A stretch of DNA of 64,000 bases, from assembly GCF_023015765.1 (NCBI RefSeq), contig NZ_JALKAL010000004.1:186001-250000 (forward strand). The letters are read 5' to 3'. Source of the DNA: Ornithinimicrobium sp. F0845. Its GTDB lineage: Bacteria > Actinomycetota > Actinomycetes > Actinomycetales > Dermatophilaceae. Positions 1 through 64,000 of the stretch are shown here, one piece after another. Under the pieces are notes generated by a model. It searched no databases. It was not told where the DNA came from and saw only the letters and a program-made list of their open reading frames with translations. Position 1 is the stretch's first letter. Each line of letters begins with the position of its first letter. Position numbers and translations under genes: made by a program.

Positions 1-1
1 C

Positions 2-1102
2 GGTTTCCCCTTCGACCTGTGGTGGTCGGCCGACGACGAGCGCGAGCCCGCGCCGGTGGACGTGGTCGACGGTGTCCCCTACCACCGGCTGCTCACCGAG
101 GGTGTGCGCGACTACCCCCGGGTGCCGCTTCCGCCCTACGTCGCCCGGGGCGCGGAGGGCATCGCGGCGCTGGCCCGGGCGGAGCGGGCCAGCCTGGTCC
201 ACGCCTCCAGCCTGTATGACGTCGGGATGGCCGGGCTGACCGCGGCCCGGACCCTCGGGGTCCCCTTCGTCTACGAGATGCGCGGGCTCAAGCAGCTCCT
301 CGAGGAGGCTCGGTTCCCGCTGTTCTCCGGGTCACCCCGGCGGCGCTACCTCGATCAGCTCGAGGGCACAGTGGCCCGGCACGCCGACGCCCTGCTGGTG
401 ATCACCGAGGCGCTGGGCCGGGAGATGGTGCGGATGGGAGTCGACCCCGAGCGGATCACCGTCGTGCCGAACGGCGTCGACGCCTCGCGGTTCACCCCGC
501 GTGAGCGCGACGAGGAGCTGGCCGAGCGCCTCGGCCTGTCGGGGCGGACGATCATCGGCTACCTCGGCGGGCTGGTGCACTACGAGGGTCTCGACCTGCT
601 GTGCGAGGCCATCGCGCGGATGCGGGGGCGGCGCGACGACTTCCACGTCCTCGTGGTCGGGGACGGCGCCTTTGAGAAGAAGCTCCACCTGATCGTGGAG
701 GAGCTGGGTGTCGGCGACCTGATCACCTTCACCGGCCGGGTGCCGCACGAGGAGGTCGAGGGCTATCTCAGCCTGGTCGACATCACCCCCTTCCCGCGCA
801 AGCCGCTGCCGGTGTGCGAGATGATCTCGCCGATCAAGCCGTTCGAGTCGATGGCGATGCGCAAGACGGTCGTCGCCTCGGACGTGGCCGCGCTGACCGA
901 GATCGTGCAGGACGGGGTCACCGGCCGGCTGTTCACCAAGGGCGACGCCGACGACCTCGCCCGGGTGCTCGAGGAGCTGCTGGACGACCCGGAGGAGCGC
1001 GCCCGGCTCGGTGCCGCGGCCCGGGAGTGGGTCGTCGCGGAACGGGACTGGCGACGGATCACCGACGCCGTGGACGGGGTCTATCGACGCCTGCTCGGGT
1101 AG
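2..1102 (+). CDS. GT4-family glycosyltransferase, 5' end cut by window
   Basis: Retaining GT-B glycosyltransferase that would move a sugar from a nucleotide donor onto a surface glycan or lipid acceptor in the cytoplasm. The reading frame is open to the left edge, so the N-terminus lies outside the window; the GTG at 56 is internal. Visible family marks are VVPNGVDASRF at the start of the C-terminal Rossmann half, GYLGGLVHYEGLDLL, TGRVPHEEVEGYL, and PIKPFESMAM, which carries the first Glu of the EX7E donor-site motif. It is convergent with a second GT4 gene, and with the acyltransferase beyond it this looks like the end of a polysaccharide cluster. The acceptor cannot be told from sequence. 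Confidence 0.85.
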   Translation, partial: GFPFDLWWSADDEREPAPVDVVDGVPYHRLLTEGVRDYPRVPLPPYVARGAEGIAALARAERASLVHASSLYDVGMAGLTAARTLGVPFVYEMRGLKQLLEEARFPLFSGSPRRRYLDQLEGTVARHADALLVITEALGREMVRMGVDPERITVVPNGVDASRFTPRERDEELAERLGLSGRTIIGYLGGLVHYEGLDLLCEAIARMRGRRDDFHVLVVGDGAFEKKLHLIVEELGVGDLITFTGRVPHEEVEGYLSLVDITPFPRKPLPVCEMISPIKPFESMAMRKTVVASDVAALTEIVQDGVTGRLFTKGDADDLARVLEELLDDPEERARLGAAAREWVVAERDWRRITDAVDGVYRRLLG

Positions 1103-1151
1103 TCGTCGGTGTCGCGGTCCGGCCCCGACGCAACCGCCCAAGCGGACCGGT

Positions 1152-2966
1152 TCAGTCGCGCGGGCCGAGCACCGCCCCGTAGATCCGGGCGTAGCGCTCG
1201 TCGTTGTGCGACCAGTTGCGGTGGCCGAGCACCCACTCCCGCGCTCGCTCCGCCAGGTGCTCGCGCCGCTCCGGGTCGCCGGCCAGCCGCTCGAGCACGT
1301 CGGCCAGCGAGGTGGCGTCGCCGGTGACGAAGGTCTCACCGCGGTCGCCGTCGCCGGTGATCTCCTGCAGTGCGGGCAGGTCGGAGACGACCAGCGGGAT
1401 GCCCAGGGCCATCGCCTCGTAGGGCTTGAGCGGCGTGACCAGCCGCGCGGCGCGCTCGTTGATGCGCGGGATGACGAAGACGTCCAGCTGCGCGTAGTAC
1501 TCGCCCACCAGGTCGTGCGGGATCCGCCCGGTGAACAGCACGGCGTCACCGGCGTCGGTGTCCTTGGCGTGCTGCTCCAGCAGCTCCCGGCGGCGGCCGT
1601 CGCCCACGATCAGCGCGGTCGCCGGCACCCCTCGACGGCGCAGCTCCAGGGCGGCGTCGATGAGCAGCTCCTGGCCCTCGCGGTAGTGGTCCAGGTTGGA
1701 CACGTAGCCGAAGACGAAGCGGTCCGTCAGGCCCAGGTCCTGCGCCAGCTCCTGGTTGCGCGGGCGGGGCACGAAGGCCGTCGGGTCCATGCCGTTGGGG
1801 ACGACGTGCACGTGGTCGGGGTCGACCCCTCGCGCCACGATGTCGTCCTTCATCGACTCGCTGAGCGTGACGACCGAGGCCGCCTCGCGCTGGCACCACA
1901 CCTCGGCGGCGCGTCGGCGGTGGTAGATCTCGGCGTGCTCGGCCCAGTCCGTGTCCCGGGTCCACAACGCCTCGAAGAAGCCGCGGACCTCGTAGACCAC
2001 GGGCAGGTCGAGCACGCGGGCGACGGCCAGGGCCACCAGTGCGGCCTCGGTGCCCCGGTTGCCGGAGTGGACGTGGATCAGGTCGGGGTCCTCGGCGGCG
2101 ACGACGGGCAGCAGGGCGTTGGCATAGGCGTGGAGGTACTCATCCCACGGCTCCGACGGCGGGATCTCGTCGCGGTAGAGGTGGAGGTAGCGCACACCGC
2201 CGACCTCGTCGATGTCCGGGGCGTCCTCGACGCCGATGCTGCGCGGGAAGTCCAGGGCGGTCACCGCGACCGGGTTGAGCCCAGCGCGCTCCTGGCCGAT
2301 CAGGGTGTACATGCTGCGCATCGAGTAGCCGCTCTGTCGCTGCGGCATGCCGATCTTGAGCAGGTGGAGGATCGTGCCGCTCCGCTCGCGCTGCGCCGGT
2401 CGCGGGGGCAGGGCAGCGATCACCTCGGGGTCGATCGTGGGGAGCCACCCCGGCTCCGACTCGTTCCACCGACCTTCCTGGGTGCGCAGCTGGCGCATCA
2501 GCGCCTTGTTCGCCGGCTCGAGCTCGAGCCGACGGCGCAGCACACCCAGCTGCAGACTGATCGCACCGGCCTTGGCCGCGCTGGTCTGGAGCTGGCGCAT
2601 CAGGTCGCGCTCGGGGCTGTCCTGTCCCTTGACGCGGTCGAACTCCCGCTCCGCCAGCGCGAGCGCCTCCGCGTGCTCACCGGTGTCGGACAGCTCGGCG
2701 AGCCGCGCGGCCGTGAGCTGGTCCTCGGTCGGTGGGGGCGGGGGTGCCGGGGCCTCGGTGGCGCCGCCGGTCTGCCCTTCCTGTTCCGGCCTCTCCTGTC
2801 CCGACCCCGACGCTCCCGCCGCAGGCTTCTTCGCGGCACTCGACGGCCCCGCGGTCTTGCCTCCGGCAGCACTCGTGGGTCTGGCGGGGGCACGCCTGAG
2901 GCCCGCCTTCCGGGCCAGGGCACCGAGTCGACGGCGCAGACGACGCCAGGGCTTCACATCAGGCAC
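1152..2966 (-). CDS. GT4-family glycosyltransferase with long N-terminal extension
   Basis: 604-residue glycosyltransferase. Residues about 1-60 are basic and 25-75 are Ala/Pro/Gly-rich low complexity. Residues about 75-170 look helical and charged. The catalytic GT-B part begins near residue 185 and includes HVHSGNRGTEAALVALA, VVPNGMDPTAF, GYVSNLDHYREG, TGRIPHDLVGEYY and PLKPYEAMALGIPLVVSD (EX7E region). The start is a GTG placed 6 nt behind TAGTGT, which fixes it as a leaderless start. The typical family length is 350-420, so the N-terminal 180 residues are an added module of unknown role, perhaps membrane- or partner-binding. It shares its likely pathway with the GT4 gene to the left and the acyltransferase to the right. 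Confidence 0.85.
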   Translation of the reverse strand: MPDVKPWRRLRRRLGALARKAGLRRAPARPTSAAGGKTAGPSSAAKKPAAGASGSGQERPEQEGQTGGATEAPAPPPPPTEDQLTAARLAELSDTGEHAEALALAEREFDRVKGQDSPERDLMRQLQTSAAKAGAISLQLGVLRRRLELEPANKALMRQLRTQEGRWNESEPGWLPTIDPEVIAALPPRPAQRERSGTILHLLKIGMPQRQSGYSMRSMYTLIGQERAGLNPVAVTALDFPRSIGVEDAPDIDEVGGVRYLHLYRDEIPPSEPWDEYLHAYANALLPVVAAEDPDLIHVHSGNRGTEAALVALAVARVLDLPVVYEVRGFFEALWTRDTDWAEHAEIYHRRRAAEVWCQREAASVVTLSESMKDDIVARGVDPDHVHVVPNGMDPTAFVPRPRNQELAQDLGLTDRFVFGYVSNLDHYREGQELLIDAALELRRRGVPATALIVGDGRRRELLEQHAKDTDAGDAVLFTGRIPHDLVGEYYAQLDVFVIPRINERAARLVTPLKPYEAMALGIPLVVSDLPALQEITGDGDRGETFVTGDATSLADVLERLAGDPERREHLAERAREWVLGHRNWSHNDERYARIYGAVLGPRD

Positions 2967-2972
2967 GTGCCG

Positions 2973-2978
2973 ACACTA
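2973..2978 (-). promoter_or_regulatory. -10 box, leaderless start of GT4 gene
   Basis: TAGTGT on the minus strand ends 6 nt before the GTG at 2966; no Shine-Dalgarno lies in between. Confidence 0.5.
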
Positions 2979-3004
2979 CCCGCCCGCGACGACCGGGTCG
3001 GTGC

Positions 3005-5125
3005 TCACTCCGACGCCCCTCGCGGGGGCACGCGGTCCAGGAGGATGTCCTCGGGGTCGGCCGCGGTGAACCCCCACCGGCTCAGCTCGCGGTAGATGAA
3101 GGGGGTCAGCGACCGCGCATAGGTGTCGGTGACGTGACTGCCCTGCCGGTAGACGAGCTGCCCGCCGATCGCCACCGGGCACTCCGCCGTGGGGCAGATC
3201 CACGGCCGCAGGTCCAGGAGCGGGCTGTCGGTCGCCTCCGCGAGCTCGGCGGTCTCCGGGCCTCCCTGCGGCTCCTCCCGGGCGAACGAGCAGGTCAACA
3301 GGTCGTCGGCGTGCTCGGCCGCGCACTCGTAGATGGCCCCCTCCCAGGTCGGGGCGTTGTCCATCAGCACCACCACGGGGATGCCAGCCCGCTGCAGCTC
3401 GGTGATCGCCGTGCTGATCCCCGCCACCAGCTCGGGGGGCAGCTCACCCGCGGCGTTCATGATCACCAGGTGCGGCGGCACCTGCTGGGCGAGGAGGGTG
3501 TCCACGACGGTCTCCCCGAAGGCGTTGCAGTCCGCCATCGGGTGCCCCGAGACGGTGGCTCCGCAGGCGCTCTTCAAGTATGTCGTGAGCCGCCAGTCCT
3601 CGTCCCGCGCGATCGCGTCGAGCGCGGTGAAGTACTGCCCCAACTTGGAGTCGCCCCACAGGACGACCTCCGTCGCGGAGCCGGTGTTGCCGTAGACGCA
3701 GGAGGGGTCGGGCTCGGCGTCGCCCTGCGCGATCTGGCAGTCGTCGTCGTAGTAGCCGGGGATGTCCTCTCGCGCGAGCGCGGGCTCGGGGTGCAGCGGT
3801 CCGGCCGGGGTGTAGACGCTGCTGGGGTCGTCGACCTGCTGCCAGGTCCTGGCCGCGGGGTCGGCGACCAGGGCAGCCGGCCCGGGGGCGGCGGTGGTGT
3901 CGCTCAGGTCGGGCCTGGTCACCCAGGCGGCGCCGGCGACGCCGCAGATGATGGCCATCGTGGCGGCCCCCATCACGAGGGACCGCCAGGGCCGGATGGC
4001 CAGCGAGCGGCGGAACCGGATCGGGTCCTCGACGAGGTGCTTGGTGGCCCAGGCCAGCAGGACCGTGAGCACCCCCAGGGACGCCAGGGCGGGCACCGCC
4101 AGCTCGCCCCACCGCGCCTCCGCGAGGACGACGAGCGGCCAGTGCCACAGGTAGATCGCGTAGGACAACCCCCCGACCCACACCATCGGCGGCAGACTCA
4201 GCACCCGACCCACCACGGTGGGACGGCCCGGGATCCCGGCCGCGATGACCAGGACCGACCCGATCACCGGCACGAGGGCGGCGGTGCCCGGCCACGGCGT
4301 GGTCCGGTCGACGAGGGTGACCGACAGCAGGATCATGCCCAGCCCGACCGCGACGCCCAGCTGACACAGCCATGCGGGTGCCCGCCTCAGCCGGGGGACG
4401 GCGAAGGCGAGCACCGCCCCCGCGGCCAGCTCCCACAGCCGCGTGGTCGTGACGAAGTAGGCGGCGGCCGGGCTGGACGAGGTGTACACGACCGACCAGA
4501 CCAGGGACAGCGCGCCCAGCAGCGACAGCAGCACCAGCATGGTCCGCCTCGGCCGCAGCCGCAGGCGCGCGGCGACGACGACCGCCAGCAGGATCATCAG
4601 CGGCCAGAGCAGGTAGAACTGCTCCTCGACCGAGAGCGACCAGTAGTGCTGGAGCGGGGAGACCCCCGACCCCTCGGCCAGGTAGTCCACTGAGCGGGCG
4701 GCGAGGACCCAGTTCACGACATACAGGGTCGATCCGAGGACGTCGCTGAGCAGGTCGGTCCGCGCACTCACCGGGAGCACCAGCCACCCCGCCGCCAGGG
4801 TGAACATGATGACCAGCGACGCGGCCGGCAGCAGCCGGCGCGCCCGCCGGGCGTAGAACTCCGGGAGCGCGACGCTGCCGCTGCGTTCCACCTCGCGCAA
4901 CAGCCCCGAGGTGATGAGGAAGCCCGAGATGACCAGGAAGACGTCGACGCCGGCGAAGCCGCCCGGGACACCCGGTGCGTGCAGGTGATAGAGCAGCACG
5001 GTGCCGACCGCGATCGCCCGCAGTCCCTCGACGTCCTGTCGCAGGTTGCGGGCGTGCGTGGGGGAGGGTGAAGTCACGGGGCGGGAGATCCTCGGCCGGG
5101 TCTGGGACGCCGCTGATCCTCTCAT
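3005..5125 (-). CDS. acyltransferase-3 / SGNH fusion (OafA/YrhL type)
   Basis: Membrane O-acyltransferase of about 706 residues. The N-terminal AT3 domain starts with RQDVEGLRAIAV and has the conserved YHLHAPGVPGGFAGVDVF, followed by about ten hydrophobic segments to residue about 385. A soluble SGNH-hydrolase-like domain fills residues about 430-706, with the GDS nucleophile block VLWGDSKLG near residue 488 and the late His in GSHVTD near 661. Such fusions move an acetyl group from cytoplasmic donor to an extracellular glycan, which fits the glycosyltransferase neighbours. The start at 5125 lacks a good ribosome site and abuts a 33-bp tandem repeat; a GTG at 5077 (VTSPSPTHARN) is a credible alternative just before the AT3 motif. 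Confidence 0.88.
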   Translation of the reverse strand: MRGSAASQTRPRISRPVTSPSPTHARNLRQDVEGLRAIAVGTVLLYHLHAPGVPGGFAGVDVFLVISGFLITSGLLREVERSGSVALPEFYARRARRLLPAASLVIMFTLAAGWLVLPVSARTDLLSDVLGSTLYVVNWVLAARSVDYLAEGSGVSPLQHYWSLSVEEQFYLLWPLMILLAVVVAARLRLRPRRTMLVLLSLLGALSLVWSVVYTSSSPAAAYFVTTTRLWELAAGAVLAFAVPRLRRAPAWLCQLGVAVGLGMILLSVTLVDRTTPWPGTAALVPVIGSVLVIAAGIPGRPTVVGRVLSLPPMVWVGGLSYAIYLWHWPLVVLAEARWGELAVPALASLGVLTVLLAWATKHLVEDPIRFRRSLAIRPWRSLVMGAATMAIICGVAGAAWVTRPDLSDTTAAPGPAALVADPAARTWQQVDDPSSVYTPAGPLHPEPALAREDIPGYYDDDCQIAQGDAEPDPSCVYGNTGSATEVVLWGDSKLGQYFTALDAIARDEDWRLTTYLKSACGATVSGHPMADCNAFGETVVDTLLAQQVPPHLVIMNAAGELPPELVAGISTAITELQRAGIPVVVLMDNAPTWEGAIYECAAEHADDLLTCSFAREEPQGGPETAELAEATDSPLLDLRPWICPTAECPVAIGGQLVYRQGSHVTDTYARSLTPFIYRELSRWGFTAADPEDILLDRVPPRGASE

Positions 5126-5191
5126 GCGTCCCTACGTCGGAGACAGTCCAACGGCCCGGCGTCCCTACGTCGGAGAGAGCTCAACGGCCCG
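5126..5191. repeat. 33-bp imperfect tandem repeat, two copies
   Basis: Copies at 5126-5158 and 5159-5191 share GCGTCCCTACGTCGGAGA at one end and CAACGGCCCG at the other, with drift between. They directly abut the annotated start codon of the acyltransferase gene. The rest of the gap to 5331 holds a lower-GC stretch (5225-5300) with TTGACT at about 5294, a possible -35 element for the ABC operon, and a GAGGGAGAAGG ribosome site. Confidence 0.7.
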
Positions 5192-5331
5192 CCTGGCGCC
5201 CTGCCCGGTCCCGCTCACGAGATGGGTCACGAATCCACAACGGTTCGACAAATCACTTTGCGCCATGACCACCGGCGTGGAAAAGTCGCCGTTGACTTGG
5301 GGTCAGGTCGTGCGAGGGAGAAGGTTGCTGG

Positions 5332-8300
5332 ATGGGTGTGTTCGCGCTGGTCGTCAAGCGCGCCCGCGCGGGCCTGGGTCTCCTGCTGACCATCCTGGTC
5401 CTGGCCGCAGGCACCACGGCGATCATCGCGGGCACCCTCGGCTACTCCGAGGCGGCGGCCACCACGGCCGCGCGGCACGCCCTCTCCGACGCCGAGCCGA
5501 CCGAGGCCGGCATCCGGGTGCAGACCCGCCTGGCCGACGACCCGGCCGCGCAGGCGTCCGCCGGCGAGACGATCATCCGCGAGGCGTTCGCGCCCACCGA
5601 GGTGCTGATCCAGCGCACGATCGTCTCCGAGCCGCGCAGCGTCACGGGACAGTCCGGTCGGCTGGTCGTGATGACCGGACCCGCCCTGACCACCGGCGAC
5701 CCCACCTTCGGCGAACGGGTGGAGGTGACCGAGGGCAGCTGGCCCACTTCCGGCGGGGAGGTCGTCGAGGGCGCCCTGCACGCCAGCGTGGCCAGCACCT
5801 GGGAAGTCGGCGTCGGTGACCAGCTGGATGTCAGCGGCACCCCCGTGGAGATCACCGCGCTGTGGCGCCCGGTCGACGCGCAGGAGGCCTTCTGGTTCGG
5901 CGACCCGCTGGCCGAGACCGGCGTCGACGGCGGCAACGTCGGCCCGCTGGTCGTGCCGGAGGACTCCGTCGGCTCGTTCGGCTCGACCCCGTTCGTCCGG
6001 TTCACCGTGCAGCCCGACCCCGACGAGATCCTGCCCGCCGACATGCCTCGCCTGGCCGCGGTCGCCGGGACCCTCGACCGGGAGATGCGCACCCCCGAGG
6101 TCGAGGTGCGCGGCGTCACCGTCGAGGGCGACCTCGCCCCGACTGCCGCCGCGGCCTCCCGCAACCTGGCCACCGCGAGGGCGCTGAACCTGGTGCCGGT
6201 CACCCTGCTGCTCCTGGTCAGCCTCATCGCCATCGTCCAGATCGCCCGCCTGCAGGCCGAGGCACGGGCCGGCGAGGTCGAGCTGCTCATCGCCCGCGGC
6301 GCCGCACGGCGGCAGGTGCTGCTCTGGTCCCTGGTCGAGTCGCTCGCGGTCGCCGTCGTCGCGGCCGCACTCGGCATCGTGGCGGCCCTCGGGGTGATGC
6401 GCCTCGTGCCCGCCGGTGCCCTGCAGACCGGGATCGTGGTGCGCACGGGCATCCTGGCCGGGGTCGCGGTGATCGTCGCGCTGGTGGTTGTCAACGTCCT
6501 GCAGGTCCGCACCCTGGCCGCCCGGACCGCCACCGACCGCTCCGGTCGCACCCGGACCGTGGCCGCGCTCGGCACCATCGTGCTCACCCTGGGTGCGGCG
6601 GCCCTGTCATGGTGGCAGCTGCGCCGCTACGGCTCGCCGCTGGTCACCTCCGCCGACGGCAGCCTGCGCACCGACCTGGTCGCCGGCGCCGCCCCCGCGC
6701 TGCTGCTGGCCGCGGCCGCGCTCCTGGCCACGACCATCCTCGGCCCGGTCGCTCGCTTCGTGGAGACGCTCAGCCGCCGCTCCCGCGGCCTGCTCACCCA
6801 CTTGGTCTCGGCACAGGTCTCCCGCCGCATCGTCGTGTATGCCGTGCCGGTCGTCCTCACCGTCCTCGCCGTGGGTGCCACAACGGTGTCCGGGCTGTAC
6901 GCCGGCACCTCCGCCCAGCTGCGCAACAGCATCGCCGAACTCGGCCGTGGCGCGGACCTGCGGGCCGTCACCACCTCCGAACCGGTGTCCCAGACGTCGC
7001 TGGCCACGGTGCCGACCCTGGCCGGGGTCGAGGGCGTCGACGCCAGCGCCCCCATCTGGCTCTCGGAGGGACGCGTGGGCAGCAACGTCGTGTCCTACAC
7101 CACCCTGCCCGTCGACCAGCTCGGCGGGGCCGTCAGCGTCCCCGAGGGGGTGCTCGACGTGGCGGAGGTGACGCAGGCCCTGCGAGGAGACGCACGACCC
7201 ACGACGACACTGGCGGTCCCCGACACCGCCACCGCGCTGGACCTGTCGCTGGACATCACGGCAGCGCCGCAGGACGCGGACGCGCTGCAGGAGCAAGCCA
7301 CCCACGACTACGAGTGGATGGGCGACCAGTTCGCCCAGGAGTACCGCGACCAGACCGGCGAGGACCCCGACCCGGCCTTCATCGACGAGATGGCGCGCGA
7401 CCAGGTCGAGATCGGCCTCCGCGGGTTCCTGCGCGACTCGGAGGTCACCACCGTGCTGTGGTTCTGGGACGAGGGCAGCCAGAGCCTGCTGCGGGTGGAG
7501 GCTCCGCCCGTCGGCTTCACCTTCGGGGTCAGCCTGAGCGACCCTCCCGGCTCCCCCGAGGTGACCGTGGCCCCCGAGACCACGTCCGGCACCGTGCAGG
7601 TGCCGGTGGATCCGGGTCCCGGACGGAGCCTGGTCGGCATCGACCTCGGCTTCCCGCAGACGGGCCACTTCTACGACCTCGACGTGGCGGTCACGAGTCT
7701 GACGACGACCGGTGAGGGGGACAGCGACACGAACCTGCTCGCCGACCCTGCGCTGGCCGACTGGCAGACAACGATCCCAAGCGAGTGGCCGGAGCCGGAC
7801 GAGGACCTGGCGGACCAGCTGCCCACCCCGACCACCGGGACCCTGCAGGGCGGCCCCGAGGGGCTGACGCTCACCGCCACGTCCGGCCGTGAGGACCTCA
7901 ACACCTTCCGCAACGACACCCGCGCCCTCGTGCCGCTGCGCGACCCGGGTCTGATCGACCCGGGCACCGCAGGAGCCCCGGGGGGTGCTGCGCCCGGGAC
8001 CGGTGAGGAGGGAACCGGCGCCGGCGGCGAGGCTGGTGACGCAGCCACGGCTGACCCAGGCCCCGACGAGAGCGAGACGGCCGTGGCAGACCCGTCAGCG
8101 CTGCCGGTCGCGCTCACCGCCACGCTCGCCGAGACCGGCAACTTCCAAGTCGGCTCGCCCCTGTCCGTGCAGGTGTTCGGCGGGACCATCCAGGCCCGAG
8201 TGGGCGCAATCGTCACGGCAGTGCCGGGCTCGACGTCCCCGCACAGCATCCTCATCGACAGCACGGCGGTCAGCGAGCACCTGTCGACGTCCGGCGACAC

Positions 8301-8859
8301 GCTCGGCCGGCCCACCCAGCTGTGGGCCTCCAGCAGCGACCCTGGGGCCACCCTCGAGCGGGTGCAGGAGCTGCCCGACGTCGCGGCCGTCAGCGGTCCC
8401 GATGCGGTCTCGGTGACCGACGCCGCCAGCGCGGTGCGGCTCGTCTTCTGGGTCGCCTCGGCCGGCGCGGTGCTGCTGGCGGTGACCGGCATCGGTGCGG
8501 TGGCCGCCAACCTGCTGCGGGTGCGCCGTCCCGAGGTCCTCGTGCTGCGCGCCCTGGGGATGACGCCCGGTGGCCAGGCACGGGCCCGCACCGCCGAGCT
8601 GTTCGCCGTCGTGCTGGCCTCGGTCGGGCTGGGCCTCGTGGCGGGCTGGCTGGTGAGCCGGCTCGTGGTGCCCGAGCTGTCCCGCAGCACGACCCTCGCC
8701 GGGCAGGCGCAACTCCCCGCACCCCTGGCGCTCGAGGTGCCGCTCTGGGCGGCGCTCCTGGGCGCCCTGCTGCTCGTCCTCGTGCTCCTGCTCGCCGTGC
8801 TCTACACCACCGTCCGCAACCAGGCCCTCGATCGTGAGTACCGGGAGGAGATCCGGTGA
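5332..8859 (+). CDS. large FtsX-type ABC transporter permease (first)
   Basis: 1175-residue membrane protein, the first gene of a four-gene ABC operon. One N-terminal membrane segment (about residues 13-35) is followed by a 240-residue outside domain. An FtsX-like membrane block follows, with segments near 288-306, 333-352, 369-387, 409-426, 450-471 and 500-522. A second large outside domain runs from about 525 to 1030 and includes an acidic Gly/Thr-rich linker near 880-920. The C-terminal FtsX trio lies near 1036-1061, 1085-1110 and 1137-1161. Duplicated FtsX units with big extracytoplasmic parts are typical of MacB/LolC-like machines that act on substrates at the outer face of the membrane rather than channel-type transport. 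The substrate is unknown. The ATG follows GAGGGAGAAGG. Confidence 0.85.
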   Translation: MGVFALVVKRARAGLGLLLTILVLAAGTTAIIAGTLGYSEAAATTAARHALSDAEPTEAGIRVQTRLADDPAAQASAGETIIREAFAPTEVLIQRTIVSEPRSVTGQSGRLVVMTGPALTTGDPTFGERVEVTEGSWPTSGGEVVEGALHASVASTWEVGVGDQLDVSGTPVEITALWRPVDAQEAFWFGDPLAETGVDGGNVGPLVVPEDSVGSFGSTPFVRFTVQPDPDEILPADMPRLAAVAGTLDREMRTPEVEVRGVTVEGDLAPTAAAASRNLATARALNLVPVTLLLLVSLIAIVQIARLQAEARAGEVELLIARGAARRQVLLWSLVESLAVAVVAAALGIVAALGVMRLVPAGALQTGIVVRTGILAGVAVIVALVVVNVLQVRTLAARTATDRSGRTRTVAALGTIVLTLGAAALSWWQLRRYGSPLVTSADGSLRTDLVAGAAPALLLAAAALLATTILGPVARFVETLSRRSRGLLTHLVSAQVSRRIVVYAVPVVLTVLAVGATTVSGLYAGTSAQLRNSIAELGRGADLRAVTTSEPVSQTSLATVPTLAGVEGVDASAPIWLSEGRVGSNVVSYTTLPVDQLGGAVSVPEGVLDVAEVTQALRGDARPTTTLAVPDTATALDLSLDITAAPQDADALQEQATHDYEWMGDQFAQEYRDQTGEDPDPAFIDEMARDQVEIGLRGFLRDSEVTTVLWFWDEGSQSLLRVEAPPVGFTFGVSLSDPPGSPEVTVAPETTSGTVQVPVDPGPGRSLVGIDLGFPQTGHFYDLDVAVTSLTTTGEGDSDTNLLADPALADWQTTIPSEWPEPDEDLADQLPTPTTGTLQGGPEGLTLTATSGREDLNTFRNDTRALVPLRDPGLIDPGTAGAPGGAAPGTGEEGTGAGGEAGDAATADPGPDESETAVADPSALPVALTATLAETGNFQVGSPLSVQVFGGTIQARVGAIVTAVPGSTSPHSILIDSTAVSEHLSTSGDTLGRPTQLWASSSDPGATLERVQELPDVAAVSGPDAVSVTDAASAVRLVFWVASAGAVLLAVTGIGAVAANLLRVRRPEVLVLRALGMTPGGQARARTAELFAVVLASVGLGLVAGWLVSRLVVPELSRSTTLAGQAQLPAPLALEVPLWAALLGALLLVLVLLLAVLYTTVRNQALDREYREEIR

Positions 8860-9004
8860 GCGACAGGATCCGCGAGGACACGAGCTTGCGAGGCCCGGAG
8901 CGGTCCGCGGAGCTCATCGAGGAGGCCCCGGTGAGCGACAGGATCCGCGAGGACACGAGCTTGCGAGGCCCGGAGCGGTCCGCGGAGCTCATCGAGGAGG
9001 CCCG
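8856..9004. repeat. 75-bp tandem duplication between the two permease genes
   Basis: Two copies, 8856-8930 and 8931-9004, differ only by a single C. Each carries GGATCC, GCGGAGCTCATCGAGGAGG (a ribosome-binding-like GAGGAGG) and starts with GTGAGCGACAGG. The second GAGGAGG sits 6-12 nt before the ATG of the second permease and would serve as its ribosome site. Confidence 0.95.
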
Positions 9005-9008
9005 ATGA
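8856..9008 (+). CDS. 50-residue ORF built of a tandem 25-residue repeat
   Basis: Unrecognised. The GTG start overlaps the stop of the upstream permease (GTGA), and its TGA overlaps the ATG of the downstream permease (ATGA), so it would be translationally coupled on both sides. It encodes the 25-residue unit beginning VSDRIREDTSLRGPERSAEL twice. The DNA unit is 75 bp and both copies are nearly identical; copy 2 (8931-9004) lacks one C of a CCCC run. The peptide is charged, with no membrane segment. It may be a real coupling peptide, or an in-frame copy of a dispersed intergenic element that happens to be open; the near-perfect DNA identity, including wobble bases, favours a recent duplication. 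Confidence 0.4.
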   Translation: MSDRIREDTSLRGPERSAELIEEAPVSDRIREDTSLRGPERSAELIEEAR

Positions 9009-11830
9009 GCCGCCACGGTCGCATCCACGTCCCGGGCCGAGGCCGCGTGGCCCTGCGCCAGTTCCTCGCCGACCCCTGGCCGACGCTGCTGCTCGGCCTG
9101 CTGGTGGCGCTGGTCGCGTGTGCCGCGACCCTGTGGCCGCGCTACGTCCTGGACATGAACAGCAGGCAGGTGCCCTACCAGGTCGGCGCGCTCTCGGCGC
9201 AGCAGCGCGACCTGTCGGCGACCTGGACCGCGACGATGGTCCCTCAGCCACACCGGGAGTACGTCTCGGCCGAGGACACCTGGGGGCCGGTGCTGGACGG
9301 GCTCGAGGAGATCCGCCAGGCTCAGCCGGAGCCGCTGCGTTCTCTGCTGCAGCCAGGAGACTTCTTCGTCGACCTGGGGCGGGGTGTCGGCTACGAGCCG
9401 CCGGAGGGCACCGACTACGCGAGCGTCTCGATCCAGGACCGGGTGGACCCCCTGCTCGAGGAACACGTCGACCTCGTCTCCGGGCAGTGGCCGCAGGTGG
9501 TGATCAACGAGAGCCCGCAGCTGCCCGCCGAGAGCATCCCTCCCGGCACGGCCAGCGGCCCCGTGCAGGTCCTGCTGCTCGACGAGGCCGCCGAGCGGCT
9601 GAACCTGGCCGCGGGCGATGAGTTCAACGACTACCTCATCACCGGCACCTTCGCACCGAAGGATCCGGAGGACCCCCGGTGGGCGCACATGCCCAACTCG
9701 ATCACGGTCGGTGAGATCTTCAGCGGCAACCTCGGTCTCATGGCCTTCGTGACGGCATACCTGCCCTCCGCCAACCCCGGGTCGACCGGACCGATCACCA
9801 ACAACTCGATGCGGTTGTTCTACCCCCTGGAGGGGGAGTCCCTGCGCGGCGACCAGGTGGACGAGGTCACCTCCCAGCTGCTCGCGATGACCGCGACCCA
9901 GCAGGACGTCCGCCTGCCCCCAGACCCGGAGGACATGGACACCTCCTTCAACAGCCCCACGTTCAACATGGACGCCCCGCCGATCCAGGTGACCTTCAAC
10001 ACCGAGGTGCTTGACACCTTCGAGTCGCTGTCCCAGCAGCAGCGGGCCACCGCCTCGATCCTGGCGGTCGTCGCGGCGGGACCGATCGGTGTCGCCCTCG
10101 CGGTCTTCGCGCTGGCGTCACGGCTCATCGTCTCGCGTCGGCAGCCGGCGCTGGCGCTGGCCACCGCGCGCGGCGGGTCGTCGGCCCAGGTCCGCGGCGT
10201 GATGCTGCTGGAGGGCCTGGCCGTCGGTGTGCCGGCAGCGGTCGCGGGCCACTACGCCGCTGACCTGGTCAACCCGGTGTCCAGCGGGTGGAGCGAGTGG
10301 GTCCCGGTCGCCCTGATCGGTCTGGCCCCCGCGGTGCTGCTCGCGTGGACCGCGAGCACCGCGACGCGCACCACGCGACGGGACCTCAGCAGCCGCGGCG
10401 CCAGCCGCCTCCGGGTGCTGGCCGAGGTCATCGCGCTGGCCCTGGCCGGGCTGGCGATCTGGCGGTTGTTCGACCGAGGGCTCACCGGCATCGCCCGCGA
10501 GGAGACGGCCACGGCCCCGGCCGGTGGGACGGCCGCGGACACCCTCGTCCAGGTCGACACCGGCGTCGACCTGCTCATGGCGGCCACGCCGGTGCTGCTG
10601 GCGCTCGCCGCGTGCGTCATCACGCTGCGGCTCTATCCCCTGCCGGTGCGCGCCCTCATGGCGCTCTTCCGCGGCCGTCGGGGTCTGACCAACTTCCTGG
10701 GCGCGGCGCGCGCGGTGCGTGACCCCGCCGGTGGCGTGATCCCCGCCCTCGCCGTGATCCTCGGGGTGTCGGTGGCCGTGCTGTCCTCGGTGCTCGCCTC
10801 CACCATCAGCACCGGTGCCGAGACGGCAGTATGGCGGACGGCCGGGGCGGACGCCCGCCTCTCGGGCCCGTCCTGGGCGCAGGAGGATGTCGAGGCCGTG
10901 CGCAGCGTCGACGGCGTGGAGCAGGTGGCGGCGATCCGGGCGGCGGCCAGCAACATGGACTTGGCCGGGGAGGTCGAGGCCCGCGGGCTGACCGTCTACA
11001 TCGTGGACAGCACGCTGCCCGAGGTCTGGGCCGACACGCCCCTGCCGCAGTTCCCCGACGCCCTGTTCGAGGGCGGCGGCGACGCGACCCCCGTGCTGAC
11101 CGGTGGCGAGCTGGCGGCCGACTCCGGCACCGGCACCCTGGAGACCCACGGGCAGATCCAGGTGGTGGGTCACGTCGACGTGCTGCCCGGTGTGCGGACC
11201 CGCGGCGAGTTCCTGGTCGTGGACCGCACGGTGTGGGAGGCCGACGGCGGGTCGGTGCCCCCCGGGGACGTCGTCCTGGTCAGCGCCACCGACCCCGGGC
11301 AGGACGAGGAGCTGGTCTCCGCGCTGAACTCCGCGGTCCCCAACGCCCTGGCCGAGACCCCCCGGCAGAAGCTGGCGGTCCTGCAGGACGCGCCGGTCAC
11401 CGGAACGATGCTCTGGCTGTTCGCTGCCGCGGTGCTGGCGACCACGGTGCTGACCGTGCTGGCGGTGCTCTTCGTCCAGCTCATGGGGGCTGCCGCGCGG
11501 ACCGCGCTGTTCTCGGTGCTGCGCACCCTCGGCCTCCGGCAGCGGCAGGCCCGAGGGCTGACGGCCTGGGAGCTGGGGCCGCTGGTGGCCATGGCGTTCG
11601 CGGTCGGCGCGGGGCTCGGGGTTCTGGTCCCCTGGCTGTTGCTGCGGGCGATCAACCTGACCGGTCTCACGGGCGGCACCGTCCAACCCGACCTCGCGGT
11701 CGACTGGGCCGTGCTGGGGCCCGTGGTCCTGGGCATCCTGGCTGCCGTCGCGATCGCCATCGCGGTCTCGGCAGCCCTGTCCGGCCGCGCCGACCTGGTG
11801 AGCCAGCTCCGCCGCGGCGAGGAGAGGTAA
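9005..11830 (+). CDS. large FtsX-type ABC transporter permease (second)
   Basis: 941 residues from the ATG at 9005, preceded by GAGGAGG; a longer reading from 8834 would only add the repeat in another frame. The N-terminal membrane segment is at about residues 22-48. An outside domain runs to about 340, and a membrane block (about 345-640) includes the cytoplasmic ALATARGGSSAQVRGVM loop typical of FtsX permeases. A second outside domain (about 680-800) is followed by a C-terminal three-segment block (about 805-930) ending in a short RADLVSQLRRGEER tail. It pairs with the preceding 1175-residue permease as a heterodimer; the two downstream genes supply the ATPases. The substrate is unknown. 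Confidence 0.85.
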   Translation: MSRHGRIHVPGRGRVALRQFLADPWPTLLLGLLVALVACAATLWPRYVLDMNSRQVPYQVGALSAQQRDLSATWTATMVPQPHREYVSAEDTWGPVLDGLEEIRQAQPEPLRSLLQPGDFFVDLGRGVGYEPPEGTDYASVSIQDRVDPLLEEHVDLVSGQWPQVVINESPQLPAESIPPGTASGPVQVLLLDEAAERLNLAAGDEFNDYLITGTFAPKDPEDPRWAHMPNSITVGEIFSGNLGLMAFVTAYLPSANPGSTGPITNNSMRLFYPLEGESLRGDQVDEVTSQLLAMTATQQDVRLPPDPEDMDTSFNSPTFNMDAPPIQVTFNTEVLDTFESLSQQQRATASILAVVAAGPIGVALAVFALASRLIVSRRQPALALATARGGSSAQVRGVMLLEGLAVGVPAAVAGHYAADLVNPVSSGWSEWVPVALIGLAPAVLLAWTASTATRTTRRDLSSRGASRLRVLAEVIALALAGLAIWRLFDRGLTGIAREETATAPAGGTAADTLVQVDTGVDLLMAATPVLLALAACVITLRLYPLPVRALMALFRGRRGLTNFLGAARAVRDPAGGVIPALAVILGVSVAVLSSVLASTISTGAETAVWRTAGADARLSGPSWAQEDVEAVRSVDGVEQVAAIRAAASNMDLAGEVEARGLTVYIVDSTLPEVWADTPLPQFPDALFEGGGDATPVLTGGELAADSGTGTLETHGQIQVVGHVDVLPGVRTRGEFLVVDRTVWEADGGSVPPGDVVLVSATDPGQDEELVSALNSAVPNALAETPRQKLAVLQDAPVTGTMLWLFAAAVLATTVLTVLAVLFVQLMGAAARTALFSVLRTLGLRQRQARGLTAWELGPLVAMAFAVGAGLGVLVPWLLLRAINLTGLTGGTVQPDLAVDWAVLGPVVLGILAAVAIAIAVSAALSGRADLVSQLRRGEER

Positions 11831-11846
11831 CTATGAAGGAGTCACC

Positions 11847-12923
11847 ATGACGACCACCGACACCCGCCCGACCGGCGCGGCCAGCCGCGACCACGGTGGA
11901 CCGGACATCCTCTGCGAGGACCTGGTCCGGATCTATTCCACCGAGGGCGTGGAGATCCAGGCGCTGCAGGGCCTCAACCTGCGCGTCGAGCCCGGCGACG
12001 TCGTCGCCCTGGTCGGGGCCTCGGGCTCCGGCAAGTCGACGCTGCTCAACATCCTGTCCGGGCTGGACAAGCCGACGGGCGGCCGGGCCACGGTGGCCGG
12101 GGTGAACCTCGGCTCGATGAGCCGCCAGCAGCGCGTGCACTATCAGCGGCACACCGTCGGGTTCGTCTGGCAGCAGACCTCCCGCAACCTGATGCCGTTC
12201 CTGACCGCCGCCGAGAACATCGCGCTGCCGCTGCTGATCAGCAACGCCCGCGAGCGGCGCGAGCGCGTGGGTGAGCTGCTCGAGCTGCTCGACGTCGCCG
12301 ACGTGCGCGACCGGCGCCCGGCCGAGATGTCCGGTGGTCAGCAGCAGCGGGTCGCGATCGCGACCGCCGTGGCCAACAACCCGGCCGTGCTGCTGGCCGA
12401 CGAGCCCACCGGCGAGCTGGACGACGCGATGTCCGCCATCGTGCTCGACGCGATGCGGGAGGCCTCGGAGCGGCTCGGCGTCACGGTGCTGATCGTGACC
12501 CACGACCCGACGATCGCCGACCACGTGCGCCGCACCGTGCAGATCCGCGACGGCCGGACCTCCACGGAGGTCCTGCGGCACACCGAGGTCGACGAGCACG
12601 GCGTGGAGCACCTGGTCGCCGAGGAGTACACCGTGATCGACCGCGCCGGCCGGATGCAGCTGCCCAGCGGCTATGTCACCGAGCTGGGCCTGCGCGACCG
12701 CGTGCGCCTCGAGCTGGAGCCCGACCACGTCGGCGTCTGGCCGGACGCCGAGCGGAACAAGCCCGTCGAGCTCGAGCACCACGAGGAGGCCCCGGACCCC
12801 GCTCCCGCGACCACCGGTCCCGGTGAGGCGTCCGCGGAGCCGGCTGATCGGCATACTGCAGACGAGGACGACCCGAACGCCGCGTTCCGGCCGCCGACGG
12901 AGAACTCGGAGGAGGGCTCATGA
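11847..12923 (+). CDS. ABC transporter ATP-binding protein with acidic C-terminal extension
   Basis: 358-residue MacB/LolD-type ATPase that powers the adjacent permeases. It has the Walker A motif GASGSGKST (about residue 56), the Q-loop in FVWQQT, the signature SGGQQQRVAIA, and Walker B in VLLADEPTGELD, followed by the H-loop in IVTHDP. A typical LolD is about 230 residues. Here a tail of about 110 residues follows, with a section (about 250-300) resembling a small winged or beta domain and then a Pro/Ala/Glu-rich acidic end. The ATG follows AAGGAG by 6 nt. Its stop overlaps the next ATPase start (ATGA). Confidence 0.92.
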   Translation: MTTTDTRPTGAASRDHGGPDILCEDLVRIYSTEGVEIQALQGLNLRVEPGDVVALVGASGSGKSTLLNILSGLDKPTGGRATVAGVNLGSMSRQQRVHYQRHTVGFVWQQTSRNLMPFLTAAENIALPLLISNARERRERVGELLELLDVADVRDRRPAEMSGGQQQRVAIATAVANNPAVLLADEPTGELDDAMSAIVLDAMREASERLGVTVLIVTHDPTIADHVRRTVQIRDGRTSTEVLRHTEVDEHGVEHLVAEEYTVIDRAGRMQLPSGYVTELGLRDRVRLELEPDHVGVWPDAERNKPVELEHHEEAPDPAPATTGPGEASAEPADRHTADEDDPNAAFRPPTENSEEGS

Positions 12924-13624
12924 GTGACTACCTGATCAGGGCAGAGAAGGTCTCGCGGACGTTCGGCAAGGGCGCGGCGGAGGTGCACGCGCTCGTCGAC
13001 GTCGACGTGGAGGTGCACCCGGGCGAGCTGACCGTCGTGCGCGGGCCGTCCGGTTCGGGCAAGACCACGCTGCTCAACATCCTCGGCGGGCTGGACCGGC
13101 CGACCTCCGGGCGGGTGCTGCTCGGTGACGGGCGCGTGCTGTCCGAGCTCAAGGAGAACGACGTCCTGGCCGTGCGCCGGGAGATGGTCGGGCACATCTT
13201 CCAGAGCTTCGGGCTGGTGCCGGTGCTGTCCGCCGCCGAGAACGTCGAGGTCGCGCTGCGGCTGAAGAACACCCCCGTCGCCGAGCGGGCCGAGCGGGTC
13301 GCGCGGGCCCTGGACCAGGTGTCGCTGGGCAAGCACGGGACGCAGCGGCCCTACGAGCTGTCCGGTGGCCAGCAGCAGCGCGTCGGCATCGCCCGTGCCC
13401 TCGTCGGCGACCCGCAGATCCTCATCGCCGACGAGCCGACCGGCCAGCTGGACTCGGACACCGCCGCCACGATCATGGACCTGCTCTCAGAGCTGACCCA
13501 CCAGCGGGGCATCGCCGCGGTCGTCTCCACCCACGACCCGATCCTCATGGAGCGCGCCGACCGGCTGATCGAGCTGCACGACGGGCACGTCGTCAACGGC
13601 GCGCTGGCGGCCTCACCGGCGTGA
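12920..13624 (+). CDS. ABC transporter ATP-binding protein (MacB/LolD type)
   Basis: 234 residues, the usual length for this group. It has Walker A GPSGSGKTTLLNILGG, the Q-loop in GHIFQSFGLVPVL, signature ELSGGQQQRVGIARAL, Walker B ILIADEPTGQLDSD, and the H-loop in VVSTHDP. It is the last gene of the permease-permease-ATPase-ATPase operon and overlaps the previous gene by 4 nt. Two different ATPases with two different permeases suggest a fully heteromeric complex, or two complexes each with its own pair. Confidence 0.92.
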   Translation: MSDYLIRAEKVSRTFGKGAAEVHALVDVDVEVHPGELTVVRGPSGSGKTTLLNILGGLDRPTSGRVLLGDGRVLSELKENDVLAVRREMVGHIFQSFGLVPVLSAAENVEVALRLKNTPVAERAERVARALDQVSLGKHGTQRPYELSGGQQQRVGIARALVGDPQILIADEPTGQLDSDTAATIMDLLSELTHQRGIAAVVSTHDPILMERADRLIELHDGHVVNGALAASPA

Positions 13625-13635
13625 GCGCCCTCCCG

Positions 13636-13641
13636 TAGTGT
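13636..13641 (+). promoter_or_regulatory. -10 box, leaderless start of galE
   Basis: TAGTGT, 7 nt before the galE ATG at 13649; it lies just after the ABC operon stop, so galE has its own promoter. Confidence 0.5.
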
Positions 13642-13648
13642 CAGGGCC

Positions 13649-14677
13649 ATGAGGCAGAAGGTTCTGGTCACCGGCGGCGCGGGCTTCATCGGCTCGCACA
13701 CCGTCGTCGAGCTCGCCGTGACCCACGACGTCGAGATCCTGGACAACTTCAGCAACGCGGTGCCCTCGGCGGTCGACCGGCTGCGCGAGCTCACCGGGGC
13801 GGAGCTGCCGGTGCACGAGGTGGACCTGCGCGACCACGACGCCGTGCGCGGGGTGCTGCGCGACGGCGGGTTCGGTGCCGTGATCCACTTCGCGGGCAAG
13901 AAGGCGGTCGGCGAGAGCGTGGAGCTGCCGCTGGACTACTACGACAACAACGTCGCCGGCACGGTCTCCCTGCTGCAGGCGATGCAGGAGTATGCCGTGC
14001 GCCAGCTCGTCTTCTCCTCCTCCGCCACCGTCTATGGCGCCGACGCACCGGTGCCGATGACCGAGGACCTGCCGACCTCGGCCACCAACCCCTACGGGTG
14101 GACCAAGGTGATGATCGAGCAGATCCTGCGCGACGTCGCCGTGGCCGACCCGTCGTGGCGGATCGCGCTGCTGCGCTACTTCAACCCCGTCGGCGCGCAC
14201 GCCTCGGGGCGCATCGGCGAGGATCCGCACGGTCTCCCCAACAACCTCATGCCGTTCATCGCCCAGGTTGCCGTCGGGCGCCGGGAGCGGCTGCAGGTCT
14301 TCGGCGACGACTACGACACGGCCGACGGCACGGGCGTGCGCGACTACATCCACGTCGTCGACCTCGCCCGCGGGCACCTGGCCGCACTGGAGGAGATCGG
14401 GCAGAGCGACCGGCCGCTGTCGGCGTGGAACCTCGGGACCGGGCGCGGCACGAGCGTGCTCGAGCTGGTCGCCGCGTTCGAGCGGGCGTCCGGCCGGCAG
14501 ATCCCCTACGACGTGGTGGGCCGGCGGGCGGGCGACATCGCCGCCTCCTTCGCCGACCCCTCCCGTGCGGAGGCAGAGCTCGGCTGGCGGGCGGAGCGCT
14601 CCGTCGACGACATGTGCGCGGACACCTGGCGCTGGCAGCAGGACAACCCGCAGGGCTACCCCGCCACCACTCCCTGA
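13649..14677 (+). CDS. galE: UDP-glucose 4-epimerase
   Basis: Interconverts UDP-glucose and UDP-galactose with bound NAD in the cytoplasm, feeding surface polysaccharide and galactose metabolism. It is 342 residues, the full family length. The NAD motif GGAGFIGSH is at residues 9-17, the SSSATVYG serine block near 127, the catalytic YGWTK (Tyr-x3-Lys) near 149-153, and the substrate-loop NPYGWTK and LRYFNPVGAHASG follow the family pattern. The polysaccharide genes at the start of the window may use its product. Downstream lie short direct repeats and then the blaI promoter. Confidence 0.95.
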   Translation: MRQKVLVTGGAGFIGSHTVVELAVTHDVEILDNFSNAVPSAVDRLRELTGAELPVHEVDLRDHDAVRGVLRDGGFGAVIHFAGKKAVGESVELPLDYYDNNVAGTVSLLQAMQEYAVRQLVFSSSATVYGADAPVPMTEDLPTSATNPYGWTKVMIEQILRDVAVADPSWRIALLRYFNPVGAHASGRIGEDPHGLPNNLMPFIAQVAVGRRERLQVFGDDYDTADGTGVRDYIHVVDLARGHLAALEEIGQSDRPLSAWNLGTGRGTSVLELVAAFERASGRQIPYDVVGRRAGDIAASFADPSRAEAELGWRAERSVDDMCADTWRWQQDNPQGYPATTP

Positions 14678-14781
14678 CCCGGAGCGCTCGCTCGCCCCGG
14701 AGCGCACGACGCGATGCTCCTCTGTTTGTCAAGCGGTGGGGCCGGCGGCCGCGATGCTCCTCTATTTGTCAAGCGGTGGGG
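14678..14781. repeat. short direct repeats downstream of galE
   Basis: Two sets lie here. CCCGGAGCGC occurs at 14678-14687 and 14696-14705 (18-bp period, just past the galE stop). A 31-bp unit starting GCGATGCTCCTCT occurs at 14711-14741 and 14751-14781 (40-bp period), with one substitution (TGTTTGTC versus TATTTGTC). The spacer between the larger copies is GC only. No gene is seen. Confidence 0.75.
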
Positions 14782-14862
14782 TGGACTCTCTCCCTCGATC
14801 GCCCGGGCCCAGCAGCTCGCCCTCGTCCCATGCGCGCGGTCGAGGGGGAGCAGGGCGTGACG

Positions 14863-14883
14863 TCTCCTACACGATGTAGGAGA
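14863..14883. promoter_or_regulatory. BlaI-type operator palindrome
   Basis: Perfect 9-3-9 inverted repeat TCTCCTACA-CGA-TGTAGGAGA. BlaI/MecI repressors bind TACA...TGTA dyads, and this one covers the expected -35 region of the TATCCT promoter that starts the blaI-like gene, so autorepression is the natural reading. Confidence 0.75.
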
Positions 14884-14899
14884 TCTCCGTCGGACGGCG

Positions 14900-14905
14900 T
14901 ATCCT
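14900..14905 (+). promoter_or_regulatory. -10 box, leaderless start of blaI-like gene
   Basis: TATCCT ends 6 nt before the ATG at 14912; the operator lies 16 bp upstream of it. Confidence 0.55.
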
Positions 14906-14911
14906 GGGTGC

Positions 14912-15298
14912 ATGTGGCCGTTCGGAGCGAGTCTTGGTGATCTGGAGCGCGCCGTCATGGACGTCCTGTGGGACAGTGACGGCGACCTGAGCGTGCGCGA
15001 GGTGCACGAACGCCTCGACGTGGAACGCGACCTGGCCTACACCACCGTGATGACCGTGCTCGACCGCCTGGCCAAGAAGAAGGTCGTCTCCAGAGCCCGC
15101 GACGGACGAGCCTGGCGCTACAGCGCCGTCGGATCACGCGAGGAGATGACCGCGGCGTCGATGCGCACCACGCTGGAGACCCTCGACTCCAGCGACCGCA
15201 AGGCGGCGATGCTGCACTTCATCGGGGGTGCCAGCGAGCAGGAGATCGCCGATCTGCAGGCGCTGCTGGAGGCGAACTCGCGCAAGTCCGGCGGGTAG
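14912..15298 (+). CDS. BlaI/MecI/CopY-family transcriptional repressor
   Basis: 128 residues. The N-terminal winged helix (about residues 8-75) has ERAVMDVLWDSDGDLSVREV and YTTVMTVLDRLAKKKVV, the recognition-helix region of the family; the helical C-terminus is for dimerisation. In this family, cleavage by a partner M56 membrane protease relieves repression, and such a protease is encoded 15 nt downstream. A perfect TACA/TGTA dyad lies in its own promoter. The target in this species could be only its own operon or scattered cell-envelope or respiratory genes; no beta-lactamase is next to it. Confidence 0.92.
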   Translation: MWPFGASLGDLERAVMDVLWDSDGDLSVREVHERLDVERDLAYTTVMTVLDRLAKKKVVSRARDGRAWRYSAVGSREEMTAASMRTTLETLDSSDRKAAMLHFIGGASEQEIADLQALLEANSRKSGG

Positions 15299-15313
15299 GC
15301 ACGGGCGGCACCG

Positions 15314-16207
15314 GTGTCCTCGGCACTGCCGGTCCTCGCCCTCGCGGCGACCGCGATCCTGCTCACCGTGGCCATGCCGCGGCTGCTCCCGCGAGCCCAG
15401 TGGCTGCGCCGGACCCCCGGCTTCGCCCTGGCCCTGTGGCAGGTGGCCGGCGCCGCGGGAGTGCTCGCCGCACTGATGACCGCCCCCGCCGCCGTCATCG
15501 CGCTGAGCACGGAGGGCGGGTCCGTGCCCACCTTCTTCACCGAGTCCACCCGGGTCACCATCGCCCTCGTCGTGGCGGCCGTGATGACCGGCGGGATGAC
15601 CATCATGCTGCTCCGCTCGGCCCACCTGATCGGCAGCGACCTGCGCGCCAGCCGACGAGCCCAGCGCAACGTCGTCGACGTGGTCGCCAGCCGGTCCGAC
15701 GGGCGGGTGCGGGTGGTCGACCTGCCGGGTCGCTCGGCATACTGCCTGCCCGGTCTGCGGTCCCGCGTGGTGCTCACCCGGGGCACCGTCGAGGCCCTCA
15801 CCGACGACGAGCTGCAGGCGGTCCTGGCCCATGAGCGCGCCCACACCAACGCCCGGCACGACCTCATGCTCGAGTTCTTCACGGTGCTGCACAGGACCGT
15901 GCCTCAACGGCTGCGCCGTGACGAGGCGCTGGCCGAGGTCCGGCTGCTCGTCGAGCTGCTGGCCGACCGCCGGGCGGCGCGACAGGTCGGGGCCGAACCC
16001 CTGGGTGGTGCTCTGGCCGCGATGGCCGGGGCGACCCACCCCGCCGCTGCACTCGGCAGCTCCGGGACGGCCAGCGAGCTGATCGTGCGGCTGCAGGCGC
16101 TGCCCGATCACGGGCAGCTGCATCCCACGGCCGTGCCGGTGCTACTCGCGACGGCCGTCGTCGGAGTCCTGCCCTGGCTCTTCCTCACCTGGGCGTTCTG
16201 GGCGTGA
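15314..16207 (+). CDS. M56-family membrane metallopeptidase (BlaR1-type protease)
   Basis: 297 residues, with hydrophobic segments near residues 3-22, 36-60, 76-98 and a last one at about 274-297. The zinc site HERAH (HExxH) is in LAHERAHTNARHDL near residue 175; the downstream ELLADRRAARQVG supplies the third ligand region. The penicillin-binding sensor of true BlaR1 is absent, so the signal is not obviously a beta-lactam. It is probably the site-1 protease that inactivates the BlaI-like repressor. The GTG start follows blaI by 15 nt with no strong ribosome site, consistent with coupling. Confidence 0.85.
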   Translation: MSSALPVLALAATAILLTVAMPRLLPRAQWLRRTPGFALALWQVAGAAGVLAALMTAPAAVIALSTEGGSVPTFFTESTRVTIALVVAAVMTGGMTIMLLRSAHLIGSDLRASRRAQRNVVDVVASRSDGRVRVVDLPGRSAYCLPGLRSRVVLTRGTVEALTDDELQAVLAHERAHTNARHDLMLEFFTVLHRTVPQRLRRDEALAEVRLLVELLADRRAARQVGAEPLGGALAAMAGATHPAAALGSSGTASELIVRLQALPDHGQLHPTAVPVLLATAVVGVLPWLFLTWAFWA

Positions 16208-16216
16208 GGAGGCGCC

Positions 16217-16936
16217 ATGCCCGGTGAGCCGAGCATGCGTCCCGTCACCGACGCACGCGAGCTGGAGCAGGTGTATGCCGTGCTGCTGGCTCCGTCGTTC
16301 CCGCCCAGCGAGCTCCATCCCCCGGACTGGCTCACCCACGGTGTGTCCTCGGGTGCGGTGTCCGTGCTGGTCGCCGAGGACGCGTCAGGTCCGGTGGCGA
16401 CGGCGGTCACCGAGTCCCTCGGTCCGTCGCCGGTGGTGCTGCTCACCTACTTCGCGACACGGGCGGACCTGCGTGGCCGCGGCGTGGGATCGGCGCTGTT
16501 CGGGGGGATGCTGGACGCGGTGCTCGACCGGGACCGGACCCCCCTCGTGCTCGCCGAGGTCGAGCGGCCGGACCGGCACACCGGCTCGCCGGAGTTCGGC
16601 GACCCCACGGCACGGCTGCGGTTCTACGGCCGGCACGGCGCACGGGTGCTGGACCTGCCCTACTTCCAGCCGCCGATCGGCGCCCAACCTCCCGTGCACG
16701 GGATGCTGCTGCTGGCGCTCCACGCCGACGAGCAGGCGCTCACCCTCGAGGCCGACGGCACCGAGGCGGTGACGGCCGACTACCTGTGGCCGGCCATCGA
16801 CGCGGTCCTGGACGGCGCCGGGCCCGCGGGTCAGTCACCAGCGGCTGACCGGCTGCGTGCCGCCTCGCGGGTCCCCGGCGTCCGGCTCTACCCGGTGGAG
16901 GACTACGCACGGGTGGAAGCCTCCCGAGCCGACTGA
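16217..16936 (+). CDS. GNAT-family N-acetyltransferase
   Basis: 239 residues, with the acetyl-CoA pyrophosphate loop RGRGVGSALFGGML near residue 90 and the preceding strand LLTYFATRADL. The GNAT fold spans about residues 5-170. The remaining 70 residues form a C-terminal extension (YLWPAIDAVLDG... RLYPVEDYARVEAS) with no known motif. The ATG follows GAGGAGG. It is 9 nt behind the M56 gene, so it is probably co-transcribed. The acceptor substrate is unknown. Confidence 0.8.
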   Translation: MPGEPSMRPVTDARELEQVYAVLLAPSFPPSELHPPDWLTHGVSSGAVSVLVAEDASGPVATAVTESLGPSPVVLLTYFATRADLRGRGVGSALFGGMLDAVLDRDRTPLVLAEVERPDRHTGSPEFGDPTARLRFYGRHGARVLDLPYFQPPIGAQPPVHGMLLLALHADEQALTLEADGTEAVTADYLWPAIDAVLDGAGPAGQSPAADRLRAASRVPGVRLYPVEDYARVEASRAD

Positions 16937-16946
16937 CGGCATACTC

Positions 16947-16984
16947 GATCAGTCGGTGAGCAGCAGATCAGTCGGTGAGCAGCA
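16947..16984. repeat. 19-bp tandem duplication at the 3' end of the GyrI-like gene
   Basis: GATCAGTCGGTGAGCAGCA occurs twice head-to-tail (16947-16965 and 16966-16984). The second copy holds the last codons and stop of the minus-strand GyrI-like gene; the first lies just past the stop. Confidence 0.95.
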
Positions 16985-17435
16985 GGTAGAGCTCGGTCCG
17001 CATGGTCTCCGGGTCCGAGTCCGGCGTCGGCTCGGTGACGTAGACCTCCCACATCCGGCCCTCCGGTGTGCGCCCCTGCTCGGCCACCCACGCCATCAGG
17101 GCGCCCCAGGAGTCACCGAGCCCCTCGAAACCGCCGGCGTGCACGCCGCACGCGACCACTCCGGCGGGCAGCTCGCTGGCCACGACGTCGCCGTCCCCGG
17201 AGATCGGCGCAGCCGTCGGGAAGCCCGCCTCGAGGTCGAACCGCTCGGTGGGCATGCTCAGGTAGTAACCGAAGGCCGCCCCGGCGGGCGCTACACCCTG
17301 ACGGCCCAGGGCCTGGGCCACGGCGCCGTAGGCCGAGTCGTAGAAGTCACGCAGCTCCTCCATGCCGCCCGTGCGGCGCACGACGGCGGTGGGCTGGGCG
17401 GTGTGGGTGATGATCGTGGGGTCCTGCAGGGTCAT
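16968..17435 (-). CDS. GyrI-like (AraC effector-binding domain) protein
   Basis: 155-residue stand-alone GyrI-like small-molecule-binding domain. The fold is suggested by the opening strand TAQPTAVVRRTGGMEELRDF, the central GAAFGYYLSMPTERFDLEAG, and the closing GRMWEVYVTEPTPDSDPE with the usual acidic ligand-cavity Glu. There is no DNA-binding part, so it is not itself a regulator. Such proteins bind drugs or hydrolyse small cyclopropanoids. The ATG follows GGAAGG. The gene end is duplicated as a 19-bp repeat. Confidence 0.75.
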   Translation of the reverse strand: MTLQDPTIITHTAQPTAVVRRTGGMEELRDFYDSAYGAVAQALGRQGVAPAGAAFGYYLSMPTERFDLEAGFPTAAPISGDGDVVASELPAGVVACGVHAGGFEGLGDSWGALMAWVAEQGRTPEGRMWEVYVTEPTPDSDPETMRTELYLLLTD

Positions 17436-17581
17436 GGCGGGCCTTCCGTCGGTAGGTCGGTGTCACCTGTGGTGACTGCCCATGGTGGCCAAACTCATCG
17501 TCGGTCGCGACCCACCCGCTGACCTCGCCCGTAGACGGCGGGGCGGATAGCGTGATGGGCACGACCACTGGAGGTGCCCTG

Positions 17582-18004
17582 ATGGACAACTGGTTGATGT
17601 GGCTGCTGATCGCCGTGCTGGTGCTGGCGGTGCTGGCCGCGGTGTGGTTCTTCCTCAGGAACCAGGAGCGCACCCGCGCCCGCGCCCAGGCCGAGGACCT
17701 GCGGGCGGAGGCCGCCGGCGGCGAGGCCTACGCCGAGCGCAGGGAGTCAGTCGCCCGCGAGGCCCAGTCGGAGGCCGAGGCTGCCCAGCTGGAGGCTCAG
17801 GCCGCCCGTGAGCGAGCTGCGCGAGCAGAGCAGGAGGCGTCCGAGCTGGACGATCAGGCCCGCCGCGCGACGCAGGAGGCGCGGGAGCACCGGGACCGGG
17901 TGACCGACACCTACCTCGAGGCCGACGACATCGACCCCGACGCAGAGACTCCTGCCAGGTCCGACCCGGATCGGTCCGACCCGGATCCCGACACCCGCCG
18001 TTAG
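17582..18004 (+). CDS. small membrane-anchored coiled-coil protein
   Basis: 140 residues. I chose the ATG at 17582 because GGAGGTG precedes it and the membrane segment WLMWLLIAVLVLAVLAAVWF then starts at the N-terminus; an upstream ATG at 17552 has no ribosome site. Residues about 28-115 are Ala/Glu/Arg-rich heptads (coiled coil). The tail repeats DPDRSDPDPD-type acidic residues. It is a hypothetical protein of no known function; the anchor plus cytoplasmic coil suggests a scaffold or stress-type protein. Confidence 0.75.
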   Translation: MDNWLMWLLIAVLVLAVLAAVWFFLRNQERTRARAQAEDLRAEAAGGEAYAERRESVAREAQSEAEAAQLEAQAARERAARAEQEASELDDQARRATQEAREHRDRVTDTYLEADDIDPDAETPARSDPDRSDPDPDTRR

Positions 18005-18084
18005 GCGCCGAGTCCTGGGTGCGCGCGTCGGTCCGAGCCCGCGCGCCAGACCTTCGTCCACGCCCCGGTGTCCCCGGCACGGCA

Positions 18085-18090
18085 TACTCT
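18085..18090 (+). promoter_or_regulatory. -10 box, leaderless start of AAA ATPase
   Basis: TACTCT in CGGCATACTCTCGG, 6 nt before the ATG at 18097; nearly the same upstream block occurs before the DUF4446 gene. Confidence 0.5.
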
Positions 18091-18096
18091 CGGCGC

Positions 18097-18822
18097 ATGC
18101 CGACCGACTGGATGACACCCTTGCCGGTGCGGCAGGTGGTGCGGGCCAGGGACTCAGAGCTGTCGCCCTCGAGGTGGCCTGCCACCTTGGCGCCGGTCGC
18201 CCAGATCCTGCGCGACGGGCTGGATCTCGGGCCCGCGACGGTGCTGGTCGGGGAGAACGGCACCGGCAAGTCGACCCTGGTCGAGGCGATCGCGATCGCT
18301 TACGGCCTGTCGGCCGAGGGTGGCTCGACGGGCGCCATGCACAGCACCCGCCGCACCGAGTCCGACCTGTGCGAGCACCTGTCACTTGTTCGCGGCGCCG
18401 GGGCGAGCCGGTGGGGATACTTCCTGCGGGCGGAGACCATGCACGGGCTGTTCACGTATCTCCAGGACACTCTCCAGCAGGACTTCCACCGGTTCAGCCA
18501 CGGCGAGTCGTTCCTGGAGATGATCAACTCAAACAGGTTCGCCGGAGACGGGTTCTTCGTGATGGACGAGCCAGAGGCCGGGCTGTCCTTCACCGCCCAG
18601 CTCGCCCTCGTCGGCGCCCTGTCGGACATGGTCGCCAACGGTCGCGCACAGGTGCTGATTGCGACTCACTCACCGGTCCTGGCGACGCTGCCCGGCGCCC
18701 GGATCCTTGAGCTCGACGACGAGGGCCTGCACGAGCGGGCCTGGGAGGACCTGGGGGTCGTCGACCACTATCGCCGGTTCCTGGACGCCCCGGAGCGCTA
18801 CCTGCGCCACCTGCGGGACTGA
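18097..18822 (+). CDS. AAA-family ATPase (SMC/RecF-like ABC type)
   Basis: 241 residues from the ATG at 18097; a longer frame from 18019 lacks a start signal. It has Walker A GENGTGKSTL near residue 52, signature-like FSHGESFLEM near residue 135, Walker B FFVMDEPEAGLS near 152, and an H-loop in LIATHSPVLATLPGARI. This is the small soluble AAA_21/YncH-like ABC ATPase type with no coiled coil. Its cellular role is unknown. It stands alone between a membrane-anchored coil protein and purB, each with its own start signal. Confidence 0.82.
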   Translation: MPTDWMTPLPVRQVVRARDSELSPSRWPATLAPVAQILRDGLDLGPATVLVGENGTGKSTLVEAIAIAYGLSAEGGSTGAMHSTRRTESDLCEHLSLVRGAGASRWGYFLRAETMHGLFTYLQDTLQQDFHRFSHGESFLEMINSNRFAGDGFFVMDEPEAGLSFTAQLALVGALSDMVANGRAQVLIATHSPVLATLPGARILELDDEGLHERAWEDLGVVDHYRRFLDAPERYLRHLRD

Positions 18823-18864
18823 CTCCCGCCGAGACACCGCTGTGCCTCTGCGAGAATCGGGGCC

Positions 18865-20280
18865 ATGGCCTCCCTCGCCGACCTCACTCCCCCGATCGCC
18901 CTCGGCTCCCTGGACGGCCGCTACCGCAGGGCCGTCGCGCCGCTCGTCGACCACCTCTCCGAGCCCGCGCTCAACCGCACCCGTCTGCATGTCGAGATCG
19001 AGTGGCTCATCCACCTGACGTCCCACGGCGTGGTGCCCGGCGCCGGGACCCTGTCGGAGTCCGAGGCCGCCAGCCTGCGCGGCCTGGTCGACGAGTTCGA
19101 CAGGACGGCCATCGATGAGCTGGCCGAGATCGAGGCCGAGACGGTCCACGACGTCAAGGCGATCGAGTACTACCTCAAGGACCAGCTCAGCCACCGCCTC
19201 GACAACCGGGCCGACCTGGCCGAGCTGGTGCACTTCGCCTGCACCTCCGAGGACATCAACAACCTGTCCTACGCCCTCATGGTCCAGGGCGCGGTCCAGC
19301 AGGTCTGGCTCCCCCGCGCCACCCAGCTCGTCGAGCAGGTGAGCGGCATGGCTCGCGAGCTGGCCGACATACCGCTGCTGGCGCACACCCACGGCCAGCC
19401 GGCCACCCCCACCACGATGGGCAAGGAGCTGGCGGTGCTGGCGTGGCGCCTCTCGCGCCAGCTGCGGCACATCGCGGGAGCGGAGTATCTCGGCAAGCTC
19501 AACGGTGCGACCGGCACCTACGGCGCCCACCTGGCCGCGGTGCCCGGCGCCGACTGGCAGGTGATCAGCAGGGAGTTCGTCACCGGGCTGGGTCTGACCT
19601 GGAACCCGCTGACCACCCAGATCGAGAGCCACGACTGGCAGGCCGAGGTCTATGCCGACCTCGCGCGGTTCAACCGGGTGCTGCACAACCTCTGCACGGA
19701 TGTCTGGTCCTACATCTCGCTGGGCTACTTCGCGCAGGTGCGGGGGCAGGGCACGGTCGGGTCCTCGACGATGCCGCACAAGGTCAACCCGATCCGCTTC
19801 GAGAACGCCGAGGCCAACCTCGAGGTGTCCAACGCGCTGCTCGACGTGCTCGCCTCGACGCTGGTGACCTCGCGGCTGCAGCGCGACCTGACCGACTCCT
19901 CGATGCAGCGCAACATCGGCACCGCGCTGGGTCACTCGCTGCTGGCGCTGGACAACGTCTCCCGCGGGCTCGCCGGGCTGGACGCCGCCCCGGAGCGGAT
20001 GGCCGCCGACCTCGACGCCAACTGGGAGGTGCTGGCCGAGCCGATCCAGTCCGCGATGCGCGCGCTGGCCGCCGCCGGTCACCCGGGCATGGACAACCCG
20101 TACGAGCGGCTCAAGGAGCTGACCCGTGGCCGCCGGATCGGGCAGGCCGAGCTGGTGGAGTTCGTCAAGGGGCTGGGTCTGCCGGCCGAGGTCGAGGAGC
20201 GTCTGGCAGCCCTCACCCCCGCGCAGTATGTCGGGCTCGCACCCGACCTGGTCGCTCACCTCTCCCCCCAAGAAATTTAG
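18865..20280 (+). CDS. purB: adenylosuccinate lyase
   Basis: Cleaves SAICAR and adenylosuccinate to fumarate plus AICAR or AMP in purine synthesis. 471 residues, in the E. coli-like PurB subgroup. It has CTSEDINNLSYALM, the catalytic His block LLAHTHGQPATPTTMGKE, and the fumarase-superfamily signature SSTMPHKVNPIRFENAE near residue 297, with the catalytic Ser loop. An imperfect -10 GAGAAT lies 7 nt before the ATG. The 3' end (AAGAAATTTAG) is the first of three drifting repeat copies that follow. Confidence 0.97.
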   Translation: MASLADLTPPIALGSLDGRYRRAVAPLVDHLSEPALNRTRLHVEIEWLIHLTSHGVVPGAGTLSESEAASLRGLVDEFDRTAIDELAEIEAETVHDVKAIEYYLKDQLSHRLDNRADLAELVHFACTSEDINNLSYALMVQGAVQQVWLPRATQLVEQVSGMARELADIPLLAHTHGQPATPTTMGKELAVLAWRLSRQLRHIAGAEYLGKLNGATGTYGAHLAAVPGADWQVISREFVTGLGLTWNPLTTQIESHDWQAEVYADLARFNRVLHNLCTDVWSYISLGYFAQVRGQGTVGSSTMPHKVNPIRFENAEANLEVSNALLDVLASTLVTSRLQRDLTDSSMQRNIGTALGHSLLALDNVSRGLAGLDAAPERMAADLDANWEVLAEPIQSAMRALAAAGHPGMDNPYERLKELTRGRRIGQAELVEFVKGLGLPAEVEERLAALTPAQYVGLAPDLVAHLSPQEI

Positions 20281-20349
20281 TCGTCCCGTACGCCCTCCAC
20301 ACAATTTCGTAGCGGTCCTCTGGTCCACCACGTAACTTCGTAGCCGTCC
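20268..20349. repeat. 31-32-bp drifting tandem repeat, three copies, at the purB 3' end
   Basis: Core ends TCGTCC (20286), GCGGTCC (20318) and GCCGTCC (20349) follow CAAGAAATTTAG, CACACAATTTCGTA and CACGTAACTTCGTA. The first copy contains the last codons and TAG stop of purB. The segment at 20289-20308, TACGCCCTCCACACAATTTC, recurs almost unchanged at 30584-30603. Confidence 0.75.
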
Positions 20350-20379
20350 GATCCGCGCACTCTCACGAAGGAGATGGCG

Positions 20380-20769
20380 ATGGGCACCTGGGACGACGTC
20401 CGCGTAATCGCCGGTGAGCTACCGGAGACCTCGGAGGGTCTGGGCTGGGGACGGCCCGCGTTCCTGGTCCGCGACAAGTGGTTCGTCCTGCAGCGTGAGC
20501 CGCGGCCCGATGCCGTCGACGAGACGGGTGCGCGCATCGAGGGGCTGATCGTGCTCTACGTCGAGGACCTCGAGGCCAAGGACACCCTCGCTGCGGACGA
20601 CTCGGGCTATTTCATGACCACACCGCACTTCGCGAACTCGCGGATGATCCTGGTGCACCTGGAGGACATCCCGGTCGATGAGTTGCGCGAGGTGATGATC
20701 GAGTCCTGGCTCGTGCGTGCGCCGAAGCGATTGGCCAGGGCGTACCTAGAGGGCACGGGCGAGCGCTGA
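20380..20769 (+). CDS. MmcQ/YjbR-family protein
   Basis: 129 residues. AAGGAG at 20368-20373 lies 6 nt before the ATG at 20380 but touches the earlier ATG at 20374, so 20380 is preferred. The CyaY-like DNA-binding fold of this family is suggested by the opening TWDDVRVIAGELPETSEGLGWGRPAFLVRDKWFVLQ, its internal YFMTTPHFANSRMILVHL, and the ending SWLVRAPKRLARAYL. Function is poorly known; members are single-domain cytoplasmic proteins. Confidence 0.85.
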   Translation: MGTWDDVRVIAGELPETSEGLGWGRPAFLVRDKWFVLQREPRPDAVDETGARIEGLIVLYVEDLEAKDTLAADDSGYFMTTPHFANSRMILVHLEDIPVDELREVMIESWLVRAPKRLARAYLEGTGER

Positions 20770-20832
20770 CGCGTCGAGACGTTGCGGCAATCGGGATGCG
20801 CCGGGCTGCGTCCCCTTGTCAGGATCAGGCGC

Positions 20833-22982
20833 ATGACGACTCCGGGACTACGTGACCTGATCCTGCTCGAGGCCGCGCTGGAGGTGCGGCTGAGTCCGCG
20901 GGGTGACCGTGCCGCCGTCCGGGTGGAGCACCCCCGGTGGGACGACAACCGGTACTGCCGAGACGTGCTGATCATCGACGTCGCGAGCGGGCAGCAGCAC
21001 AGACTCACCCGGTATGCCGACTGCCAGCAGATCCGCTGGCTCGACGACCACGTGCTGGCCGTCCTCAAGAGCGACGGGTCGAAGGAGGCCAAGGCGCAGG
21101 TCTACGTCTACGAGGGGCTGGTCGGGGACGGGTGGCAGGTCACCGACGCCGAGCACGGGGTGGGCTCCTTCGAGCCGTATGCCGAGAGGATCGTCTTTCT
21201 GTCCCGCAAGTCCGACGACCCCGAGGTCGAGGCGCGCGAGGAACGGTTCGGCACCTTCCAACACGTCGAGACCGACCCGGGCCGGACCGCCCTCACCTAT
21301 CTCGACCTCGCCCGGCTCACCTGGTATGAGCGCAGTCTCGCCCGTGCCGGCAAGGACGAGCGGGAGCTGCTCGTGCGGCCCGCGATCGAGCTGAGCGCGC
21401 TGATCGAGGAGCCACTGGCGATCCAGTCAGTCGTGCCCTCACCCGCGGGCGACGCCGTCTACGTCAACGCCAGACCGACCGACGAGCTGACCACCTCTCT
21501 CAGGGCCAGCGTGCACCGCATCGCCCTGGATGCGGACCACGCCGTCGCGGAGTTCGTCCGCCGGGAGACCGCCCGCAAGCAGCAGGACCACGACGCCGGC
21601 ATCGCCGAGGAGTCCGACGAGCGACGGGAGCAGCGGGACCTCTCCTACCTGGGCACCGTGCAGCGCCTGGCCCTGCCGACGAGGGCAGCGGTCGAGGCGG
21701 TCAGTCCCGACGGCACCGGCCTGCTGGTCCGCTTCCCCGGCCGGGACACCCGGGTCAGCACCAACGCCGAGCTATGGGTGGGCCCGCGCGACGCGCTGAC
21801 CGACGCCGCCGCGCCCGACGTGGCCCGACGGATGCTGCGTGACGTCACCGCCGGCCTCGACCAGACCTGCTACTCGCCGATCTGGCACCAGCACGGGATC
21901 GACGTGGTCCATGCCGAGGGCACCCGGTGGGCCATCCGGCGCCTCGACCCCACCGGCGTCGAGGCGCCCCGCCGGATCGACACCGGCGACCCCTGGTGCC
22001 ACGCCTCGTTCCACGGCCCCTTCCACACCACACCCAGCGGTCGGGTGAGCTTCGTGGGCGGCAGCGCCACGGCATACCCCGAGGCCTGGACCGTCACGGA
22101 GGAGGGGGCGCGCCCACTGACCCGGCTCGGCGACCAGGTGGCGGACTGGGACCTCGGCGAGGTGCGCACCATCCGGTGGACCAGCCGGGACGGGACCGAG
22201 GTCGAGGGGACCCTGCGCCTCCCACCGGGCTTCGACCCCTCGCAGAAGCGACCGCTCGCCTTCGTCGTCCACGGCGGCCCGACCTGGGTCGACACCGAGG
22301 AGCTGCTGCCGATGACCGCACGGCGGTATTACCCGGAGGTGCAGCTGGCGGCGCAGGGGGTGATCGTGCTGCACCCCAACTACCGCGGCTCCCTCGGCCG
22401 AGGGCTCGACTTCCAGGAGCTCAACGTCGGCAACCTGGGCGTGGGGGACCTGTGGGACGTGGAGAGCGCCGTCGACCACCTGGACCAGCTGGGCTGGGTC
22501 GACACCGAGCGCGTCGGCTCCATGGCTGGTCGCAGGGCGGCTACATCTCGGCCTTTGCCGGGCTGCACTCCGACCGGTTCGCCGCCGTGAGCGTCGGGGC
22601 CGGGATCTCCGACTGGTACACCTACGCCATCAGCAACGACATCCCCGACTTCACCCGGGACTTCCTCGGCGTGGACCTGTTCGGCGACCGGTCCGCGCTG
22701 CTGGCCTCGGCGCCCATCTCCGGCCTGGACGGGGCGCACACCCCCATGCTGATCCAGCACGGCGCCAAGGACCAGCGGGTGCCGCTCTCCAACGCCGTGG
22801 AGCTCTACCGCGGGCTGCAGGAACGGGGCGTGCCGGTCGAGCTGTTCGTCTACCCCGACTTCGCGCACCCGGTCACCCGGCCCCGGGAGCACCACGCCGT
22901 CCTGCACCAGAACCTCGCCTGGTTCGGCCACTGGCTCCTCGGCGACGAGCTGGACCTGGAGGGTCCTGCACGCCCGGGCTGA
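20833..22982 (+). pseudogene. S9 prolyl-oligopeptidase-family peptidase, frameshifted at the nucleophile
   Basis: Would be about 716 residues: an N-terminal beta-propeller (about 1-440) and a C-terminal alpha/beta-hydrolase domain. The first frame runs 20833 to about 22523 and holds the oxyanion-side FVVHGGPTWVD and HPNYRGSLGRG. The frame then shifts at ATGGCTGG (about 22522-22529), where ATGGGCTGG would restore GWSQGGYISA, the GxSxG nucleophile elbow. The other frame continues intact to 22982, with the acid in GAKDQRVPL and the His in YPDFAHPV. So one G is missing from a G-run. Everything else looks functional; it is either a very recent mutation or a sequence error. Confidence 0.85.
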
Positions 22983-23025
22983 GGCATCTGGCACGCTGAC
23001 ACCCAGCGGACCACGAGGAGGACCC

Positions 23026-24117
<1,092 letters not shown>

Positions 24118-24132
24118 CCCGGTCCCCCAGCC

Positions 24133-25203
24133 TCACACGTCGGTCGCCAGCAACTCCTTGAGGTTGTCATCCACCTCGGCCAGGTAGGACTCCTCGAATC
24201 CGAACAGCCCGAAGTGGCCTGCGATGGTGTGCAGGACGCGCAACTCGCTGTTGGGCGTCAGCCGTTGCTTGGCCTCGGCGTCGCGCACCGGGAAGAACAT
24301 GTCCTCGTCGTGCGGCATCACGAACACCTTGGCGGTGACCCGCCCGAGCGCGTCGGCCAGGTCGCCGCCCGTGTTGCGGGCGACATCGCCGCGCTGCCAC
24401 TTCCAGCCCATCACCAGCAGCGCATTGGGGTCCATGGCGGTGAACACCGCCTGGATGAACCGCTCCGAGAACTCCTCGAAGGTGTCCCAGGTGACGTCCG
24501 GTAGCTCGATGTTGCGCCAGAACTCGGTCTTCCAGAACTCCGTCGACAGGCCGAGCACCGCCCAGATGTCCGCGTGCCGCGTCAGCCCGGCGAGCACATC
24601 CGTGTGATCGGCATACTCCCCGCCGTTCCAGCCGGGGTCGGAGGTGATGGCGTCCAGCAACGTCTTGGTGAACAGGAAATCGTGTGGGGTGTTCTGCGCG
24701 GTGCCGGCGATGGGGGCGGCACGCAGCACCTTGTCGGGGAAGCGGACCGCCCACTCCCACGTCTGCTGTGCGCCCATCGACCCGCCGACGACCAGGGCCA
24801 ACTGCTCGATCCCGAAGACCTCGCGCAGCAACTGCTCCTGAGCCCGCACGTCGTCACCGATCCGCACCTTCGGGAACCGCGACATCGCGATCTCTCCGTC
24901 GGTGTTGTGCGGTGAGGTCGACAGACCGTTGCCGATCTGGTTGATCACCACGATGAAGTACTTCTCCGGGTCAAGGGCCCGCCCCGGCCCGATGTAGACC
25001 AGCTCCCAGGTCTGGTGGGTGCCGGAGAACCAGGTCGGGACCAGGATCGCGTTGTCCTTGGCCTCGTTGAGCTGGCCGTAGGTAGCCACCGCGAGCTGCA
25101 GGTCAGGGATCACCCCACCCTCCTCCAGCTCGAACCGGCCGAGGGAGTGCAGTGCGTAGGCCCCCTGGACCTCGGGCGTGTAGAACGGGTTCTGCAGGGC
25201 CAT
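24133..25203 (-). CDS. MetX-like alpha/beta-hydrolase (homoserine O-acetyltransferase family)
   Basis: 356 residues, the full length of the family. The triad is visible: Ser142 in GGSMGAQQ, Asp301 in HDEDMFFP and His330 in IAGHFG. NGLSTSPHNTDG replaces the usual NVLGGCQGSTGP region of true MetX, and the conserved acyl-acceptor Arg block is altered. I therefore call it a MetX-fold acyltransferase or hydrolase rather than homoserine acetyltransferase. No methionine gene lies nearby. The ATG follows GAGGAGCG. It is convergent with the dehydrogenase gene; only 15 nt separate their stops. Confidence 0.8.
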   Translation of the reverse strand: MALQNPFYTPEVQGAYALHSLGRFELEEGGVIPDLQLAVATYGQLNEAKDNAILVPTWFSGTHQTWELVYIGPGRALDPEKYFIVVINQIGNGLSTSPHNTDGEIAMSRFPKVRIGDDVRAQEQLLREVFGIEQLALVVGGSMGAQQTWEWAVRFPDKVLRAAPIAGTAQNTPHDFLFTKTLLDAITSDPGWNGGEYADHTDVLAGLTRHADIWAVLGLSTEFWKTEFWRNIELPDVTWDTFEEFSERFIQAVFTAMDPNALLVMGWKWQRGDVARNTGGDLADALGRVTAKVFVMPHDEDMFFPVRDAEAKQRLTPNSELRVLHTIAGHFGLFGFEESYLAEVDDNLKELLATDV

Positions 25204-25268
25204 GGAGCGCTCCTCGTTGAGTTGACACGGTGTGCCGTCAGCCTAGGGGTCGGCTGATCCGAGATGGC

Positions 25269-26102
25269 TCATCCCCTGCGCACCAGCGCCCGCAGGGACA
25301 CGGCGAGCCCCCCCACGCACCAGGCGCCCAGCACCAGCAGGTCGCGTCCGCTCGCGGCGAAGGTGTCCGAGGCCAGCCCGGCCCGGACCAGGTCGGCACC
25401 CGGCGCGGCCGGCAGCCACTCGTGCACCGCCTGGAACCAATGCGGCAGCTGCTCGAGCGGGAAGGTGATCGGGCTGAACAGCAGCACGAAGAAGACCAGC
25501 ACCTGGGTCACCAGCTGGGCGAGCAGCGGCGGCAGCGTCACCGCGATCGCGTAGCCCACGGCGGCGGCCGTGACCGTGACCAGCACCGTCGCGCTGATCA
25601 GCACCGGCCAGTCCAGGGACAGCGTGATGTCGTAGCGCCAGAACGCGACGAGCACCGCGACGGCGACGCTCGGCAGCGCCACGATGAGCCACACCGTCAG
25701 ATCGGCCGCCAGGAGCAGCGGCCGCCAGACAGGCATCGACCGCATGTAGTGGAAGGTCCCGTCCGTCCGCGCCCGCGCCACCCCCTGCGGCACCATGACC
25801 AGACCGAGGGTCAGCAGCAGCACGGTGGGGGCACCGGTGGACAGGAACAGCGCCGTGGCCGGGTCGATGTCCGGGATGAGGAAGCCGAAGCCGACGATGA
25901 TCCCGGCCGCCAGCAGTGCCTGCACCACGATGATCAGCGGGAGCATCGCGCCGATCTGGGAGAGGGTCCAGCGCAACAGCGTGGAGTATGTCGTGAGCGC
26001 ACCGGCCGCGCTCGGCGCCGGCAGGGTCGCGGGTCGGGTCGGCGAGGTCCCGGGCTGGGTCTGCAGTGTCTGCACTGGCATGGGCGGGGTCTGCTCAGGC
26101 AT
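25269..26102 (-). CDS. ABC-2-type transporter permease
   Basis: 277 residues with a Pro/Thr-rich cytoplasmic N-terminus (about 1-30) and six hydrophobic segments (near 50-75, 88-108, 130-155, 162-185, 195-215, 240-262). This is the ABC2-membrane fold of drug or antimicrobial exporters. The start overlaps the ATPase stop by 8 nt, so the two genes form one unit controlled from the operator region at 27.14-27.19 kb. The substrate is unknown; the divergent TetR regulator suggests an inducer-exporter pair. Confidence 0.88.
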   Translation of the reverse strand: MPEQTPPMPVQTLQTQPGTSPTRPATLPAPSAAGALTTYSTLLRWTLSQIGAMLPLIIVVQALLAAGIIVGFGFLIPDIDPATALFLSTGAPTVLLLTLGLVMVPQGVARARTDGTFHYMRSMPVWRPLLLAADLTVWLIVALPSVAVAVLVAFWRYDITLSLDWPVLISATVLVTVTAAAVGYAIAVTLPPLLAQLVTQVLVFFVLLFSPITFPLEQLPHWFQAVHEWLPAAPGADLVRAGLASDTFAASGRDLLVLGAWCVGGLAVSLRALVRRG

Positions 26103-27123
26103 GGGCGGGCTCCTCCTCGGAGGTCTCAGGCTCTCGTTCGATGGCGTCCGGCCGTGGCTTCGGGTCGGCGGTGAGCGCGAGGTAGGTGTCCTCGAGGGTC
26201 ACCGGTCCGAGCGAGAAGCCGTCGATGCGCTCCTCGTCGCGGAGGCTGGTCGCCCACGTCACCGCAGCGGCTGCCTCCTCCGCGGGCACCGTCAGCAGCA
26301 CGCGGCGCCCGGCACGGACCTGACGGCGGATCGTCACCGATGGGGACGTGCCGGGACCAGTGGGGTTCGCGGCAGTGCTCGGGTCCTGCCCGTCCGGCTG
26401 GAGCTGGAGGTCCAGCCGCAGGTCACTGTCCTGCGTGCCCCGCAGTCGGGCGGGCGACCCCGAGGCGACGACCCGGCCGTGGTGCAGCACCACGAGGTCG
26501 TCGACGACCCGCTCGGCCTCGGCCACGTTGTGCGTGACGACCAGCACGCCGGAGCCCTCGTCGCCGCGTCGTCGGACCGCGTCCCAGAGGAGGCGACGGC
26601 GGGAGGCGTCGATGTCGTTGGTGGGCTCGTCGAGCACCAGCAGCGGCATCGGCGCCGCCACCGCCATGGCGAAGGAGGTGAGCCGCCGGATGCCGCCGGA
26701 CAGGACACCGCCCTCCGGGAGTGCCCGCCGGTCCAGCCACGGCCCGAGGTCGAACTCCTCGGCCAGGGCCGTCGCCGCCGCGCGGGCGTCACGCGCGGAC
26801 AGGCCGCGGATCCGCCCGGACAACTCGATCGCCCGCCGCGGCGTGAGTCCGTCGATCGGTGCCTGCGCCTGGGGTTGGAGCGCGACGTGGCGTCGCGCGG
26901 CCGCCGGGTCCTCGACCGCGTCGGCGTCCCCCACCCGGATCGTGCCGGCGTCTGGTCTTAGCAGTCCGACGAGCTGGTTGACCAGGGTGGTCTTTCCTGC
27001 GCCGTTGTGCCCCAGCAGCCCGACGACATCACCGGGCCGCACGCGCAGCGTGACGTCGTCGTTGGCCACCACCGTGCCAAACCGTCGGGTGAGGCCCACC
27101 ACCTCCAGGATTGCGTCAGTCAT
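26095..27123 (-). CDS. ABC transporter ATP-binding protein (drug-export type)
   Basis: 342 residues. It has Walker A GHNGAGKTTLVNQL (about residue 36), the signature region VLSGGIRRLTSFAMAVA (Gly-rich LSGG present) and Walker B LLVLDEPTNDIDASRR, followed by VVTHNVAEAERV. A C-terminal 120-residue regulatory or DUF4162-like part follows, with GPVTLEDTYLALT, as in DrrA-type exporters. A GAGGAGG ribosome site lies before the ATG. It is encoded divergently from the TetR regulator across a triple operator. Confidence 0.92.
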   Translation of the reverse strand: MTDAILEVVGLTRRFGTVVANDDVTLRVRPGDVVGLLGHNGAGKTTLVNQLVGLLRPDAGTIRVGDADAVEDPAAARRHVALQPQAQAPIDGLTPRRAIELSGRIRGLSARDARAAATALAEEFDLGPWLDRRALPEGGVLSGGIRRLTSFAMAVAAPMPLLVLDEPTNDIDASRRRLLWDAVRRRGDEGSGVLVVTHNVAEAERVVDDLVVLHHGRVVASGSPARLRGTQDSDLRLDLQLQPDGQDPSTAANPTGPGTSPSVTIRRQVRAGRRVLLTVPAEEAAAAVTWATSLRDEERIDGFSLGPVTLEDTYLALTADPKPRPDAIEREPETSEEEPAHA

Positions 27124-27138
27124 CGATCCTCCTCGCAG

Positions 27139-27185
27139 ATACCGTTGGTATTTAGATACTGACGGTATCTAGGTACCGACGGTAT
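27139..27185. promoter_or_regulatory. three 13-bp TetR operators at exact 17-bp spacing
   Basis: ATACCGTTGGTAT (27139-27151), ATACTGACGGTAT (27156-27168) and GTACCGACGGTAT (27173-27185) are near-perfect dyads of consensus ATACCGNCGGTAT, with centres 17 bp apart. The third covers the expected -35 of the tetR promoter; the first lies 16 bp before the exporter ATPase start. Cooperative repression of both directions by the adjacent TetR protein is the simplest reading. Confidence 0.8.
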
Positions 27186-27195
27186 GTCAACGGAT

Positions 27196-27201
27196 TAGCA
27201 T
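27196..27201 (+). promoter_or_regulatory. -10 box, leaderless start of tetR-type gene
   Basis: TAGCAT, 6 nt before the ATG at 27208 and 10 bp past the third operator. Confidence 0.55.
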
Positions 27202-27207
27202 GGCCGC

Positions 27208-27918
27208 ATGACACAGGTGCCCCGCTCCCGTCAGGACCTGCAGCAGGAGACCCGCGACACCCTCGTGACCGCGGCGCGAGTGGTCTTCTCCGAGACCGGT
27301 TACCACGCCGCGACGCTGGAGGCGATCGCCCGCAGAGCCGGCTACTCCAAGGGCGCGGTGTACTCGAACTTCTCCGGCAAGGCAGACCTGTTCCTGGCCG
27401 TGATGGACGCCAACATGCAGGACGCCGGGACCCACGAGGGCGGCTGGGACCTGCCCGAGCCCGAAGCGGACGATGGGCCGGACTGCGAGGCCCTCCCCGA
27501 ACAGTTCGACGAGACCATCCAGGGGATGGGCCTCGCGACCCTGGAGTTCATCGCCGCAGCGGCCCGGGACCCTGAGCTACGGCCGGAGATGACCAAGCGG
27601 ATGGCCGCCGTCACCGACCACTACGCCGCCACCGCCGCGCGCGCCGATCACGACGAGGCCGACCCGCTGTCATCCGCGGAGCGGGGCGCCCTCCTGGCGG
27701 CCCTGGACCAGGGGACCGCGCTGCTGACGCTCGGGGGCAGCGCGCTGATCGACCAGCGGGCCCTGCGCACCGGCATGCAGCGGCTGCTCGTGCCCGGCCC
27801 CTCCGAGAAGCCTCGGGAGGGCGCACCCGGCGCGCCCGCCCTGCACGACGCGAGGGTCCGCCAGCGCCTCGCTGCCTCTGCCCGTGCGGACGGCTGGGAA
27901 GAGACGCTGGTCGAGTAG
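27208..27918 (+). CDS. TetR/AcrR-family transcriptional regulator
   Basis: 236 residues. The HTH domain is at about residues 12-60: RDTLVTAARVVFSETGYHAATLEAIARRAGYSKGAVYSNFSGKADLF. It has a helical ligand-binding C-terminus and a polar tail. It most likely represses itself and the divergent ABC exporter through the three evenly spaced dyads; the exported compound, or a relative, would be the inducer. A vapC-like relic follows the gene. Confidence 0.93.
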   Translation: MTQVPRSRQDLQQETRDTLVTAARVVFSETGYHAATLEAIARRAGYSKGAVYSNFSGKADLFLAVMDANMQDAGTHEGGWDLPEPEADDGPDCEALPEQFDETIQGMGLATLEFIAAAARDPELRPEMTKRMAAVTDHYAATAARADHDEADPLSSAERGALLAALDQGTALLTLGGSALIDQRALRTGMQRLLVPGPSEKPREGAPGAPALHDARVRQRLAASARADGWEETLVE

Positions 27919-28032
27919 GTGTGACCCCGTCAGACCTTCGGCTCGTCAGGAGGCGTTTGGCACGGACCACGCAGTCTTGACGGCCATCGAGTCCGCACAC
28001 GAGTCGCGAGCCGATGACCTCGGCGACCCTCG

Positions 28033-28125
28033 GTGATCGTCGATGCATCAGTTGTGATTGATGCCGTGGCCCGCGCCGGACCGCGGGGCGAGGCCGCGAT
28101 CACCGTGTGGAACCGGCTGGGCCCG
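28033..28125 (+). pseudogene. vapC (PIN-domain toxin) N-terminal relic
   Basis: From a GTG at 28033 the frame reads [20 protein letters not shown], the classic first strand of VapC/PIN toxins, with the first catalytic Asp (DAS). Homology ends near codon 31, where the sequence becomes the 3' end of the opposing uvrA-like gene. The GTG overlaps the TGA of a short upstream frame ending ESAHESRADDLGDPR (27926-28036 region), arranged like a VapB antitoxin C-terminus, though I do not recognise it as one. It is a stub left by an old deletion or insertion. Confidence 0.45.
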
Positions 28126-30547
28126 TCGACACCACGCGCCCGCCGGCATCGCCGGCACCGGGGCCCAACTCGACGATCCAGTCGGCGGTGGCCAGCGCGG
28201 CGGGGTCGTGCTCGACGACCACGACCGTGTGCCCGGCGTCCACGAGGGCGTGCAACGTGGCCAGCAGCCGGTGCACGTCGGCCGGGTGCAGCCCGGAGGT
28301 CGGCTCGTCCATCAGATAGAGCGTCGGGCTGCGCCGCTCCTTCTGCAGCTCGGTGGCCAGCTTGATGCGCTGCGCCTCACCGCCGGACAGCTCGGTCGCG
28401 GGCTGCCCCAGCGTGAGGTAGCCAAGGCCCAGCGCCTCGAGCGCGACGAGGGCGCGTCGCACCGGCGCCTCCTCGGCGAACACCGGCAGGGCCTCGGTGA
28501 CCGTCAGGGCCAGCACGTCCGCGACGGTCCGACCCTGCCAGGTGACTTCGAGCGTCTCAGGGTTGTAGCGCGCGCCGCCGCACGTCGGACACGTCGAGTA
28601 GGTCCCGGGCAGGAACAGCAGCTCGACCGACACCGCGCCCTCGCCCTGGCACGTCTCGCACCGCCCCGCCGCGGTGTTGAAGCTGAAGCGGCCGGCCGTG
28701 AACCCCCGCTCCGCAGCGGCGGGGGTCCGCGCGAACAGCCTGCGCACATGGTCGAACAGCCCGGTGTAGGTCGCCAGGTTCGACCGCGGCGTCCGCCCGA
28801 TCGGCTGCTGGGTGATCCGCACGAGCCGCGCCGGTCTGCCAGCGCCGCTCACACTGGCCGCCGCACTCTCGCTCCGCTCAGCCGCACCCGCCCCGCGACC
28901 CTGCGTCCCGGCATACTCCTCGTCGGTCTCCTCGGCCTGTTCCTCCACCTTCGCCAGGCTGGCCCCAACGGCGTCGAGTATGCCGTGGAGCAGGCTGGTC
29001 TTCCCCGACCCGGAGACTCCGGTCACCACCGTGAAGGCACCCAGCGGCAGCTCGACCGACACGTCATGAAGGTTGTGCCGCTCGATGCCCGTGACCGTGA
29101 GCTGCCCGGTCGCCTCACGAGCAAGCCCGTCACGGTCCTGCCCACGGATCTCACCCGCGTGGAAGGGGTCGTGCAGATAGCGCGCGGTGACCGAGTCAGC
29201 CACCGCGGCGAGGCCGTCGAGCGGGCCGGAGTAGAGCACCTCTCCGCCGTGCGACCCGGCACCGGGCCCGACGTCGACGATCCAGTCGCAGGCGTTGACC
29301 ACGGCCATGTCGTGCTCCACCAGCAGCACCGAGTTGCCCGCCTCGACCAACCCCCGCAGGACCTCAAGCAGCGGCTCGACATCCTGGGGATGCAGCCCGG
29401 CCGAGGGCTCGTCGAGGACGTACACCACGCCATACAGCCCTGACCGCAGCGCCGTCGCGAGCCGGAGCCGCTGCAGCTCACCGGTGGAGACCGAGGGGGT
29501 GGGACGGGCCAGGTCCAGGTGCCCCAACCCGAGGGTGACCAGCACGGCCAGGCGGGAGACGAGGTCGGTGAGCAGCAACCGCTCGGCCGCCTCGCCGGCG
29601 CTCCCGCCCTGATCCGGCAGCCCCTCGAGGCGACCGCGCAGCACCGGGAGCAGGCGGCTGACCGGCAGGTGCTGCGCCTCGTCGATCGCCAGCCCCTGCC
29701 AGGTGACGCGGAGCGCGTCGGGCGTGAGTCGTCGCCCGTGACAGACGGGGCAGGGCGAGGTCTCCACGAAGCGTAGTGCCCGGGCGCGCTGCGTGGCGCT
29801 CCTGGTCTCGCTCAGCGTGCGCATCACGTACCGGGCGGCGCTGGAGTAGGTGCCCTGGTAGGGCCGGTTGATCCGGTCGGCGTCGCGGGTGGGCACGACG
29901 GTGACCACCGGCTGCTCGTCGGTGAACAGGATCCAGTCGCGCGACTGCTGGGGCAGGTCGTGCCATGGGGTGTCGATGTCGTGACCGAGCGTGGCGACGA
30001 TGTCGCGGTAGTTCTTGCCCAGCCAGGCACCGGGCCAGGCCGCGATGGCGCCCTGCGCGATGGACAGGCCGGGGTCGGGCACCATCGAGGCCTCGGTCGG
30101 CCGGTGCACGACGCCGAGGCCGGAGCACTCGGGACAGGCCCCCACCGCGGTGTTCGGCGAGAAGTGGTCGGAGTCCATCGGCGCGACGTCGTCGGGGTAG
30201 TCGCCACAGCGGGACCACAGCATCCGCAGCGTGTTGCCCGTCGTGGTGATCGTCCCGACCGACGAGCGCGAGGACGGCGCAGCCGGCCGCTGCTCGATGG
30301 CCACCGCCGGCGGCAGTCCCGTGATGTCCCGCACCTGCGGGTCGATGGCGGTGTGGATCAGGCGGCGGGCGAACGGCGCGACCGAGTCGAAGTAGCGCCG
30401 CTGCGCCTCCCCGTGGATCGTCCCGAACGCCAGCGACGACTTGCCCGACCCGGAGACGCCGGTGATGGCCACCAGCCGGCCCCTCGGGATCTCGACGTCG
30501 ACGTCGCGCAGGTTGTGCAACCGGGCACCGTGGACGTGGATGGACAC
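28100..30547 (-). CDS. UvrA-like excinuclease ABC subunit (UvrA2/DrrC type)
   Basis: 815 residues from the GTG at 30547 ([15 protein letters not shown], the usual UvrA opening); the open frame upstream to 31300 is spurious because it crosses deoD. It has two ABC modules: Walker [10 protein letters not shown] near residue 32 and [13 protein letters not shown] near 515, and signatures [11 protein letters not shown] and [12 protein letters not shown] with DEPSAGLHP and DEPTSGLHP. Zinc-finger CPxC pairs are present (CPECSG, CPVCHG, CETCQG, CPTCGG). It is about 130 residues shorter than true UvrA and lacks the UvrB-binding insertion, as in the class linked to DNA-intercalating drug tolerance. Its 3' end overlaps the vapC relic. 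Confidence 0.88.
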
Positions 30548-30563
30548 CGCCCCATCCTCACAC

Positions 30564-30618
30564 CAATTCTTGGGGAGGTTTTGTACGCCCCCCACGCAAT
30601 TTTGGGGAGGTTTTGCAC
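30564..30618. repeat. 33-bp-period direct repeat upstream of the uvrA-like gene
   Basis: CAATTCTTGGGGAGGTTTTG (from 30564) and CAATTTTGGGGAGGTTTTG (from 30597) are followed by TAC or CAC. The piece between them, TACGCCCCCCACGCAATTTT at 30584-30603, matches the purB downstream repeat at 18 of 20 positions. It lies in the short gap between divergent uvrA-like and deoD. Confidence 0.85.
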
Positions 30619-30673
30619 ATCCCTGCCGGGCACTGCTCTTCGCACCTGTGAGGTCAAGGGGGACGCCCACCTC

Positions 30674-30679
30674 TACCCT
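30674..30679 (+). promoter_or_regulatory. -10 box, leaderless start of deoD
   Basis: TACCCT, 6 nt before the ATG at 30686; this decides the start over the long open frame upstream. Confidence 0.5.
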
Positions 30680-30685
30680 GTCGCC

Positions 30686-31405
30686 ATGAGCACGCACATC
30701 GCCGCCGAGGCCGGGCAGGTCGCCCCACGCATCCTCCTGCCAGGAGACCCGCTGCGGGCCAGGTGGATCGCCGAGAACTTCCTCGACGGCGCCGAGTGCT
30801 ACAACGAGGTCCGCGGGATGCTCGGGTTCACCGGCACCTACCGCGGCGAGCGCGTGTCGGTGCAGGGCACCGGAATGGGGCAGCCGTCGCTCTCCATCTA
30901 TGTCAACGAGCTGATCCGGGAGTATGCCGTGCAGCAGCTGGTCCGCGTCGGCAGCTGCGGGGCACTCACCGAGCGTCTCGCGATGCGCGATGTCGTGATC
31001 GCCCAGGCCGCCGCCACCGACTCCGCTATGAACAGCCACCGTTTCGAGGGCTTCCACTACCCCGCGACGGCCGACTTCACGCTCCTGCGCCGTGCGGTGG
31101 AGGCGGCCGAGGCCGCTGGTAGCACGCACCTGGTCGGGTCGATCTTCAGCTCGGACAGCTTCTATCACGACCGCACGGACCTCACTGACCGACTGGTGGA
31201 GTTCGGCGTGCTGGCCGTGGAGATGGAGGCGGCCGAGCTCTACACCCTCGCCGCCAGGCACGACCGTGCGGCGCTGGCGGTCTGCACGGTCTCGGACCAT
31301 CTCGTCACCGGCGCGATGACGACCTCCCAGGAGCGGGAGCAGACCTTCGGCGACATGGTGACCATCGCGCTCGACGCCATGCTCGCCACCCCGCTGCGGA
31401 GCTGA
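30686..31405 (+). CDS. deoD: purine-nucleoside phosphorylase, DeoD (hexameric) type
   Basis: Phosphorolysis of purine (deoxy)nucleosides to base plus ribose-1-phosphate for salvage. 239 residues, the usual length. It has LPGDPLRARWIAENFL at the N-terminus (phosphate loop Gly-Asp-Pro), GTGMGQPSLSIYVNEL, VRVGSCGAL near residue 90, and the ribose-site VLAVEMEAAELYTLAA with the Met-Glu pair; the catalytic Asp lies in CTVSDHLVTG near residue 204. It is the only salvage gene here and stands alone with its own leaderless promoter. Confidence 0.95.
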   Translation: MSTHIAAEAGQVAPRILLPGDPLRARWIAENFLDGAECYNEVRGMLGFTGTYRGERVSVQGTGMGQPSLSIYVNELIREYAVQQLVRVGSCGALTERLAMRDVVIAQAAATDSAMNSHRFEGFHYPATADFTLLRRAVEAAEAAGSTHLVGSIFSSDSFYHDRTDLTDRLVEFGVLAVEMEAAELYTLAARHDRAALAVCTVSDHLVTGAMTTSQEREQTFGDMVTIALDAMLATPLRS

Positions 31406-31424
31406 CCGGCCCCGCCGCTCCTAC

Positions 31425-31457
31425 CCGACGCCGGCCGCCCCTTTCCGACGCCGGCCG
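31425..31457. repeat. 20-bp-period direct repeat downstream of deoD
   Basis: CCGACGCCGGCCG at 31425-31437 and again at 31445-31457, each preceded by CTAC or CTTT, begins 19 bases after the deoD stop. Confidence 0.7.
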
Positions 31458-31499
31458 TGATCGTGATGTTGCATGGCCGGAGGTCGGGGCCGACCGTCA

Positions 31500-31505
31500 T
31501 AGTCT
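31500..31505 (+). promoter_or_regulatory. -10 box, leaderless start of barstar-like gene
   Basis: TAGTCT, 6 nt before the ATG at 31512; it drives the barstar-RNase pair. Confidence 0.5.
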
Positions 31506-31511
31506 GGGCTC

Positions 31512-32156
31512 ATGAGCACCGGAGGAATGAGGCCGACGCGCGTCCGCAGCGTGCTGCCGGCGCTGCAGGGCCGCGGCGTGCTGCTGGCCGCCCCGGTCGA
31601 CGCCGAACGGATCCGTCGCACCCTGGAGGCCGCGGGTTTCGCCGTCGCGGAGGCCGACCTGGGGGGTCTGCCGGAGGAGAGTCCACAGCGTCCGGACGAC
31701 ATGCTCGACGCCGACGGCCGCCCCACCTCGCTGCGCACCGCCCAGGACGCAGTCGCGCAGGCGTTGCGGCTGCCCGAGGCTGCAGGTCGCAATCTCGATG
31801 CTCTGGTGGACTCCCTCCGCGACCTGGCCTACTGGTGGCCCGACGACCGGGCCGTGGCGCTCCTGCTGCACGGTGCCGAGACCCTGGTCGAGTCCGATCT
31901 CCCGGGATGGCACGAGCTGACCGAGATCCTCAGTGCGGCGAGCTCCGAGCTCTGGCAGGACGGCGGTGAGGGCGACCGGGCGTTCGAGACGGTGGCGTTC
32001 GTGCACCGTCACGGGGTCCCCGTCCTCGCCGGGGACGAGGTCTCCGCGGACGAGCTGACCGGAGGCGAGATCTCCGAGGACGAGCTGACCGGGGACGAGG
32101 TCTCCGGGGACCAGCTGACCGAGGACGAAGCGTCCGGGGACGGGTGGTCGTCATGA
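31512..32156 (+). CDS. barstar-family ribonuclease inhibitor with acidic repeat tail
   Basis: 214 residues. Residues about 28-165 match the barstar fold pattern: AAPVDAERIRRTLEAAGF, then NLDALVDSLRDLAYWWPDD (barstar's NLDALWD helix), VALLLHGAETLVE and LTEILSAASSELWQD. Barstar blocks the active site of barnase/RNase Sa-type guanyl ribonucleases in the cytoplasm. The next gene encodes exactly such an enzyme and starts inside this gene's stop (ATGA), so the inhibitor is made first. A 41-residue Asp/Glu-rich tail (174-214) made of ten-residue units follows; it is not part of barstar. Confidence 0.8.
   Translation: MSTGGMRPTRVRSVLPALQGRGVLLAAPVDAERIRRTLEAAGFAVAEADLGGLPEESPQRPDDMLDADGRPTSLRTAQDAVAQALRLPEAAGRNLDALVDSLRDLAYWWPDDRAVALLLHGAETLVESDLPGWHELTEILSAASSELWQDGGEGDRAFETVAFVHRHGVPVLAGDEVSADELTGGEISEDELTGDEVSGDQLTEDEASGDGWSS
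32031..32150 (+). repeat. 30-bp in-frame repeat in the barstar-like gene tail
   Basis: Four 30-bp units (32031, 32061, 32091, 32121) encode GDEVSADELT, GGEISEDELT, GDEVSGDQLT and EDEASGDGWS. The drift is mostly at third bases and single residues, so the peptide pattern is kept. Confidence 0.9.
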
Positions 32157-32761
32157 GCCGCTCACGCCTGACCGCGCTCGCCGCGGCCGCGGTGCTGGTG
32201 CTGTCGGGGTGCGGCATGGCCGACGAGCTCAGCGGTCCGTCACCGGTCTCCCGCCCGAGCACGTCCGCCCCCTCCAGCGACGGTGCCCCGGGCGATCTGC
32301 TGCCCACTGACACCGGGCCGGAGTCCAGCGAGTCCGAACCCTCCGAACCCGAGCCCAACGAACCCGAGCAGCCCGAGCCCACAGAGCCCGAGCCCACCGA
32401 GCCCACCGAGCCACAGCCTTCGACGTCGGACAGGGAGCTGGGCGCACCCGGCATACCGGCGTGTGACGTCCTCGACCTGCCCGCCACGACCCTGGAGGTG
32501 ATCGAGGACATCGAGGCCGGTGGGCCCTACGATTACCCGCGCAACGACGGCGTCCGGTTCCAGAACCGCGAGGGGATCCTGCCGGACGAGGACCATGACT
32601 ACTACCGCGAGTTCACCGTCGAGACTCCGGGGCTGGACCATCGCGGAGCGCGCCGCATCGTGACCGGCGGGTTCGAGGAGACCGACCCCGAGCACTGGTA
32701 CTTCACCGGCGACCACTACGAGAGCTTCTGCGAGTTCGACCCTGACCTGCGTGACCCTTAG
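32153..32761 (+). CDS. lipoprotein guanyl ribonuclease of the RNase Sa (N1/T1/barnase) family
   Basis: 202 residues. A lipoprotein signal with lipobox LSGC puts the lipidated Cys at residue 20. Residues about 25-98 are a Pro/Glu/Ser-rich spacer (SEPSEPEPNEPEQPEP), and residues 101-200 match RNase Sa closely: LPATTLEVIEDI, GPYDYPRNDGVRFQNRE, YYREFTV (general base Glu153), RGARRIV (Arg164/Arg168), and TGDHYESF (catalytic His188). Cys104 and Cys193 sit at the family's disulfide positions. All catalytic residues are present, so it should be an active extracellular, membrane-tethered guanyl-specific RNase. It is translated by overlap from the barstar gene. Its role could be RNA scavenging, or killing of neighbours. 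Confidence 0.88.
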   Translation: MSRSRLTALAAAAVLVLSGCGMADELSGPSPVSRPSTSAPSSDGAPGDLLPTDTGPESSESEPSEPEPNEPEQPEPTEPEPTEPTEPQPSTSDRELGAPGIPACDVLDLPATTLEVIEDIEAGGPYDYPRNDGVRFQNREGILPDEDHDYYREFTVETPGLDHRGARRIVTGGFEETDPEHWYFTGDHYESFCEFDPDLRDP

Positions 32762-32781
32762 GACTGCGAAGATCGACAGGA

Positions 32782-32798
32782 ATACCTAGGGGGGGTAT
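32782..32798. promoter_or_regulatory. CsoR operator
   Basis: ATACCTAGGGGGGGTAT is an inverted repeat (ATACC/GGTAT) around a G-tract, the usual shape of CsoR sites. It runs into the -10 box, so bound CsoR would block polymerase. Confidence 0.7.
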
Positions 32799-32801
32799 GC
32801 T
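32796..32801 (+). promoter_or_regulatory. -10 box, leaderless start of csoR
   Basis: TATGCT, 6 nt before the ATG at 32808, overlapping the right arm of the CsoR dyad. Confidence 0.55.
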
Positions 32802-32807
32802 GTTGGC

Positions 32808-33095
32808 ATGGCTGTGAACGGATACGCAGGCTCCAAGGACGACTACCTCAAGCGGCTCGCCCGCATCGAGGGACAGATCCGGGGCATCGCCAAGATGGTC
32901 GACAACGACACCTACTGCATCGACATCCTGACCCAGGTCTCCGCAGCCACCAAGGCCCTTCAGGCGGTCAGTCTCGGCCTGCTGGAGGACCACATCTCGC
33001 ACTGTGTCGTCGACGCGGCGCGTGAGTCCGACGACGCGGCGCAGGCCAAGGTCACCGAGGCCTCGGCCGCCATCGCCCGTCTCGTCCGCAGCTGA
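32808..33095 (+). CDS. csoR: copper-sensing repressor CsoR
   Basis: 95-residue all-helical metal-sensitive repressor. The Cu(I) triad is intact: Cys37 in DTYCIDIL, His62 and Cys66 in LEDHISHC, with the H-x3-C spacing that separates copper sensors from persulfide sensors. It releases DNA on Cu(I) binding and would control itself plus the chaperone and ATPase that follow. Its operator overlaps its own leaderless promoter. Confidence 0.93.
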   Translation: MAVNGYAGSKDDYLKRLARIEGQIRGIAKMVDNDTYCIDILTQVSAATKALQAVSLGLLEDHISHCVVDAARESDDAAQAKVTEASAAIARLVRS

Positions 33096-33117
33096 ACCCC
33101 ACCCAAGGAGCACCCCC

Positions 33118-33345
33118 ATGAACGCTCAGTCCCAGACCTACAAGCTCGTCGTCAGCGGCATGACCTGCGAGCACTGTGTCGCCAGCGTCACCGAGGAGCT
33201 CAGCGAGGTCAGCGGTGTCACCGACGTCAGGGTCGAGCTGACCAAGGGCGGAGAGTCCGAGGTCTTCGTGAGCAGCCACGGCCCGCTGGACGTGTCCGCC
33301 GCCGAGGCCGCAGTCGCCGAGGCCGGCTACGCCGTCGTCCGCTGA
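33118..33345 (+). CDS. copZ: copper chaperone, heavy-metal-associated domain (CopZ)
   Basis: 75-residue single HMA domain with the Cu(I) motif GMTCEHC (Cys17, Cys20) after the first strand YKLVVSGM; it has the beta-alpha-beta-beta-alpha-beta length of CopZ and Atx1 proteins. The ATG follows AAGGAG. It sits between csoR and copA and should deliver Cu(I) to the ATPase, and possibly to CsoR. Confidence 0.93.
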   Translation: MNAQSQTYKLVVSGMTCEHCVASVTEELSEVSGVTDVRVELTKGGESEVFVSSHGPLDVSAAEAAVAEAGYAVVR

Positions 33346-33394
33346 GGCCCGCCGCGGCGTGAGCCGCGCTGCCACGACCAAGGAGTCCCCCACC

Positions 33395-35683
33395 GTGTCC
33401 ACCCCCACACAGCAACCCACCGCGAGCGTCGACCTGGCCATCACCGGGATGACCTGTGCCTCGTGCTCGGCGCGCATCGAGCGCAAGCTCAACAAGCTCG
33501 AGGGGGTTGAGGCCGCGGTCAACCTCGCCACCGAGAAGGCCAGGGTGGAGTATGCCGCGCCGCTGACAGTCTCCGATCTGGTCAAGACCGTCGAGGCCGC
33601 AGGATACGGTGCGGCTCCCGTCACTGCCCGCCGGCCCTCGGTGCCGCAGAGCGCACCCGGTCGACACGAGGACCAGCACGGCACCCACGACAGCCAGGAC
33701 GAGGACCACACGGCACACGAGGACGGGCACGGCGAGCACGGGCACGGCGAGCACGACCACCTGGAGGACGTGGCCCCCGCGCAGTCGCTGCGCCGCCGCG
33801 CCATCGTCGCCTCGGTGCTGGGCCTGCTCGTGGTGGTCATCGCGATGGTGATGCCCGTCAAGGAGGCTCTCGGCGGGACCGCACCCTGGCTGGAGCTGGC
33901 GCTGACCATCCCGATCTACACCTGGGCGGCGTGGCCGTTCCACCGGGCCGCGGCGATCAACGCGCGCCACCTGGCCTCCACGATGGACACGCTCGTCTCC
34001 ATCGGCATCACCGCCGCCTTCGGCTGGTCCCTGGTGGCCGTCCTCACCGGGTTCACCGACCACCTCTACTTCGAGGTCGTGGGTGCGGTCACCGCCTTCC
34101 TGCTGATCGGCCGCTACATCGAGTCGCGCGCCAAGGACCAGGGGCGCTCGGCGCTGCACTCGCTGCTGCAGCTGGGCGCCAAGGACGTCGCGGTCCTGCG
34201 CACCGACGCGGCCGGCACCTGGCGGGAGCACCGCATCCCCGTCGAGCAGCTGGCCGTCGGCACCAACTTCGTGGTCCGCCCCGGAGAGAAGATTGCCACC
34301 GACGGCACCGTGCTCGAGGGCGACAGTGCCGTGGACACCTCGATGGTGACCGGTGAGTCGATGCCCGTGGAGGTGTCCGAGGGCCACGAGGTCGTCGGCG
34401 GCACGATCAACGGGCACGGCCGGCTCATCGTCCGTGCCACCCGGGTCGGCGCCGAGACCACCCTGGCGCGGATCACCAAGCTCGTCGAGGACGCCCAGAT
34501 GGGCAAGGCGCCGGTGCAGCGTCTCGCTGACCGGGTCTCGGCGATCTTCGTGCCGGCGGTGCTGGTCATCGCCGCCCTGACCTTCGTGCTGTGGCTGGTC
34601 ACCGGTCACAGCGTCACCGAGGCGCTCGAGCCGGCGGTGGCCGTGCTGATCATCGCCTGCCCCTGCGCCCTCGGCCTGGCGACCCCGACCGCGCTGCTGA
34701 CCGGCACCGGGCGGGGTGCCCAGCTCGGCATCCTCATCAAGGGCCCGCAGATCCTGGAGAGCACCCGCACCGTCGACACGGTCGTGCTGGACAAGACCGG
34801 CACCGTCACCACGGGCGAGCCGGTGCTCGGCGAGATCGTCAGCACCATCCGGGAGGACGCCGCGCTCAAGGCGGCGGCCGCCGTGGAGCAGGGCAGCGAG
34901 CACCCCATCGCCCGCGCGATCGTCACCGCCGCCGAGGACCGCGGCATCGACCTGCCCCGGGTGCGCAGCTTCGTCAACCTGCCCGGACAGGGAGCCGAGG
35001 GGTCCGTCAACGGCGTGACGGTCCGGGTCGGCAAGGCCGACCTGTTCGACGAGGTCCCCGCCCAGCTGCAGGCGGCCCTCGACGCGGCCACCGGCACGAC
35101 CGTCCTGGTCGGCTGGGAGGGCACCGCCCGAGCCGCGCTCACGGTGGCCGACGCCGTGCGGCCCTCGAGCACCGCGGCGGTGAGGCGGCTGCGCGACCTG
35201 GGCCTCACGCCATACTTGCTCACCGGCGACAACGAGCACACCGCAGCGGTCGTGGCCCGCGAGGTCGAGATCGAGCACGTCCAGGCCAACGTCCTGCCGC
35301 AGGACAAGCACGCCCGGATCACCGAGCTCCAGGCGCAGGGCAGGGTCGTGGCGATGGTCGGCGACGGTGTCAACGACGCCGCGGCGCTGGCCCAGGCCGA
35401 CCTCGGGATGGCGATGGGGTCCGGCACCGACGTGGCCATGGAGTCTGCCGACATCGTGCTGATGCGCGCCGACGTGGACACCGTCGCCGACGCCATCGGG
35501 CTCTCCCGCCAGACGTTGCGGGTCATCAAGCAGAACCTCGTCTGGGCGTTCGGTTACAACACCGCGGCGATCCCGCTGGCGGCGTTCGGCCTGCTCAACC
35601 CCATGATCGCGGGCGGCGCGATGGCCCTCTCCAGCGTGCTGGTGGTGCTCAACAGCCTGCGGCTGAAGGCCTACGGCCGCTGA
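33395..35683 (+). CDS. copA: Cu(I)-exporting P1B-type ATPase
   Basis: 762 residues from the GTG at 33395, which has AAGGAG 9 nt upstream; an in-frame GTG at 33359 has none. It has an N-terminal HMA domain with GMTCASC (Cys21, Cys24), then a His/Asp/Glu-rich linker (about 98-125, HGEHGHGEHDH), then eight expected membrane helices. Functional motifs are TGES (about 319), the metal-transport CPC in IACPCALGLATPTA (about 421), the phosphorylation site DKTGT (about 466), a His-Pro in SEHPIARA, and GDGVNDAAAL (about 655). It pumps cytoplasmic Cu(I) outward. Its stop overlaps the convergent neighbour by 13 nt. Confidence 0.96.
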   Translation: MSTPTQQPTASVDLAITGMTCASCSARIERKLNKLEGVEAAVNLATEKARVEYAAPLTVSDLVKTVEAAGYGAAPVTARRPSVPQSAPGRHEDQHGTHDSQDEDHTAHEDGHGEHGHGEHDHLEDVAPAQSLRRRAIVASVLGLLVVVIAMVMPVKEALGGTAPWLELALTIPIYTWAAWPFHRAAAINARHLASTMDTLVSIGITAAFGWSLVAVLTGFTDHLYFEVVGAVTAFLLIGRYIESRAKDQGRSALHSLLQLGAKDVAVLRTDAAGTWREHRIPVEQLAVGTNFVVRPGEKIATDGTVLEGDSAVDTSMVTGESMPVEVSEGHEVVGGTINGHGRLIVRATRVGAETTLARITKLVEDAQMGKAPVQRLADRVSAIFVPAVLVIAALTFVLWLVTGHSVTEALEPAVAVLIIACPCALGLATPTALLTGTGRGAQLGILIKGPQILESTRTVDTVVLDKTGTVTTGEPVLGEIVSTIREDAALKAAAAVEQGSEHPIARAIVTAAEDRGIDLPRVRSFVNLPGQGAEGSVNGVTVRVGKADLFDEVPAQLQAALDAATGTTVLVGWEGTARAALTVADAVRPSSTAAVRRLRDLGLTPYLLTGDNEHTAAVVAREVEIEHVQANVLPQDKHARITELQAQGRVVAMVGDGVNDAAALAQADLGMAMGSGTDVAMESADIVLMRADVDTVADAIGLSRQTLRVIKQNLVWAFGYNTAAIPLAAFGLLNPMIAGGAMALSSVLVVLNSLRLKAYGR

Positions 35684-36294
35684 CTGAGCGCTGCCACGCC
35701 CGGGCCGGACAGCACGGGCAGCGCGCTCCGGCGACCGCTCACCACGAGGAGCAGGTCGAGCTGCCTGCCCCGCACGACGTCTCCGGCGCCAATCGTGAGG
35801 TCCGCGTCCGTGGCCTCCAGGAGCAGTCCGTCGACCCGGTCCCTGGCGCCGCCCATCGCGGCCGAGGTCCCGACCTGATAGCGCAGCGCACGCTCCACGG
35901 CCTCGCGCGGGTAGTCCCGCACCAGACCCAGCGGCCGGCGGATGTCCTCGCCGTGCACGACCTCCTCGACGATCCTGCTCGCGGGGGACCCCGGCGGCGT
36001 GGACGTCCGGTGCGCCACGTCCCGGAGTCGTTCGAGAGTATGCCGTGGGCTGGCTCCGCGGTGCCGCTCCACACCGCGCGCGTTCTGCCGGTCGAAGTCG
36101 AAGCGGGCGCGGGCCAGCCCGAGCAGGAACCCGAGCCGGGTGGCGAGTGCGGTGTCGACGAGGTGAGCCGCGACGTCGTGGACGGTCCACCCCTCGCAGA
36201 GGGACGGCTGTTCCCACTGCGCGTCATCCAACCCCTCCAGGTCAGCGATCAGCGCGGCCCGCTCGGTGTGCACGATCGGCCAGATGTCGTCCAT
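35671..36294 (-). CDS. mycothiol-dependent maleylpyruvate isomerase-family protein
   Basis: 207 residues from the ATG at 36294 (GAGGAGG upstream). The four-helix DinB/MDMPI metal-binding N-terminus is suggested by RAALIADLEGLDDAQWEQPS, EGWTVHDVAAHLVDTA (the first metal His) and EEVVHGEDIRRPLG (a further His). A small C-terminal lid domain ends VRGRQLDLLLVVSGRR. The family uses mycothiol, the actinobacterial thiol, as cofactor or substrate; the actual reaction is unknown. It is convergent with copA, with a 13-nt overlap of ends. Confidence 0.85.
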   Translation of the reverse strand: MDDIWPIVHTERAALIADLEGLDDAQWEQPSLCEGWTVHDVAAHLVDTALATRLGFLLGLARARFDFDRQNARGVERHRGASPRHTLERLRDVAHRTSTPPGSPASRIVEEVVHGEDIRRPLGLVRDYPREAVERALRYQVGTSAAMGGARDRVDGLLLEATDADLTIGAGDVVRGRQLDLLLVVSGRRSALPVLSGPGVAALSQRP

Positions 36295-36352
36295 GGTCCT
36301 CCTCGGATCCGTCGCGACAGAACACACCACTGACCACGCCCGGCGCCGGAAC

Positions 36353-36958
36353 TCATCGGCGGCGCCGTGGCAGGGCGGCACCCATGCCGAGCAGCCCGAC
36401 GGCCGAGGCCGCCACGGCCGTGTTGGTGAGCAACGACTCCTCGGGCACCCCATCACCTTGCCGGACCGAGTTGAACTCCACCCCGGCGACGGCGATTTCG
36501 GCCGACACGCGGCACCGGTCGGCGGCCTCCGGACTGACCTCGACGGCGCACAGCGCCCGGACCTGGTCTGCGAACCGGTCGTCGATCTCCCCGCGCGCCC
36601 ACCGCCCGAGCGGCTGACCGGTCCGCTCGGCGTAGCGCAACAGGTCATAGCCGTAGTCGTGCTGCCGACAGGCCGGCTCGAAGCGCTGGGGCAGGGTCAC
36701 GGGCGAGGAGCAGCCTCCGTCAGCACGAACCACCTGGCCATCCTGCAGGACCGGCCGATAGCCGACGACCGTGTCGAAGTCCTCCGGGACCGCTTCCAGC
36801 GCCTCCCCGGCAGTGCCCGCCGTCAGCGCACGGACCGCGACCGCCGCCGGCGTCTGCTCCTCCCCGGCCTCCGCGCCGGTGCCGGCCAGGGTGAGTCCGC
36901 CCGCTGCGGCGAGCGCGATGAGTGACAGGAGGAGTGCGTTGACGCGTCGGGAGGTCAT
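36353..36958 (-). CDS. secreted prokaryotic phospholipase A2-type protein with C-terminal anchor
   Basis: 201 residues from the ATG at 36958 (GAGG upstream); a GTG at 36979 is possible. The signal peptide is MTSRRVNALLLSLIALAAAG. The PLA2 core is at about residues 82-150: GGCSSPVTLPQRFEPAC, the catalytic RQHDYGYD (His100-Asp101), and paired cysteines (83/97, 143/154 region). It lacks a close match in the Ca-loop to eukaryotic enzymes, as usual for the streptomycete type. Unusually, it ends in a hydrophobic stretch (about 178-196) and RRRR, an anchor not typical of free secreted PLA2; there is no LPXTG. Confidence 0.8.
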   Translation of the reverse strand: MTSRRVNALLLSLIALAAAGGLTLAGTGAEAGEEQTPAAVAVRALTAGTAGEALEAVPEDFDTVVGYRPVLQDGQVVRADGGCSSPVTLPQRFEPACRQHDYGYDLLRYAERTGQPLGRWARGEIDDRFADQVRALCAVEVSPEAADRCRVSAEIAVAGVEFNSVRQGDGVPEESLLTNTAVAASAVGLLGMGAALPRRRR

Positions 36959-37090
36959 GTCCTCGACGCTAGGAATCACCTGCGCTGCAGCAGATCACCA
37001 CGAGGTGCGAATCTCATCCGCCCATCCGGGAGCGGCGCCGGACCGGGGCACCACCGGCGGGTGAGCACGACGTCACCCGCTGGTATGAGG

Positions 37091-37729
37091 TCAGATGGTG
37101 ACCGGCCCGTCGGGACCCTCGAAGGTCACCGAGGCCAACGCCGCCGGCCCGCCAGCGCTCTGGAAGTCGAAGTCCACACCGTCACCCCAGGAGCCGGGCT
37201 CGGTCAGCCCGAGCCACTCGCGGACCCGTGCCGCCTCGCCGGAGATGTGCAGCCCGGTCAGCCGGACCGCTGACTCCTCGAGCCGGGAGGGGTGGTGGTC
37301 CATCGTGGACCACTGGATGAAGAACGGCAGCTGCGGGTCGGCGATCAGACCCCGGATGCCGATCTGGCGCCACTGCAGCTCCACGCCCTCGGGAGTATGC
37401 CGTTGGCCCTCGACCGAGCGCCGCCCCAGTCGCGCCTCGACGTCGGAGAGGTCGTCCACCGCCACGACCCACGCCATCCAGCCGCCCCCGGTGGCCGACC
37501 GGGCCCGGACCGCCTGACCGAAGGGGGCCTTGTCGGAGGCCGGGTGGTCCAGCACCTCGACGACCTCGACGTACCGGTCGCCAGCCAGGGGCAGGATCAC
37601 GTTCCTCGTGCCGAAGCGTGGGTGGACACCGCCGTCACGGGGGGTGATCCCCAGCCTGCTGCTCAAGTGCTCCGCCGTGGCCTGGAGGCCCTCCGGACTC
37701 GCCGCGTAACTCACGTGATCGATCCGCAT
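37091..37729 (-). CDS. VOC/glyoxalase-like domain protein
   Basis: 212 residues from MRIDHVSYA (ATG at 37729). It is a two-module glyoxalase_3-type fold: an N-terminal module with the metal-ligand-like MRIDH and RNVILPLAGDRYVEVVEVLD, and a C-terminal module with LTGLHISGEAARVREWLG and VDFDFQSAGG. The LP-LAGD-YVE-E pattern is common in actinobacterial VOC proteins of unknown substrate. It is convergent with nothing on the left (36959-37090 is non-coding, nothing seen). Confidence 0.8.
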   Translation of the reverse strand: MRIDHVSYAASPEGLQATAEHLSSRLGITPRDGGVHPRFGTRNVILPLAGDRYVEVVEVLDHPASDKAPFGQAVRARSATGGGWMAWVVAVDDLSDVEARLGRRSVEGQRHTPEGVELQWRQIGIRGLIADPQLPFFIQWSTMDHHPSRLEESAVRLTGLHISGEAARVREWLGLTEPGSWGDGVDFDFQSAGGPAALASVTFEGPDGPVTI

Positions 37730-37755
37730 TCGGTCATCGTGACACATCGACGGAG

Positions 37756-38229
37756 TCAGGTTTTACCCAGGTCGGCGAGGAGTGCCCTGACCACCGAGTA
37801 CACCCCCGGCTGTTCGCTCTCCCGGGGTCCGGCGACGTTGAGGGTCAGCTCGTGGCCCAGGCCGGCGAGCCACCGGCGGACCTCGTCGGCGGAGCCCTCG
37901 GTCACCAGACAGGGGCGGTCCAGCCGACGCGCGACCTGCACCGTGAGGTCGGTCCCAGGTGACACGAGCTGCGTCGCCCGGATGACCAGGGTCGCGTGGC
38001 TGTCCCGCACGTTCAGACGGGTGCGCACCGCGGGATCGGCCGAGGGCGCCTCCCGAAGCCCCGGGTAGGGGACGAGCAGCCCTGGTGGCTCCAGGAAGTC
38101 CTCCGCCCAGCCGCCTGCCGGGCACCACCCGGCATACTCCCACCCCGCCTCGATGGCCGCGTCGAGGCCGGCGCGGTCCGCGCCGGTCTGCCCGCCGGAC
38201 ACGATCCGCGCGACGGACACCGGCGTCAC
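37756..38229 (-). CDS. putative molybdenum-carrier (YpsA/SLOG-like) protein
   Basis: 157 residues. RIVSGGQTGADRAGLDAAIE near the N-terminus is the hallmark of the Mo-carrier/SLOG Rossmann-like family, followed by GWCPAGGWAEDFL, NVRDSHATLVI and SPGTDLTVQVA. Members bind a nucleotide or molybdate cluster; the function is not settled. No molybdenum-cofactor gene is near. It starts 17 nt past the stop of the methyltransferase gene and is probably co-transcribed with it. Confidence 0.8.
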   Translation of the reverse strand: MTPVSVARIVSGGQTGADRAGLDAAIEAGWEYAGWCPAGGWAEDFLEPPGLLVPYPGLREAPSADPAVRTRLNVRDSHATLVIRATQLVSPGTDLTVQVARRLDRPCLVTEGSADEVRRWLAGLGHELTLNVAGPRESEQPGVYSVVRALLADLGKT

Positions 38230-38245
38230 GGCGCAGGCACCGCCG

Positions 38246-39088
38246 TCACGCCCCGACGGGGCCGGCGGAGCTGCCCCGCGCGGAGGCGCGACGCTGCCGG
38301 ACGGCCTCGTAGGTGATGATCGCGGCGGAGGTCGAGACGTTGAGGGAGTTGGCCCGGCCCACCATGGGGATCCGGACCCGGTGGGTGGCCGCCGCCAGCA
38401 CCTGCTCGCTGAGACCGGTCTTCTCTGCCCCCACGGCGATGGCCACCGCTCCGGTGTAGTCGACCTCGGTGTACTCCACGTCGGTGTCCGGGGTTGCCGC
38501 CACCAGCGGAATGCCCTGCTCGGCGAGCCAGGTGAGGGCCGTCCCGGTCGGGTCGCTGACGACGGGGACCGAGAAGACGGTGCCCTTGCTGGCCCGCACC
38601 AGGTTGGGGTTGCCCCAGTCGGTCACAGGGTCGGCCGCGATGACCGCATCCACCCCCGCCGCGTCGGCCGTACGCAGCATCGCTCCGAGGTTGCCGGGCT
38701 TCTCCACCGCCTCGCAGCAGAGCACCAGCGCCCCGGTCGGCACCGTGAGGTCGGCGCACGTCCGGGTGACCGTGTCCACGACAGCGAGGAACCCGTCGGG
38801 GCCCTCGCGGTAGGCGACCTTCTCGAAGGCGGTGCGTCCCAGCCGCACCAGCTCGGTCCCGCGCGCGGCCACCCCACGCACCATCAGGACCTGGGTCTGC
38901 GGGTCGGTCATCAGGTCGGGACAGAAGAACACGACGCGCGGCACGACCCCGGCACCGAGTGCCAGCTCGAGCTCCTCGAAACCCTCGATCAGGGTCCGTC
39001 CCTCGGTCTCGCGCACGCGCCGACGGCGCAGTCCGGCAAGGGCCTTCAGCCGCGGGTTCGCCGGGGAGGTGATCAGCAGTTCTTCCAT
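38246..39088 (-). CDS. SpoU/TrmH-family RNA 2'-O-methyltransferase
   Basis: 280 residues from MEELLITS (ATG at 39088). The N-terminal L30e-like substrate-binding domain (about 1-100) has NPRLKALAGLRRRRVRETEG. The C-terminal SPOUT knot domain carries motif 1 (EKPGNLGAMLRTADAAGVDAV), motif 2 (AIAVGAEKTGLSE) and motif 3 (RIPMVGRANSLNVSTSAAI). It transfers methyl from S-adenosylmethionine to a ribose in rRNA or tRNA; the exact nucleotide cannot be told. Confidence 0.92.
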   Translation of the reverse strand: MEELLITSPANPRLKALAGLRRRRVRETEGRTLIEGFEELELALGAGVVPRVVFFCPDLMTDPQTQVLMVRGVAARGTELVRLGRTAFEKVAYREGPDGFLAVVDTVTRTCADLTVPTGALVLCCEAVEKPGNLGAMLRTADAAGVDAVIAADPVTDWGNPNLVRASKGTVFSVPVVSDPTGTALTWLAEQGIPLVAATPDTDVEYTEVDYTGAVAIAVGAEKTGLSEQVLAAATHRVRIPMVGRANSLNVSTSAAIITYEAVRQRRASARGSSAGPVGA

Positions 39089-39161
39089 CACGGCAAGCAT
39101 CGCAGACCCTGGGCCGCACCCGCGCTCCGACGCGGATGGCTGTGCGCAGCCGCTTCCCGGG

Positions 39162-39167
39162 TAGCGT
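39162..39167 (+). promoter_or_regulatory. -10 box, leaderless start of HAD phosphatase
   Basis: TAGCGT, 7 nt before the GTG at 39175; this decides the start over an in-frame ATG at 39136. Confidence 0.55.
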
Positions 39168-39174
39168 GGGCGCT

Positions 39175-40020
39175 GTGAGTCAAGGGGTCCGTGCGGAGCA
39201 ACTGCTGATCGCCCTCGACGTCGACGGCACGATCCTGCACCACGACGGGCTCCTCAGCCCCCGGGTGGCCAGCGCGATCGGTGCCCTGCGCGACGCGGGG
39301 GCACACATCGTGATCGCCACCGGCCGCTCGGTCGTCGCGACGACACCGATCATCGAGCAGCTCGATCTCATCCGGGAAGGTGGGCTGGCGGTCTGCTCCA
39401 ACGGCGCCATCACGATCGGCCTGCACCCGGAGTATGACGGGGGGTACCGGATCCTGGAGGCCGTCACCTTCGACCCTCGGCCGGCTGTGGAACTGCTCCG
39501 CGAGGCGCGGCCGGACGCCCTGGTCGCCGTCGAGGAGGTCGGGGTCGGGTTCAAGCTCAGCGCCCCGTTCCCCGACGGGGAGCTGCAGGGCGACCTGCGC
39601 GTCGTCGACCACGAGGAGCTCGTCTCCGCACCGGCCACGCGTGTCACCTTCCGCGACCCCAACGGCTCGGCCGAGAGCTTCTCCGAGCTGGTCGACCGGA
39701 TCGGTCTGCACGGCGTCAACTACGCGGTCGGCTTCACCGCCTGGCTCGACCTGGCCCCCGAGGGCGTCTCCAAGGGCAGCGCACTGGAGCAGGTGCGTCG
39801 CCAGCTGCACATCGAGCCCTCGTGCACGATCGCCGTCGGCGACCAGCGCAACGACCTGGAGATGCTGGGCTGGGCGGCGCGTGGCGTCGCGATGGGCCAG
39901 GCACCGCCCGAGGTCGTCGAGGCTGCGGACGAGACGACCGCGCCCGTGGAGGAGGACGGGCTCGCCGTGCTGCTCGAGCAGGTCGCCGCCGACCTGTCCA
40001 TCACCACCAGGGAGAACTGA
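39175..40020 (+). CDS. HAD-family hydrolase, Cof type
   Basis: 281-residue phosphatase of the haloacid dehalogenase fold, subclass IIB. The nucleophile motif is LDVDGT at residues 14-19 with DVD; motif 2 is IATGRS; a cap domain spans about 85-185; motif 3 Lys is in EGVSKGSALEQV; and motif 4 is VGDQRNDLEML. These usually act on sugar phosphates or FMN and PLP. It is followed after 1 nt by an L7/L12-like small protein, so the two form a unit. Confidence 0.92.
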   Translation: MSQGVRAEQLLIALDVDGTILHHDGLLSPRVASAIGALRDAGAHIVIATGRSVVATTPIIEQLDLIREGGLAVCSNGAITIGLHPEYDGGYRILEAVTFDPRPAVELLREARPDALVAVEEVGVGFKLSAPFPDGELQGDLRVVDHEELVSAPATRVTFRDPNGSAESFSELVDRIGLHGVNYAVGFTAWLDLAPEGVSKGSALEQVRRQLHIEPSCTIAVGDQRNDLEMLGWAARGVAMGQAPPEVVEAADETTAPVEEDGLAVLLEQVAADLSITTREN

Positions 40021-40021
40021 C

Positions 40022-40270
40022 ATGGGACTGTTCGGCAACGACGACTCCGCCGAGATCGCCGCCCTCACGATGCGCGTCACCCAGCTGGAGCAGCGGGTCG
40101 AGCAGCTCGCAGAGCTGCTCGGTGCACCTCCGGCGCCGCAGGACGCCCGGATGGACGAGGTGATCCGCCTGAAGCAGCAGGACAAGCCGATCGAGGCCAT
40201 CAAGCTGCTGCGCGAGATCCAGCCCGGCCTCGGCCTGGCCGACGCGAAGGCGCTCGTCGACCGGATGTGA
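40022..40270 (+). CDS. small ribosomal L7/L12 C-terminal-domain-like protein
   Basis: 82 residues, with the ATG in the HAD gene's stop vicinity (ACTGACATGGG). The N-terminal half has a helical heptad stretch (MRVTQLEQRVEQLAELLG) that could dimerise. The C-terminal half, VIRLKQQDKPIEAIKLLREI then GLGLADAKALVDRM, resembles the L7/L12 C-terminal domain that contacts translation factors. It is too short and has the wrong context to be the real ribosomal stalk protein. Similar small proteins of unknown role are seen in actinobacteria. Confidence 0.75.
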   Translation: MGLFGNDDSAEIAALTMRVTQLEQRVEQLAELLGAPPAPQDARMDEVIRLKQQDKPIEAIKLLREIQPGLGLADAKALVDRM

Positions 40271-40292
40271 GGGCGGACTCGGCCCGATGCGC

Positions 40293-41184
40293 TCAGGCGG
40301 GGAGACCCACGAGCTCGGCGCTGTCCTGCCACAGCAGCCGCGCGGCCTCCTCGTCCTGCGCGAGCGCAGAGGGGTCGGGCCAGGTCAGCCTGCCGCGCCG
40401 CAGCGACATACGTCCGGCCCTCGGGAACCGAAACCTGCCCGAGGGCGAGTCTGGCCAGGCTGGACCCAGCGGCCGCGGCCGTGTTGAGCGTGGGAACCAC
40501 CCGTCGCAGCGGAGCGGACACGGGGGTTCCCAGGGCCTTCCAGGCGATCCGGCGCGGGAGCGAGAGGTCGGTCGCCAACCCCGTGCCGAAGACCTGACCC
40601 GGGCAGAAGGCGAGGACGGTGACTCCACGCTGCACCACGAGCGGGTCACCGGCCAGGGTCCGGGCCGTCATGACCGCGCAGAGCTTGGAGGCCGTGTAGG
40701 CCTCCTGGCCACCTATTGCCGTGCCCGGTCGGGCTGCGGCGTCGCGAGCCGGGTCCGCGAGCAGCCGCGCGTCGGCGTGCCGAGGCGGGGCCAGGCCCCC
40801 GTTGATCTCCGGGTCGTGCGTGCCACTCGTGGTCAGCACGACGGTTGCGCCCTGCGCAGACCGGTCCAACAACAGACGCACGAGCAGATAGTGCGCCAGA
40901 TAGTTGACGGCGAAGGTCGTCTCATAACCGTCGGCGGTCCGTCCCTCGGCGTCACGCCGGACGATGCCCGCATTGAGCACCAGCGGGTCGATCGGCGTCT
41001 GCCCCACCAGGTCAGCCACCTGCGCGGCGAAGGTGCGCACCGAGGCCAGGGACATCAGATCGAGCAGGAGTCCCGCTTCGGACTGTCGCGAGCCGAGCAG
41101 GACCTGGGCACCCGAGGCACGCAACGCATCGGCGCAGAGTCGACCGAAGCCTGAGCTTCCGCCAGTCATCACCACCGTGCGCAC
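40293..41184 (-). pseudogene. short-chain dehydrogenase/reductase with a C-terminal frameshift
   Basis: Would be about 297 residues from a GTG at 41184. Rossmann start VVMTGGSSGFGRLCADAL (TGxxxGxG), LNAGIV, catalytic Ser in LTTSGTHDPEIN and YTASKLCAV (Tyr-x3-Lys) are all intact. At about 40400-40412 the frame shifts: frame one reads GRTYVAAARQADLARP, while the other frame gives RRGRLTWPDPSALAQDEEAA to a stop at 40293, the expected protochlorophyllide-reductase-like C-terminus. Net shift is one base in or two out near GTATGTCGCTGCGG. The catalytic core is spared. It may be a sequence error. Confidence 0.75.
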
Positions 41185-41407
41185 GGCATACTCCTCACCC
41201 AGGGAGCGATGGTGACCAGTGTCGCCTGCGCGATCGGTGACCGCCACACCTACTCGCGCCGTGACCGCCCGGAGCGCAGCATCACGCGCCCGGACCGGTA
41301 GAGAGCACAGCACCACACGCCCGTGGGCACGCCAGTGGGCCGGTCGCCCCCTGCGCGACCGACCCACTGGTGGTGTCGGACCCGGGTTTCCCCGCCCGTG
41401 CCCGACG

Positions 41408-41433
41408 CTGACCCGGATGCCCCTCCGGGTCAG
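41408..41433 (-). terminator. hairpin terminator after the ABC permease gene
   Basis: Perfect 10-bp stem CTGACCCGGA / TCCGGGTCAG with a 6-nt loop, 5 nt past the minus-strand stop at 41438. There is no T-tract, as is common in GC-rich genomes. Further GC dyads fill 41335-41400; no gene is seen from 41185 to 41437. Confidence 0.6.
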
Positions 41434-41437
41434 ACCC

Positions 41438-42682
41438 TCACTCGCCGCCCGCCCAGGCGGCCTTGAGGGAGACCCGACCGGAGGTCTGCAGCAGCGACCT
41501 GCGGTAGAGGCGGGTGCCGGCGGCGATCGTCAGCGCGCAGAACGCGGCGGTCAGGCCGAGCGCGAGGAGCGCCTCCCACCACTGCGCACTGCCCTCGAGC
41601 AGCCGCATCGGCATCAGGATCGTAGAGAGCACCGGCACGAACGAGCCGATCACCTTGGCCGCGCCGTCCAGGCTCAGGCCCACGATGAAGACCAGCACCA
41701 GCCCCATGGTCAGCGGCATGGTGGTCGACTGCAGGTCCTCCGTGCGCGAGGCCATCGCGCCGGCCGCCGCCCAGATGCAGGCCAGGGCCAGGAAGCCGAG
41801 CACGAAGAACGGGATGTACCAGAGGAAGGCCTCGGTCACCATCGACAGGTACTGGTCGTAGTTGGTGAAGGTCAGACCCACCAGGGCAACCGCACCGAGG
41901 ATCGCGATCTGGCCCAGGGCGAGCAGTGTGTTGCCGATGACCTTGCCGGTCAGCAGCGCCCGCACCGAGATGGCGGCCGCAAGGATCTCCACGATCCGGG
42001 ACTGCTTCTCCTCGACGACCGAGTTGGCGATCGCCATACCGAACATCATGGCCGCCATGTAGAACAGCATCGCCATGGCGAAGCCGGCGACCCACGCCAC
42101 GAAGCGCGACTCCTCATCGCCGCCGGACAGGTCTCTGGTCTCGATGGTCGTGCCCGCCGTGAGCGCCTCCATGCTGGTCCCGGCGGCCTCGGCGTTCTCC
42201 TGCAGCGCGGTGGTGCGGACCGCCTCGCTGATGACGCTCAGCATCTCGCCGTCGGTCTCCCCGTTGGTGACCAGCTCCCAGCCCTCACCCTCCGGCAGGA
42301 GGGCGCCGTGCACCTCCTCGTCGACGAGCATGGCCTCGGCGGCCGCGGTGTCAGCGACCTCGACGACCTCGACGGTGGCCTCGGGGTCCGAGGCCTGCAG
42401 GTCCTGCTCGGCCTGGGTGAGGACCGTGGCGGCAGCAGTGTCGGTGACCGCGACCTTGAACGACGGTGCTCCGCCACTCATCAGGAAGCCCTGCAGGGCG
42501 AAGACCGCGGCGATCAGCAGGATCGTCGCGCCCGTGCCGAGCAGGAAGTTGCGGTCGGTGAGCTTGACCTGCACCTCCCGGAGGGCCACGAGCGACCAGG
42601 GAGACTTCATGCGGGTGGTGGCCGCGGCGGCGGGTGCGGGCGTGACATTGACGTCGGTGCTGGGGCTGGTGTCGGTGCTCAT
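41438..42682 (-). CDS. ABC-2 transporter permease (NatB/YhaP type)
   Basis: 414 residues. One N-terminal membrane helix (about 45-65) precedes a periplasmic-side domain of about 130 residues (66-200). A cluster of five or six helices (about 205-395) has VVEEKQSRIVEILAAAISVRALLTGKVIG, the conserved coupling-helix region of NatB-type permeases. The usual role is Na+ or small-molecule export. The start overlaps the ATPase stop by 4 nt (ATGA). A clean hairpin follows. Confidence 0.9.
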   Translation of the reverse strand: MSTDTSPSTDVNVTPAPAAAATTRMKSPWSLVALREVQVKLTDRNFLLGTGATILLIAAVFALQGFLMSGGAPSFKVAVTDTAAATVLTQAEQDLQASDPEATVEVVEVADTAAAEAMLVDEEVHGALLPEGEGWELVTNGETDGEMLSVISEAVRTTALQENAEAAGTSMEALTAGTTIETRDLSGGDEESRFVAWVAGFAMAMLFYMAAMMFGMAIANSVVEEKQSRIVEILAAAISVRALLTGKVIGNTLLALGQIAILGAVALVGLTFTNYDQYLSMVTEAFLWYIPFFVLGFLALACIWAAAGAMASRTEDLQSTTMPLTMGLVLVFIVGLSLDGAAKVIGSFVPVLSTILMPMRLLEGSAQWWEALLALGLTAAFCALTIAAGTRLYRRSLLQTSGRVSLKAAWAGGE

Positions 42683-43563
42683 GCTGCTGCCACCTCTCGG
42701 TAGATCTCGCTGAGGGAAGGACGGACCCGGCTGAACTCGCGGACTCCGCCGCGGGAGACGGCCTCGGTCAGGAGGCGCTGAGCCGCCTCCTCGGTCTCCG
42801 GCTCCAGCTCGACGGTGCCGCCGTCCAGGTCGAGGACCTGGATGCCGGGCACGCCCCGCACCCAGCCGGCGTCGCCGGTCAGGGAGAGCACGTAGCGCAG
42901 CGGTGCGTTGCCGCGCAGCTCATCGGAGGTGCCCTTGGCGACGACCTTGCCCTTGTGCAGGACGACAATGCCGTCGCAGAGCCGGTCGACGAGCTCGAGC
43001 TGGTGGCTGCTGAACAGCACGGGCACGCCGGTCGAGGTGTGCTCGCGCAGCAGGTCGGCCATCTGGTCGACCGCCGAGGGGTCCAGGCCGGAGAACGGCT
43101 CGTCCAGGATCAGGGCCAGCGGGTCACCGAGGACGGAGGCGATGATCTGGGCCCGCTGCTGGTTGCCCAGCGAGAGCTTCTCGACCTTCTCCTTCAGGCG
43201 CTCACCGAGGCCGAAGCGCTCAAGCAGCTCCTTCGCGCGGGTGTTGGCCGCCGTCTGCGACATGCCGTGCAGCCGCCCGAGGTAGGTCAGCTGGTCCAGC
43301 ACGGGCTGCTTGGGGTAGAGCCCCCGCTCCTCGGGCATGTAGCCGAAGCGGGCGCGGTCGGCCAGCGTGGCCGGGTGGCCGTCCCAGACGACCTCACCGG
43401 CGGTCGGCGCCAGAACCCCCATGATCATGCGCATGGTCGTGGTCTTGCCGGCACCGTTGCCGCCGACAAAGCCGATCATCCTGCCGGCCGGCACCTCGAA
43501 GGTGACGTCATCGACGGCTCGCAACTCGCCATACTGCCGGGTCAGTCCCTGCACTGCCAGCAT
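42679..43563 (-). CDS. ABC transporter ATP-binding protein (NatA type)
   Basis: 294 residues from MLAVQGLTRQYGELRAV (ATG at 43563, GAGGGGAG upstream); the open frame to 43668 is not supported. It has Walker A GGNGAGKTTTMRM, signature LSLGNQQRAQIIASV (LSxGx), Walker B LALILDEPFSGLDP, the H-loop SSHQLELVDRL, and a C-terminal extension ending in VRPSLSEIYREVAAA. It is the partner of the overlapping NatB-like permease. Confidence 0.93.
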   Translation of the reverse strand: MLAVQGLTRQYGELRAVDDVTFEVPAGRMIGFVGGNGAGKTTTMRMIMGVLAPTAGEVVWDGHPATLADRARFGYMPEERGLYPKQPVLDQLTYLGRLHGMSQTAANTRAKELLERFGLGERLKEKVEKLSLGNQQRAQIIASVLGDPLALILDEPFSGLDPSAVDQMADLLREHTSTGVPVLFSSHQLELVDRLCDGIVVLHKGKVVAKGTSDELRGNAPLRYVLSLTGDAGWVRGVPGIQVLDLDGGTVELEPETEEAAQRLLTEAVSRGGVREFSRVRPSLSEIYREVAAA

Positions 43564-43709
43564 GGGCAACTCCCCTCGGTCGTGGACCCTGCGGGCCCTT
43601 CTCTGTCGTGCTCTCCAATCTGTCAGGTAGGGGACCATCGGCACATCCGCGACAGGGGGGAAATCCACCTCCGCCGCCAGGGGGAGGGCGGCAGCCTCGG
43701 CCGCATCCG

Positions 43710-43850
43710 GCGGCTGACATGGACGAGAGACAGGCGGCTGCCGTGGACGAGACAGGCGGCTGCCGTGGACGAGACAGGCGGCTGCCGTGGACGAGACAGG
43801 CGGCTGCCGTGGACGAGACCGCCGGCCGCCGTGGACAACACCGGCGGCCC
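43710..43850. repeat. 22-bp tandem repeat array between divergent genes
   Basis: Units start CGGCTGCCGTGGACGAGA at 43735, 43757, 43779 and 43801 (22-bp period, first three identical), flanked by worn copies at 43711 and about 43823. The array sits between the NatA-like start and the PNPOx promoter, in a 380-bp stretch with no gene. All copies are purely GC-rich with no dyad inside a unit, so the array does not look like a simple operator. Confidence 0.9.
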
Positions 43851-43908
43851 CTCCCGGACAGGCCAGGTCGTGAGATCGCCCACCTTCCCTGGCCTTGTGC
43901 GGTCCGCC

Positions 43909-43927
43909 TTACTACCCTGAGTAGTAA
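43909..43927. promoter_or_regulatory. palindrome before the PNPOx-fold gene
   Basis: TTACTAC-CCTGA-GTAGTAA, a perfect 7-5-7 dyad, ends 5 nt before the AAGGAG ribosome site. It is AT-rich against its surroundings and is likely an operator or overlaps the promoter; the cognate regulator is unknown. Confidence 0.55.
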
Positions 43928-43943
43928 CCCGGAAGGAGTTGCC

Positions 43944-44357
43944 ATGACTGACGACACCTGGATGGATGAGGCCACCTGCTGGGAGTTCCTGCGGGGTCAG
44001 GAGCTGGGGCGGCTGGGCTATCACCTCGTGGACGAGGTGCACATCGTGCCGGTCAACTATGTGGTCGACGGCCAGCGCCTGATCTTCCGCACGACGCCAG
44101 GGAGCAAGCTGCTGGGTCTGGTGATGCACTCCGACGTGGCCTTCGAGATCGACGGGATGCACGGGGAGGGCGCGGCCTGGTCGGTGCTCGCCCGTGGGCG
44201 CGCCCGGATCCTGGAGGGCGAGGAGAAGCGCGAGGCCGAGGCGCTGCCGCTGCGTCCGTGGACGGGCGGGGCGAAGTTCACCATCGTGGCCATCGACGTG
44301 GAGTCCGTGAGCGGGCGCCGGATGGAGCTGACCAACCGCGAGGCCCAGGACGGGTGA
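43944..44357 (+). CDS. pyridoxamine 5'-phosphate oxidase-fold (flavin/F420-binding) protein
   Basis: 137 residues. The split-barrel fold is suggested by ATCWEFLRGQELGRLGYHL, the VPVNYVVDGQRLIFRT strand pair and GSKLLGLVMHSDVAFEID; it ends with TIVAIDVESVSGRRME. Members bind FMN or F420, and many are hypoxia- or stress-linked in actinobacteria. AAGGAGTTG precedes the ATG. A palindromic site lies in its leader. The substrate is unknown. Confidence 0.88.
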   Translation: MTDDTWMDEATCWEFLRGQELGRLGYHLVDEVHIVPVNYVVDGQRLIFRTTPGSKLLGLVMHSDVAFEIDGMHGEGAAWSVLARGRARILEGEEKREAEALPLRPWTGGAKFTIVAIDVESVSGRRMELTNREAQDG

Positions 44358-44370
44358 CCCGCCGGGCGCC

Positions 44371-45030
44371 TCAGGAGGCCGGCCGGACCAGCCCGGCCTC
44401 GTAGGCAAAGACGACCGCCTGCACGCGGTCGCGCAGGTGCAGCTTGGACAACACGTTGGACACGTGCGTCTTGACGGTGGCGTCACCAACGAACATCTCG
44501 GCGGCGATCTCGGCGTTGCTCAGACCACGTGCGACGAGCTCCAGGACCTCCTTCTCGCGCGCGGTGAGCCGGCTCAGCGCCTCGGTGTGGCGGCCCGGCG
44601 CCGCGCCACCGCCCTCGGTCATCCGCGCGATCACCCGGCTGGTCACCTCGGGCGCCAGCAGCGCGTGCCCGTGCGCGACCGCGCGGACCGCGTCCACCAG
44701 GTCGTCGGGGTCGGCGTTCTTGAGCAGGAACCCGCTGGCTCCCGCCGCCAGCGCGTCGAACAGGTAGTCGTCGCGGTCGAAGGTGGTCAGGATGATGACC
44801 TTGGTCCGGTCAGCCACCAGCCGCGTGGCCTCGATGCCGTCCAGCACGGGCATCTGCACGTCCATCAGCACCACGTCCGGGCTGAGCTCATCGACCGCGG
44901 ACACCGCCTCCCGGCCGTTGCGGGCCTGGCCGACGACCTCGATGTCGTCCTCGGTGGACAGGATCATGGTGAAGCCGGACACCAGCAGCGGCTGGTCGTC
45001 GACGAGCATGACCCGGATCGGCACGCTCAC
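44371..45030 (-). CDS. NarL/LuxR-family response regulator
   Basis: 219 residues. The receiver domain (about 1-120) has DDQPLL at the start, the phospho-acceptor in VVLMDVQMPVLDG (Asp54 region), the Thr in LTTFDRDDYLF, and Lys in LLKNADP. The LuxR HTH at about 148-212 has LTAREKEVLELVARGLSNAEIA and VKTHVSNVLSKL. Its GTG start overlaps the kinase stop (GTGA). The divergently placed PNPOx gene and the NatAB exporter are candidate targets only by position. Confidence 0.94.
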   Translation of the reverse strand: MSVPIRVMLVDDQPLLVSGFTMILSTEDDIEVVGQARNGREAVSAVDELSPDVVLMDVQMPVLDGIEATRLVADRTKVIILTTFDRDDYLFDALAAGASGFLLKNADPDDLVDAVRAVAHGHALLAPEVTSRVIARMTEGGGAAPGRHTEALSRLTAREKEVLELVARGLSNAEIAAEMFVGDATVKTHVSNVLSKLHLRDRVQAVVFAYEAGLVRPAS

Positions 45031-46421
45031 CGGTGGGCTCCGCTCGGGGCGGCCGTGGCGGGTTCGCCGCTGGGCCCAGCCAGCGGCAGGGTGACCCGCA
45101 CCCGGTAGCCGGCGCCCCGCCGTCGGCCGATCTCCACCTCACCGCCGAGCAGCTCTGCACGCTCCCTGATGCCCTGCTGGCCCAGGCCGGTGCCGGACGT
45201 GCCGTGCCGGGGTGAGCCGTTGTCCAGCACCTCCACCTCCAGCGCGTCCCCGACCCGGACCACGACCGAGGCGTGGGTCGCCGTGGAGTGCCGGCGCACG
45301 TTGGCCAGGGACTCCTGCGCGATCCGGTATGCCGTGAGCTGCAGGGCGGCGGGCACCTCCCCGGCGGCTCCGGGCCGGTCCTCGACGAGGTCGTAGGTCA
45401 CCTCGCACGTCGGTGTCGTCGCCTGGACCACCAGGTCGGGGAGGTCCTCCAGGTCCGGCTGAGGTGCACGGTCCGGCGCTTCGGAGTCCAGCCCGGTGTC
45501 GTCCTCGCGGGCCCCGTCGGCGGCGAGCTCACCGTGACGCAGCGTGCCCAGCAGCTCACGCATCTGACCGACGGCGTTGCGGGAGGAGGTCTCGATCGCA
45601 CCCAGCGCCTCGCGGGCCGCGTCGGGGTTCTTCTCCAGGACCCGGCGGGCCGCCGCGGCCTGGACGCCCATCACCGAGACGTGGTGGGCGACGACGTCGT
45701 GCAGCTCCCGGGCGATCCGCAGCCGTTCGGCGACCACGGCCTGGTCGCGGAGACGGGCGGCCTGGGCGCGGATGGTCTCGGCCTGGTCCAGCTCGCGTGC
45801 CGTGTGCAGCGCGCCGCGCCAGGCCACCTGGCCGAGGAGGATGGCCCCGCCCAGGAAGAGGAGGTTGTTGAGGGTCACCCAGCCGATGATCCCGACCGGC
45901 GCCGAGAACAGGCCCACCTGCTCGATGTCCTCGGCGCCGAAGTTCTCCAGCATGGTCTGCAGGCCGGAGGAGAGCGCGAACACCCAGGCGAGCCACAGCG
46001 TGAGCACGACGACGAACCCCACCACCAGGTAGGAGAGCGCTCGTCGGTCGCGCGCCCAGGCCACGCCCGAGTAGACAGCGAAGAAGTAGAGGGCCTGGAT
46101 CACCAGGCTGCTGCCGACCGCGGGCTGCAGCGTGCCGATGACGTAGAGGTGCAGGTTGGCCAGCGTCGCCACGACGAGCGGGTAGCGCCTGCGCCACACC
46201 AGCAGCACCGCCGCCGATGCCGCGGCACCGTGCTGGGCGAGGATGTCCAGCACCGAGTCCTCGCCCTCCAGCACCCCCAGGCTGCGCATCAGCTCGATCG
46301 ACAGGGCCGCCAGGAGGTAGACGACCACGGCGATCAGCACGTCGGTGCGTTGCTGGGTTGCCGTGGGGCGAGGGCGCTCCCAGTTCTCGTCGGCACCGAG
46401 CAGGTGGGCGATCCGGTCCAT
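45027..46421 (-). CDS. sensor histidine kinase (NarL-partner, HisKA_3 type)
   Basis: 464 residues. Five or six membrane helices lie between about residues 28 and 180, with no large outside loop, so the sensor is probably intramembrane. A coiled linker (ARELDQAETIRAQAARLRDQ) leads to the phospho-acceptor block RELHDVVAHHVSVMGVQ (His near 243) and the ATPase domain with LDNGSPRHGTSGTGLGQQGIRERAELLGG. An acidic insertion (about 300-335) splits the DHp and ATPase parts. It overlaps the response regulator start by 4 nt. Confidence 0.93.
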   Translation of the reverse strand: MDRIAHLLGADENWERPRPTATQQRTDVLIAVVVYLLAALSIELMRSLGVLEGEDSVLDILAQHGAAASAAVLLVWRRRYPLVVATLANLHLYVIGTLQPAVGSSLVIQALYFFAVYSGVAWARDRRALSYLVVGFVVVLTLWLAWVFALSSGLQTMLENFGAEDIEQVGLFSAPVGIIGWVTLNNLLFLGGAILLGQVAWRGALHTARELDQAETIRAQAARLRDQAVVAERLRIARELHDVVAHHVSVMGVQAAAARRVLEKNPDAAREALGAIETSSRNAVGQMRELLGTLRHGELAADGAREDDTGLDSEAPDRAPQPDLEDLPDLVVQATTPTCEVTYDLVEDRPGAAGEVPAALQLTAYRIAQESLANVRRHSTATHASVVVRVGDALEVEVLDNGSPRHGTSGTGLGQQGIRERAELLGGEVEIGRRRGAGYRVRVTLPLAGPSGEPATAAPSGAHR

Positions 46422-46427
46422 CCTCCA

Positions 46428-46433
46428 AGAGTA
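46428..46433 (-). promoter_or_regulatory. -10 box of the two-component operon
   Basis: TACTCT, 6 nt before the ATG at 46421; the GGAGG directly touching the ATG is too close to act as a ribosome site. Confidence 0.5.
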
Positions 46434-46500
46434 TGGCGAGGCGCACGGGCGGCGCCTCAGCCGCGGGGCCGACCCGTGGTCTCCATCTCGCGGGGGAGAC

Positions 46501-46560
46501 CCTCTGTTGCCGAATCACCCCGGCGCCGGCCCTCTGTTGCAGGAGGCCTGTTGCCGAAAC
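46501..46560. repeat. 30-bp-period repeat in the gap before the two-component operon
   Basis: CCTCTGTTGC at 46501 and 46531 (30 apart), and GTTGCCGAA at 46506 and 46550. The gap 46434-46633 holds no gene. Confidence 0.65.
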
Positions 46561-46633
46561 GTTGCCCTGGCGTGCATTGTGCACAGGCACCCAGCGCGAG
46601 TCCGCCGGGCGCGGTGTGGCCGGCAGTCGTGAC

Positions 46634-46696
46634 GTCAGGCAGGCCTCGTTGCGCGTCAGGCTGGCCTCGTTGCGCGTCAGGCAGGCGTGATGGCGT
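46634..46696. repeat. 21-bp tandem repeat, three copies, over the serS 3' end
   Basis: GTCAGGCAGGCCTCGTTGCG at 46634, GTCAGGCTGGCCTCGTTGCG at 46655, and a third, worn copy GTCAGGCAGGCGTGATGGCG at 46676. The third copy contains the serS stop and last codons; the other two lie just downstream of the gene. Confidence 0.9.
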
Positions 46697-47942
46697 CGAA
46701 ACCGGTGTAAGGCCGCAGCACCTCGGGCACCGTGACGGAGCCGTCGGCCTGCTGGTGCGTCTCCAGGATCGCGACCAGGAAGCGGGTCGTGGCCAGCGTG
46801 CCGTTGAGCGTGGCCACGGTGCGGGTGCCGGACTCGCCGCGCTCGCGCGTGTTCAGGCGTCGCGCCTGGTAGGTCGTGCAGTTGGAGGTCGAGGTCAGCT
46901 CACGGTAGCGACCCTGCGTCGGCACCCAGGCCTCGCAGTCGAACTTGCGGGCGGCCGGGCCACCCAGGTCACCGGCGGCCACGTCGATCACCCGGTAGGC
47001 CAGGCCGAGGTCGTCGAGCATGCCGCGCTCCCACTTCAGCAGCGCCTCGTGCTCGGCCTCCGCGTCCTCGGGCCGGGCATAGATGAACATCTCGACCTTC
47101 TGGAACTGGTGCACCCGGATGATGCCCTGCGTGTCCTTGCCGTAGCTGCCGGCCTCGCGGCGGTAGCAGGTCGACATGGCGGTGTAGCGGCGTGGCCCCT
47201 GGGTGAGGTCGATGATCTCGTCCGCGTGGAAGCCGGCGAGCGCGACCTCCGAGGTGCCCGTCAGGTAGAGGTCGTCAGCCTCGAGGCGGTAGACCTCGTC
47301 GGCGTGGGCGTCGAGGAACCCGGCCCCGGCCATCGTCTGCGGGGTGACCAGCGTGGGCACCTGCAACTGGACGAAGCCGGCGTCGCGGGCCCGGTCGAGC
47401 GCCAGGTTCATCAGCGCGGTCTCGAGCCGGGCACCTGGGCCGGTCAGGTAGTAGAACCGCGAGCCGGAGACCTTGGCGCCACGGGCCATGTCGATCGCGC
47501 CGAGGCGCTCGCCGAGCGCCAGGTGGTCCAGCGGCTCGAAGCCTTCAGCAGCGAAGTCCCGTGGCTCGCCGATGGTCTCGATCAGGGCGAAGTCGTCCTC
47601 GCCACCGCTTGGGACACCGTCGATGATGACGTTGCCGATGGTGCGCAGCAGGCTCTCACGCTCCTCGGCGGCTGCGTCCTTGGCTGCCTCCAGCTCCTTG
47701 ACCCGGGCGGCGGTGTCCTTCACCTCTGCGAGCAGGGCCTGCTTCTCCTCGCCCTGGGCGGCAGCGACCTTCTTGCCGAATGACTTCTGGGCTGCCCGGA
47801 GTGTCTCGTAGTCGGACAGGGAGCTACGGTGCCGCGCATCGGCGTCCAGGACGGCGTCCACGACGCCGACGTCCTCCCCGCGCGCACGCTGGGAGACCCT
47901 CACCCGCTCGGGGTCCTCACGAAGCAACCGGATGTCGATCAT
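46677..47942 (-). CDS. serS: seryl-tRNA synthetase
   Basis: Charges tRNA-Ser (and tRNA-Sec where present). 421 residues from [17 protein letters not shown] (ATG at 47942). The N-terminal coiled-coil tRNA arm is at about 28-105. The class II core has motif 1 near 180-200, [14 protein letters not shown], motif 2 [26 protein letters not shown], and motif 3 [16 protein letters not shown] with [14 protein letters not shown] at the end. The -10 TACGCT lies 7 nt upstream. It is divergent from the lipid kinase gene. Confidence 0.97.
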
Positions 47943-47949
47943 AGGGTCA

Positions 47950-47955
47950 AGCGTA
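47950..47955 (-). promoter_or_regulatory. -10 box, leaderless start of serS
   Basis: TACGCT, 7 nt before the ATG at 47942. Confidence 0.5.
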
Positions 47956-48030
47956 CGGTGCGGGCCACCACCCGGGACACGGCATCGTCTCGTCCGGCGA
48001 GGGGAGGGCGGAGGAGCGGCTACCTGCGAG

Positions 48031-48036
48031 TACCGT
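48031..48036 (+). promoter_or_regulatory. -10 box, leaderless start of lipid kinase
   Basis: TACCGT, 6 nt before the GTG at 48043; it supports that start over the open frame from 47932. Confidence 0.5.
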
Positions 48037-48042
48037 GACCGC

Positions 48043-49179
48043 GTGGACACCTGGTGGGGGCTGGCGCTCGTGCTGCTGGCGCTGCTGGTCGCCGCGGGCG
48101 GAGCGCTGCTGCTCACCTCGCGGCGCAAACCGGCCGACCCCGGGAGCAGGGCCGGGAGGTCGGCGGGCTCCCGCGGGCACGCCGCAGAGGACTCCAGCGG
48201 ATCCGCCGCCGGGTCTGTGCCGGACACCCGCCCGCGGGCCGCGGTCGTGGTCAACCCGACCAAGTTCGACCGGCTGGCCCGGGTCCACACCCAGGTCCGG
48301 ACCGCGTGCACCAAGCACGGGTGGGCCGACCCGTTGTGGTTGGAGACCACCGAGGAGGACCCTGGCACGGGCCAGACCCGGCAGGCGCTCGAGGCCGGAG
48401 TCGACCTGGTCTGTGCCCTCGGCGGCGACGGGACGGTGCGCACCGTCGCGTCGGCGATGGTGGACACCGGCGTGCCGATGGGCCTGCTCAGCGGCGGCAC
48501 CGGCAACCTCCTGGCTCGCAACCTCGACCTGCCGGTGACCAGCCTCAACCAGGGCCTGACGGTCGCACTGACCGGGGTGGACTCGCGCATCGACACCGTC
48601 GACATCCGGCTGACCATGGCGCCCGACGAGGGCGAGGGAGGTCAGCCGGGCGGCTCGGTGGACCCCCAGACCCAGGACCACACCTTCCTGGTGATGGCCG
48701 GTCTGGGTTTCGACGCGGAGGTGATGGCCCACGCACCGGAGCGCCTGAAGAAGCGGGTGGGGTGGGCCGCCTACCTGTTCTCAGGGATGCAGCGGCTCCG
48801 CGGGCCGCAGTTCAAGGTCACCGTCAAGACGGACAACGACACCCGGCTCAACCGCCGGGTGCGCAGCATCATGGTCGGCAACGTGGGCAAGCTCACCGGG
48901 GGCCTCAACCTGCTGCCCGACGCCGAGGCGGACGACGGCAAGCTCGACGTGGTGCTGCTCTCCCCCGAGGGGATCGTCGGCTGGGGCGCGGTCGTCACCC
49001 GGCTGGTGACCCGCAGCAGCCGCGGACACCAACGCGTCGACTACTACACCTGCCAGTCGCTGGAGGTCACGGCCGACCGGCCGATCGAGGTCCAGCTCGA
49101 CGGCGACACCCTCGGACGGGCAACGGCGCTGCACGCGCAGGTCAACCCCGCGAGTCTGGTCATCCGCCGCCAGCGCTGA
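48043..49179 (+). CDS. diacylglycerol/sphingosine kinase-family lipid kinase
   Basis: 378 residues from the GTG at 48043. An N-terminal membrane anchor ([20 protein letters not shown]) is followed by a Gly/Ser-rich spacer to about 65. The DAGK catalytic domain then has VVVNPTKFD, the nucleotide loop [12 protein letters not shown] (GGDGT), and [12 protein letters not shown], and the C-terminal beta-sandwich has [30 protein letters not shown] and VQLDGD. It phosphorylates a lipid at the inner membrane leaflet. The anchor and spacer are unusual for DgkB-like proteins. Its 3' end is echoed as a repeat. Confidence 0.9.
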
Positions 49180-49267
49180 ACGATCCCGGTCAGCCGCCAG
49201 CGATGAACAGAGCCTCGTCCTCCGCCAGCGATGAACAGGGGCCTGGTCATCCGCCGCCAGCGCTGAC
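49167..49267. repeat. 27-32-bp repeat, four copies, between two convergent gene ends
   Basis: CCGCCAGCG(C/A)TGAAC cores start at 49167, 49194, 49222 and 49254. The first copy is the last codons and stop of the lipid kinase gene; the fourth contains the last codons and stop of the convergent amidohydrolase. The middle two fill the gap. Confidence 0.9.
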
Positions 49268-50494
49268 CTCGCCGTCGCGTGCGACGACCCGACCTACTGA
49301 GAGCACGAGCTCGCGACGCGGCACGCGGACGAGCGCGTCGGGCACGTTCTCGGCGTCGAGGAGGACCAGGTCGGCACGGGCGCCGGGCTCGAGGTCGTGC
49401 ACCGGCCGGGAGACGAACCCGGCAGCCGCCGAGGTGGCCAGCCGGACGGCGGTCGTGAGCTCCTCGTCGTTGCGCAGACCGTGCAGCCGGGCGAACCCGA
49501 GGGCGATCCGCAGCATGTCGCCGTCGCCGAACGGCGACCAGAGATCGCGGATGCCGTCGGTGCCCAGGCCGACGGGCACGGCATACTCCCGCAGGTGGCT
49601 CCAGGGCAGCGGGGCGCTGCGCACGGGCGCGACCGTGGCCAGCCCCACGCCCGCTGCGGCCATCGCCTCGACGAGTCCCTCGCCACGGGCGGCCGCGACC
49701 TCGCCGAGGGCGAACCCGTGCGAGATCGTCACCCGTCCCCCGAGACCGGCCCGTGCGGTGCGCTCGATGATCAGGTCGTACTGGAAGGCTCCCAGCTCAC
49801 CGGGATCATGCAGGTGGATGTCCAGGCCCACGTCCCGACGCTCGGCGATCTCGAACAACGCGTCCAGCTGGCCGACCGGATCGCGGTCGATGCCGGCCGG
49901 GTCGAGCCCGCCGAGGTGAGTGGCCCCGGCGGCCGCCGCCTGGTCCAGCAGGTCGAGCACGCCCGGTCGCCGCAGCACCCCGTCCTGCGGGAAGGCGACG
50001 ATCTCGACCTCGATGGCGCCGTCCAGCCGGGCGGCGGCCTCGCGGACGTTCTCGATGCCGCGCAGCCCGACGCCGAGGTCGACGTCCACGTGGGTGCGGG
50101 TCGCGGTGGTGCCCTGCCGCAGGAACTCCCGCAGCACCGCCACGGCTCCTTCGACGCTGGGGATGCCGAGCCGGTCCCGTTCGGCGCGCTCGTGCGCGAT
50201 GCGACCCTGCGTCCCGCCCTCACCGCCGTAGGAGACCCACGGCTGCCCCCACCAGCTCTTGTCCACGTGGGCGTGGGCGTTGATGAAGCCGGGGAGCGCG
50301 AGGAGTCCACGCCCGTCGATCAGGCGCGCCCCGCCCGGCGCGGCACTGTCAGCGGCACCGTGGGCGGCGGGGCCGGCGGCTGGTGCGTCGGCGCCGTGGG
50401 CGGGGGGCATCGCCTCGATCACCCCGTCGCCGATCAGGATGTCCACCGGCTCCCTGCCCCAGGGGCGCACGTTCGTCACTCTCAGGTCAGTCAT
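49247..50494 (-). CDS. cytosine-deaminase-like amidohydrolase
   Basis: 415-residue TIM-barrel metal hydrolase of the CodA subgroup: the first metal pair is in FINAHAHVDKSWWG (HxH), THVDVD follows, then the ligand HLHDPGE, SHGFAL, and the catalytic Asp in LGTDGIRDLWSPFGDGDML. The closing beta-sandwich has LEPGARADLVLLDAENV. The substrate could be cytosine, isoguanine or another N-heterocycle. Residues about 28-55 hold an Ala/Gly/His insertion in the N-terminal sandwich. The start overlaps the DUF4446 gene's end by 8 nt. Confidence 0.87.
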   Translation of the reverse strand: MTDLRVTNVRPWGREPVDILIGDGVIEAMPPAHGADAPAAGPAAHGAADSAAPGGARLIDGRGLLALPGFINAHAHVDKSWWGQPWVSYGGEGGTQGRIAHERAERDRLGIPSVEGAVAVLREFLRQGTTATRTHVDVDLGVGLRGIENVREAAARLDGAIEVEIVAFPQDGVLRRPGVLDLLDQAAAAGATHLGGLDPAGIDRDPVGQLDALFEIAERRDVGLDIHLHDPGELGAFQYDLIIERTARAGLGGRVTISHGFALGEVAAARGEGLVEAMAAAGVGLATVAPVRSAPLPWSHLREYAVPVGLGTDGIRDLWSPFGDGDMLRIALGFARLHGLRNDEELTTAVRLATSAAAGFVSRPVHDLEPGARADLVLLDAENVPDALVRVPRRELVLSVGRVVARDGEVSAGGG

Positions 50495-50993
50495 CCGATG
50501 TCCTCCTGCTTGAGCCCGAGTCGTCGCGCGCGGCGGCCAGCGCCTGCTGCTCCTCGGGGGTCAGCGTGGTGTCGCTGCCGCCCCCGACGATGCCCTTGGC
50601 GTAGGTGCGGGACTCCCCACGCGCGTGGATCGAGCTGATCACCATGCCATCGCCGTTGTCGTCGATGACCGCAGCGGAGAATGACATCCGTCCGCCCATG
50701 TCACCGAACGCGTCATAGCGCACGACCGCGACGTGCTGGAGCGTCTGCGCGAGATCGCCCCGGAGACCTGCGACGCCCTGCTCGAGGGTGTCGATCCGGC
50801 TCCGTTCGGCACCGAGCCGCCGGGCCTGGGCCGCGAGCACCGTCGCGACATCGGCCTCGCCGTCGCCCCACAGCACCTCGAAGCGGCGCTGGATCAGCTG
50901 GTGCCGCCGGTGCGCGACCCACCCCAGCACCACAGCCACCACCGCCACGGCGAGGGCCGCGACGGCGACGGCGGTCAAGACGGTGGAGTCCAC
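50487..50993 (-). CDS. DUF4446-family protein
   Basis: 168 residues from the GTG at 50993, chosen because TACTCT lies 6 nt upstream. A single N-terminal membrane segment (LTAVAVAALAVAVVAVVLGW) is followed by a coiled segment (RLGAERSRIDTLEQGVAGLR) and the family block VAVVRYDAFGDMGGRMSFSAAVIDDNGDGMVISS with SRTYAKGIVGG. Function is unknown; the family is common in firmicutes and actinobacteria. It is co-transcribed with the amidohydrolase through an 8-nt overlap. Confidence 0.88.
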   Translation of the reverse strand: MDSTVLTAVAVAALAVAVVAVVLGWVAHRRHQLIQRRFEVLWGDGEADVATVLAAQARRLGAERSRIDTLEQGVAGLRGDLAQTLQHVAVVRYDAFGDMGGRMSFSAAVIDDNGDGMVISSIHARGESRTYAKGIVGGGSDTTLTPEEQQALAAARDDSGSSRRTSDD

Positions 50994-50999
50994 CCCCCG

Positions 51000-51005
51000 A
51001 GAGTA
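51000..51005 (-). promoter_or_regulatory. -10 box, leaderless start of DUF4446 gene
   Basis: TACTCT within GGCATACTCTCGG, 6 nt before the GTG at 50993. Confidence 0.55.
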
Positions 51006-51056
51006 TGCCGACCCGTGCTCTGCGAGGGACACCTCACCTCCCGACGTGTCACCGGC

Positions 51057-51332
51057 TCAGGCCAGCGACAGGAACAGCTTCTCGAGCTCGTCGACGTCAC
51101 CCTGACCGTCGTGCGCGGTCATGCACTCCTTGAGAGCCGAGGAGATCATCAGGAACCCCGCCCGATCCAGGGCCTTGGACACCGCGGAGAGCTGGTGCAC
51201 CGAGTCCCGGCAGTGGGCGTCGTGCTCGACGGCGTCGATGACCGCGGCCAACTGACCCTGTGCACGACGCAGTCGGTTGACGATCTTGCGCTTGGCCTCG
51301 GGGTCGTGGGCGGTCTCAGCGGGCTGGCTCAT
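51057..51332 (-). CDS. CstR-like persulfide-sensing repressor (CsoR family)
   Basis: 91 residues from MSQPAETAHDPEAKRK (ATG at 51332, GGAAGG upstream). It has the CsoR fold with Cys41 (DAHCRDSV) and Cys70 (ALKECMTA) at the family spacing, but the copper-site His is replaced by Ala66. Loss of that His with both Cys kept is the mark of CstR-type repressors, which form di- to tetrasulfide links. The neighbouring persulfide dioxygenase/rhodanese gene and the two operators between them support this. It contrasts with the true CsoR at 32.8 kb in the same window. Confidence 0.85.
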   Translation of the reverse strand: MSQPAETAHDPEAKRKIVNRLRRAQGQLAAVIDAVEHDAHCRDSVHQLSAVSKALDRAGFLMISSALKECMTAHDGQGDVDELEKLFLSLA

Positions 51333-51366
51333 CTGCGTGGTCCTTCCGGTCAACTTGACATCCAAG

Positions 51367-51382
51367 ATACCCCATAGGGTAT
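51367..51382. promoter_or_regulatory. CsoR/CstR-type operator 1
   Basis: ATACCCCATAGGGTAT (6-4-6 dyad) lies 35 bp before the repressor start, suited to autoregulation. Confidence 0.75.
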
Positions 51383-51399
51383 ATTCTCTGCCAAATCCC

Positions 51400-51415
51400 A
51401 TACCCCTAGGGGTAT
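51400..51415. promoter_or_regulatory. CsoR/CstR-type operator 2
   Basis: ATACCCCTAGGGGTAT, a perfect 16-bp palindrome, lies 26 bp before the Cys-protein start. Its centre is 33 bp from operator 1, about three helical turns, so both tetramers would sit on one DNA face. Confidence 0.85.
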
Positions 51416-51441
51416 CGTCCCCACCCGAAGGAGCTCCACCG

Positions 51442-51624
51442 ATGTGCCGAGCAGTGACCTGCAAGACCTGCGGCAAGACCACCTGGGCTGGCTGTGGCCA
51501 ACACGTCGCCAGCGTGCGCCAGGGCGTGGCGCCCAGCCAGTGGTGCACCGGCCAGCACACGCAGGCCGAGCTGGCAGCAGCCGGGTCAGGCGGCGGCTTC
51601 CTCGCCCGACTGTTCGGCCGCTGA
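51442..51624 (+). CDS. 60-residue Cys/His protein of the sulfur-stress locus
   Basis: MCRAVTCKTCGKTTWAGCGQ begins a compact Cys-rich domain with Cys2, Cys7, Cys10, Cys18 and a later Cys in QWCTGQH (Cys35), plus His21 and His39. The Ala/Gly-rich tail ends FLARLFGR. It probably binds zinc or carries persulfide; I know of similar small proteins but no assigned function. AAGGAG precedes the ATG by 9 nt. It is first in the operon, under operator 2, and 23 nt ahead of the dioxygenase gene. Confidence 0.75.
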   Translation: MCRAVTCKTCGKTTWAGCGQHVASVRQGVAPSQWCTGQHTQAELAAAGSGGGFLARLFGR

Positions 51625-51647
51625 CACCCGGCTCGGAAGGAGCACCC

Positions 51648-53096
51648 ATGCTGTTGGAACGCATCTATGACGAGGACCTCGCGCAGGCGAGCTACTTCAT
51701 CGGCTGCCAGGCCGCGAACGAGGCGATCGTGGTCGACCCGCGACGCGACCTGCAGGTTTATCTCGACCTCGCTGCCAGGCAGGGCATGCGCATCGTGGGG
51801 GTGACCGAGACCCACATCCACGCCGACTACCTCTCCGGCACCCGCGAGTTGGCCGCCGCGACCGGCGCGCAGATCTACGTCTCGGACGAGGGCGGCCCGG
51901 ACTGGACCTACGGCGCGGACTTCGACAGCGCGGTCCGGATGAAGCACGGCCACCGCATCGCCCTGGGCAATATCACCCTCGAGGCGGTCCACACCCCTGG
52001 GCACACCCCGGAGCACCTGGCCTTCCTCATCACCGACGGCGCGCAGGCCAGTGAGCCCGGGTTCATGCTCACGGGCGACTTCGTCTTCGTCGGCGACCTT
52101 GGCCGTCCGGACCTGCTGGACGAGGCCGCCGGGTTCGTCGACACCCGCTTCGCCGGTGCCAAGGACCTGTTCGCCAGCCTCCGCGACCACTTCCTCACCC
52201 TGCCCGACTACGTGCAGGTGCTCCCTGCGCACGGGTCCGGGTCCGCCTGCGGCAAGGCACTGGGGGCGATCGCGACCACCACGGTCGGCTATGAGCGCTC
52301 CTTCTCCTGGTGGGGGCCCTACCTGGCGCGCGACGACGAGCAGGGCTTCATCGACGAGCTGCTCAGTGGGCAGCCCGATGCTCACGCCTACTTCGCCCGG
52401 ATGAAGCAGCAGAACAAGCTCGGCCCGGCCGTCCTCGGCGACCTGTCCGAGCTCGTCGAGCACACCGCGGCCGAGGTCGCGGCCGCGCTGGCCGATGACG
52501 CCGCGATCCTGGTCGACACCCGGCACCACGACGAGGTGCACACCGGCACGGTCGCGGGATCGCTCAATATCCCTGGCGTCGACAAGGCGGCCAGCTACGG
52601 CGCGTGGGTCTATGACCCTCTGACCGAGCATCGACCTCTCATCCTGCTCGCCGACTCACGGGAGATCGCCGAGCAGCTCCGCGACCACCTGGTGCGTGTC
52701 GGCATCGACACGGTGCGCGGCTTCGTGACCTCGCTGGACGGACTCGACCTTGTCACCCCCAAGGTTGTGGGGGTGGATGAGCTGGAGAGTCTGGACCGGA
52801 CCATGCTGTTGGACGTCCGCAACCGGACCGAGTATGCCGAGGGCCACCTGCCCGGTGCCGTGCAGCTCTCCGGTGGTCGCGTCATGTGGCACCTGGACCA
52901 ACTGCCCGACGGCGGTGGCACGATCGTGACCTACTGCCGCAGTGGCGTGCGCAACAGTGTCGCGGCGAGCGCCCTCCGCCGGGCCGGCTATGACGTGGCC
53001 GAGCTTGACGGCACCTACCTCGCCTGGGCCGAGGCGCCGGGCAACACCCCGGTCACCAACGAGGCTGCCCTGTCCGAGACCACCGCGTCGGCCTAG
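51648..53096 (+). CDS. persulfide dioxygenase-like MBL hydrolase fused to two rhodanese domains
   Basis: 482 residues. The N-terminal metallo-beta-lactamase fold (about 1-260) has the Fe-site THIHADYLSG (His56, His58, Asp60) and HTPGHTPEHL, TGDFVFVGDLGRPDL and LPAHGSGSACG. A first rhodanese domain (about 285-375) lacks the active Cys (LILLADSREIAE). The second (about 378-470) keeps it in VTYCRSGVRNS near residue 430. Such CstB-like fusions oxidise or transfer persulfide sulfur and so detoxify sulfide. AAGGAG lies before the ATG. Regulation by the CstR-like repressor is inferred from the dyads upstream. Confidence 0.9.
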   Translation: MLLERIYDEDLAQASYFIGCQAANEAIVVDPRRDLQVYLDLAARQGMRIVGVTETHIHADYLSGTRELAAATGAQIYVSDEGGPDWTYGADFDSAVRMKHGHRIALGNITLEAVHTPGHTPEHLAFLITDGAQASEPGFMLTGDFVFVGDLGRPDLLDEAAGFVDTRFAGAKDLFASLRDHFLTLPDYVQVLPAHGSGSACGKALGAIATTTVGYERSFSWWGPYLARDDEQGFIDELLSGQPDAHAYFARMKQQNKLGPAVLGDLSELVEHTAAEVAAALADDAAILVDTRHHDEVHTGTVAGSLNIPGVDKAASYGAWVYDPLTEHRPLILLADSREIAEQLRDHLVRVGIDTVRGFVTSLDGLDLVTPKVVGVDELESLDRTMLLDVRNRTEYAEGHLPGAVQLSGGRVMWHLDQLPDGGGTIVTYCRSGVRNSVAASALRRAGYDVAELDGTYLAWAEAPGNTPVTNEAALSETTASA

Positions 53097-53161
53097 GCAT
53101 GAGGCGTGCCCGGGCGTGCCTGTGGGCCCGGCCGGGTGGGTCGGGCTGTGGGGCGGGGTGG

Positions 53162-54610
53162 TCAGACGTGCCAGGTGACGACCGACCCGCTCACGGTGGC
53201 CATCAGGTCCTTGTCGTGCACCAACGTGTGATGCCGTGGACACAACAGGACCAGGAGAGCGATGTCCGTCCCGCCCCCACGACACCACCAGATGAGGTGG
53301 TGCACATCGCACCACGTCGGATCCACATCGCAGCCGGGATAGGTGCACGAACCGTCCCGGACCACGAGGGTCTTGAACTGTCCCGGGGTCGCCAACCGCA
53401 CTGTCCGACCGAGGTTGAGCGGCTGCCCGTACTCACCCAGGACGATCGGGGTCACATCCCCCAGACAGGCGAACTTCCCGGCCTGACCGGCGTCCAGGAC
53501 CTGACCGGTGTTCAGCACCGCCGCACCGCACGGTTTCCCGGTCTGCGGGTCGGCCTTGACGGTGACCATCACCGAGGCCCGACCACTGGAGGGCGGGGCG
53601 CCAGGGTTGGACAGGCCACGGTTGAGGACCATCAACAACGCGTCGTACTGACGCTGCCCCGCCGAACGCAGGTCCAGGTTGCCCGCCTCGTCCTTGGCCG
53701 GCGCCGCCAACGGCCCGGTCAACACCGAGTCGAACAACGGGGCGTCGGTGTCCGGGGCATCCACGGTGTAGCGCGTCATCCCCCGCGCCAACGGTCGACG
53801 CCGCACGCACCGCAACCCCTGCGCGGTGGCCTTGGCCTCATCCGAGGGCTTCTCATCCAACAGGTCGATCAACAACCTCTTACACACCACATCCAGCTCA
53901 GCATCGGACAACCCGGTGTTGCACGCCGCTCCCGTCGCGATCTGCGCATACGCCAGCGCCTCCTCAGCCGACAGGCACCCCACCAGCCGGCGCATCGTCC
54001 GCGCGACCTTCGCCGCCCGGTGCACCCCCGTCGCTCCGTCAATCACCGCCTGCGCCAACCCTTCACCCCAGTGCGTGTCACCGGCCCGGACCACGTCCTG
54101 GATCTGACACGCCTCCTCCTTGGCCAACCACGGGCAGCGCTGCCGCAACCAGCTCACCAACGTCAACCCCACCTGGTTGTGCAGCCCCCGGTCCCACGCC
54201 TCGACCGCCAACGCCACCGTCACCCCCGTCAACTGCGCCCGCACCCGACCCGCCGCCTCCAACCCCGCCTCGATCCCCGCATCAAAGACCCGCACCAACC
54301 CCTCCGGGCCCTGCGCCGCTCGACCCAAACCACGAGCCGCCGCCTCCAGACCACCAGCCACCTCCTGCGCCGGGTCCACCCAGCCCACCGACCCGGCCGA
54401 CGCCTCGGCGACGTCGGCGACCAACGCCCAGAACTCCTGGGAGTCAGCCTCACCCGCTGGCCCCATCTCGGTCCGGACCTCCGCCTCCCACGCAGCGAAC
54501 TCCGCCAGCTCCTCCGCCGACGCCTCCCCAGGCATCCCACCACCAGGCACGCCAGCATCGGGCCCGGGGACACTGTCCCCGACCACTGCCCTGGTGCCCG
54601 TCCTCGTCAT
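53162..54610 (-). CDS. DUF222/HNH-endonuclease (13E12 repeat-family) protein
   Basis: 482 residues. The DUF222 helical region is at about 70-370. The C-terminal HNH nuclease motif is in YPGCDVDPTWCDVHHLIWWC then ALLVLLCPRHHTLVHD, with CxxC-type zinc pairs. These proteins are typically present in several copies per actinobacterial genome and behave like selfish or repeat genes; function is unproved. All visible HNH residues are present. The opening 45 residues are low complexity. TTAGAT lies 7 nt before the ATG, so it may be leaderless. Confidence 0.9.
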   Translation of the reverse strand: MTRTGTRAVVGDSVPGPDAGVPGGGMPGEASAEELAEFAAWEAEVRTEMGPAGEADSQEFWALVADVAEASAGSVGWVDPAQEVAGGLEAAARGLGRAAQGPEGLVRVFDAGIEAGLEAAGRVRAQLTGVTVALAVEAWDRGLHNQVGLTLVSWLRQRCPWLAKEEACQIQDVVRAGDTHWGEGLAQAVIDGATGVHRAAKVARTMRRLVGCLSAEEALAYAQIATGAACNTGLSDAELDVVCKRLLIDLLDEKPSDEAKATAQGLRCVRRRPLARGMTRYTVDAPDTDAPLFDSVLTGPLAAPAKDEAGNLDLRSAGQRQYDALLMVLNRGLSNPGAPPSSGRASVMVTVKADPQTGKPCGAAVLNTGQVLDAGQAGKFACLGDVTPIVLGEYGQPLNLGRTVRLATPGQFKTLVVRDGSCTYPGCDVDPTWCDVHHLIWWCRGGGTDIALLVLLCPRHHTLVHDKDLMATVSGSVVTWHV

Positions 54611-54728
54611 ACTGATGATCTAAACACCCACCACTGACAGAGCACCTGACCTGCACAAACACCAACAAGACCCGAGTGCTTGAGGATGCTCGGCGGCGCA
54701 CGTCCAGCCCCGTGCCAGACCGCGCCGC

Positions 54729-54734
54729 TAGTGT
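54729..54734 (+). promoter_or_regulatory. -10 box, leaderless start of large membrane protein
   Basis: TAGTGT, 7 nt before the ATG at 54742; it rules out the earlier in-frame start at 54676. Confidence 0.5.
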
Positions 54735-54741
54735 CTGGGCC

Positions 54742-56826
54742 ATGACCGAGTCCGCCGGGCGCCGCTTCGCGTGGCAGGTGTTCGGACTGGTCGTGCTGCT
54801 GCTCGTGGGGACGATGGTCGCGAGCCTGCTCGGCGCCCGCGCCTCCGGCAGGGCCGGAGATCCCGTGGAGCAGACCGGCGGTGAAGTGGTGGTCGTCGGA
54901 GCCCCTGGGCTGTCGTGGTCGGACGTCAGCGAACACGGCACCCCGACGCTCTGGTCACTGGTCGGCGACGGCGCCTCGGCCGGCCTCATCGTGCGGGGGG
55001 CGCACGAGCTCACGTGCCCGGCCGACGGCTGGCTCACCCTGAGCGCAGGGCAGCGCGCGGCGGCCGACGACGACGGTGTGCAGGACTGTGCGGAGGTCCC
55101 AGAGGTCGTGACCGGGGAGGCCAGCACGCCAGCGCGGATCGGTGATGTGGAGGCCACCATCCCGGAGTGGAACTCGTGGGTAGAGGCGGCTGCTCGGCGG
55201 CCGCTGGACGCCGAGCTAGGGTCGCTCGGGTCGGCCGTCGAGGCCGACGGACGGTGCATCAGGGCAGGTGGAGCGCTCGCGGCCCTCGGCGCGGCCGGGA
55301 CAGAGGGAGAGGTGAGCCAGTATGCCGAGAGTGAGCTCACGGCATACCAGCCCGGCGTCTGTCACGTCACGCTGCTGGACGCCGGCGTGATCGCCGACCC
55401 GGCCGAGGCGGGCACGCTCGACGCACGACTCGACGTGCTCCTGGACCGGCTGCCCGACGACGCGACCCTGGTCGTGGCGGGGCTCGCGGACCGGGACGGG
55501 CGCGCGGGTGCGCGTGCTGTGGTGGTCTGGCGGGAGGGTATGGAGCCCGGCGTCCTGCACTCACCGACCACCCGCCAGGACGGACTCGTCCAGACGACCG
55601 ACCTGACCGCGACGGTGCTGACCCTGGCGGGGGTGCCGGTCCCGGAGGCGGTGAGCGGGCTCCCGGTGAGCGTGCAGGCCGACGACGGGACGGCCTCGGA
55701 CCGCGTGGGATCGAGGCAGGACCTGACCGCCGGCATCAACGGTGCGAAGGCGCTGGCCATCCCGGTGCTCGGGATCGGATGCCTCCTCGCGCTGGTCGCG
55801 CTGGGCGCCCTCGCCCTCACCGGCCGACGCACCGGTGTGCGCGTGCTGGGGCTGGCGGCGATGGCGTTCCCGTCCGCGTCGTTCCTCGCGGGGCTCTTCC
55901 CGTGGTGGCGCGGGTCTCCGCAGTGGCTGACGCTGACCGTGGTGCTCGTCGTGCTGGTGGCGGCGCACGTCGCTGTCGCGGTGGCCGGCCCGTGGCGGCA
56001 CCATCCCGTCGGACCACCGGCGATCGTGGCCGCCCTGACGGTCGTGGTGGTCGGCGTCGACGTGATCCTCGGCTCGCGTCTCGCGCTGATCTCGATCCTG
56101 GGGGCGCAGCCGATCACGGCGGGCCGGTTCTACGGGATGGGCAACGTGGGCTATGGCGTCTTCGCGGTGTCCGGGCTGTTGCTCGCCGGGCTCCTCGCGG
56201 TGCTGGTGCGGTCGCGGCGCGGCACCCGCCGCGTGGAGGCCGTGCTGGTCGTGGGCGTCCTCGGCCTGTTGCTGGTCCTGGTCGACGGCGCCGGGTCGTG
56301 GGGAGCGGACTTCGGTGGCGTGCCCGCGCTCGTGGTCGCCCTGGGCGTCCTGGGGCTGGCCGCGGCCGAGATCCGGCTGACGCCGGTGCGCGCACTGCTG
56401 ATCGGAGCCGGTGCCCTGGTGGTCGCCGCCCTCCTGATGTTCGTCGACTGGCTGCGGCCCGCGGACTCGCGCACTCACCTGGGCAACTTCCTGCAGTCGG
56501 TGATCGACGGCGGCGCCATCGACATCGTGCTGCGCAAGCTCGACCAGAGCCTGGGCATCCTGGTGCGCTATCCCGTCTCGTGGGTCGCGGCGCTCGTCCT
56601 CGTCGTGGTCGTCTGGGCCGTGCTCGCGCCGAGCTCACGGCCGGGCCGAGCGATCGCACCGCTGTGGCAGATCCCGCTGCTGCACTCCACGATCCTCGCG
56701 GTGCTGACCTGCCTCGTCATCGGGTGGGCGCTGAACGACTCGGGCATCGCGGTCGTCGGCATCGGGCTCGCGGTGGCGATCGCGGCGGCGATCACCGTCG
56801 GGGCATCCGTCAGCAGGAGAACCTGA
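54742..56826 (+). CDS. polytopic membrane protein with phosphodiesterase-like outer domain
   Basis: 694 residues from the ATG at 54742. One N-terminal helix (about 9-30) is followed by an extracytoplasmic domain of about 290 residues that resembles the alkaline-phosphatase superfamily in outline: GAPGLSWSDVSEHGTPTLWSL, TCPADGWLTLSAGQR, VTLLDAGVI, and LVQTTDLTATVLTLAGV, as at the end of phosphatase-type folds. About ten to eleven hydrophobic segments fill residues 345-690. Metal-binding Asp/His residues are incomplete, so catalysis is uncertain. It could be an envelope glycan or teichoic-acid modifier. I do not recognise a named family. Confidence 0.75.
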   Translation: MTESAGRRFAWQVFGLVVLLLVGTMVASLLGARASGRAGDPVEQTGGEVVVVGAPGLSWSDVSEHGTPTLWSLVGDGASAGLIVRGAHELTCPADGWLTLSAGQRAAADDDGVQDCAEVPEVVTGEASTPARIGDVEATIPEWNSWVEAAARRPLDAELGSLGSAVEADGRCIRAGGALAALGAAGTEGEVSQYAESELTAYQPGVCHVTLLDAGVIADPAEAGTLDARLDVLLDRLPDDATLVVAGLADRDGRAGARAVVVWREGMEPGVLHSPTTRQDGLVQTTDLTATVLTLAGVPVPEAVSGLPVSVQADDGTASDRVGSRQDLTAGINGAKALAIPVLGIGCLLALVALGALALTGRRTGVRVLGLAAMAFPSASFLAGLFPWWRGSPQWLTLTVVLVVLVAAHVAVAVAGPWRHHPVGPPAIVAALTVVVVGVDVILGSRLALISILGAQPITAGRFYGMGNVGYGVFAVSGLLLAGLLAVLVRSRRGTRRVEAVLVVGVLGLLLVLVDGAGSWGADFGGVPALVVALGVLGLAAAEIRLTPVRALLIGAGALVVAALLMFVDWLRPADSRTHLGNFLQSVIDGGAIDIVLRKLDQSLGILVRYPVSWVAALVLVVVVWAVLAPSSRPGRAIAPLWQIPLLHSTILAVLTCLVIGWALNDSGIAVVGIGLAVAIAAAITVGASVSRRT

Positions 56827-56863
56827 GCGAGGGGTCGATCACCGGGGGCTGGGCCGACCAGCC

Positions 56864-58366
56864 TCAGGCATCGTCGGGCCAGAGGGCGGCCCTGGCCAGG
56901 GCGACCGCGTGCCGTTGCCCGTCCGGGTCAGACTCACCGGTCCCTCCGTGCAGGAACATCCAGGTCGTCCGGACGACACCCATCACGTCCCAGGGGTCGA
57001 TCTCCCCCGGCGTCCCGACGTGGATCCCACAGGCCAGCAACAGGTCCGCCGTCTCCACCCCGAGGTCGTGGGAACCGTCGGCCCGCCCCGCCGCCAGCGT
57101 GAGGGCAAAGAGCCCGTGGATCGCGGTGACGAGCGGGTCCTTGTGCACGAGCAGCGAGCGCGTGATCAGGGTGACGTAGTCCCGGTCGGTCGCCAGCGCC
57201 TTGGCCTGCCGCGAGACCAGGAGCCGGTCCTTGCGTCTGCGGAGGAGCCCCAGCTCCTGGCAGGTGTGGCGCAGGTTGCGCACGGGTGGTGTCGAGAGCT
57301 CCTGGTGGCGCCTGGCCAGCCAGGGCCGGTCCAGGTCCAGGTCGGTGAGGATCTGCTTCACGACGGTCGGTTTGATCCACCCGGCCTGCGTCAGGGGGAT
57401 GCCGTCCTGCCCGGCGAGCTCGACCAGATAGCGGAACGGTCGGACGATCTCCGCCAGGTCCTCCTCGTCGAGGGACCCGTCCGCTGCCCTCGCCTCCACG
57501 CACAGAGCAGAGATCCGCGCGGCGACGGGAGAGGCGACACTGCCCTGGAGCACCTCCAGCGCCACCGGCCACCGGTTCTCCCGCTGGGAGAGGATCGGGA
57601 ACTCCTCCGAGCCGTGGTCCTCGCCGGCCGCGAGGCCCCTGAGCCGCTGGTTCACCCGATCCAGGTCCAGCTCGGTCGGGTCCCAGTCCTCCGGCAGCCA
57701 CTCGCGCACGTAGCCCTCGAGCCGGGCCAGCGGAGGGTCGTCAGAGAACGCCTCCACCAGGTCGCTGTAGCCACCCGGCCCGCCGGAGTCCTCCAGCGGA
57801 CCGGCCATCGCGCCGCCCGTGCAGAGGGCCGGCGGGGCGTCCGGAGCGAGTTGCCCCACGGCCTCCAGCCGGATGGTGTGGAACCAGTCGTCGCCGAAGT
57901 CGTAGACGTAGCGGATCTGGTCTCCAGGCTTGCGCAGCACCTGGTCCAGACGGGCGTCGCGCTCGTGGGTCCCCAGCTCACCCTCGGCGAGGTCGCCGTC
58001 CGTCACAAAGTATGCCGATCGCCACGGTTGGGCGTCGCCGCTCGCCCAGAAGCGGTGCAGGTGAGAGTTCTCCCAGCCGACGGCGTGCTGGATCACCTGA
58101 TGCAGCATCTCCAGGGTCAGGTCTCCGCCGACCACGACCTGCCGCCACACTCCGGGGACGACCCCGTCCACCTCGATGCGCAGCGTCAGGGCCGCGACCT
58201 CCGCGGGGGGCTCGGGCAGGTCGATCGCCCGGTTGTCGAGTCCGAACCCGAGCTCGGGCTCGACCGGCTCCAGGGCCGAGATCTGCTCGAGCACCGCCAA
58301 GACCTCTTCGGCCGAGAGCTGGTCCACGACGCGGCGGACCGGGTCCGTGGAGTCATTCGTCGACAC
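56864..58366 (-). CDS. pRiA4b ORF-3-like protein
   Basis: 500 residues from the GTG at 58366, placed 7 nt behind TACCGT; an in-frame GTG at 58375 overlaps that -10. The plasmid pRiA4b ORF-3 domain is at about 50-230: LTLRIEVDGVVPGVWRQVVV, LEMLHQVIQHAVGWENSHLHRF, and YVYDFGDDWFHTIRLE. About 260 C-terminal residues form an extra helical region with no known motif. The family is often found beside transposons but no transposase is visible here. Function is unknown. Confidence 0.85.
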   Translation of the reverse strand: MSTNDSTDPVRRVVDQLSAEEVLAVLEQISALEPVEPELGFGLDNRAIDLPEPPAEVAALTLRIEVDGVVPGVWRQVVVGGDLTLEMLHQVIQHAVGWENSHLHRFWASGDAQPWRSAYFVTDGDLAEGELGTHERDARLDQVLRKPGDQIRYVYDFGDDWFHTIRLEAVGQLAPDAPPALCTGGAMAGPLEDSGGPGGYSDLVEAFSDDPPLARLEGYVREWLPEDWDPTELDLDRVNQRLRGLAAGEDHGSEEFPILSQRENRWPVALEVLQGSVASPVAARISALCVEARAADGSLDEEDLAEIVRPFRYLVELAGQDGIPLTQAGWIKPTVVKQILTDLDLDRPWLARRHQELSTPPVRNLRHTCQELGLLRRRKDRLLVSRQAKALATDRDYVTLITRSLLVHKDPLVTAIHGLFALTLAAGRADGSHDLGVETADLLLACGIHVGTPGEIDPWDVMGVVRTTWMFLHGGTGESDPDGQRHAVALARAALWPDDA

Positions 58367-58373
58367 ACCACTC

Positions 58374-58379
58374 ACGGTA
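58374..58379 (-). promoter_or_regulatory. -10 box, leaderless start of pRiA4b-like gene
   Basis: TACCGT, 7 nt before the GTG at 58366. Confidence 0.45.
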
Positions 58380-58424
58380 GTTGCTCAGTCAGCGCGTTCC
58401 CCGTGAAACATGCCGAGCGGTCAG

Positions 58425-59198
58425 TTAGCGGCGTTCGCGCACCTTCAGGGCCCGGGCCACGTCGCGGTACTGCCGCATCCGGTGCAGCTGCGCCTTCGGC
58501 CCGCGCCCGGTGACCCGGTGGTGCAGCTCGACGGGGACCTCGACGACCCGGCCGCGGTTGCGCAGCACATCGACCGTGAGCCCCACCTCGACGCCCCACC
58601 CGCGGGCCAGGGGCAGCACCGCGTCGAACGCCTCACGGGTGATGCAGCGCATCCCGCTCAGCGGCTGCCTCATCGTGCGACCGGCGAGCTCGGCGATGCC
58701 GTACCGCGCCTTCTGCACGACGAAGCCGAACCCGCCGCCAGCCGTCTTCTGCGGGGGCAGCGTGGCGATCGCCATGTCCGCCTCCCCGGCAAGCACCGGC
58801 ACGCACAGCACCCCCAGGTTCGCGGCGCTCGCCTCAAGGTCGGCGTCGACGAAGAGCAGCGCGCGCGGAACCTCGGTCCCGCGCGGCCCGTCCTCGGCCT
58901 CCAGCCGGCGCACGACCTCGGCGCCGCTGGTCATCGCCTGGGCCTTGCCCATGTTGGCCTCGTGCCGCACCGTCTCCGCGCCGTGCTGCCGGGCGACCGC
59001 GAGAGTCTCGTCGCTGCTGCCGTCGTCCACCACGACGACCAGGTCGACGGCCTCCACCCGGGACAGCGCCTCCAGCGTCGCCCCCAGCCGCTCCGCCTCG
59101 TCCTTGGCCGGGACGATGGCGGCCACCCGCTCCGGCAACCGACCGGACCCCTGCGGGTCTGGCGCCGCTGCGCTGTCGGTGGCCCCCGGCATACTCAC
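58425..59198 (-). CDS. GT2-family glycosyltransferase (GT-A fold)
   Basis: 257 residues. The GT-A core has AAIVPAKDEAERLGATLEAL, VVVVDDGSSDETLAVA, ANMGKAQAM and the metal-site LLFVDADLEAS (DxD), with a LSGMRCITREAFDAV acceptor-side block. It resembles dolichol-phosphate-mannose- or glucosyl-3-phosphoglycerate-type enzymes. It has no membrane helix. The GTG start overlaps the DUF5926 stop (GTGA), so the two are translated together; this gives the only context. Confidence 0.85.
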   Translation of the reverse strand: MSMPGATDSAAAPDPQGSGRLPERVAAIVPAKDEAERLGATLEALSRVEAVDLVVVVDDGSSDETLAVARQHGAETVRHEANMGKAQAMTSGAEVVRRLEAEDGPRGTEVPRALLFVDADLEASAANLGVLCVPVLAGEADMAIATLPPQKTAGGGFGFVVQKARYGIAELAGRTMRQPLSGMRCITREAFDAVLPLARGWGVEVGLTVDVLRNRGRVVEVPVELHHRVTGRGPKAQLHRMRQYRDVARALKVRERR

Positions 59199-60064
59199 CT
59201 CAGGGTGACCTGCCGGCTCACCAGGCCGTCGCGCGCCCGGCGCTCATCGGGGGTGAGGGACTCGTCCCTGGCCAGCGCCGCGGCATACCGGTCGGCCAGC
59301 TCCTGGAGGGGGCCGGTGAGGTCGGCGGGGTCGGTCTCGGGGTCGACCTCGAGCACCGGGACCAGCAGCCCGGCGGCGCGGAAGGCACCCAGCAGGGACG
59401 TGCCCTCACCGAGGGTGTGCTCGCCGGCGGCCTGCAGACGCGCCAGCGCGGTGGTGGCGGCGTCCTCGTCCTCGCCCAGGATCCAGCGGACGTAGGTGCG
59501 GTCGCTCATCTTGCACCAGTAGGTCGACGGACGGTCCGGCACCGGCACGGTCGGCACGGCGGCCTCGTTGGTCTGCTCCAGGGTGGCCAGCACCTCCGGG
59601 GTCGCGTCCTCCTCGGCGACCCAGAAGTTGAAGTCGTCCTCGACGTTGACGACCAGCTCGGTGCCGTCGGCCAGCACGTCCTGCAGGCGCGGGGTCTCCG
59701 CGGTCGCCGTCGGGATGGCGGGCACCGGCTGGCCGGGCTCGGTTGCGCGGGCGGTCTGGGCGGCCAGCACGATGTCGCGGCTGGCGTCACCGCTGTGGGT
59801 GCGCGACTGCAGGGCCACCAGCACCTCACCGTTGGCCCGGTGGATGGCGGGCATCGCGCCCGGGAGCACCGAGACCAGGGTCACCTCCTGCGACGAGCCG
59901 TCGAGCTCCATCGTGACCGTGGCCGTGGCTGCCGGGATGATCTCGCGCATGGCGACCCAGTCGGTCTCGTTGGCCAGCCCCTCGAACGGACGGTTGACGA
60001 ACGGTGCGCGCGCCGGGGGCTTGGGGCCCGCGGCCTGGCGCTTGCGTCGTGATGCCTTACCCAT
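59195..60064 (-). CDS. DUF5926-family protein
   Basis: 289 residues from MGKASRRKRQAAGPK (ATG at 60064). The basic N-terminus is followed by FVNRPFEGLANETDWVAMRE and IIPAATATVTMELDG, the actinobacterial DUF5926 pattern; the centre has VVNVEDDFNFWVAEE and YWCKMSDRTYVRWILGEDED. It is a soluble protein of unknown function. The -10 TAGACT lies 7 nt upstream. It is divergent from the hydratase-family gene across only 33 bp and coupled to the GT2 gene by a 4-nt overlap. Confidence 0.85.
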   Translation of the reverse strand: MGKASRRKRQAAGPKPPARAPFVNRPFEGLANETDWVAMREIIPAATATVTMELDGSSQEVTLVSVLPGAMPAIHRANGEVLVALQSRTHSGDASRDIVLAAQTARATEPGQPVPAIPTATAETPRLQDVLADGTELVVNVEDDFNFWVAEEDATPEVLATLEQTNEAAVPTVPVPDRPSTYWCKMSDRTYVRWILGEDEDAATTALARLQAAGEHTLGEGTSLLGAFRAAGLLVPVLEVDPETDPADLTGPLQELADRYAAALARDESLTPDERRARDGLVSRQVTLR

Positions 60065-60071
60065 GCCGGGA

Positions 60072-60077
60072 AGTCTA
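60072..60077 (-). promoter_or_regulatory. -10 box, leaderless start of DUF5926 gene
   Basis: TAGACT, 7 nt before the ATG at 60064; only 6 bp separate it from the opposing TAGGGT. Confidence 0.55.
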
Positions 60078-60083
60078 CGTGCG

Positions 60084-60089
60084 TAGGGT
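60084..60089 (+). promoter_or_regulatory. -10 box, start of hydratase-family gene
   Basis: TAGGGT, 8 nt before the ATG at 60098; the two divergent promoters must overlap and so exclude each other. Confidence 0.45.
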
Positions 60090-60097
60090 CTGTGCTC

Positions 60098-61138
60098 ATG
60101 ACCGCCGAGACTCCCGCCGAGCCCGACTTCGCCCCAGCCCCCGGCCACACGCACGAGGTGGAGTATGCCGTCACGCACCGGATCGGGCGCGTGCGGCTCA
60201 ACCGGCCGAAGGCGCTTAACTCGCTGACCACCGACATGTGCACCTCGATGCTGTCGCAGCTGCGGGCCTGGGCCGACGACGACGCCGTGGGCCTGGTCTT
60301 CATCGACGGGGCGGGCGAGAAGGGGCTGTGCGCCGGTGGTGACGTGCGGGCGCTGCGCGAGACGCTGCTGGCCGGCGACCACGACGCGGCGCTGCACTTC
60401 TGGCGGGAGGAGTATGCGCTCAACGCCCTCATCGCGGACTATCCCAAGCCGTATGTCGCGTGGATGGACGGCGTCGTCATGGGCGGTGGCGTAGGGGTCT
60501 CCTCGCACGGGTCCGTGCGCCTGGTCACCGAGCGGGCCAAGGTCGCGATGCCGGAGACGATCATCGGGCTGTTCCCCGACGTTGGCGGGCTCTACTACCT
60601 GGCGCACGCCCCCGGTGAGCTGGGCACCCACGTCGCGCTGACCGGGCTGCCGTTCGGCCCCGCTGATGCCGTCGTGCTGGGTCTGGCCGACGGCGTGGTG
60701 GCGCAGTCCGACAAGGAAACGGTGCTGGCAGATCTGGCCGCCGGGCTCGAGGTCAAGCCCCAGACCGCCCCTGCCTCTGACCTCGAGGCGCAGCGCGGCT
60801 GGATCGACGAGTGCTATGCCGGCAACGACGCCGCCACGATCCTCCGCCGGTTGTTGGAGCACGATGAGTCCGCGGCCCGTGCCGCTGGTGAGGTCATCGC
60901 GACCCGGTCGCCGCACTCGGTGGTGGTCACTCTGGAGGCGATCCGCCGCGCTGCCGACATGGACGTCCACCAGGTCCTGGCCCAGGACACGAAGCTCGGC
61001 GCACACTTCGCCGCACACCACGACTTCGCCGAGGGCGTGCGCGCCCTGCTGGTGGACAAGGACCACTCGCCGCGCTGGGCTGATGCCTCGGTGGCAGACG
61101 TCGACCGTGCGCAGGTGCTCGACGCTTTTGACAAGTAG
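60098..61138 (+). CDS. 3-hydroxyisobutyryl-CoA hydrolase-like enoyl-CoA hydratase-family protein
   Basis: 346 residues from the ATG at 60098. The crotonase fold has RIGRVRLNRPKALNSLTTDM, the oxyanion loop EKGLCAGGDVRALRE, and the second loop MDGVVMGGGVGVSSHGSVR, with MPETIIGLFPDVGGLYYL giving the catalytic Glu and Asp. The length and the C-terminal extension (to 346) match the 3-hydroxyisobutyryl-CoA hydrolase group of valine breakdown rather than short enoyl-CoA hydratases. No other valine-degradation gene is in the window. Confidence 0.9.
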   Translation: MTAETPAEPDFAPAPGHTHEVEYAVTHRIGRVRLNRPKALNSLTTDMCTSMLSQLRAWADDDAVGLVFIDGAGEKGLCAGGDVRALRETLLAGDHDAALHFWREEYALNALIADYPKPYVAWMDGVVMGGGVGVSSHGSVRLVTERAKVAMPETIIGLFPDVGGLYYLAHAPGELGTHVALTGLPFGPADAVVLGLADGVVAQSDKETVLADLAAGLEVKPQTAPASDLEAQRGWIDECYAGNDAATILRRLLEHDESAARAAGEVIATRSPHSVVVTLEAIRRAADMDVHQVLAQDTKLGAHFAAHHDFAEGVRALLVDKDHSPRWADASVADVDRAQVLDAFDK

Positions 61139-61165
61139 CCAGGAGGGGTCTGGCAATCTGTCTTG

Positions 61166-61240
61166 ATGCGTACCACCCTGGACCTCCCCGATGATCTGAT
61201 GCGGGCACAGGCTCACACGGTGTCGGGAGTCACCCCATGA
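61166..61240 (+). pseudogene. vapB-like antitoxin stub
   Basis: MRTTLDLPDDLMRAQ is the ribbon-helix-helix opening of VapB/type II antitoxins, but the frame departs after about codon 14 (AHTVSGVTP) and stops at 61238. No toxin gene follows. It is a relic at the left edge of a decayed accessory patch. A further short frame (61237-61311) overlapping by ATGA is not recognised. Confidence 0.55.
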
Positions 61241-61325
61241 CGACGGAGCGCGCCCTCGGTCGGGACGAGGTCCGCGCTCTGCGGACCAACGTGGCCAGCG
61301 GTCTGTGTTGATCGCTCCGTGGATT

Positions 61326-61399
61326 GCGCTGTGCGTGTATGCATAGCGCGCACCGTTAAGTTGTCCCGATCGCCGAGTAGAACGGGTCCTGCGGACCCG
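61326..61399. other. two inverted repeats ahead of the iterons
   Basis: GCGCTGTGC / GCATAGCGC (61326-61334 and 61341-61349, one G:T pair) and CGGGTCC-TGC-GGACCCG (61383-61399, perfect 7-bp stem). The second ends where the first iteron begins. They could be a terminator for the hydratase-family gene, or operators; no T-tract is seen. Confidence 0.4.
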
Positions 61400-61490
61400 C
61401 AAACTATCAACTGAATGCCCTGCAAACTGTCGACTGTACAGTCAGCAAACAGTAGACTACATGCCCTGCAAACAGTAGACTCCTGGGATG
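61399..61490. repeat. four 23-bp iterons upstream of the DUF4143 gene
   Basis: Units begin GCAAAC at 61399, 61422, 61445 and 61468, exactly 23 bp apart, and share GCAAACwrTmrACT. Unit 2 also holds the palindrome GACTGTACAGTC. Units 3 and 4 contain TAGACT, and that in unit 4 is placed as the -10 box of the next gene. They are AT-richer than the surrounding DNA. Confidence 0.9.
61476..61481 (+). promoter_or_regulatory. -10 box within iteron 4, leaderless start of DUF4143 gene
   Basis: TAGACT, 6 nt before the ATG at 61488; there is no ribosome site. A protein bound to iterons would cover this promoter. Confidence 0.6.
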
Positions 61491-62738
61491 GCTACCTACC
61501 GTCAGCGGATCGCGGACCGAGAGCTCGTGGGGCGCCTCGCCTACATCGGCGCTGTCCTGATCGAGGGCCCCAAGGCCTGCGGAAAGACCGCTACCGCGAC
61601 GCAGCATGCCAAGACGGTGTTCCGCTTTGACGAGGACGAGGCCGCACGCAGCCTGGTGCAGCTCGCGCCCGACCGCCTCTTCGCCCACCCCACCCCCATC
61701 TTGTTCGACGAGTGGCAGGTCGAGCCGACCATCTGGAACAAGGTGCGCCGCCAGGTCGACGACCGCGATGGCAAGGGACACTTCATCCTCACCGGCTCGG
61801 CCACCCCCTCGGATGACGCCGCTCGGCACTCCGGCGCGGGCCGCTTCGCTGTGATGGCGATGCGCCCCATGAGCCTCTTTGAGTCGGGACATTCCACCGG
61901 GGAGATCTCACTCGCCAAGCTCCTGAACGGCGAACCACAGACCGGTGACGGCACGCACTTCACCTTCGACGAACTACTCACGCGCGTCGTGGTCGGCGGG
62001 TGGCCAGAGCTCATCAACGCCGACGAAGTGAGCGCCCGCCGTTGGCTGCGCGACTACCTCACCAACATCGTCGAGGTGGACATCCAGAAACTCGGCTCGC
62101 GACGTGACCCGGACAACCTGCGGAGGCTTCTGGAGTCCCTGGCTCGATCGGTTGGGCAAGCAACGCGAGGAGCTGAACTTGCCAGGGACGTCGGCGGGGC
62201 GGACGGGCCGATCGCTACGGAGACACTGGCGGCATACCTGGCGGCGCTCGATCGGCTGCACCTTCTCGACAACTCTGAAGCATGGATCCCCCACATCCGA
62301 TCCCGCGCGCGCCTCCGCTCGTCCCCCGTGCGCTACTTCGTCGATCCGTCCCTCGGGACCGCCGCGCTTGGCGTCGGCACCAAGGAGTTGTCTGCCGACC
62401 TCAACGCTCTTGGACTGCACTACGAGGCACTCGTGCTCAGAGACCTGCGCGTCTATGCCCAACTGCTCGATGGTCGAGTCGACTCGTGGCGCGACTCCAA
62501 CGGCAACGAGGTCGACGCCGTCGTCACCATCGGACCTGGCCGATGGGCAGCGTTCGAGGTGAAACTTAGCCCGGGAGCTGTGGACAAGGCTGCGGCGGAT
62601 TTGCAGCGGTTCAGGGCGACAGTGGACACCTCACGTCACGGCGAGCCGTCCTGCCTCGGGGTGATCACGAGCACCGGTGCTGGCGGTCGGCGCGCTGACG
62701 GCGTCCACGTCATCCCGATTGGGTGTCTTGGGCCGTGA
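61488..62738 (+). CDS. AAA ATPase with DUF4143 domain
   Basis: 416 residues. The N-terminal AAA_14 ATPase has Walker A LIEGPKACGKTATA (about 20-33), Walker B PILFDEWQ (DE pair) and a sensor in HFILTGSATP. The middle linker has MRPMSLFESG and GGWPELI. The C-terminal DUF4143 domain (about 180-370) ends with a PD-(D/E)XK-like core: NGNEVDAVVTIGPGRWAAFEVKLSPG. The family is widespread, often near mobile or toxin-like genes, with role unclear. Lower GC and repeat-rich flanks suggest it was acquired. The leaderless start sits in an iteron array. Confidence 0.9.
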   Translation: MATYRQRIADRELVGRLAYIGAVLIEGPKACGKTATATQHAKTVFRFDEDEAARSLVQLAPDRLFAHPTPILFDEWQVEPTIWNKVRRQVDDRDGKGHFILTGSATPSDDAARHSGAGRFAVMAMRPMSLFESGHSTGEISLAKLLNGEPQTGDGTHFTFDELLTRVVVGGWPELINADEVSARRWLRDYLTNIVEVDIQKLGSRRDPDNLRRLLESLARSVGQATRGAELARDVGGADGPIATETLAAYLAALDRLHLLDNSEAWIPHIRSRARLRSSPVRYFVDPSLGTAALGVGTKELSADLNALGLHYEALVLRDLRVYAQLLDGRVDSWRDSNGNEVDAVVTIGPGRWAAFEVKLSPGAVDKAAADLQRFRATVDTSRHGEPSCLGVITSTGAGGRRADGVHVIPIGCLGP

Positions 62739-62900
62739 CTCCGGGCCGGTCTGGCAGACGGCCCTACCTACTGCCGCAGCGTCGAAGTTGATTCGATCCA
62801 TTGGGTTGCCAGATGGGTGATCAACGTCCGCAACGAGACTCACGTGTAAAGAACTGACCCAATCCTTTGGATGTCGTCTGACATGTGCACGTTTTCGTAC

Positions 62901-63506
62901 ATGACCACCTGGCGACCTGACCGGCCGTACAACGACCTGCCCACGCCCCCTGGTCCCGAGGCCCTCGAGACCCACCGCGTATTTGAAGGCTGTGATCGCG
63001 GCAAACACCGCGCTGGGGCACTTGGATCAGGCCAGTCAGAGCATCCCCAACCCCACGGTCCTGACCAACACGATCCCACTGCTCGAGGCACACGCAAGCT
63101 CCGAGATCGAGAACATCGTGACCACGACGGATGACCTCTTCCGGCACATGGACGAGGAGGACGGGGCGCACGACGCTGCCACAAGGGAGACGCGCCGCTA
63201 CCGGACTGCGCTGCATACGGGCTTTCCGGAGCGTCATCGACCGCGGACTCACCGTCGGGACCGCCGAGCAGGTCTGCACGACCATCAAGGTCGAGAAATG
63301 CAGGTGCGTGCGCTGCCGTGCACGCGGATCGCCAACCCTGCGACACCGCGACCGGGGTGATGGAACCGGGGCGTCTGTTCGAGTCGCCCTACACCGACCG
63401 CGCTCCGACGGGCCCGGACATGGTCTTCGCCGAGAGCGACGTCGAGGTCATCGTGGAGATCCTGCGTGCCGTGCGCCGGACCGCGGAGACCACCGAGACA
63501 TCGTGA
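62901..63506 (+). pseudogene. fic-family gene, broken by several frameshifts and truncated
   Basis: Fic N-terminal domain text is spread over three frames: TTWRPDRPYNDLPTPPG (from 62901), then AVIAANTALGHLDQASQSIP and PLLEAHASSEIENIVTTTDD (62983 on), then SVIDRGLTVGTAEQVCTTIK (from about 63217), then MQVRALPCTRIANPAT (from about 63298). Shifts lie near 62978 (extra T), 63215 (extra C) and 63294. The catalytic Fic core (HPFxxGN) is absent. The last piece, to 63506, is not recognisable. The 62739-62900 gap holds nothing I can name. Confidence 0.75.
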
Positions 63507-63539
63507 CGCCGACGCGCTGACGCGTCGAACGGAACCGAC

Positions 63540-64000
63540 TCAGGCGGTGTCCTCGACAACCTCGCGGCGGGCAAAGATCCGCCGATACCGCTGCGGGCTG
63601 ACGCCGCGCGACCGGGTGAAGTGCTGCCGCAGCGTGGCGGCGTTGCCGAACCCGACCTCCTGGGCGATCCATTCCACCGGCTGGTCAGTCGACTCAAGCA
63701 GCTCCTCGGCGGCCGCGACCCGGTGCGCGGTGACCCACGCGTGGGGCGTGGTGCCGGTCTCCTCACGGAACCGCCGGGCGAACGTGCGCGATGACATGAG
63801 CTGTCGGCGGGCCAGCGCCTCGACGCTGAGGTCCTCGGCAAGGTTCTCGACCACCCAGCTCAGGAGCGGACCCAGCGTGTCGGCCTGCAGGTCCGGGACG
63901 GCGCGGGCGATGAACTGCGCCTGCCCGCCCTCGCGGTGAGCCGGCACGACCATCCTCCGCGCCGCCCTGGCCGCCACGGTGGCCCCGAACTCCTGGCGCA
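63540..64000 (-). CDS. AraC-family regulator (GlxA-like), 5' part outside the window
   Basis: The last 153 residues of a regulator whose frame continues past the right edge. ARRMVVPAHREGGQAQFIA is the linker that follows the DJ-1/PfpI domain in GlxA-type regulators. The double HTH follows: LSVEALARRQLMSSRTFARRF with EETGTTPHAWVTAHRV, then PVEWIAQEVGFGNAATLRQHF and RSRGVSPQRYRRIF. The GTG at 63977 is internal, not the start. The target genes are outside the window. Confidence 0.9.
   Translation of the reverse strand, partial: RQEFGATVAARAARRMVVPAHREGGQAQFIARAVPDLQADTLGPLLSWVVENLAEDLSVEALARRQLMSSRTFARRFREETGTTPHAWVTAHRVAAAEELLESTDQPVEWIAQEVGFGNAATLRQHFTRSRGVSPQRYRRIFARREVVEDTA

Follow-up and report, generated by a model that had tools for sequence, protein, structure and literature searches.

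Barnase with barstar serves as a standard model of how proteins bind one another, and older work exists on inhibitors of the streptomycete RNase Sa; to our knowledge, the purpose of such RNases is little settled. The best-described pair, from Bacillus amyloliquefaciens, combines a guanyl-type microbial RNase with an intracellular inhibitor. The locus considered here draws on the same two protein families, but differs in two respects: barnase is secreted (PMC8625414, in the portion available), whereas the present one is predicted to be a lipoprotein carried on a stalk, and here the RNase and inhibitor genes overlap. The RNases Sa, Sa2 and Sa3 of Streptomyces are the closest in solved structure (40-42% identity in the model match, with all four catalytic residues shared); they differ in having another disulfide and no tether, and the secreted class of Streptomyces is mostly without an adjacent barstar (60 of 66).

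Two further comparisons come from comparative genomics. The available portion of Zhang et al. 2012 (PMC3482391) associates Imm-barstar specifically with barnase-like toxins and describes simple barnase-barstar pairs as widely distributed, with a suggested incipient toxin-first order. Like those simple pairs, the present genes are adjacent and stand alone; unlike them, they run inhibitor-first with an overlap, and a tether is absent from the description given in that portion of the source. Polymorphic toxins of the Tox-Barnase/Imm-Barstar kind likewise share both the catalytic and the immunity family, but in the present pair neither trafficking or presentation domains nor a polymorphic tip are seen. 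Among the open-access matches listed, judged by titles and the beginnings of abstracts, nothing concerned tethered RNase Sa-type enzymes beside barstar.

An RNase gene overlapping a barstar-family gene

The pair lies in a stretch of 64,000 nucleotides from Ornithinimicrobium sp. F0845 (hereafter the window). Re-reading of the open reading frames returned exactly the coordinates and the ATGA overlap of the preliminary description, and its central observation – a predicted surface-anchored RNase beside a barstar-like inhibitor – is confirmed (Table 1). A profile scan finds one PF00545 gene and two barstar genes in the genome; the second barstar-family gene (L060, G000:C59:63534-63746) has no RNase row beside it.

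Table 1. Features of the RNase-inhibitor locus and its upstream neighbours (positions in the window).
Feature	Position	Strand	Details
purB homologue	18862-20262	+	about 11 kb from the pair
deoD-type purine nucleoside phosphorylase	30686-31405	+	NCBIfam PRK05819, 5.3e-104; 106-nt gap to the pair
Barstar-family inhibitor gene	31512-32156	+	214 aa; without visible signal sequence, predicted cytosolic; PF01337
Barstar core, residues 72-150	31725-31961	+	Pfam; Pro88, Asp96 and Asp100 identical in all 63 chosen relatives
Acidic tail of the inhibitor, 3.8 copies of a 30-bp repeat	32029-32142	+	low model confidence
ATGA, RNase start overlapping barstar stop (TGA)	32153-32156	+	sequence
Predicted lipoprotein with RNase Sa-type domain	32153-32761	+	202 aa, from ATG at 32153
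Signal sequence and lipobox LSGC (Cys20)	32153-32212	+	sequence
Pro/Glu/Ser-rich spacer, 78 residues (21-98)	32213-32446	+	composition; pLDDT mostly low to middling
RNase Sa-type catalytic domain (E153, R164, R168, H188, Cys104/Cys193)	32447-32758	+	profile, structure match, alignment

The RNase matches PF00545 (E 7e-20, 71.8 bits against a curated cut-off of 24) and, among PDB chains, RNase Sa2 (1py3, E 5.6e-19). The nearest solved structures are RNase Sa2, Sa and Sa3, and the predicted model superposes on RNase Sa2 with a TM-score of 0.93 of target. Glu153, Arg164, Arg168 and His188 stand where they had been placed from the sequence and are unchanged in 284 of 284 aligned relatives; we take their roles to be those of the Glu, the two Arg and the His in RNase Sa-type catalysis. 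The enzyme is predicted to be a guanyl-type RNase. Its domain is acidic (calculated pI 4.2). Across RNase domains the calculated median pI is 9.05 for the lipoprotein class (60 rows), 5.32 for helix-anchored enzymes (89) and 4.45 for secreted ones (88).

The preliminary description also equated Cys104 and Cys193 with the cysteine pair of RNase Sa, and this has to be withdrawn: the second Cys of RNase Sa sits elsewhere. C193 aligns with Ser in RNase Sa, Arg in Sa3 and Gln in Sa2, and in the secreted Streptomyces enzymes the second Cys lies further downstream. The RNase Sa disulfide, which joins an N-terminal Cys to a Cys of the C-terminal tail, is absent from the window enzyme and is a trait of the Sa branch, not of the whole PF00545 family. 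Counted at the exact alignment columns, 103 of 284 rows carry both C104 and C193 and none carries only one: such strict co-occurrence suggests that Cys104 is bonded to Cys193.

The RNase precursor starts MSRSRLTALAAAAVLVLSGC, by its letters a lipobox-type signal: n-region, h-region and lipobox Cys (MSRSRL...LSGC) are all present, by letters and by regular expression. A lipobox is found also in the four closest relatives and in 5 of 5 rows of group g4. The signal and the Pro/Glu spacer described earlier are both borne out by sequence, the spacer being 78 rather than 75 residues long, with 18 Pro and 14 Glu. From these features the enzyme would be lipidated and lie outside the cell.

Assignment of the inhibitor depends on Pfam (PF01337, E 9.4e-14, 51.6 bits against a curated cut-off of 23.4) and on a profile built from 63 relatives (those used out of 76 references drawn up), which matches PDB barstar chains at 8.2e-11; the single sequence, searched against PDB, matched no barstar chain. 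The segment holding the residues unchanged in 63 of 63 chosen barstars aligns with P...NLDALxD (NLDALWD) of barstar, which contains Asp35 and Asp39, by which barstar occludes the active site of its RNase. This sequence evidence is stronger than the predicted model (mean pLDDT 82.7): Foldseek gave no match at E 0.001, ORC and other AAA+ proteins were best (from E 0.0065), and barstar chains matched at TM 0.67-0.73 of target at ranks 14, 38 and 43. The inhibitor probably binds and blocks its partner RNase. Among the one in three relatives inspected for it, only L042 has a tail like its acidic repeat.

Tethering, linkage and gene order among relatives

Relatives were drawn from several samples. 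The host-family set comprised 186 genomes (PF00545 in 123, PF01337 in 127); 99 family RNase loci, equal to 102 of 135 match rows, were fetched, and L017 and L021 were added by eye. Named relatives were the best 80 of 549, and the Streptomyces set held 108 loci (28 + 80), part of that genus's match rows. Of 310 RNase rows, 22 repeated a gene already present and were dropped; tandem-domain and short rows were excluded from the trees (284 rows). A contig scan with a single protein as query returned no relatives; an alignment as query found them. N-terminal classes were assigned by simple rules (hydrophobic stretch, lipobox, A-x-A), followed by hand correction of 17 loci. An enzyme is called tethered if it has a lipobox or a membrane helix, and linked, following the family scan, if a same-strand barstar lies within 1.5 kb of the RNase row. 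The genus of the window pair, g1, includes Serinicoccus records and supplies 27 rows to the neighbourhood counts. The nearest named relative among the best 80 of 549 is Ornithinimicrobium cavernae (92% over the domain), its locus being the same gene as that of G107 in g1.

Same-strand barstars lie within 1.5 kb of 120 of the 135 family RNase rows, and opposite-strand ones of none: pairing is thus above chance. By order, 84 rows are RNase-first, 36 are barstar-first and 15 are without a Pfam barstar within that distance. Searching with the window protein revealed a barstar-like ORF in three of the 15 (G120 and two G130 fragments). The remaining 12 rows represent 10 genes, eight of them read at the N-terminus: seven have cleavable-type signals (six by classing, L017 by eye) and L107 is tethered; the other two genes are the second copy of G075, and G086. 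Among family barstar rows, 17 of 137 have no RNase row within 1.5 kb. At L059 (G130) an apparently broken RNase gene (two pieces, one stop) stands beside a barstar-like ORF.

Pairs of a tethered RNase Sa-type enzyme and a barstar recur in several actinobacterial groups. The preliminary description held that routine unlinking of homologues would count against it; the outcome favours it for tethered enzymes and goes against it for secreted ones. Tethered enzymes are linked in 91 of 92 unique family rows, the sole one with no barstar found being L107, and in 39 of 39 unique lipoprotein rows of Streptomyces; for secreted enzymes the figures are 0 of 6 (with 2 family rows unclear) and 6 of 66 (60 unlinked, with 1 Streptomyces row ambiguous). 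The phylum sample, which includes the window's own copy, holds 13 tethered linked, 6 secreted unlinked and 2 unclear rows. Six g14/g35 genomes could be read at both loci (G029, G031, G032, G088, G090 and, with L131 as the secreted and L021, by eye, as the tethered copy, G033): in each, barstar accompanies the tethered copy but not the secreted one. Two secreted-type enzymes, L083 (G031:C3) and L131 (G033:C4), have two tandem RNase Sa-type domains and no barstar nearby.

That barstar goes strictly with tethering, and never with secretion, was considered as a rule and rejected. Secreted enzymes are linked in Tsukamurella (5/5), Williamsia (4/4) and Gordonia (1/1): these 10 of 10, together with the 6 of 66 in Streptomyces, show that a pair can be linked without being tethered. 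For the family and Streptomyces counts, Fisher tests return small p values, but these ignore kinship. With kinship taken into account, tethering changes at least twice and linkage 14 times on the tree, and among five supported independent pairs that differ in linkage two agree with tethering, none oppose it and three are equal (p 0.5), a number of independent contrasts too small for significance. What stands is that tethering changes rarely, unlike the kind of anchor: among 150 tethered rows, lipobox and helix anchors have been swapped at least nine times.

Corynebacterium is linked in 37 of 46 unique rows and without barstar in 9 of 46, its N-terminal helix class being unsure. A first count, in which 46 of 80 named loci appeared to have no barstar, was inflated for the most part by too narrow a profile; with a wider one the number fell to 33, and in 23 of these a search seeded from Corynebacterium revealed barstar-like ORFs. 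Corynebacterium loci among L140-L212 have short barstar-like ORFs downstream of their RNases, missed by the profile from other lineages.

The preliminary description argued that inhibitor-first order with coupling protects the cytosol. Coupling is conserved; order is not. Barstar-first order is found within the family only in g1, g4, g5 and g32, and elsewhere in three Pseudonocardia loci and one Micrococcales bin, and order among linked rows has changed at least three times on the 284-row tree. With 84 of 120 linked family rows RNase-first, the claim that order protects the cytosol is weakened, and it is not needed, since most linked family relatives have the reverse order. An in-frame 4-nt overlap, on the other hand, is possible for 40 of the 44 barstar-first rows (a broken gene accounting for two of the rows), for all 55 RNase-first family rows that were read and for 9 of 13 rows of the phylum sample. 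Among Streptomyces lipoprotein rows the figure is 34 of 39, against 0 of 6 for secreted linked rows and 0 of 1 ambiguous; counts for other genera are 1 of 15 in Corynebacterium (rows matched by the first profile), 0 of 5 in Tsukamurella, 1 of 4 in Williamsia and 0 of 1 in Gordonia. Outside Corynebacterium, in these data, tight coupling follows the tethered class whichever gene comes first.

Cysteines divide the alignment into three kinds: C104 with C193; N-terminal Cys with tail Cys, found in the secreted Streptomyces enzymes whether unlinked (60/60) or linked (6/6); and no such pair, as in the RNase-first tethered enzymes of the family (55/55) and the Streptomyces lipoproteins (39/39). In a careful tree of 70 rows with Cys masked, the C193-type rows fall on one side (support 74/90). 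The secreted g14/g35 enzymes join the secreted ones of Streptomyces in the quick tree of 284 rows; a single secreted clade is not rejected by the 70-row data either (p-AU 0.5).

Neighbouring genes, selection and ancestry

Most related pairs of the genus sit in one conserved region. A same-strand purB lies upstream, in the fetched stretch, in 23 of 27 g1 rows, 5 of 5 g4 rows and 4 of 4 g5 rows. The interval that separates the purB end from the RNase domain takes in the barstar gene. It measures 0.5-1.1 kb for 19 of these 23 g1 rows and 2.8-4.7 kb for the other four (3 loci), 0.9-1.7 kb for g4, 0.7-0.8 kb for three g5 rows and 2.6 kb for the fourth. Secreted, barstar-free enzymes of g14/g35, six of which were fetched, are likewise downstream of purB, three at 0.3 kb and three at 0.7-3.5 kb. 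Pfam identifies adenylosuccinate lyase in 4 of 10 immediate upstream ORFs checked. No purB was found in the fetched stretch of 124 RNase-first rows outside Corynebacterium, 46 Corynebacterium rows or 3 Pseudonocardia rows. Purine nucleoside phosphorylase is upstream in the window and four close relatives (of 27 g1 rows), and L039 has both genes in reach. These neighbours favour a purine link of the pair, though it may be one of position only: purB may simply be a positional neighbour, since it is missing from the other rows just named and in the window stands about 11 kb from the pair, and the phosphorylase is no more than a possible partner. No uptake genes are shown adjoining the pair.

Downstream, csoR and copper transport genes often follow the pair in relatives. 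A promoter-like match at 32773-32801 suggests that csoR is transcribed from a start of its own; the same scan found none before barstar.

Compared with four close relatives, the window's RNase domain has a dN/dS of about 0.05-0.2 and its barstar one of 0.22-0.33; the low enzyme values indicate that the enzyme is under purifying selection. As to ancestry, three Pseudonocardia RNases are nearer to that of the window than are the g1 RNases outside the window's own five-member subclade (support 88/94 for the joint clade). The Pseudonocardia barstars are among the eight nearest, and the barstar tree contains no such clade. Within 3 kb, the Pseudonocardia loci and the window match only in the two genes of the pair, apart from one short distant match. 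The RNase clade, in surroundings otherwise unlike, points to transfer of the pair between orders as a unit, in either direction.

Possible roles of a predicted tethered RNase

We think it somewhat probable that the pair comprises an outward-facing tethered guanyl-type RNase with a cytosolic barstar as safety catch, likely serving the breakdown of extracellular RNA. The RNase would cross the membrane, be lipidated at Cys20 and stay anchored to the outer side, where a flexible 78-residue stalk would carry the catalytic domain and RNA would be cut in or near the wall. The barstar-like protein would remain in the cytosol and block any enzyme folded before export, and the stop/start overlap would couple synthesis of the two proteins in cis. 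Products of extracellular RNA breakdown would be kept near the cell, allowing recovery of purine and phosphate. RNA scavenging, one of two uses mentioned in the preliminary description, is possible under this scheme, and is weakly favoured by the nearby purB or purine nucleoside phosphorylase.

The other use then mentioned was contact-dependent killing: the tethered RNase would enter neighbouring cells on contact, and barstar would be the immunity protein. In polymorphic systems, barnase-like toxins do have barstar as their immunity family (PMC3482391, in the portion available), the inhibitor evolves faster than the enzyme, and the Pseudonocardia loci look like transfer of the pair as a unit. 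Against this, in the 202 residues Pfam and NCBIfam place no delivery, binding, translocation, repeat or pre-toxin module above cut-off: the protein consists of signal, low-complexity spacer and RNase domain, and has no trafficking or presentation domain at its N-terminus. (Every NCBIfam match listed for it was far below cut-off; one, to a type VII secretion-associated model, scored 15 bits where 47.6 are required.) Nor is there a variable toxin tip with exchanged immunity genes, the RNase Sa-type domain being the tip in each g1, g4 and g5 locus read, and a scan with a defence library was empty. The domain is acidic, whereas most known cytotoxic RNases are basic according to the available part of PMC4278273; the region is conserved, dN/dS is low and there is no sign of polymorphism. 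A killing role is unsupported by these data and in our judgement unlikely.

It is also improbable, and we rank it low, that the enzyme is an ordinary secreted RNase, its lipid form transient and shed by proteolysis of the spacer, so that it acts freely like barnase. Linkers rich in Pro, Glu and Ser are often protease-sensitive, and by their signals the g14/g35 homologues in the same chromosomal region are freely secreted; but anchors persist in many genera while their type has been swapped repeatedly, a pattern that routine release would not readily explain. Lowest, and highly improbable, is a stress module of toxin-antitoxin kind in which the enzyme acts in its own cytosol under export stress or loss of barstar: the tight overlap would suit it, as would the inhibitor-first order, unlike the toxin-first order of exported toxins (PMC3482391, in the portion available), but an export signal is present, the co-occurring Cys pair suits an oxidising exterior, and most linked family relatives are RNase-first.

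Returning to the tethered, barstar-guarded enzyme, the recurrence of such pairs in several actinobacterial groups makes this one look like an under-described variant of the textbook barnase-barstar system and not a one-off killing device. A broader proposal, which we put forward only tentatively and hold to be possible but short of probable, is that in several actinobacterial lineages linked RNase Sa enzymes usually take the tethered, barstar-guarded form: a long-lived machine of the envelope for harvesting extracellular RNA, purines above all, with interchangeable anchors and coupled translation, passed sometimes as a two-gene cassette between orders. If the tethered form is the usual one, the familiar secreted enzyme becomes the exception among linked pairs; and if most linked enzymes of these lineages are tethered, the question moves from a free secreted poison to a surface enzyme. 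The strict pairing of Cys104 with Cys193, like the swapping of lipobox and helix anchors, offers a clear handle for structure and evolution.

Two minor observations concern other proteins. In the window, the minus-strand ORF at 36353-36979 encodes a small protein with a sub-threshold match to prokaryotic phospholipase A2 (25.4 bits against a cut-off of 29.4). At L232 (G559) the RNase domain ends a long Pro-rich ORF, with two barstar matches downstream on the same contig; this is possibly a protein of polymorphic-toxin type.
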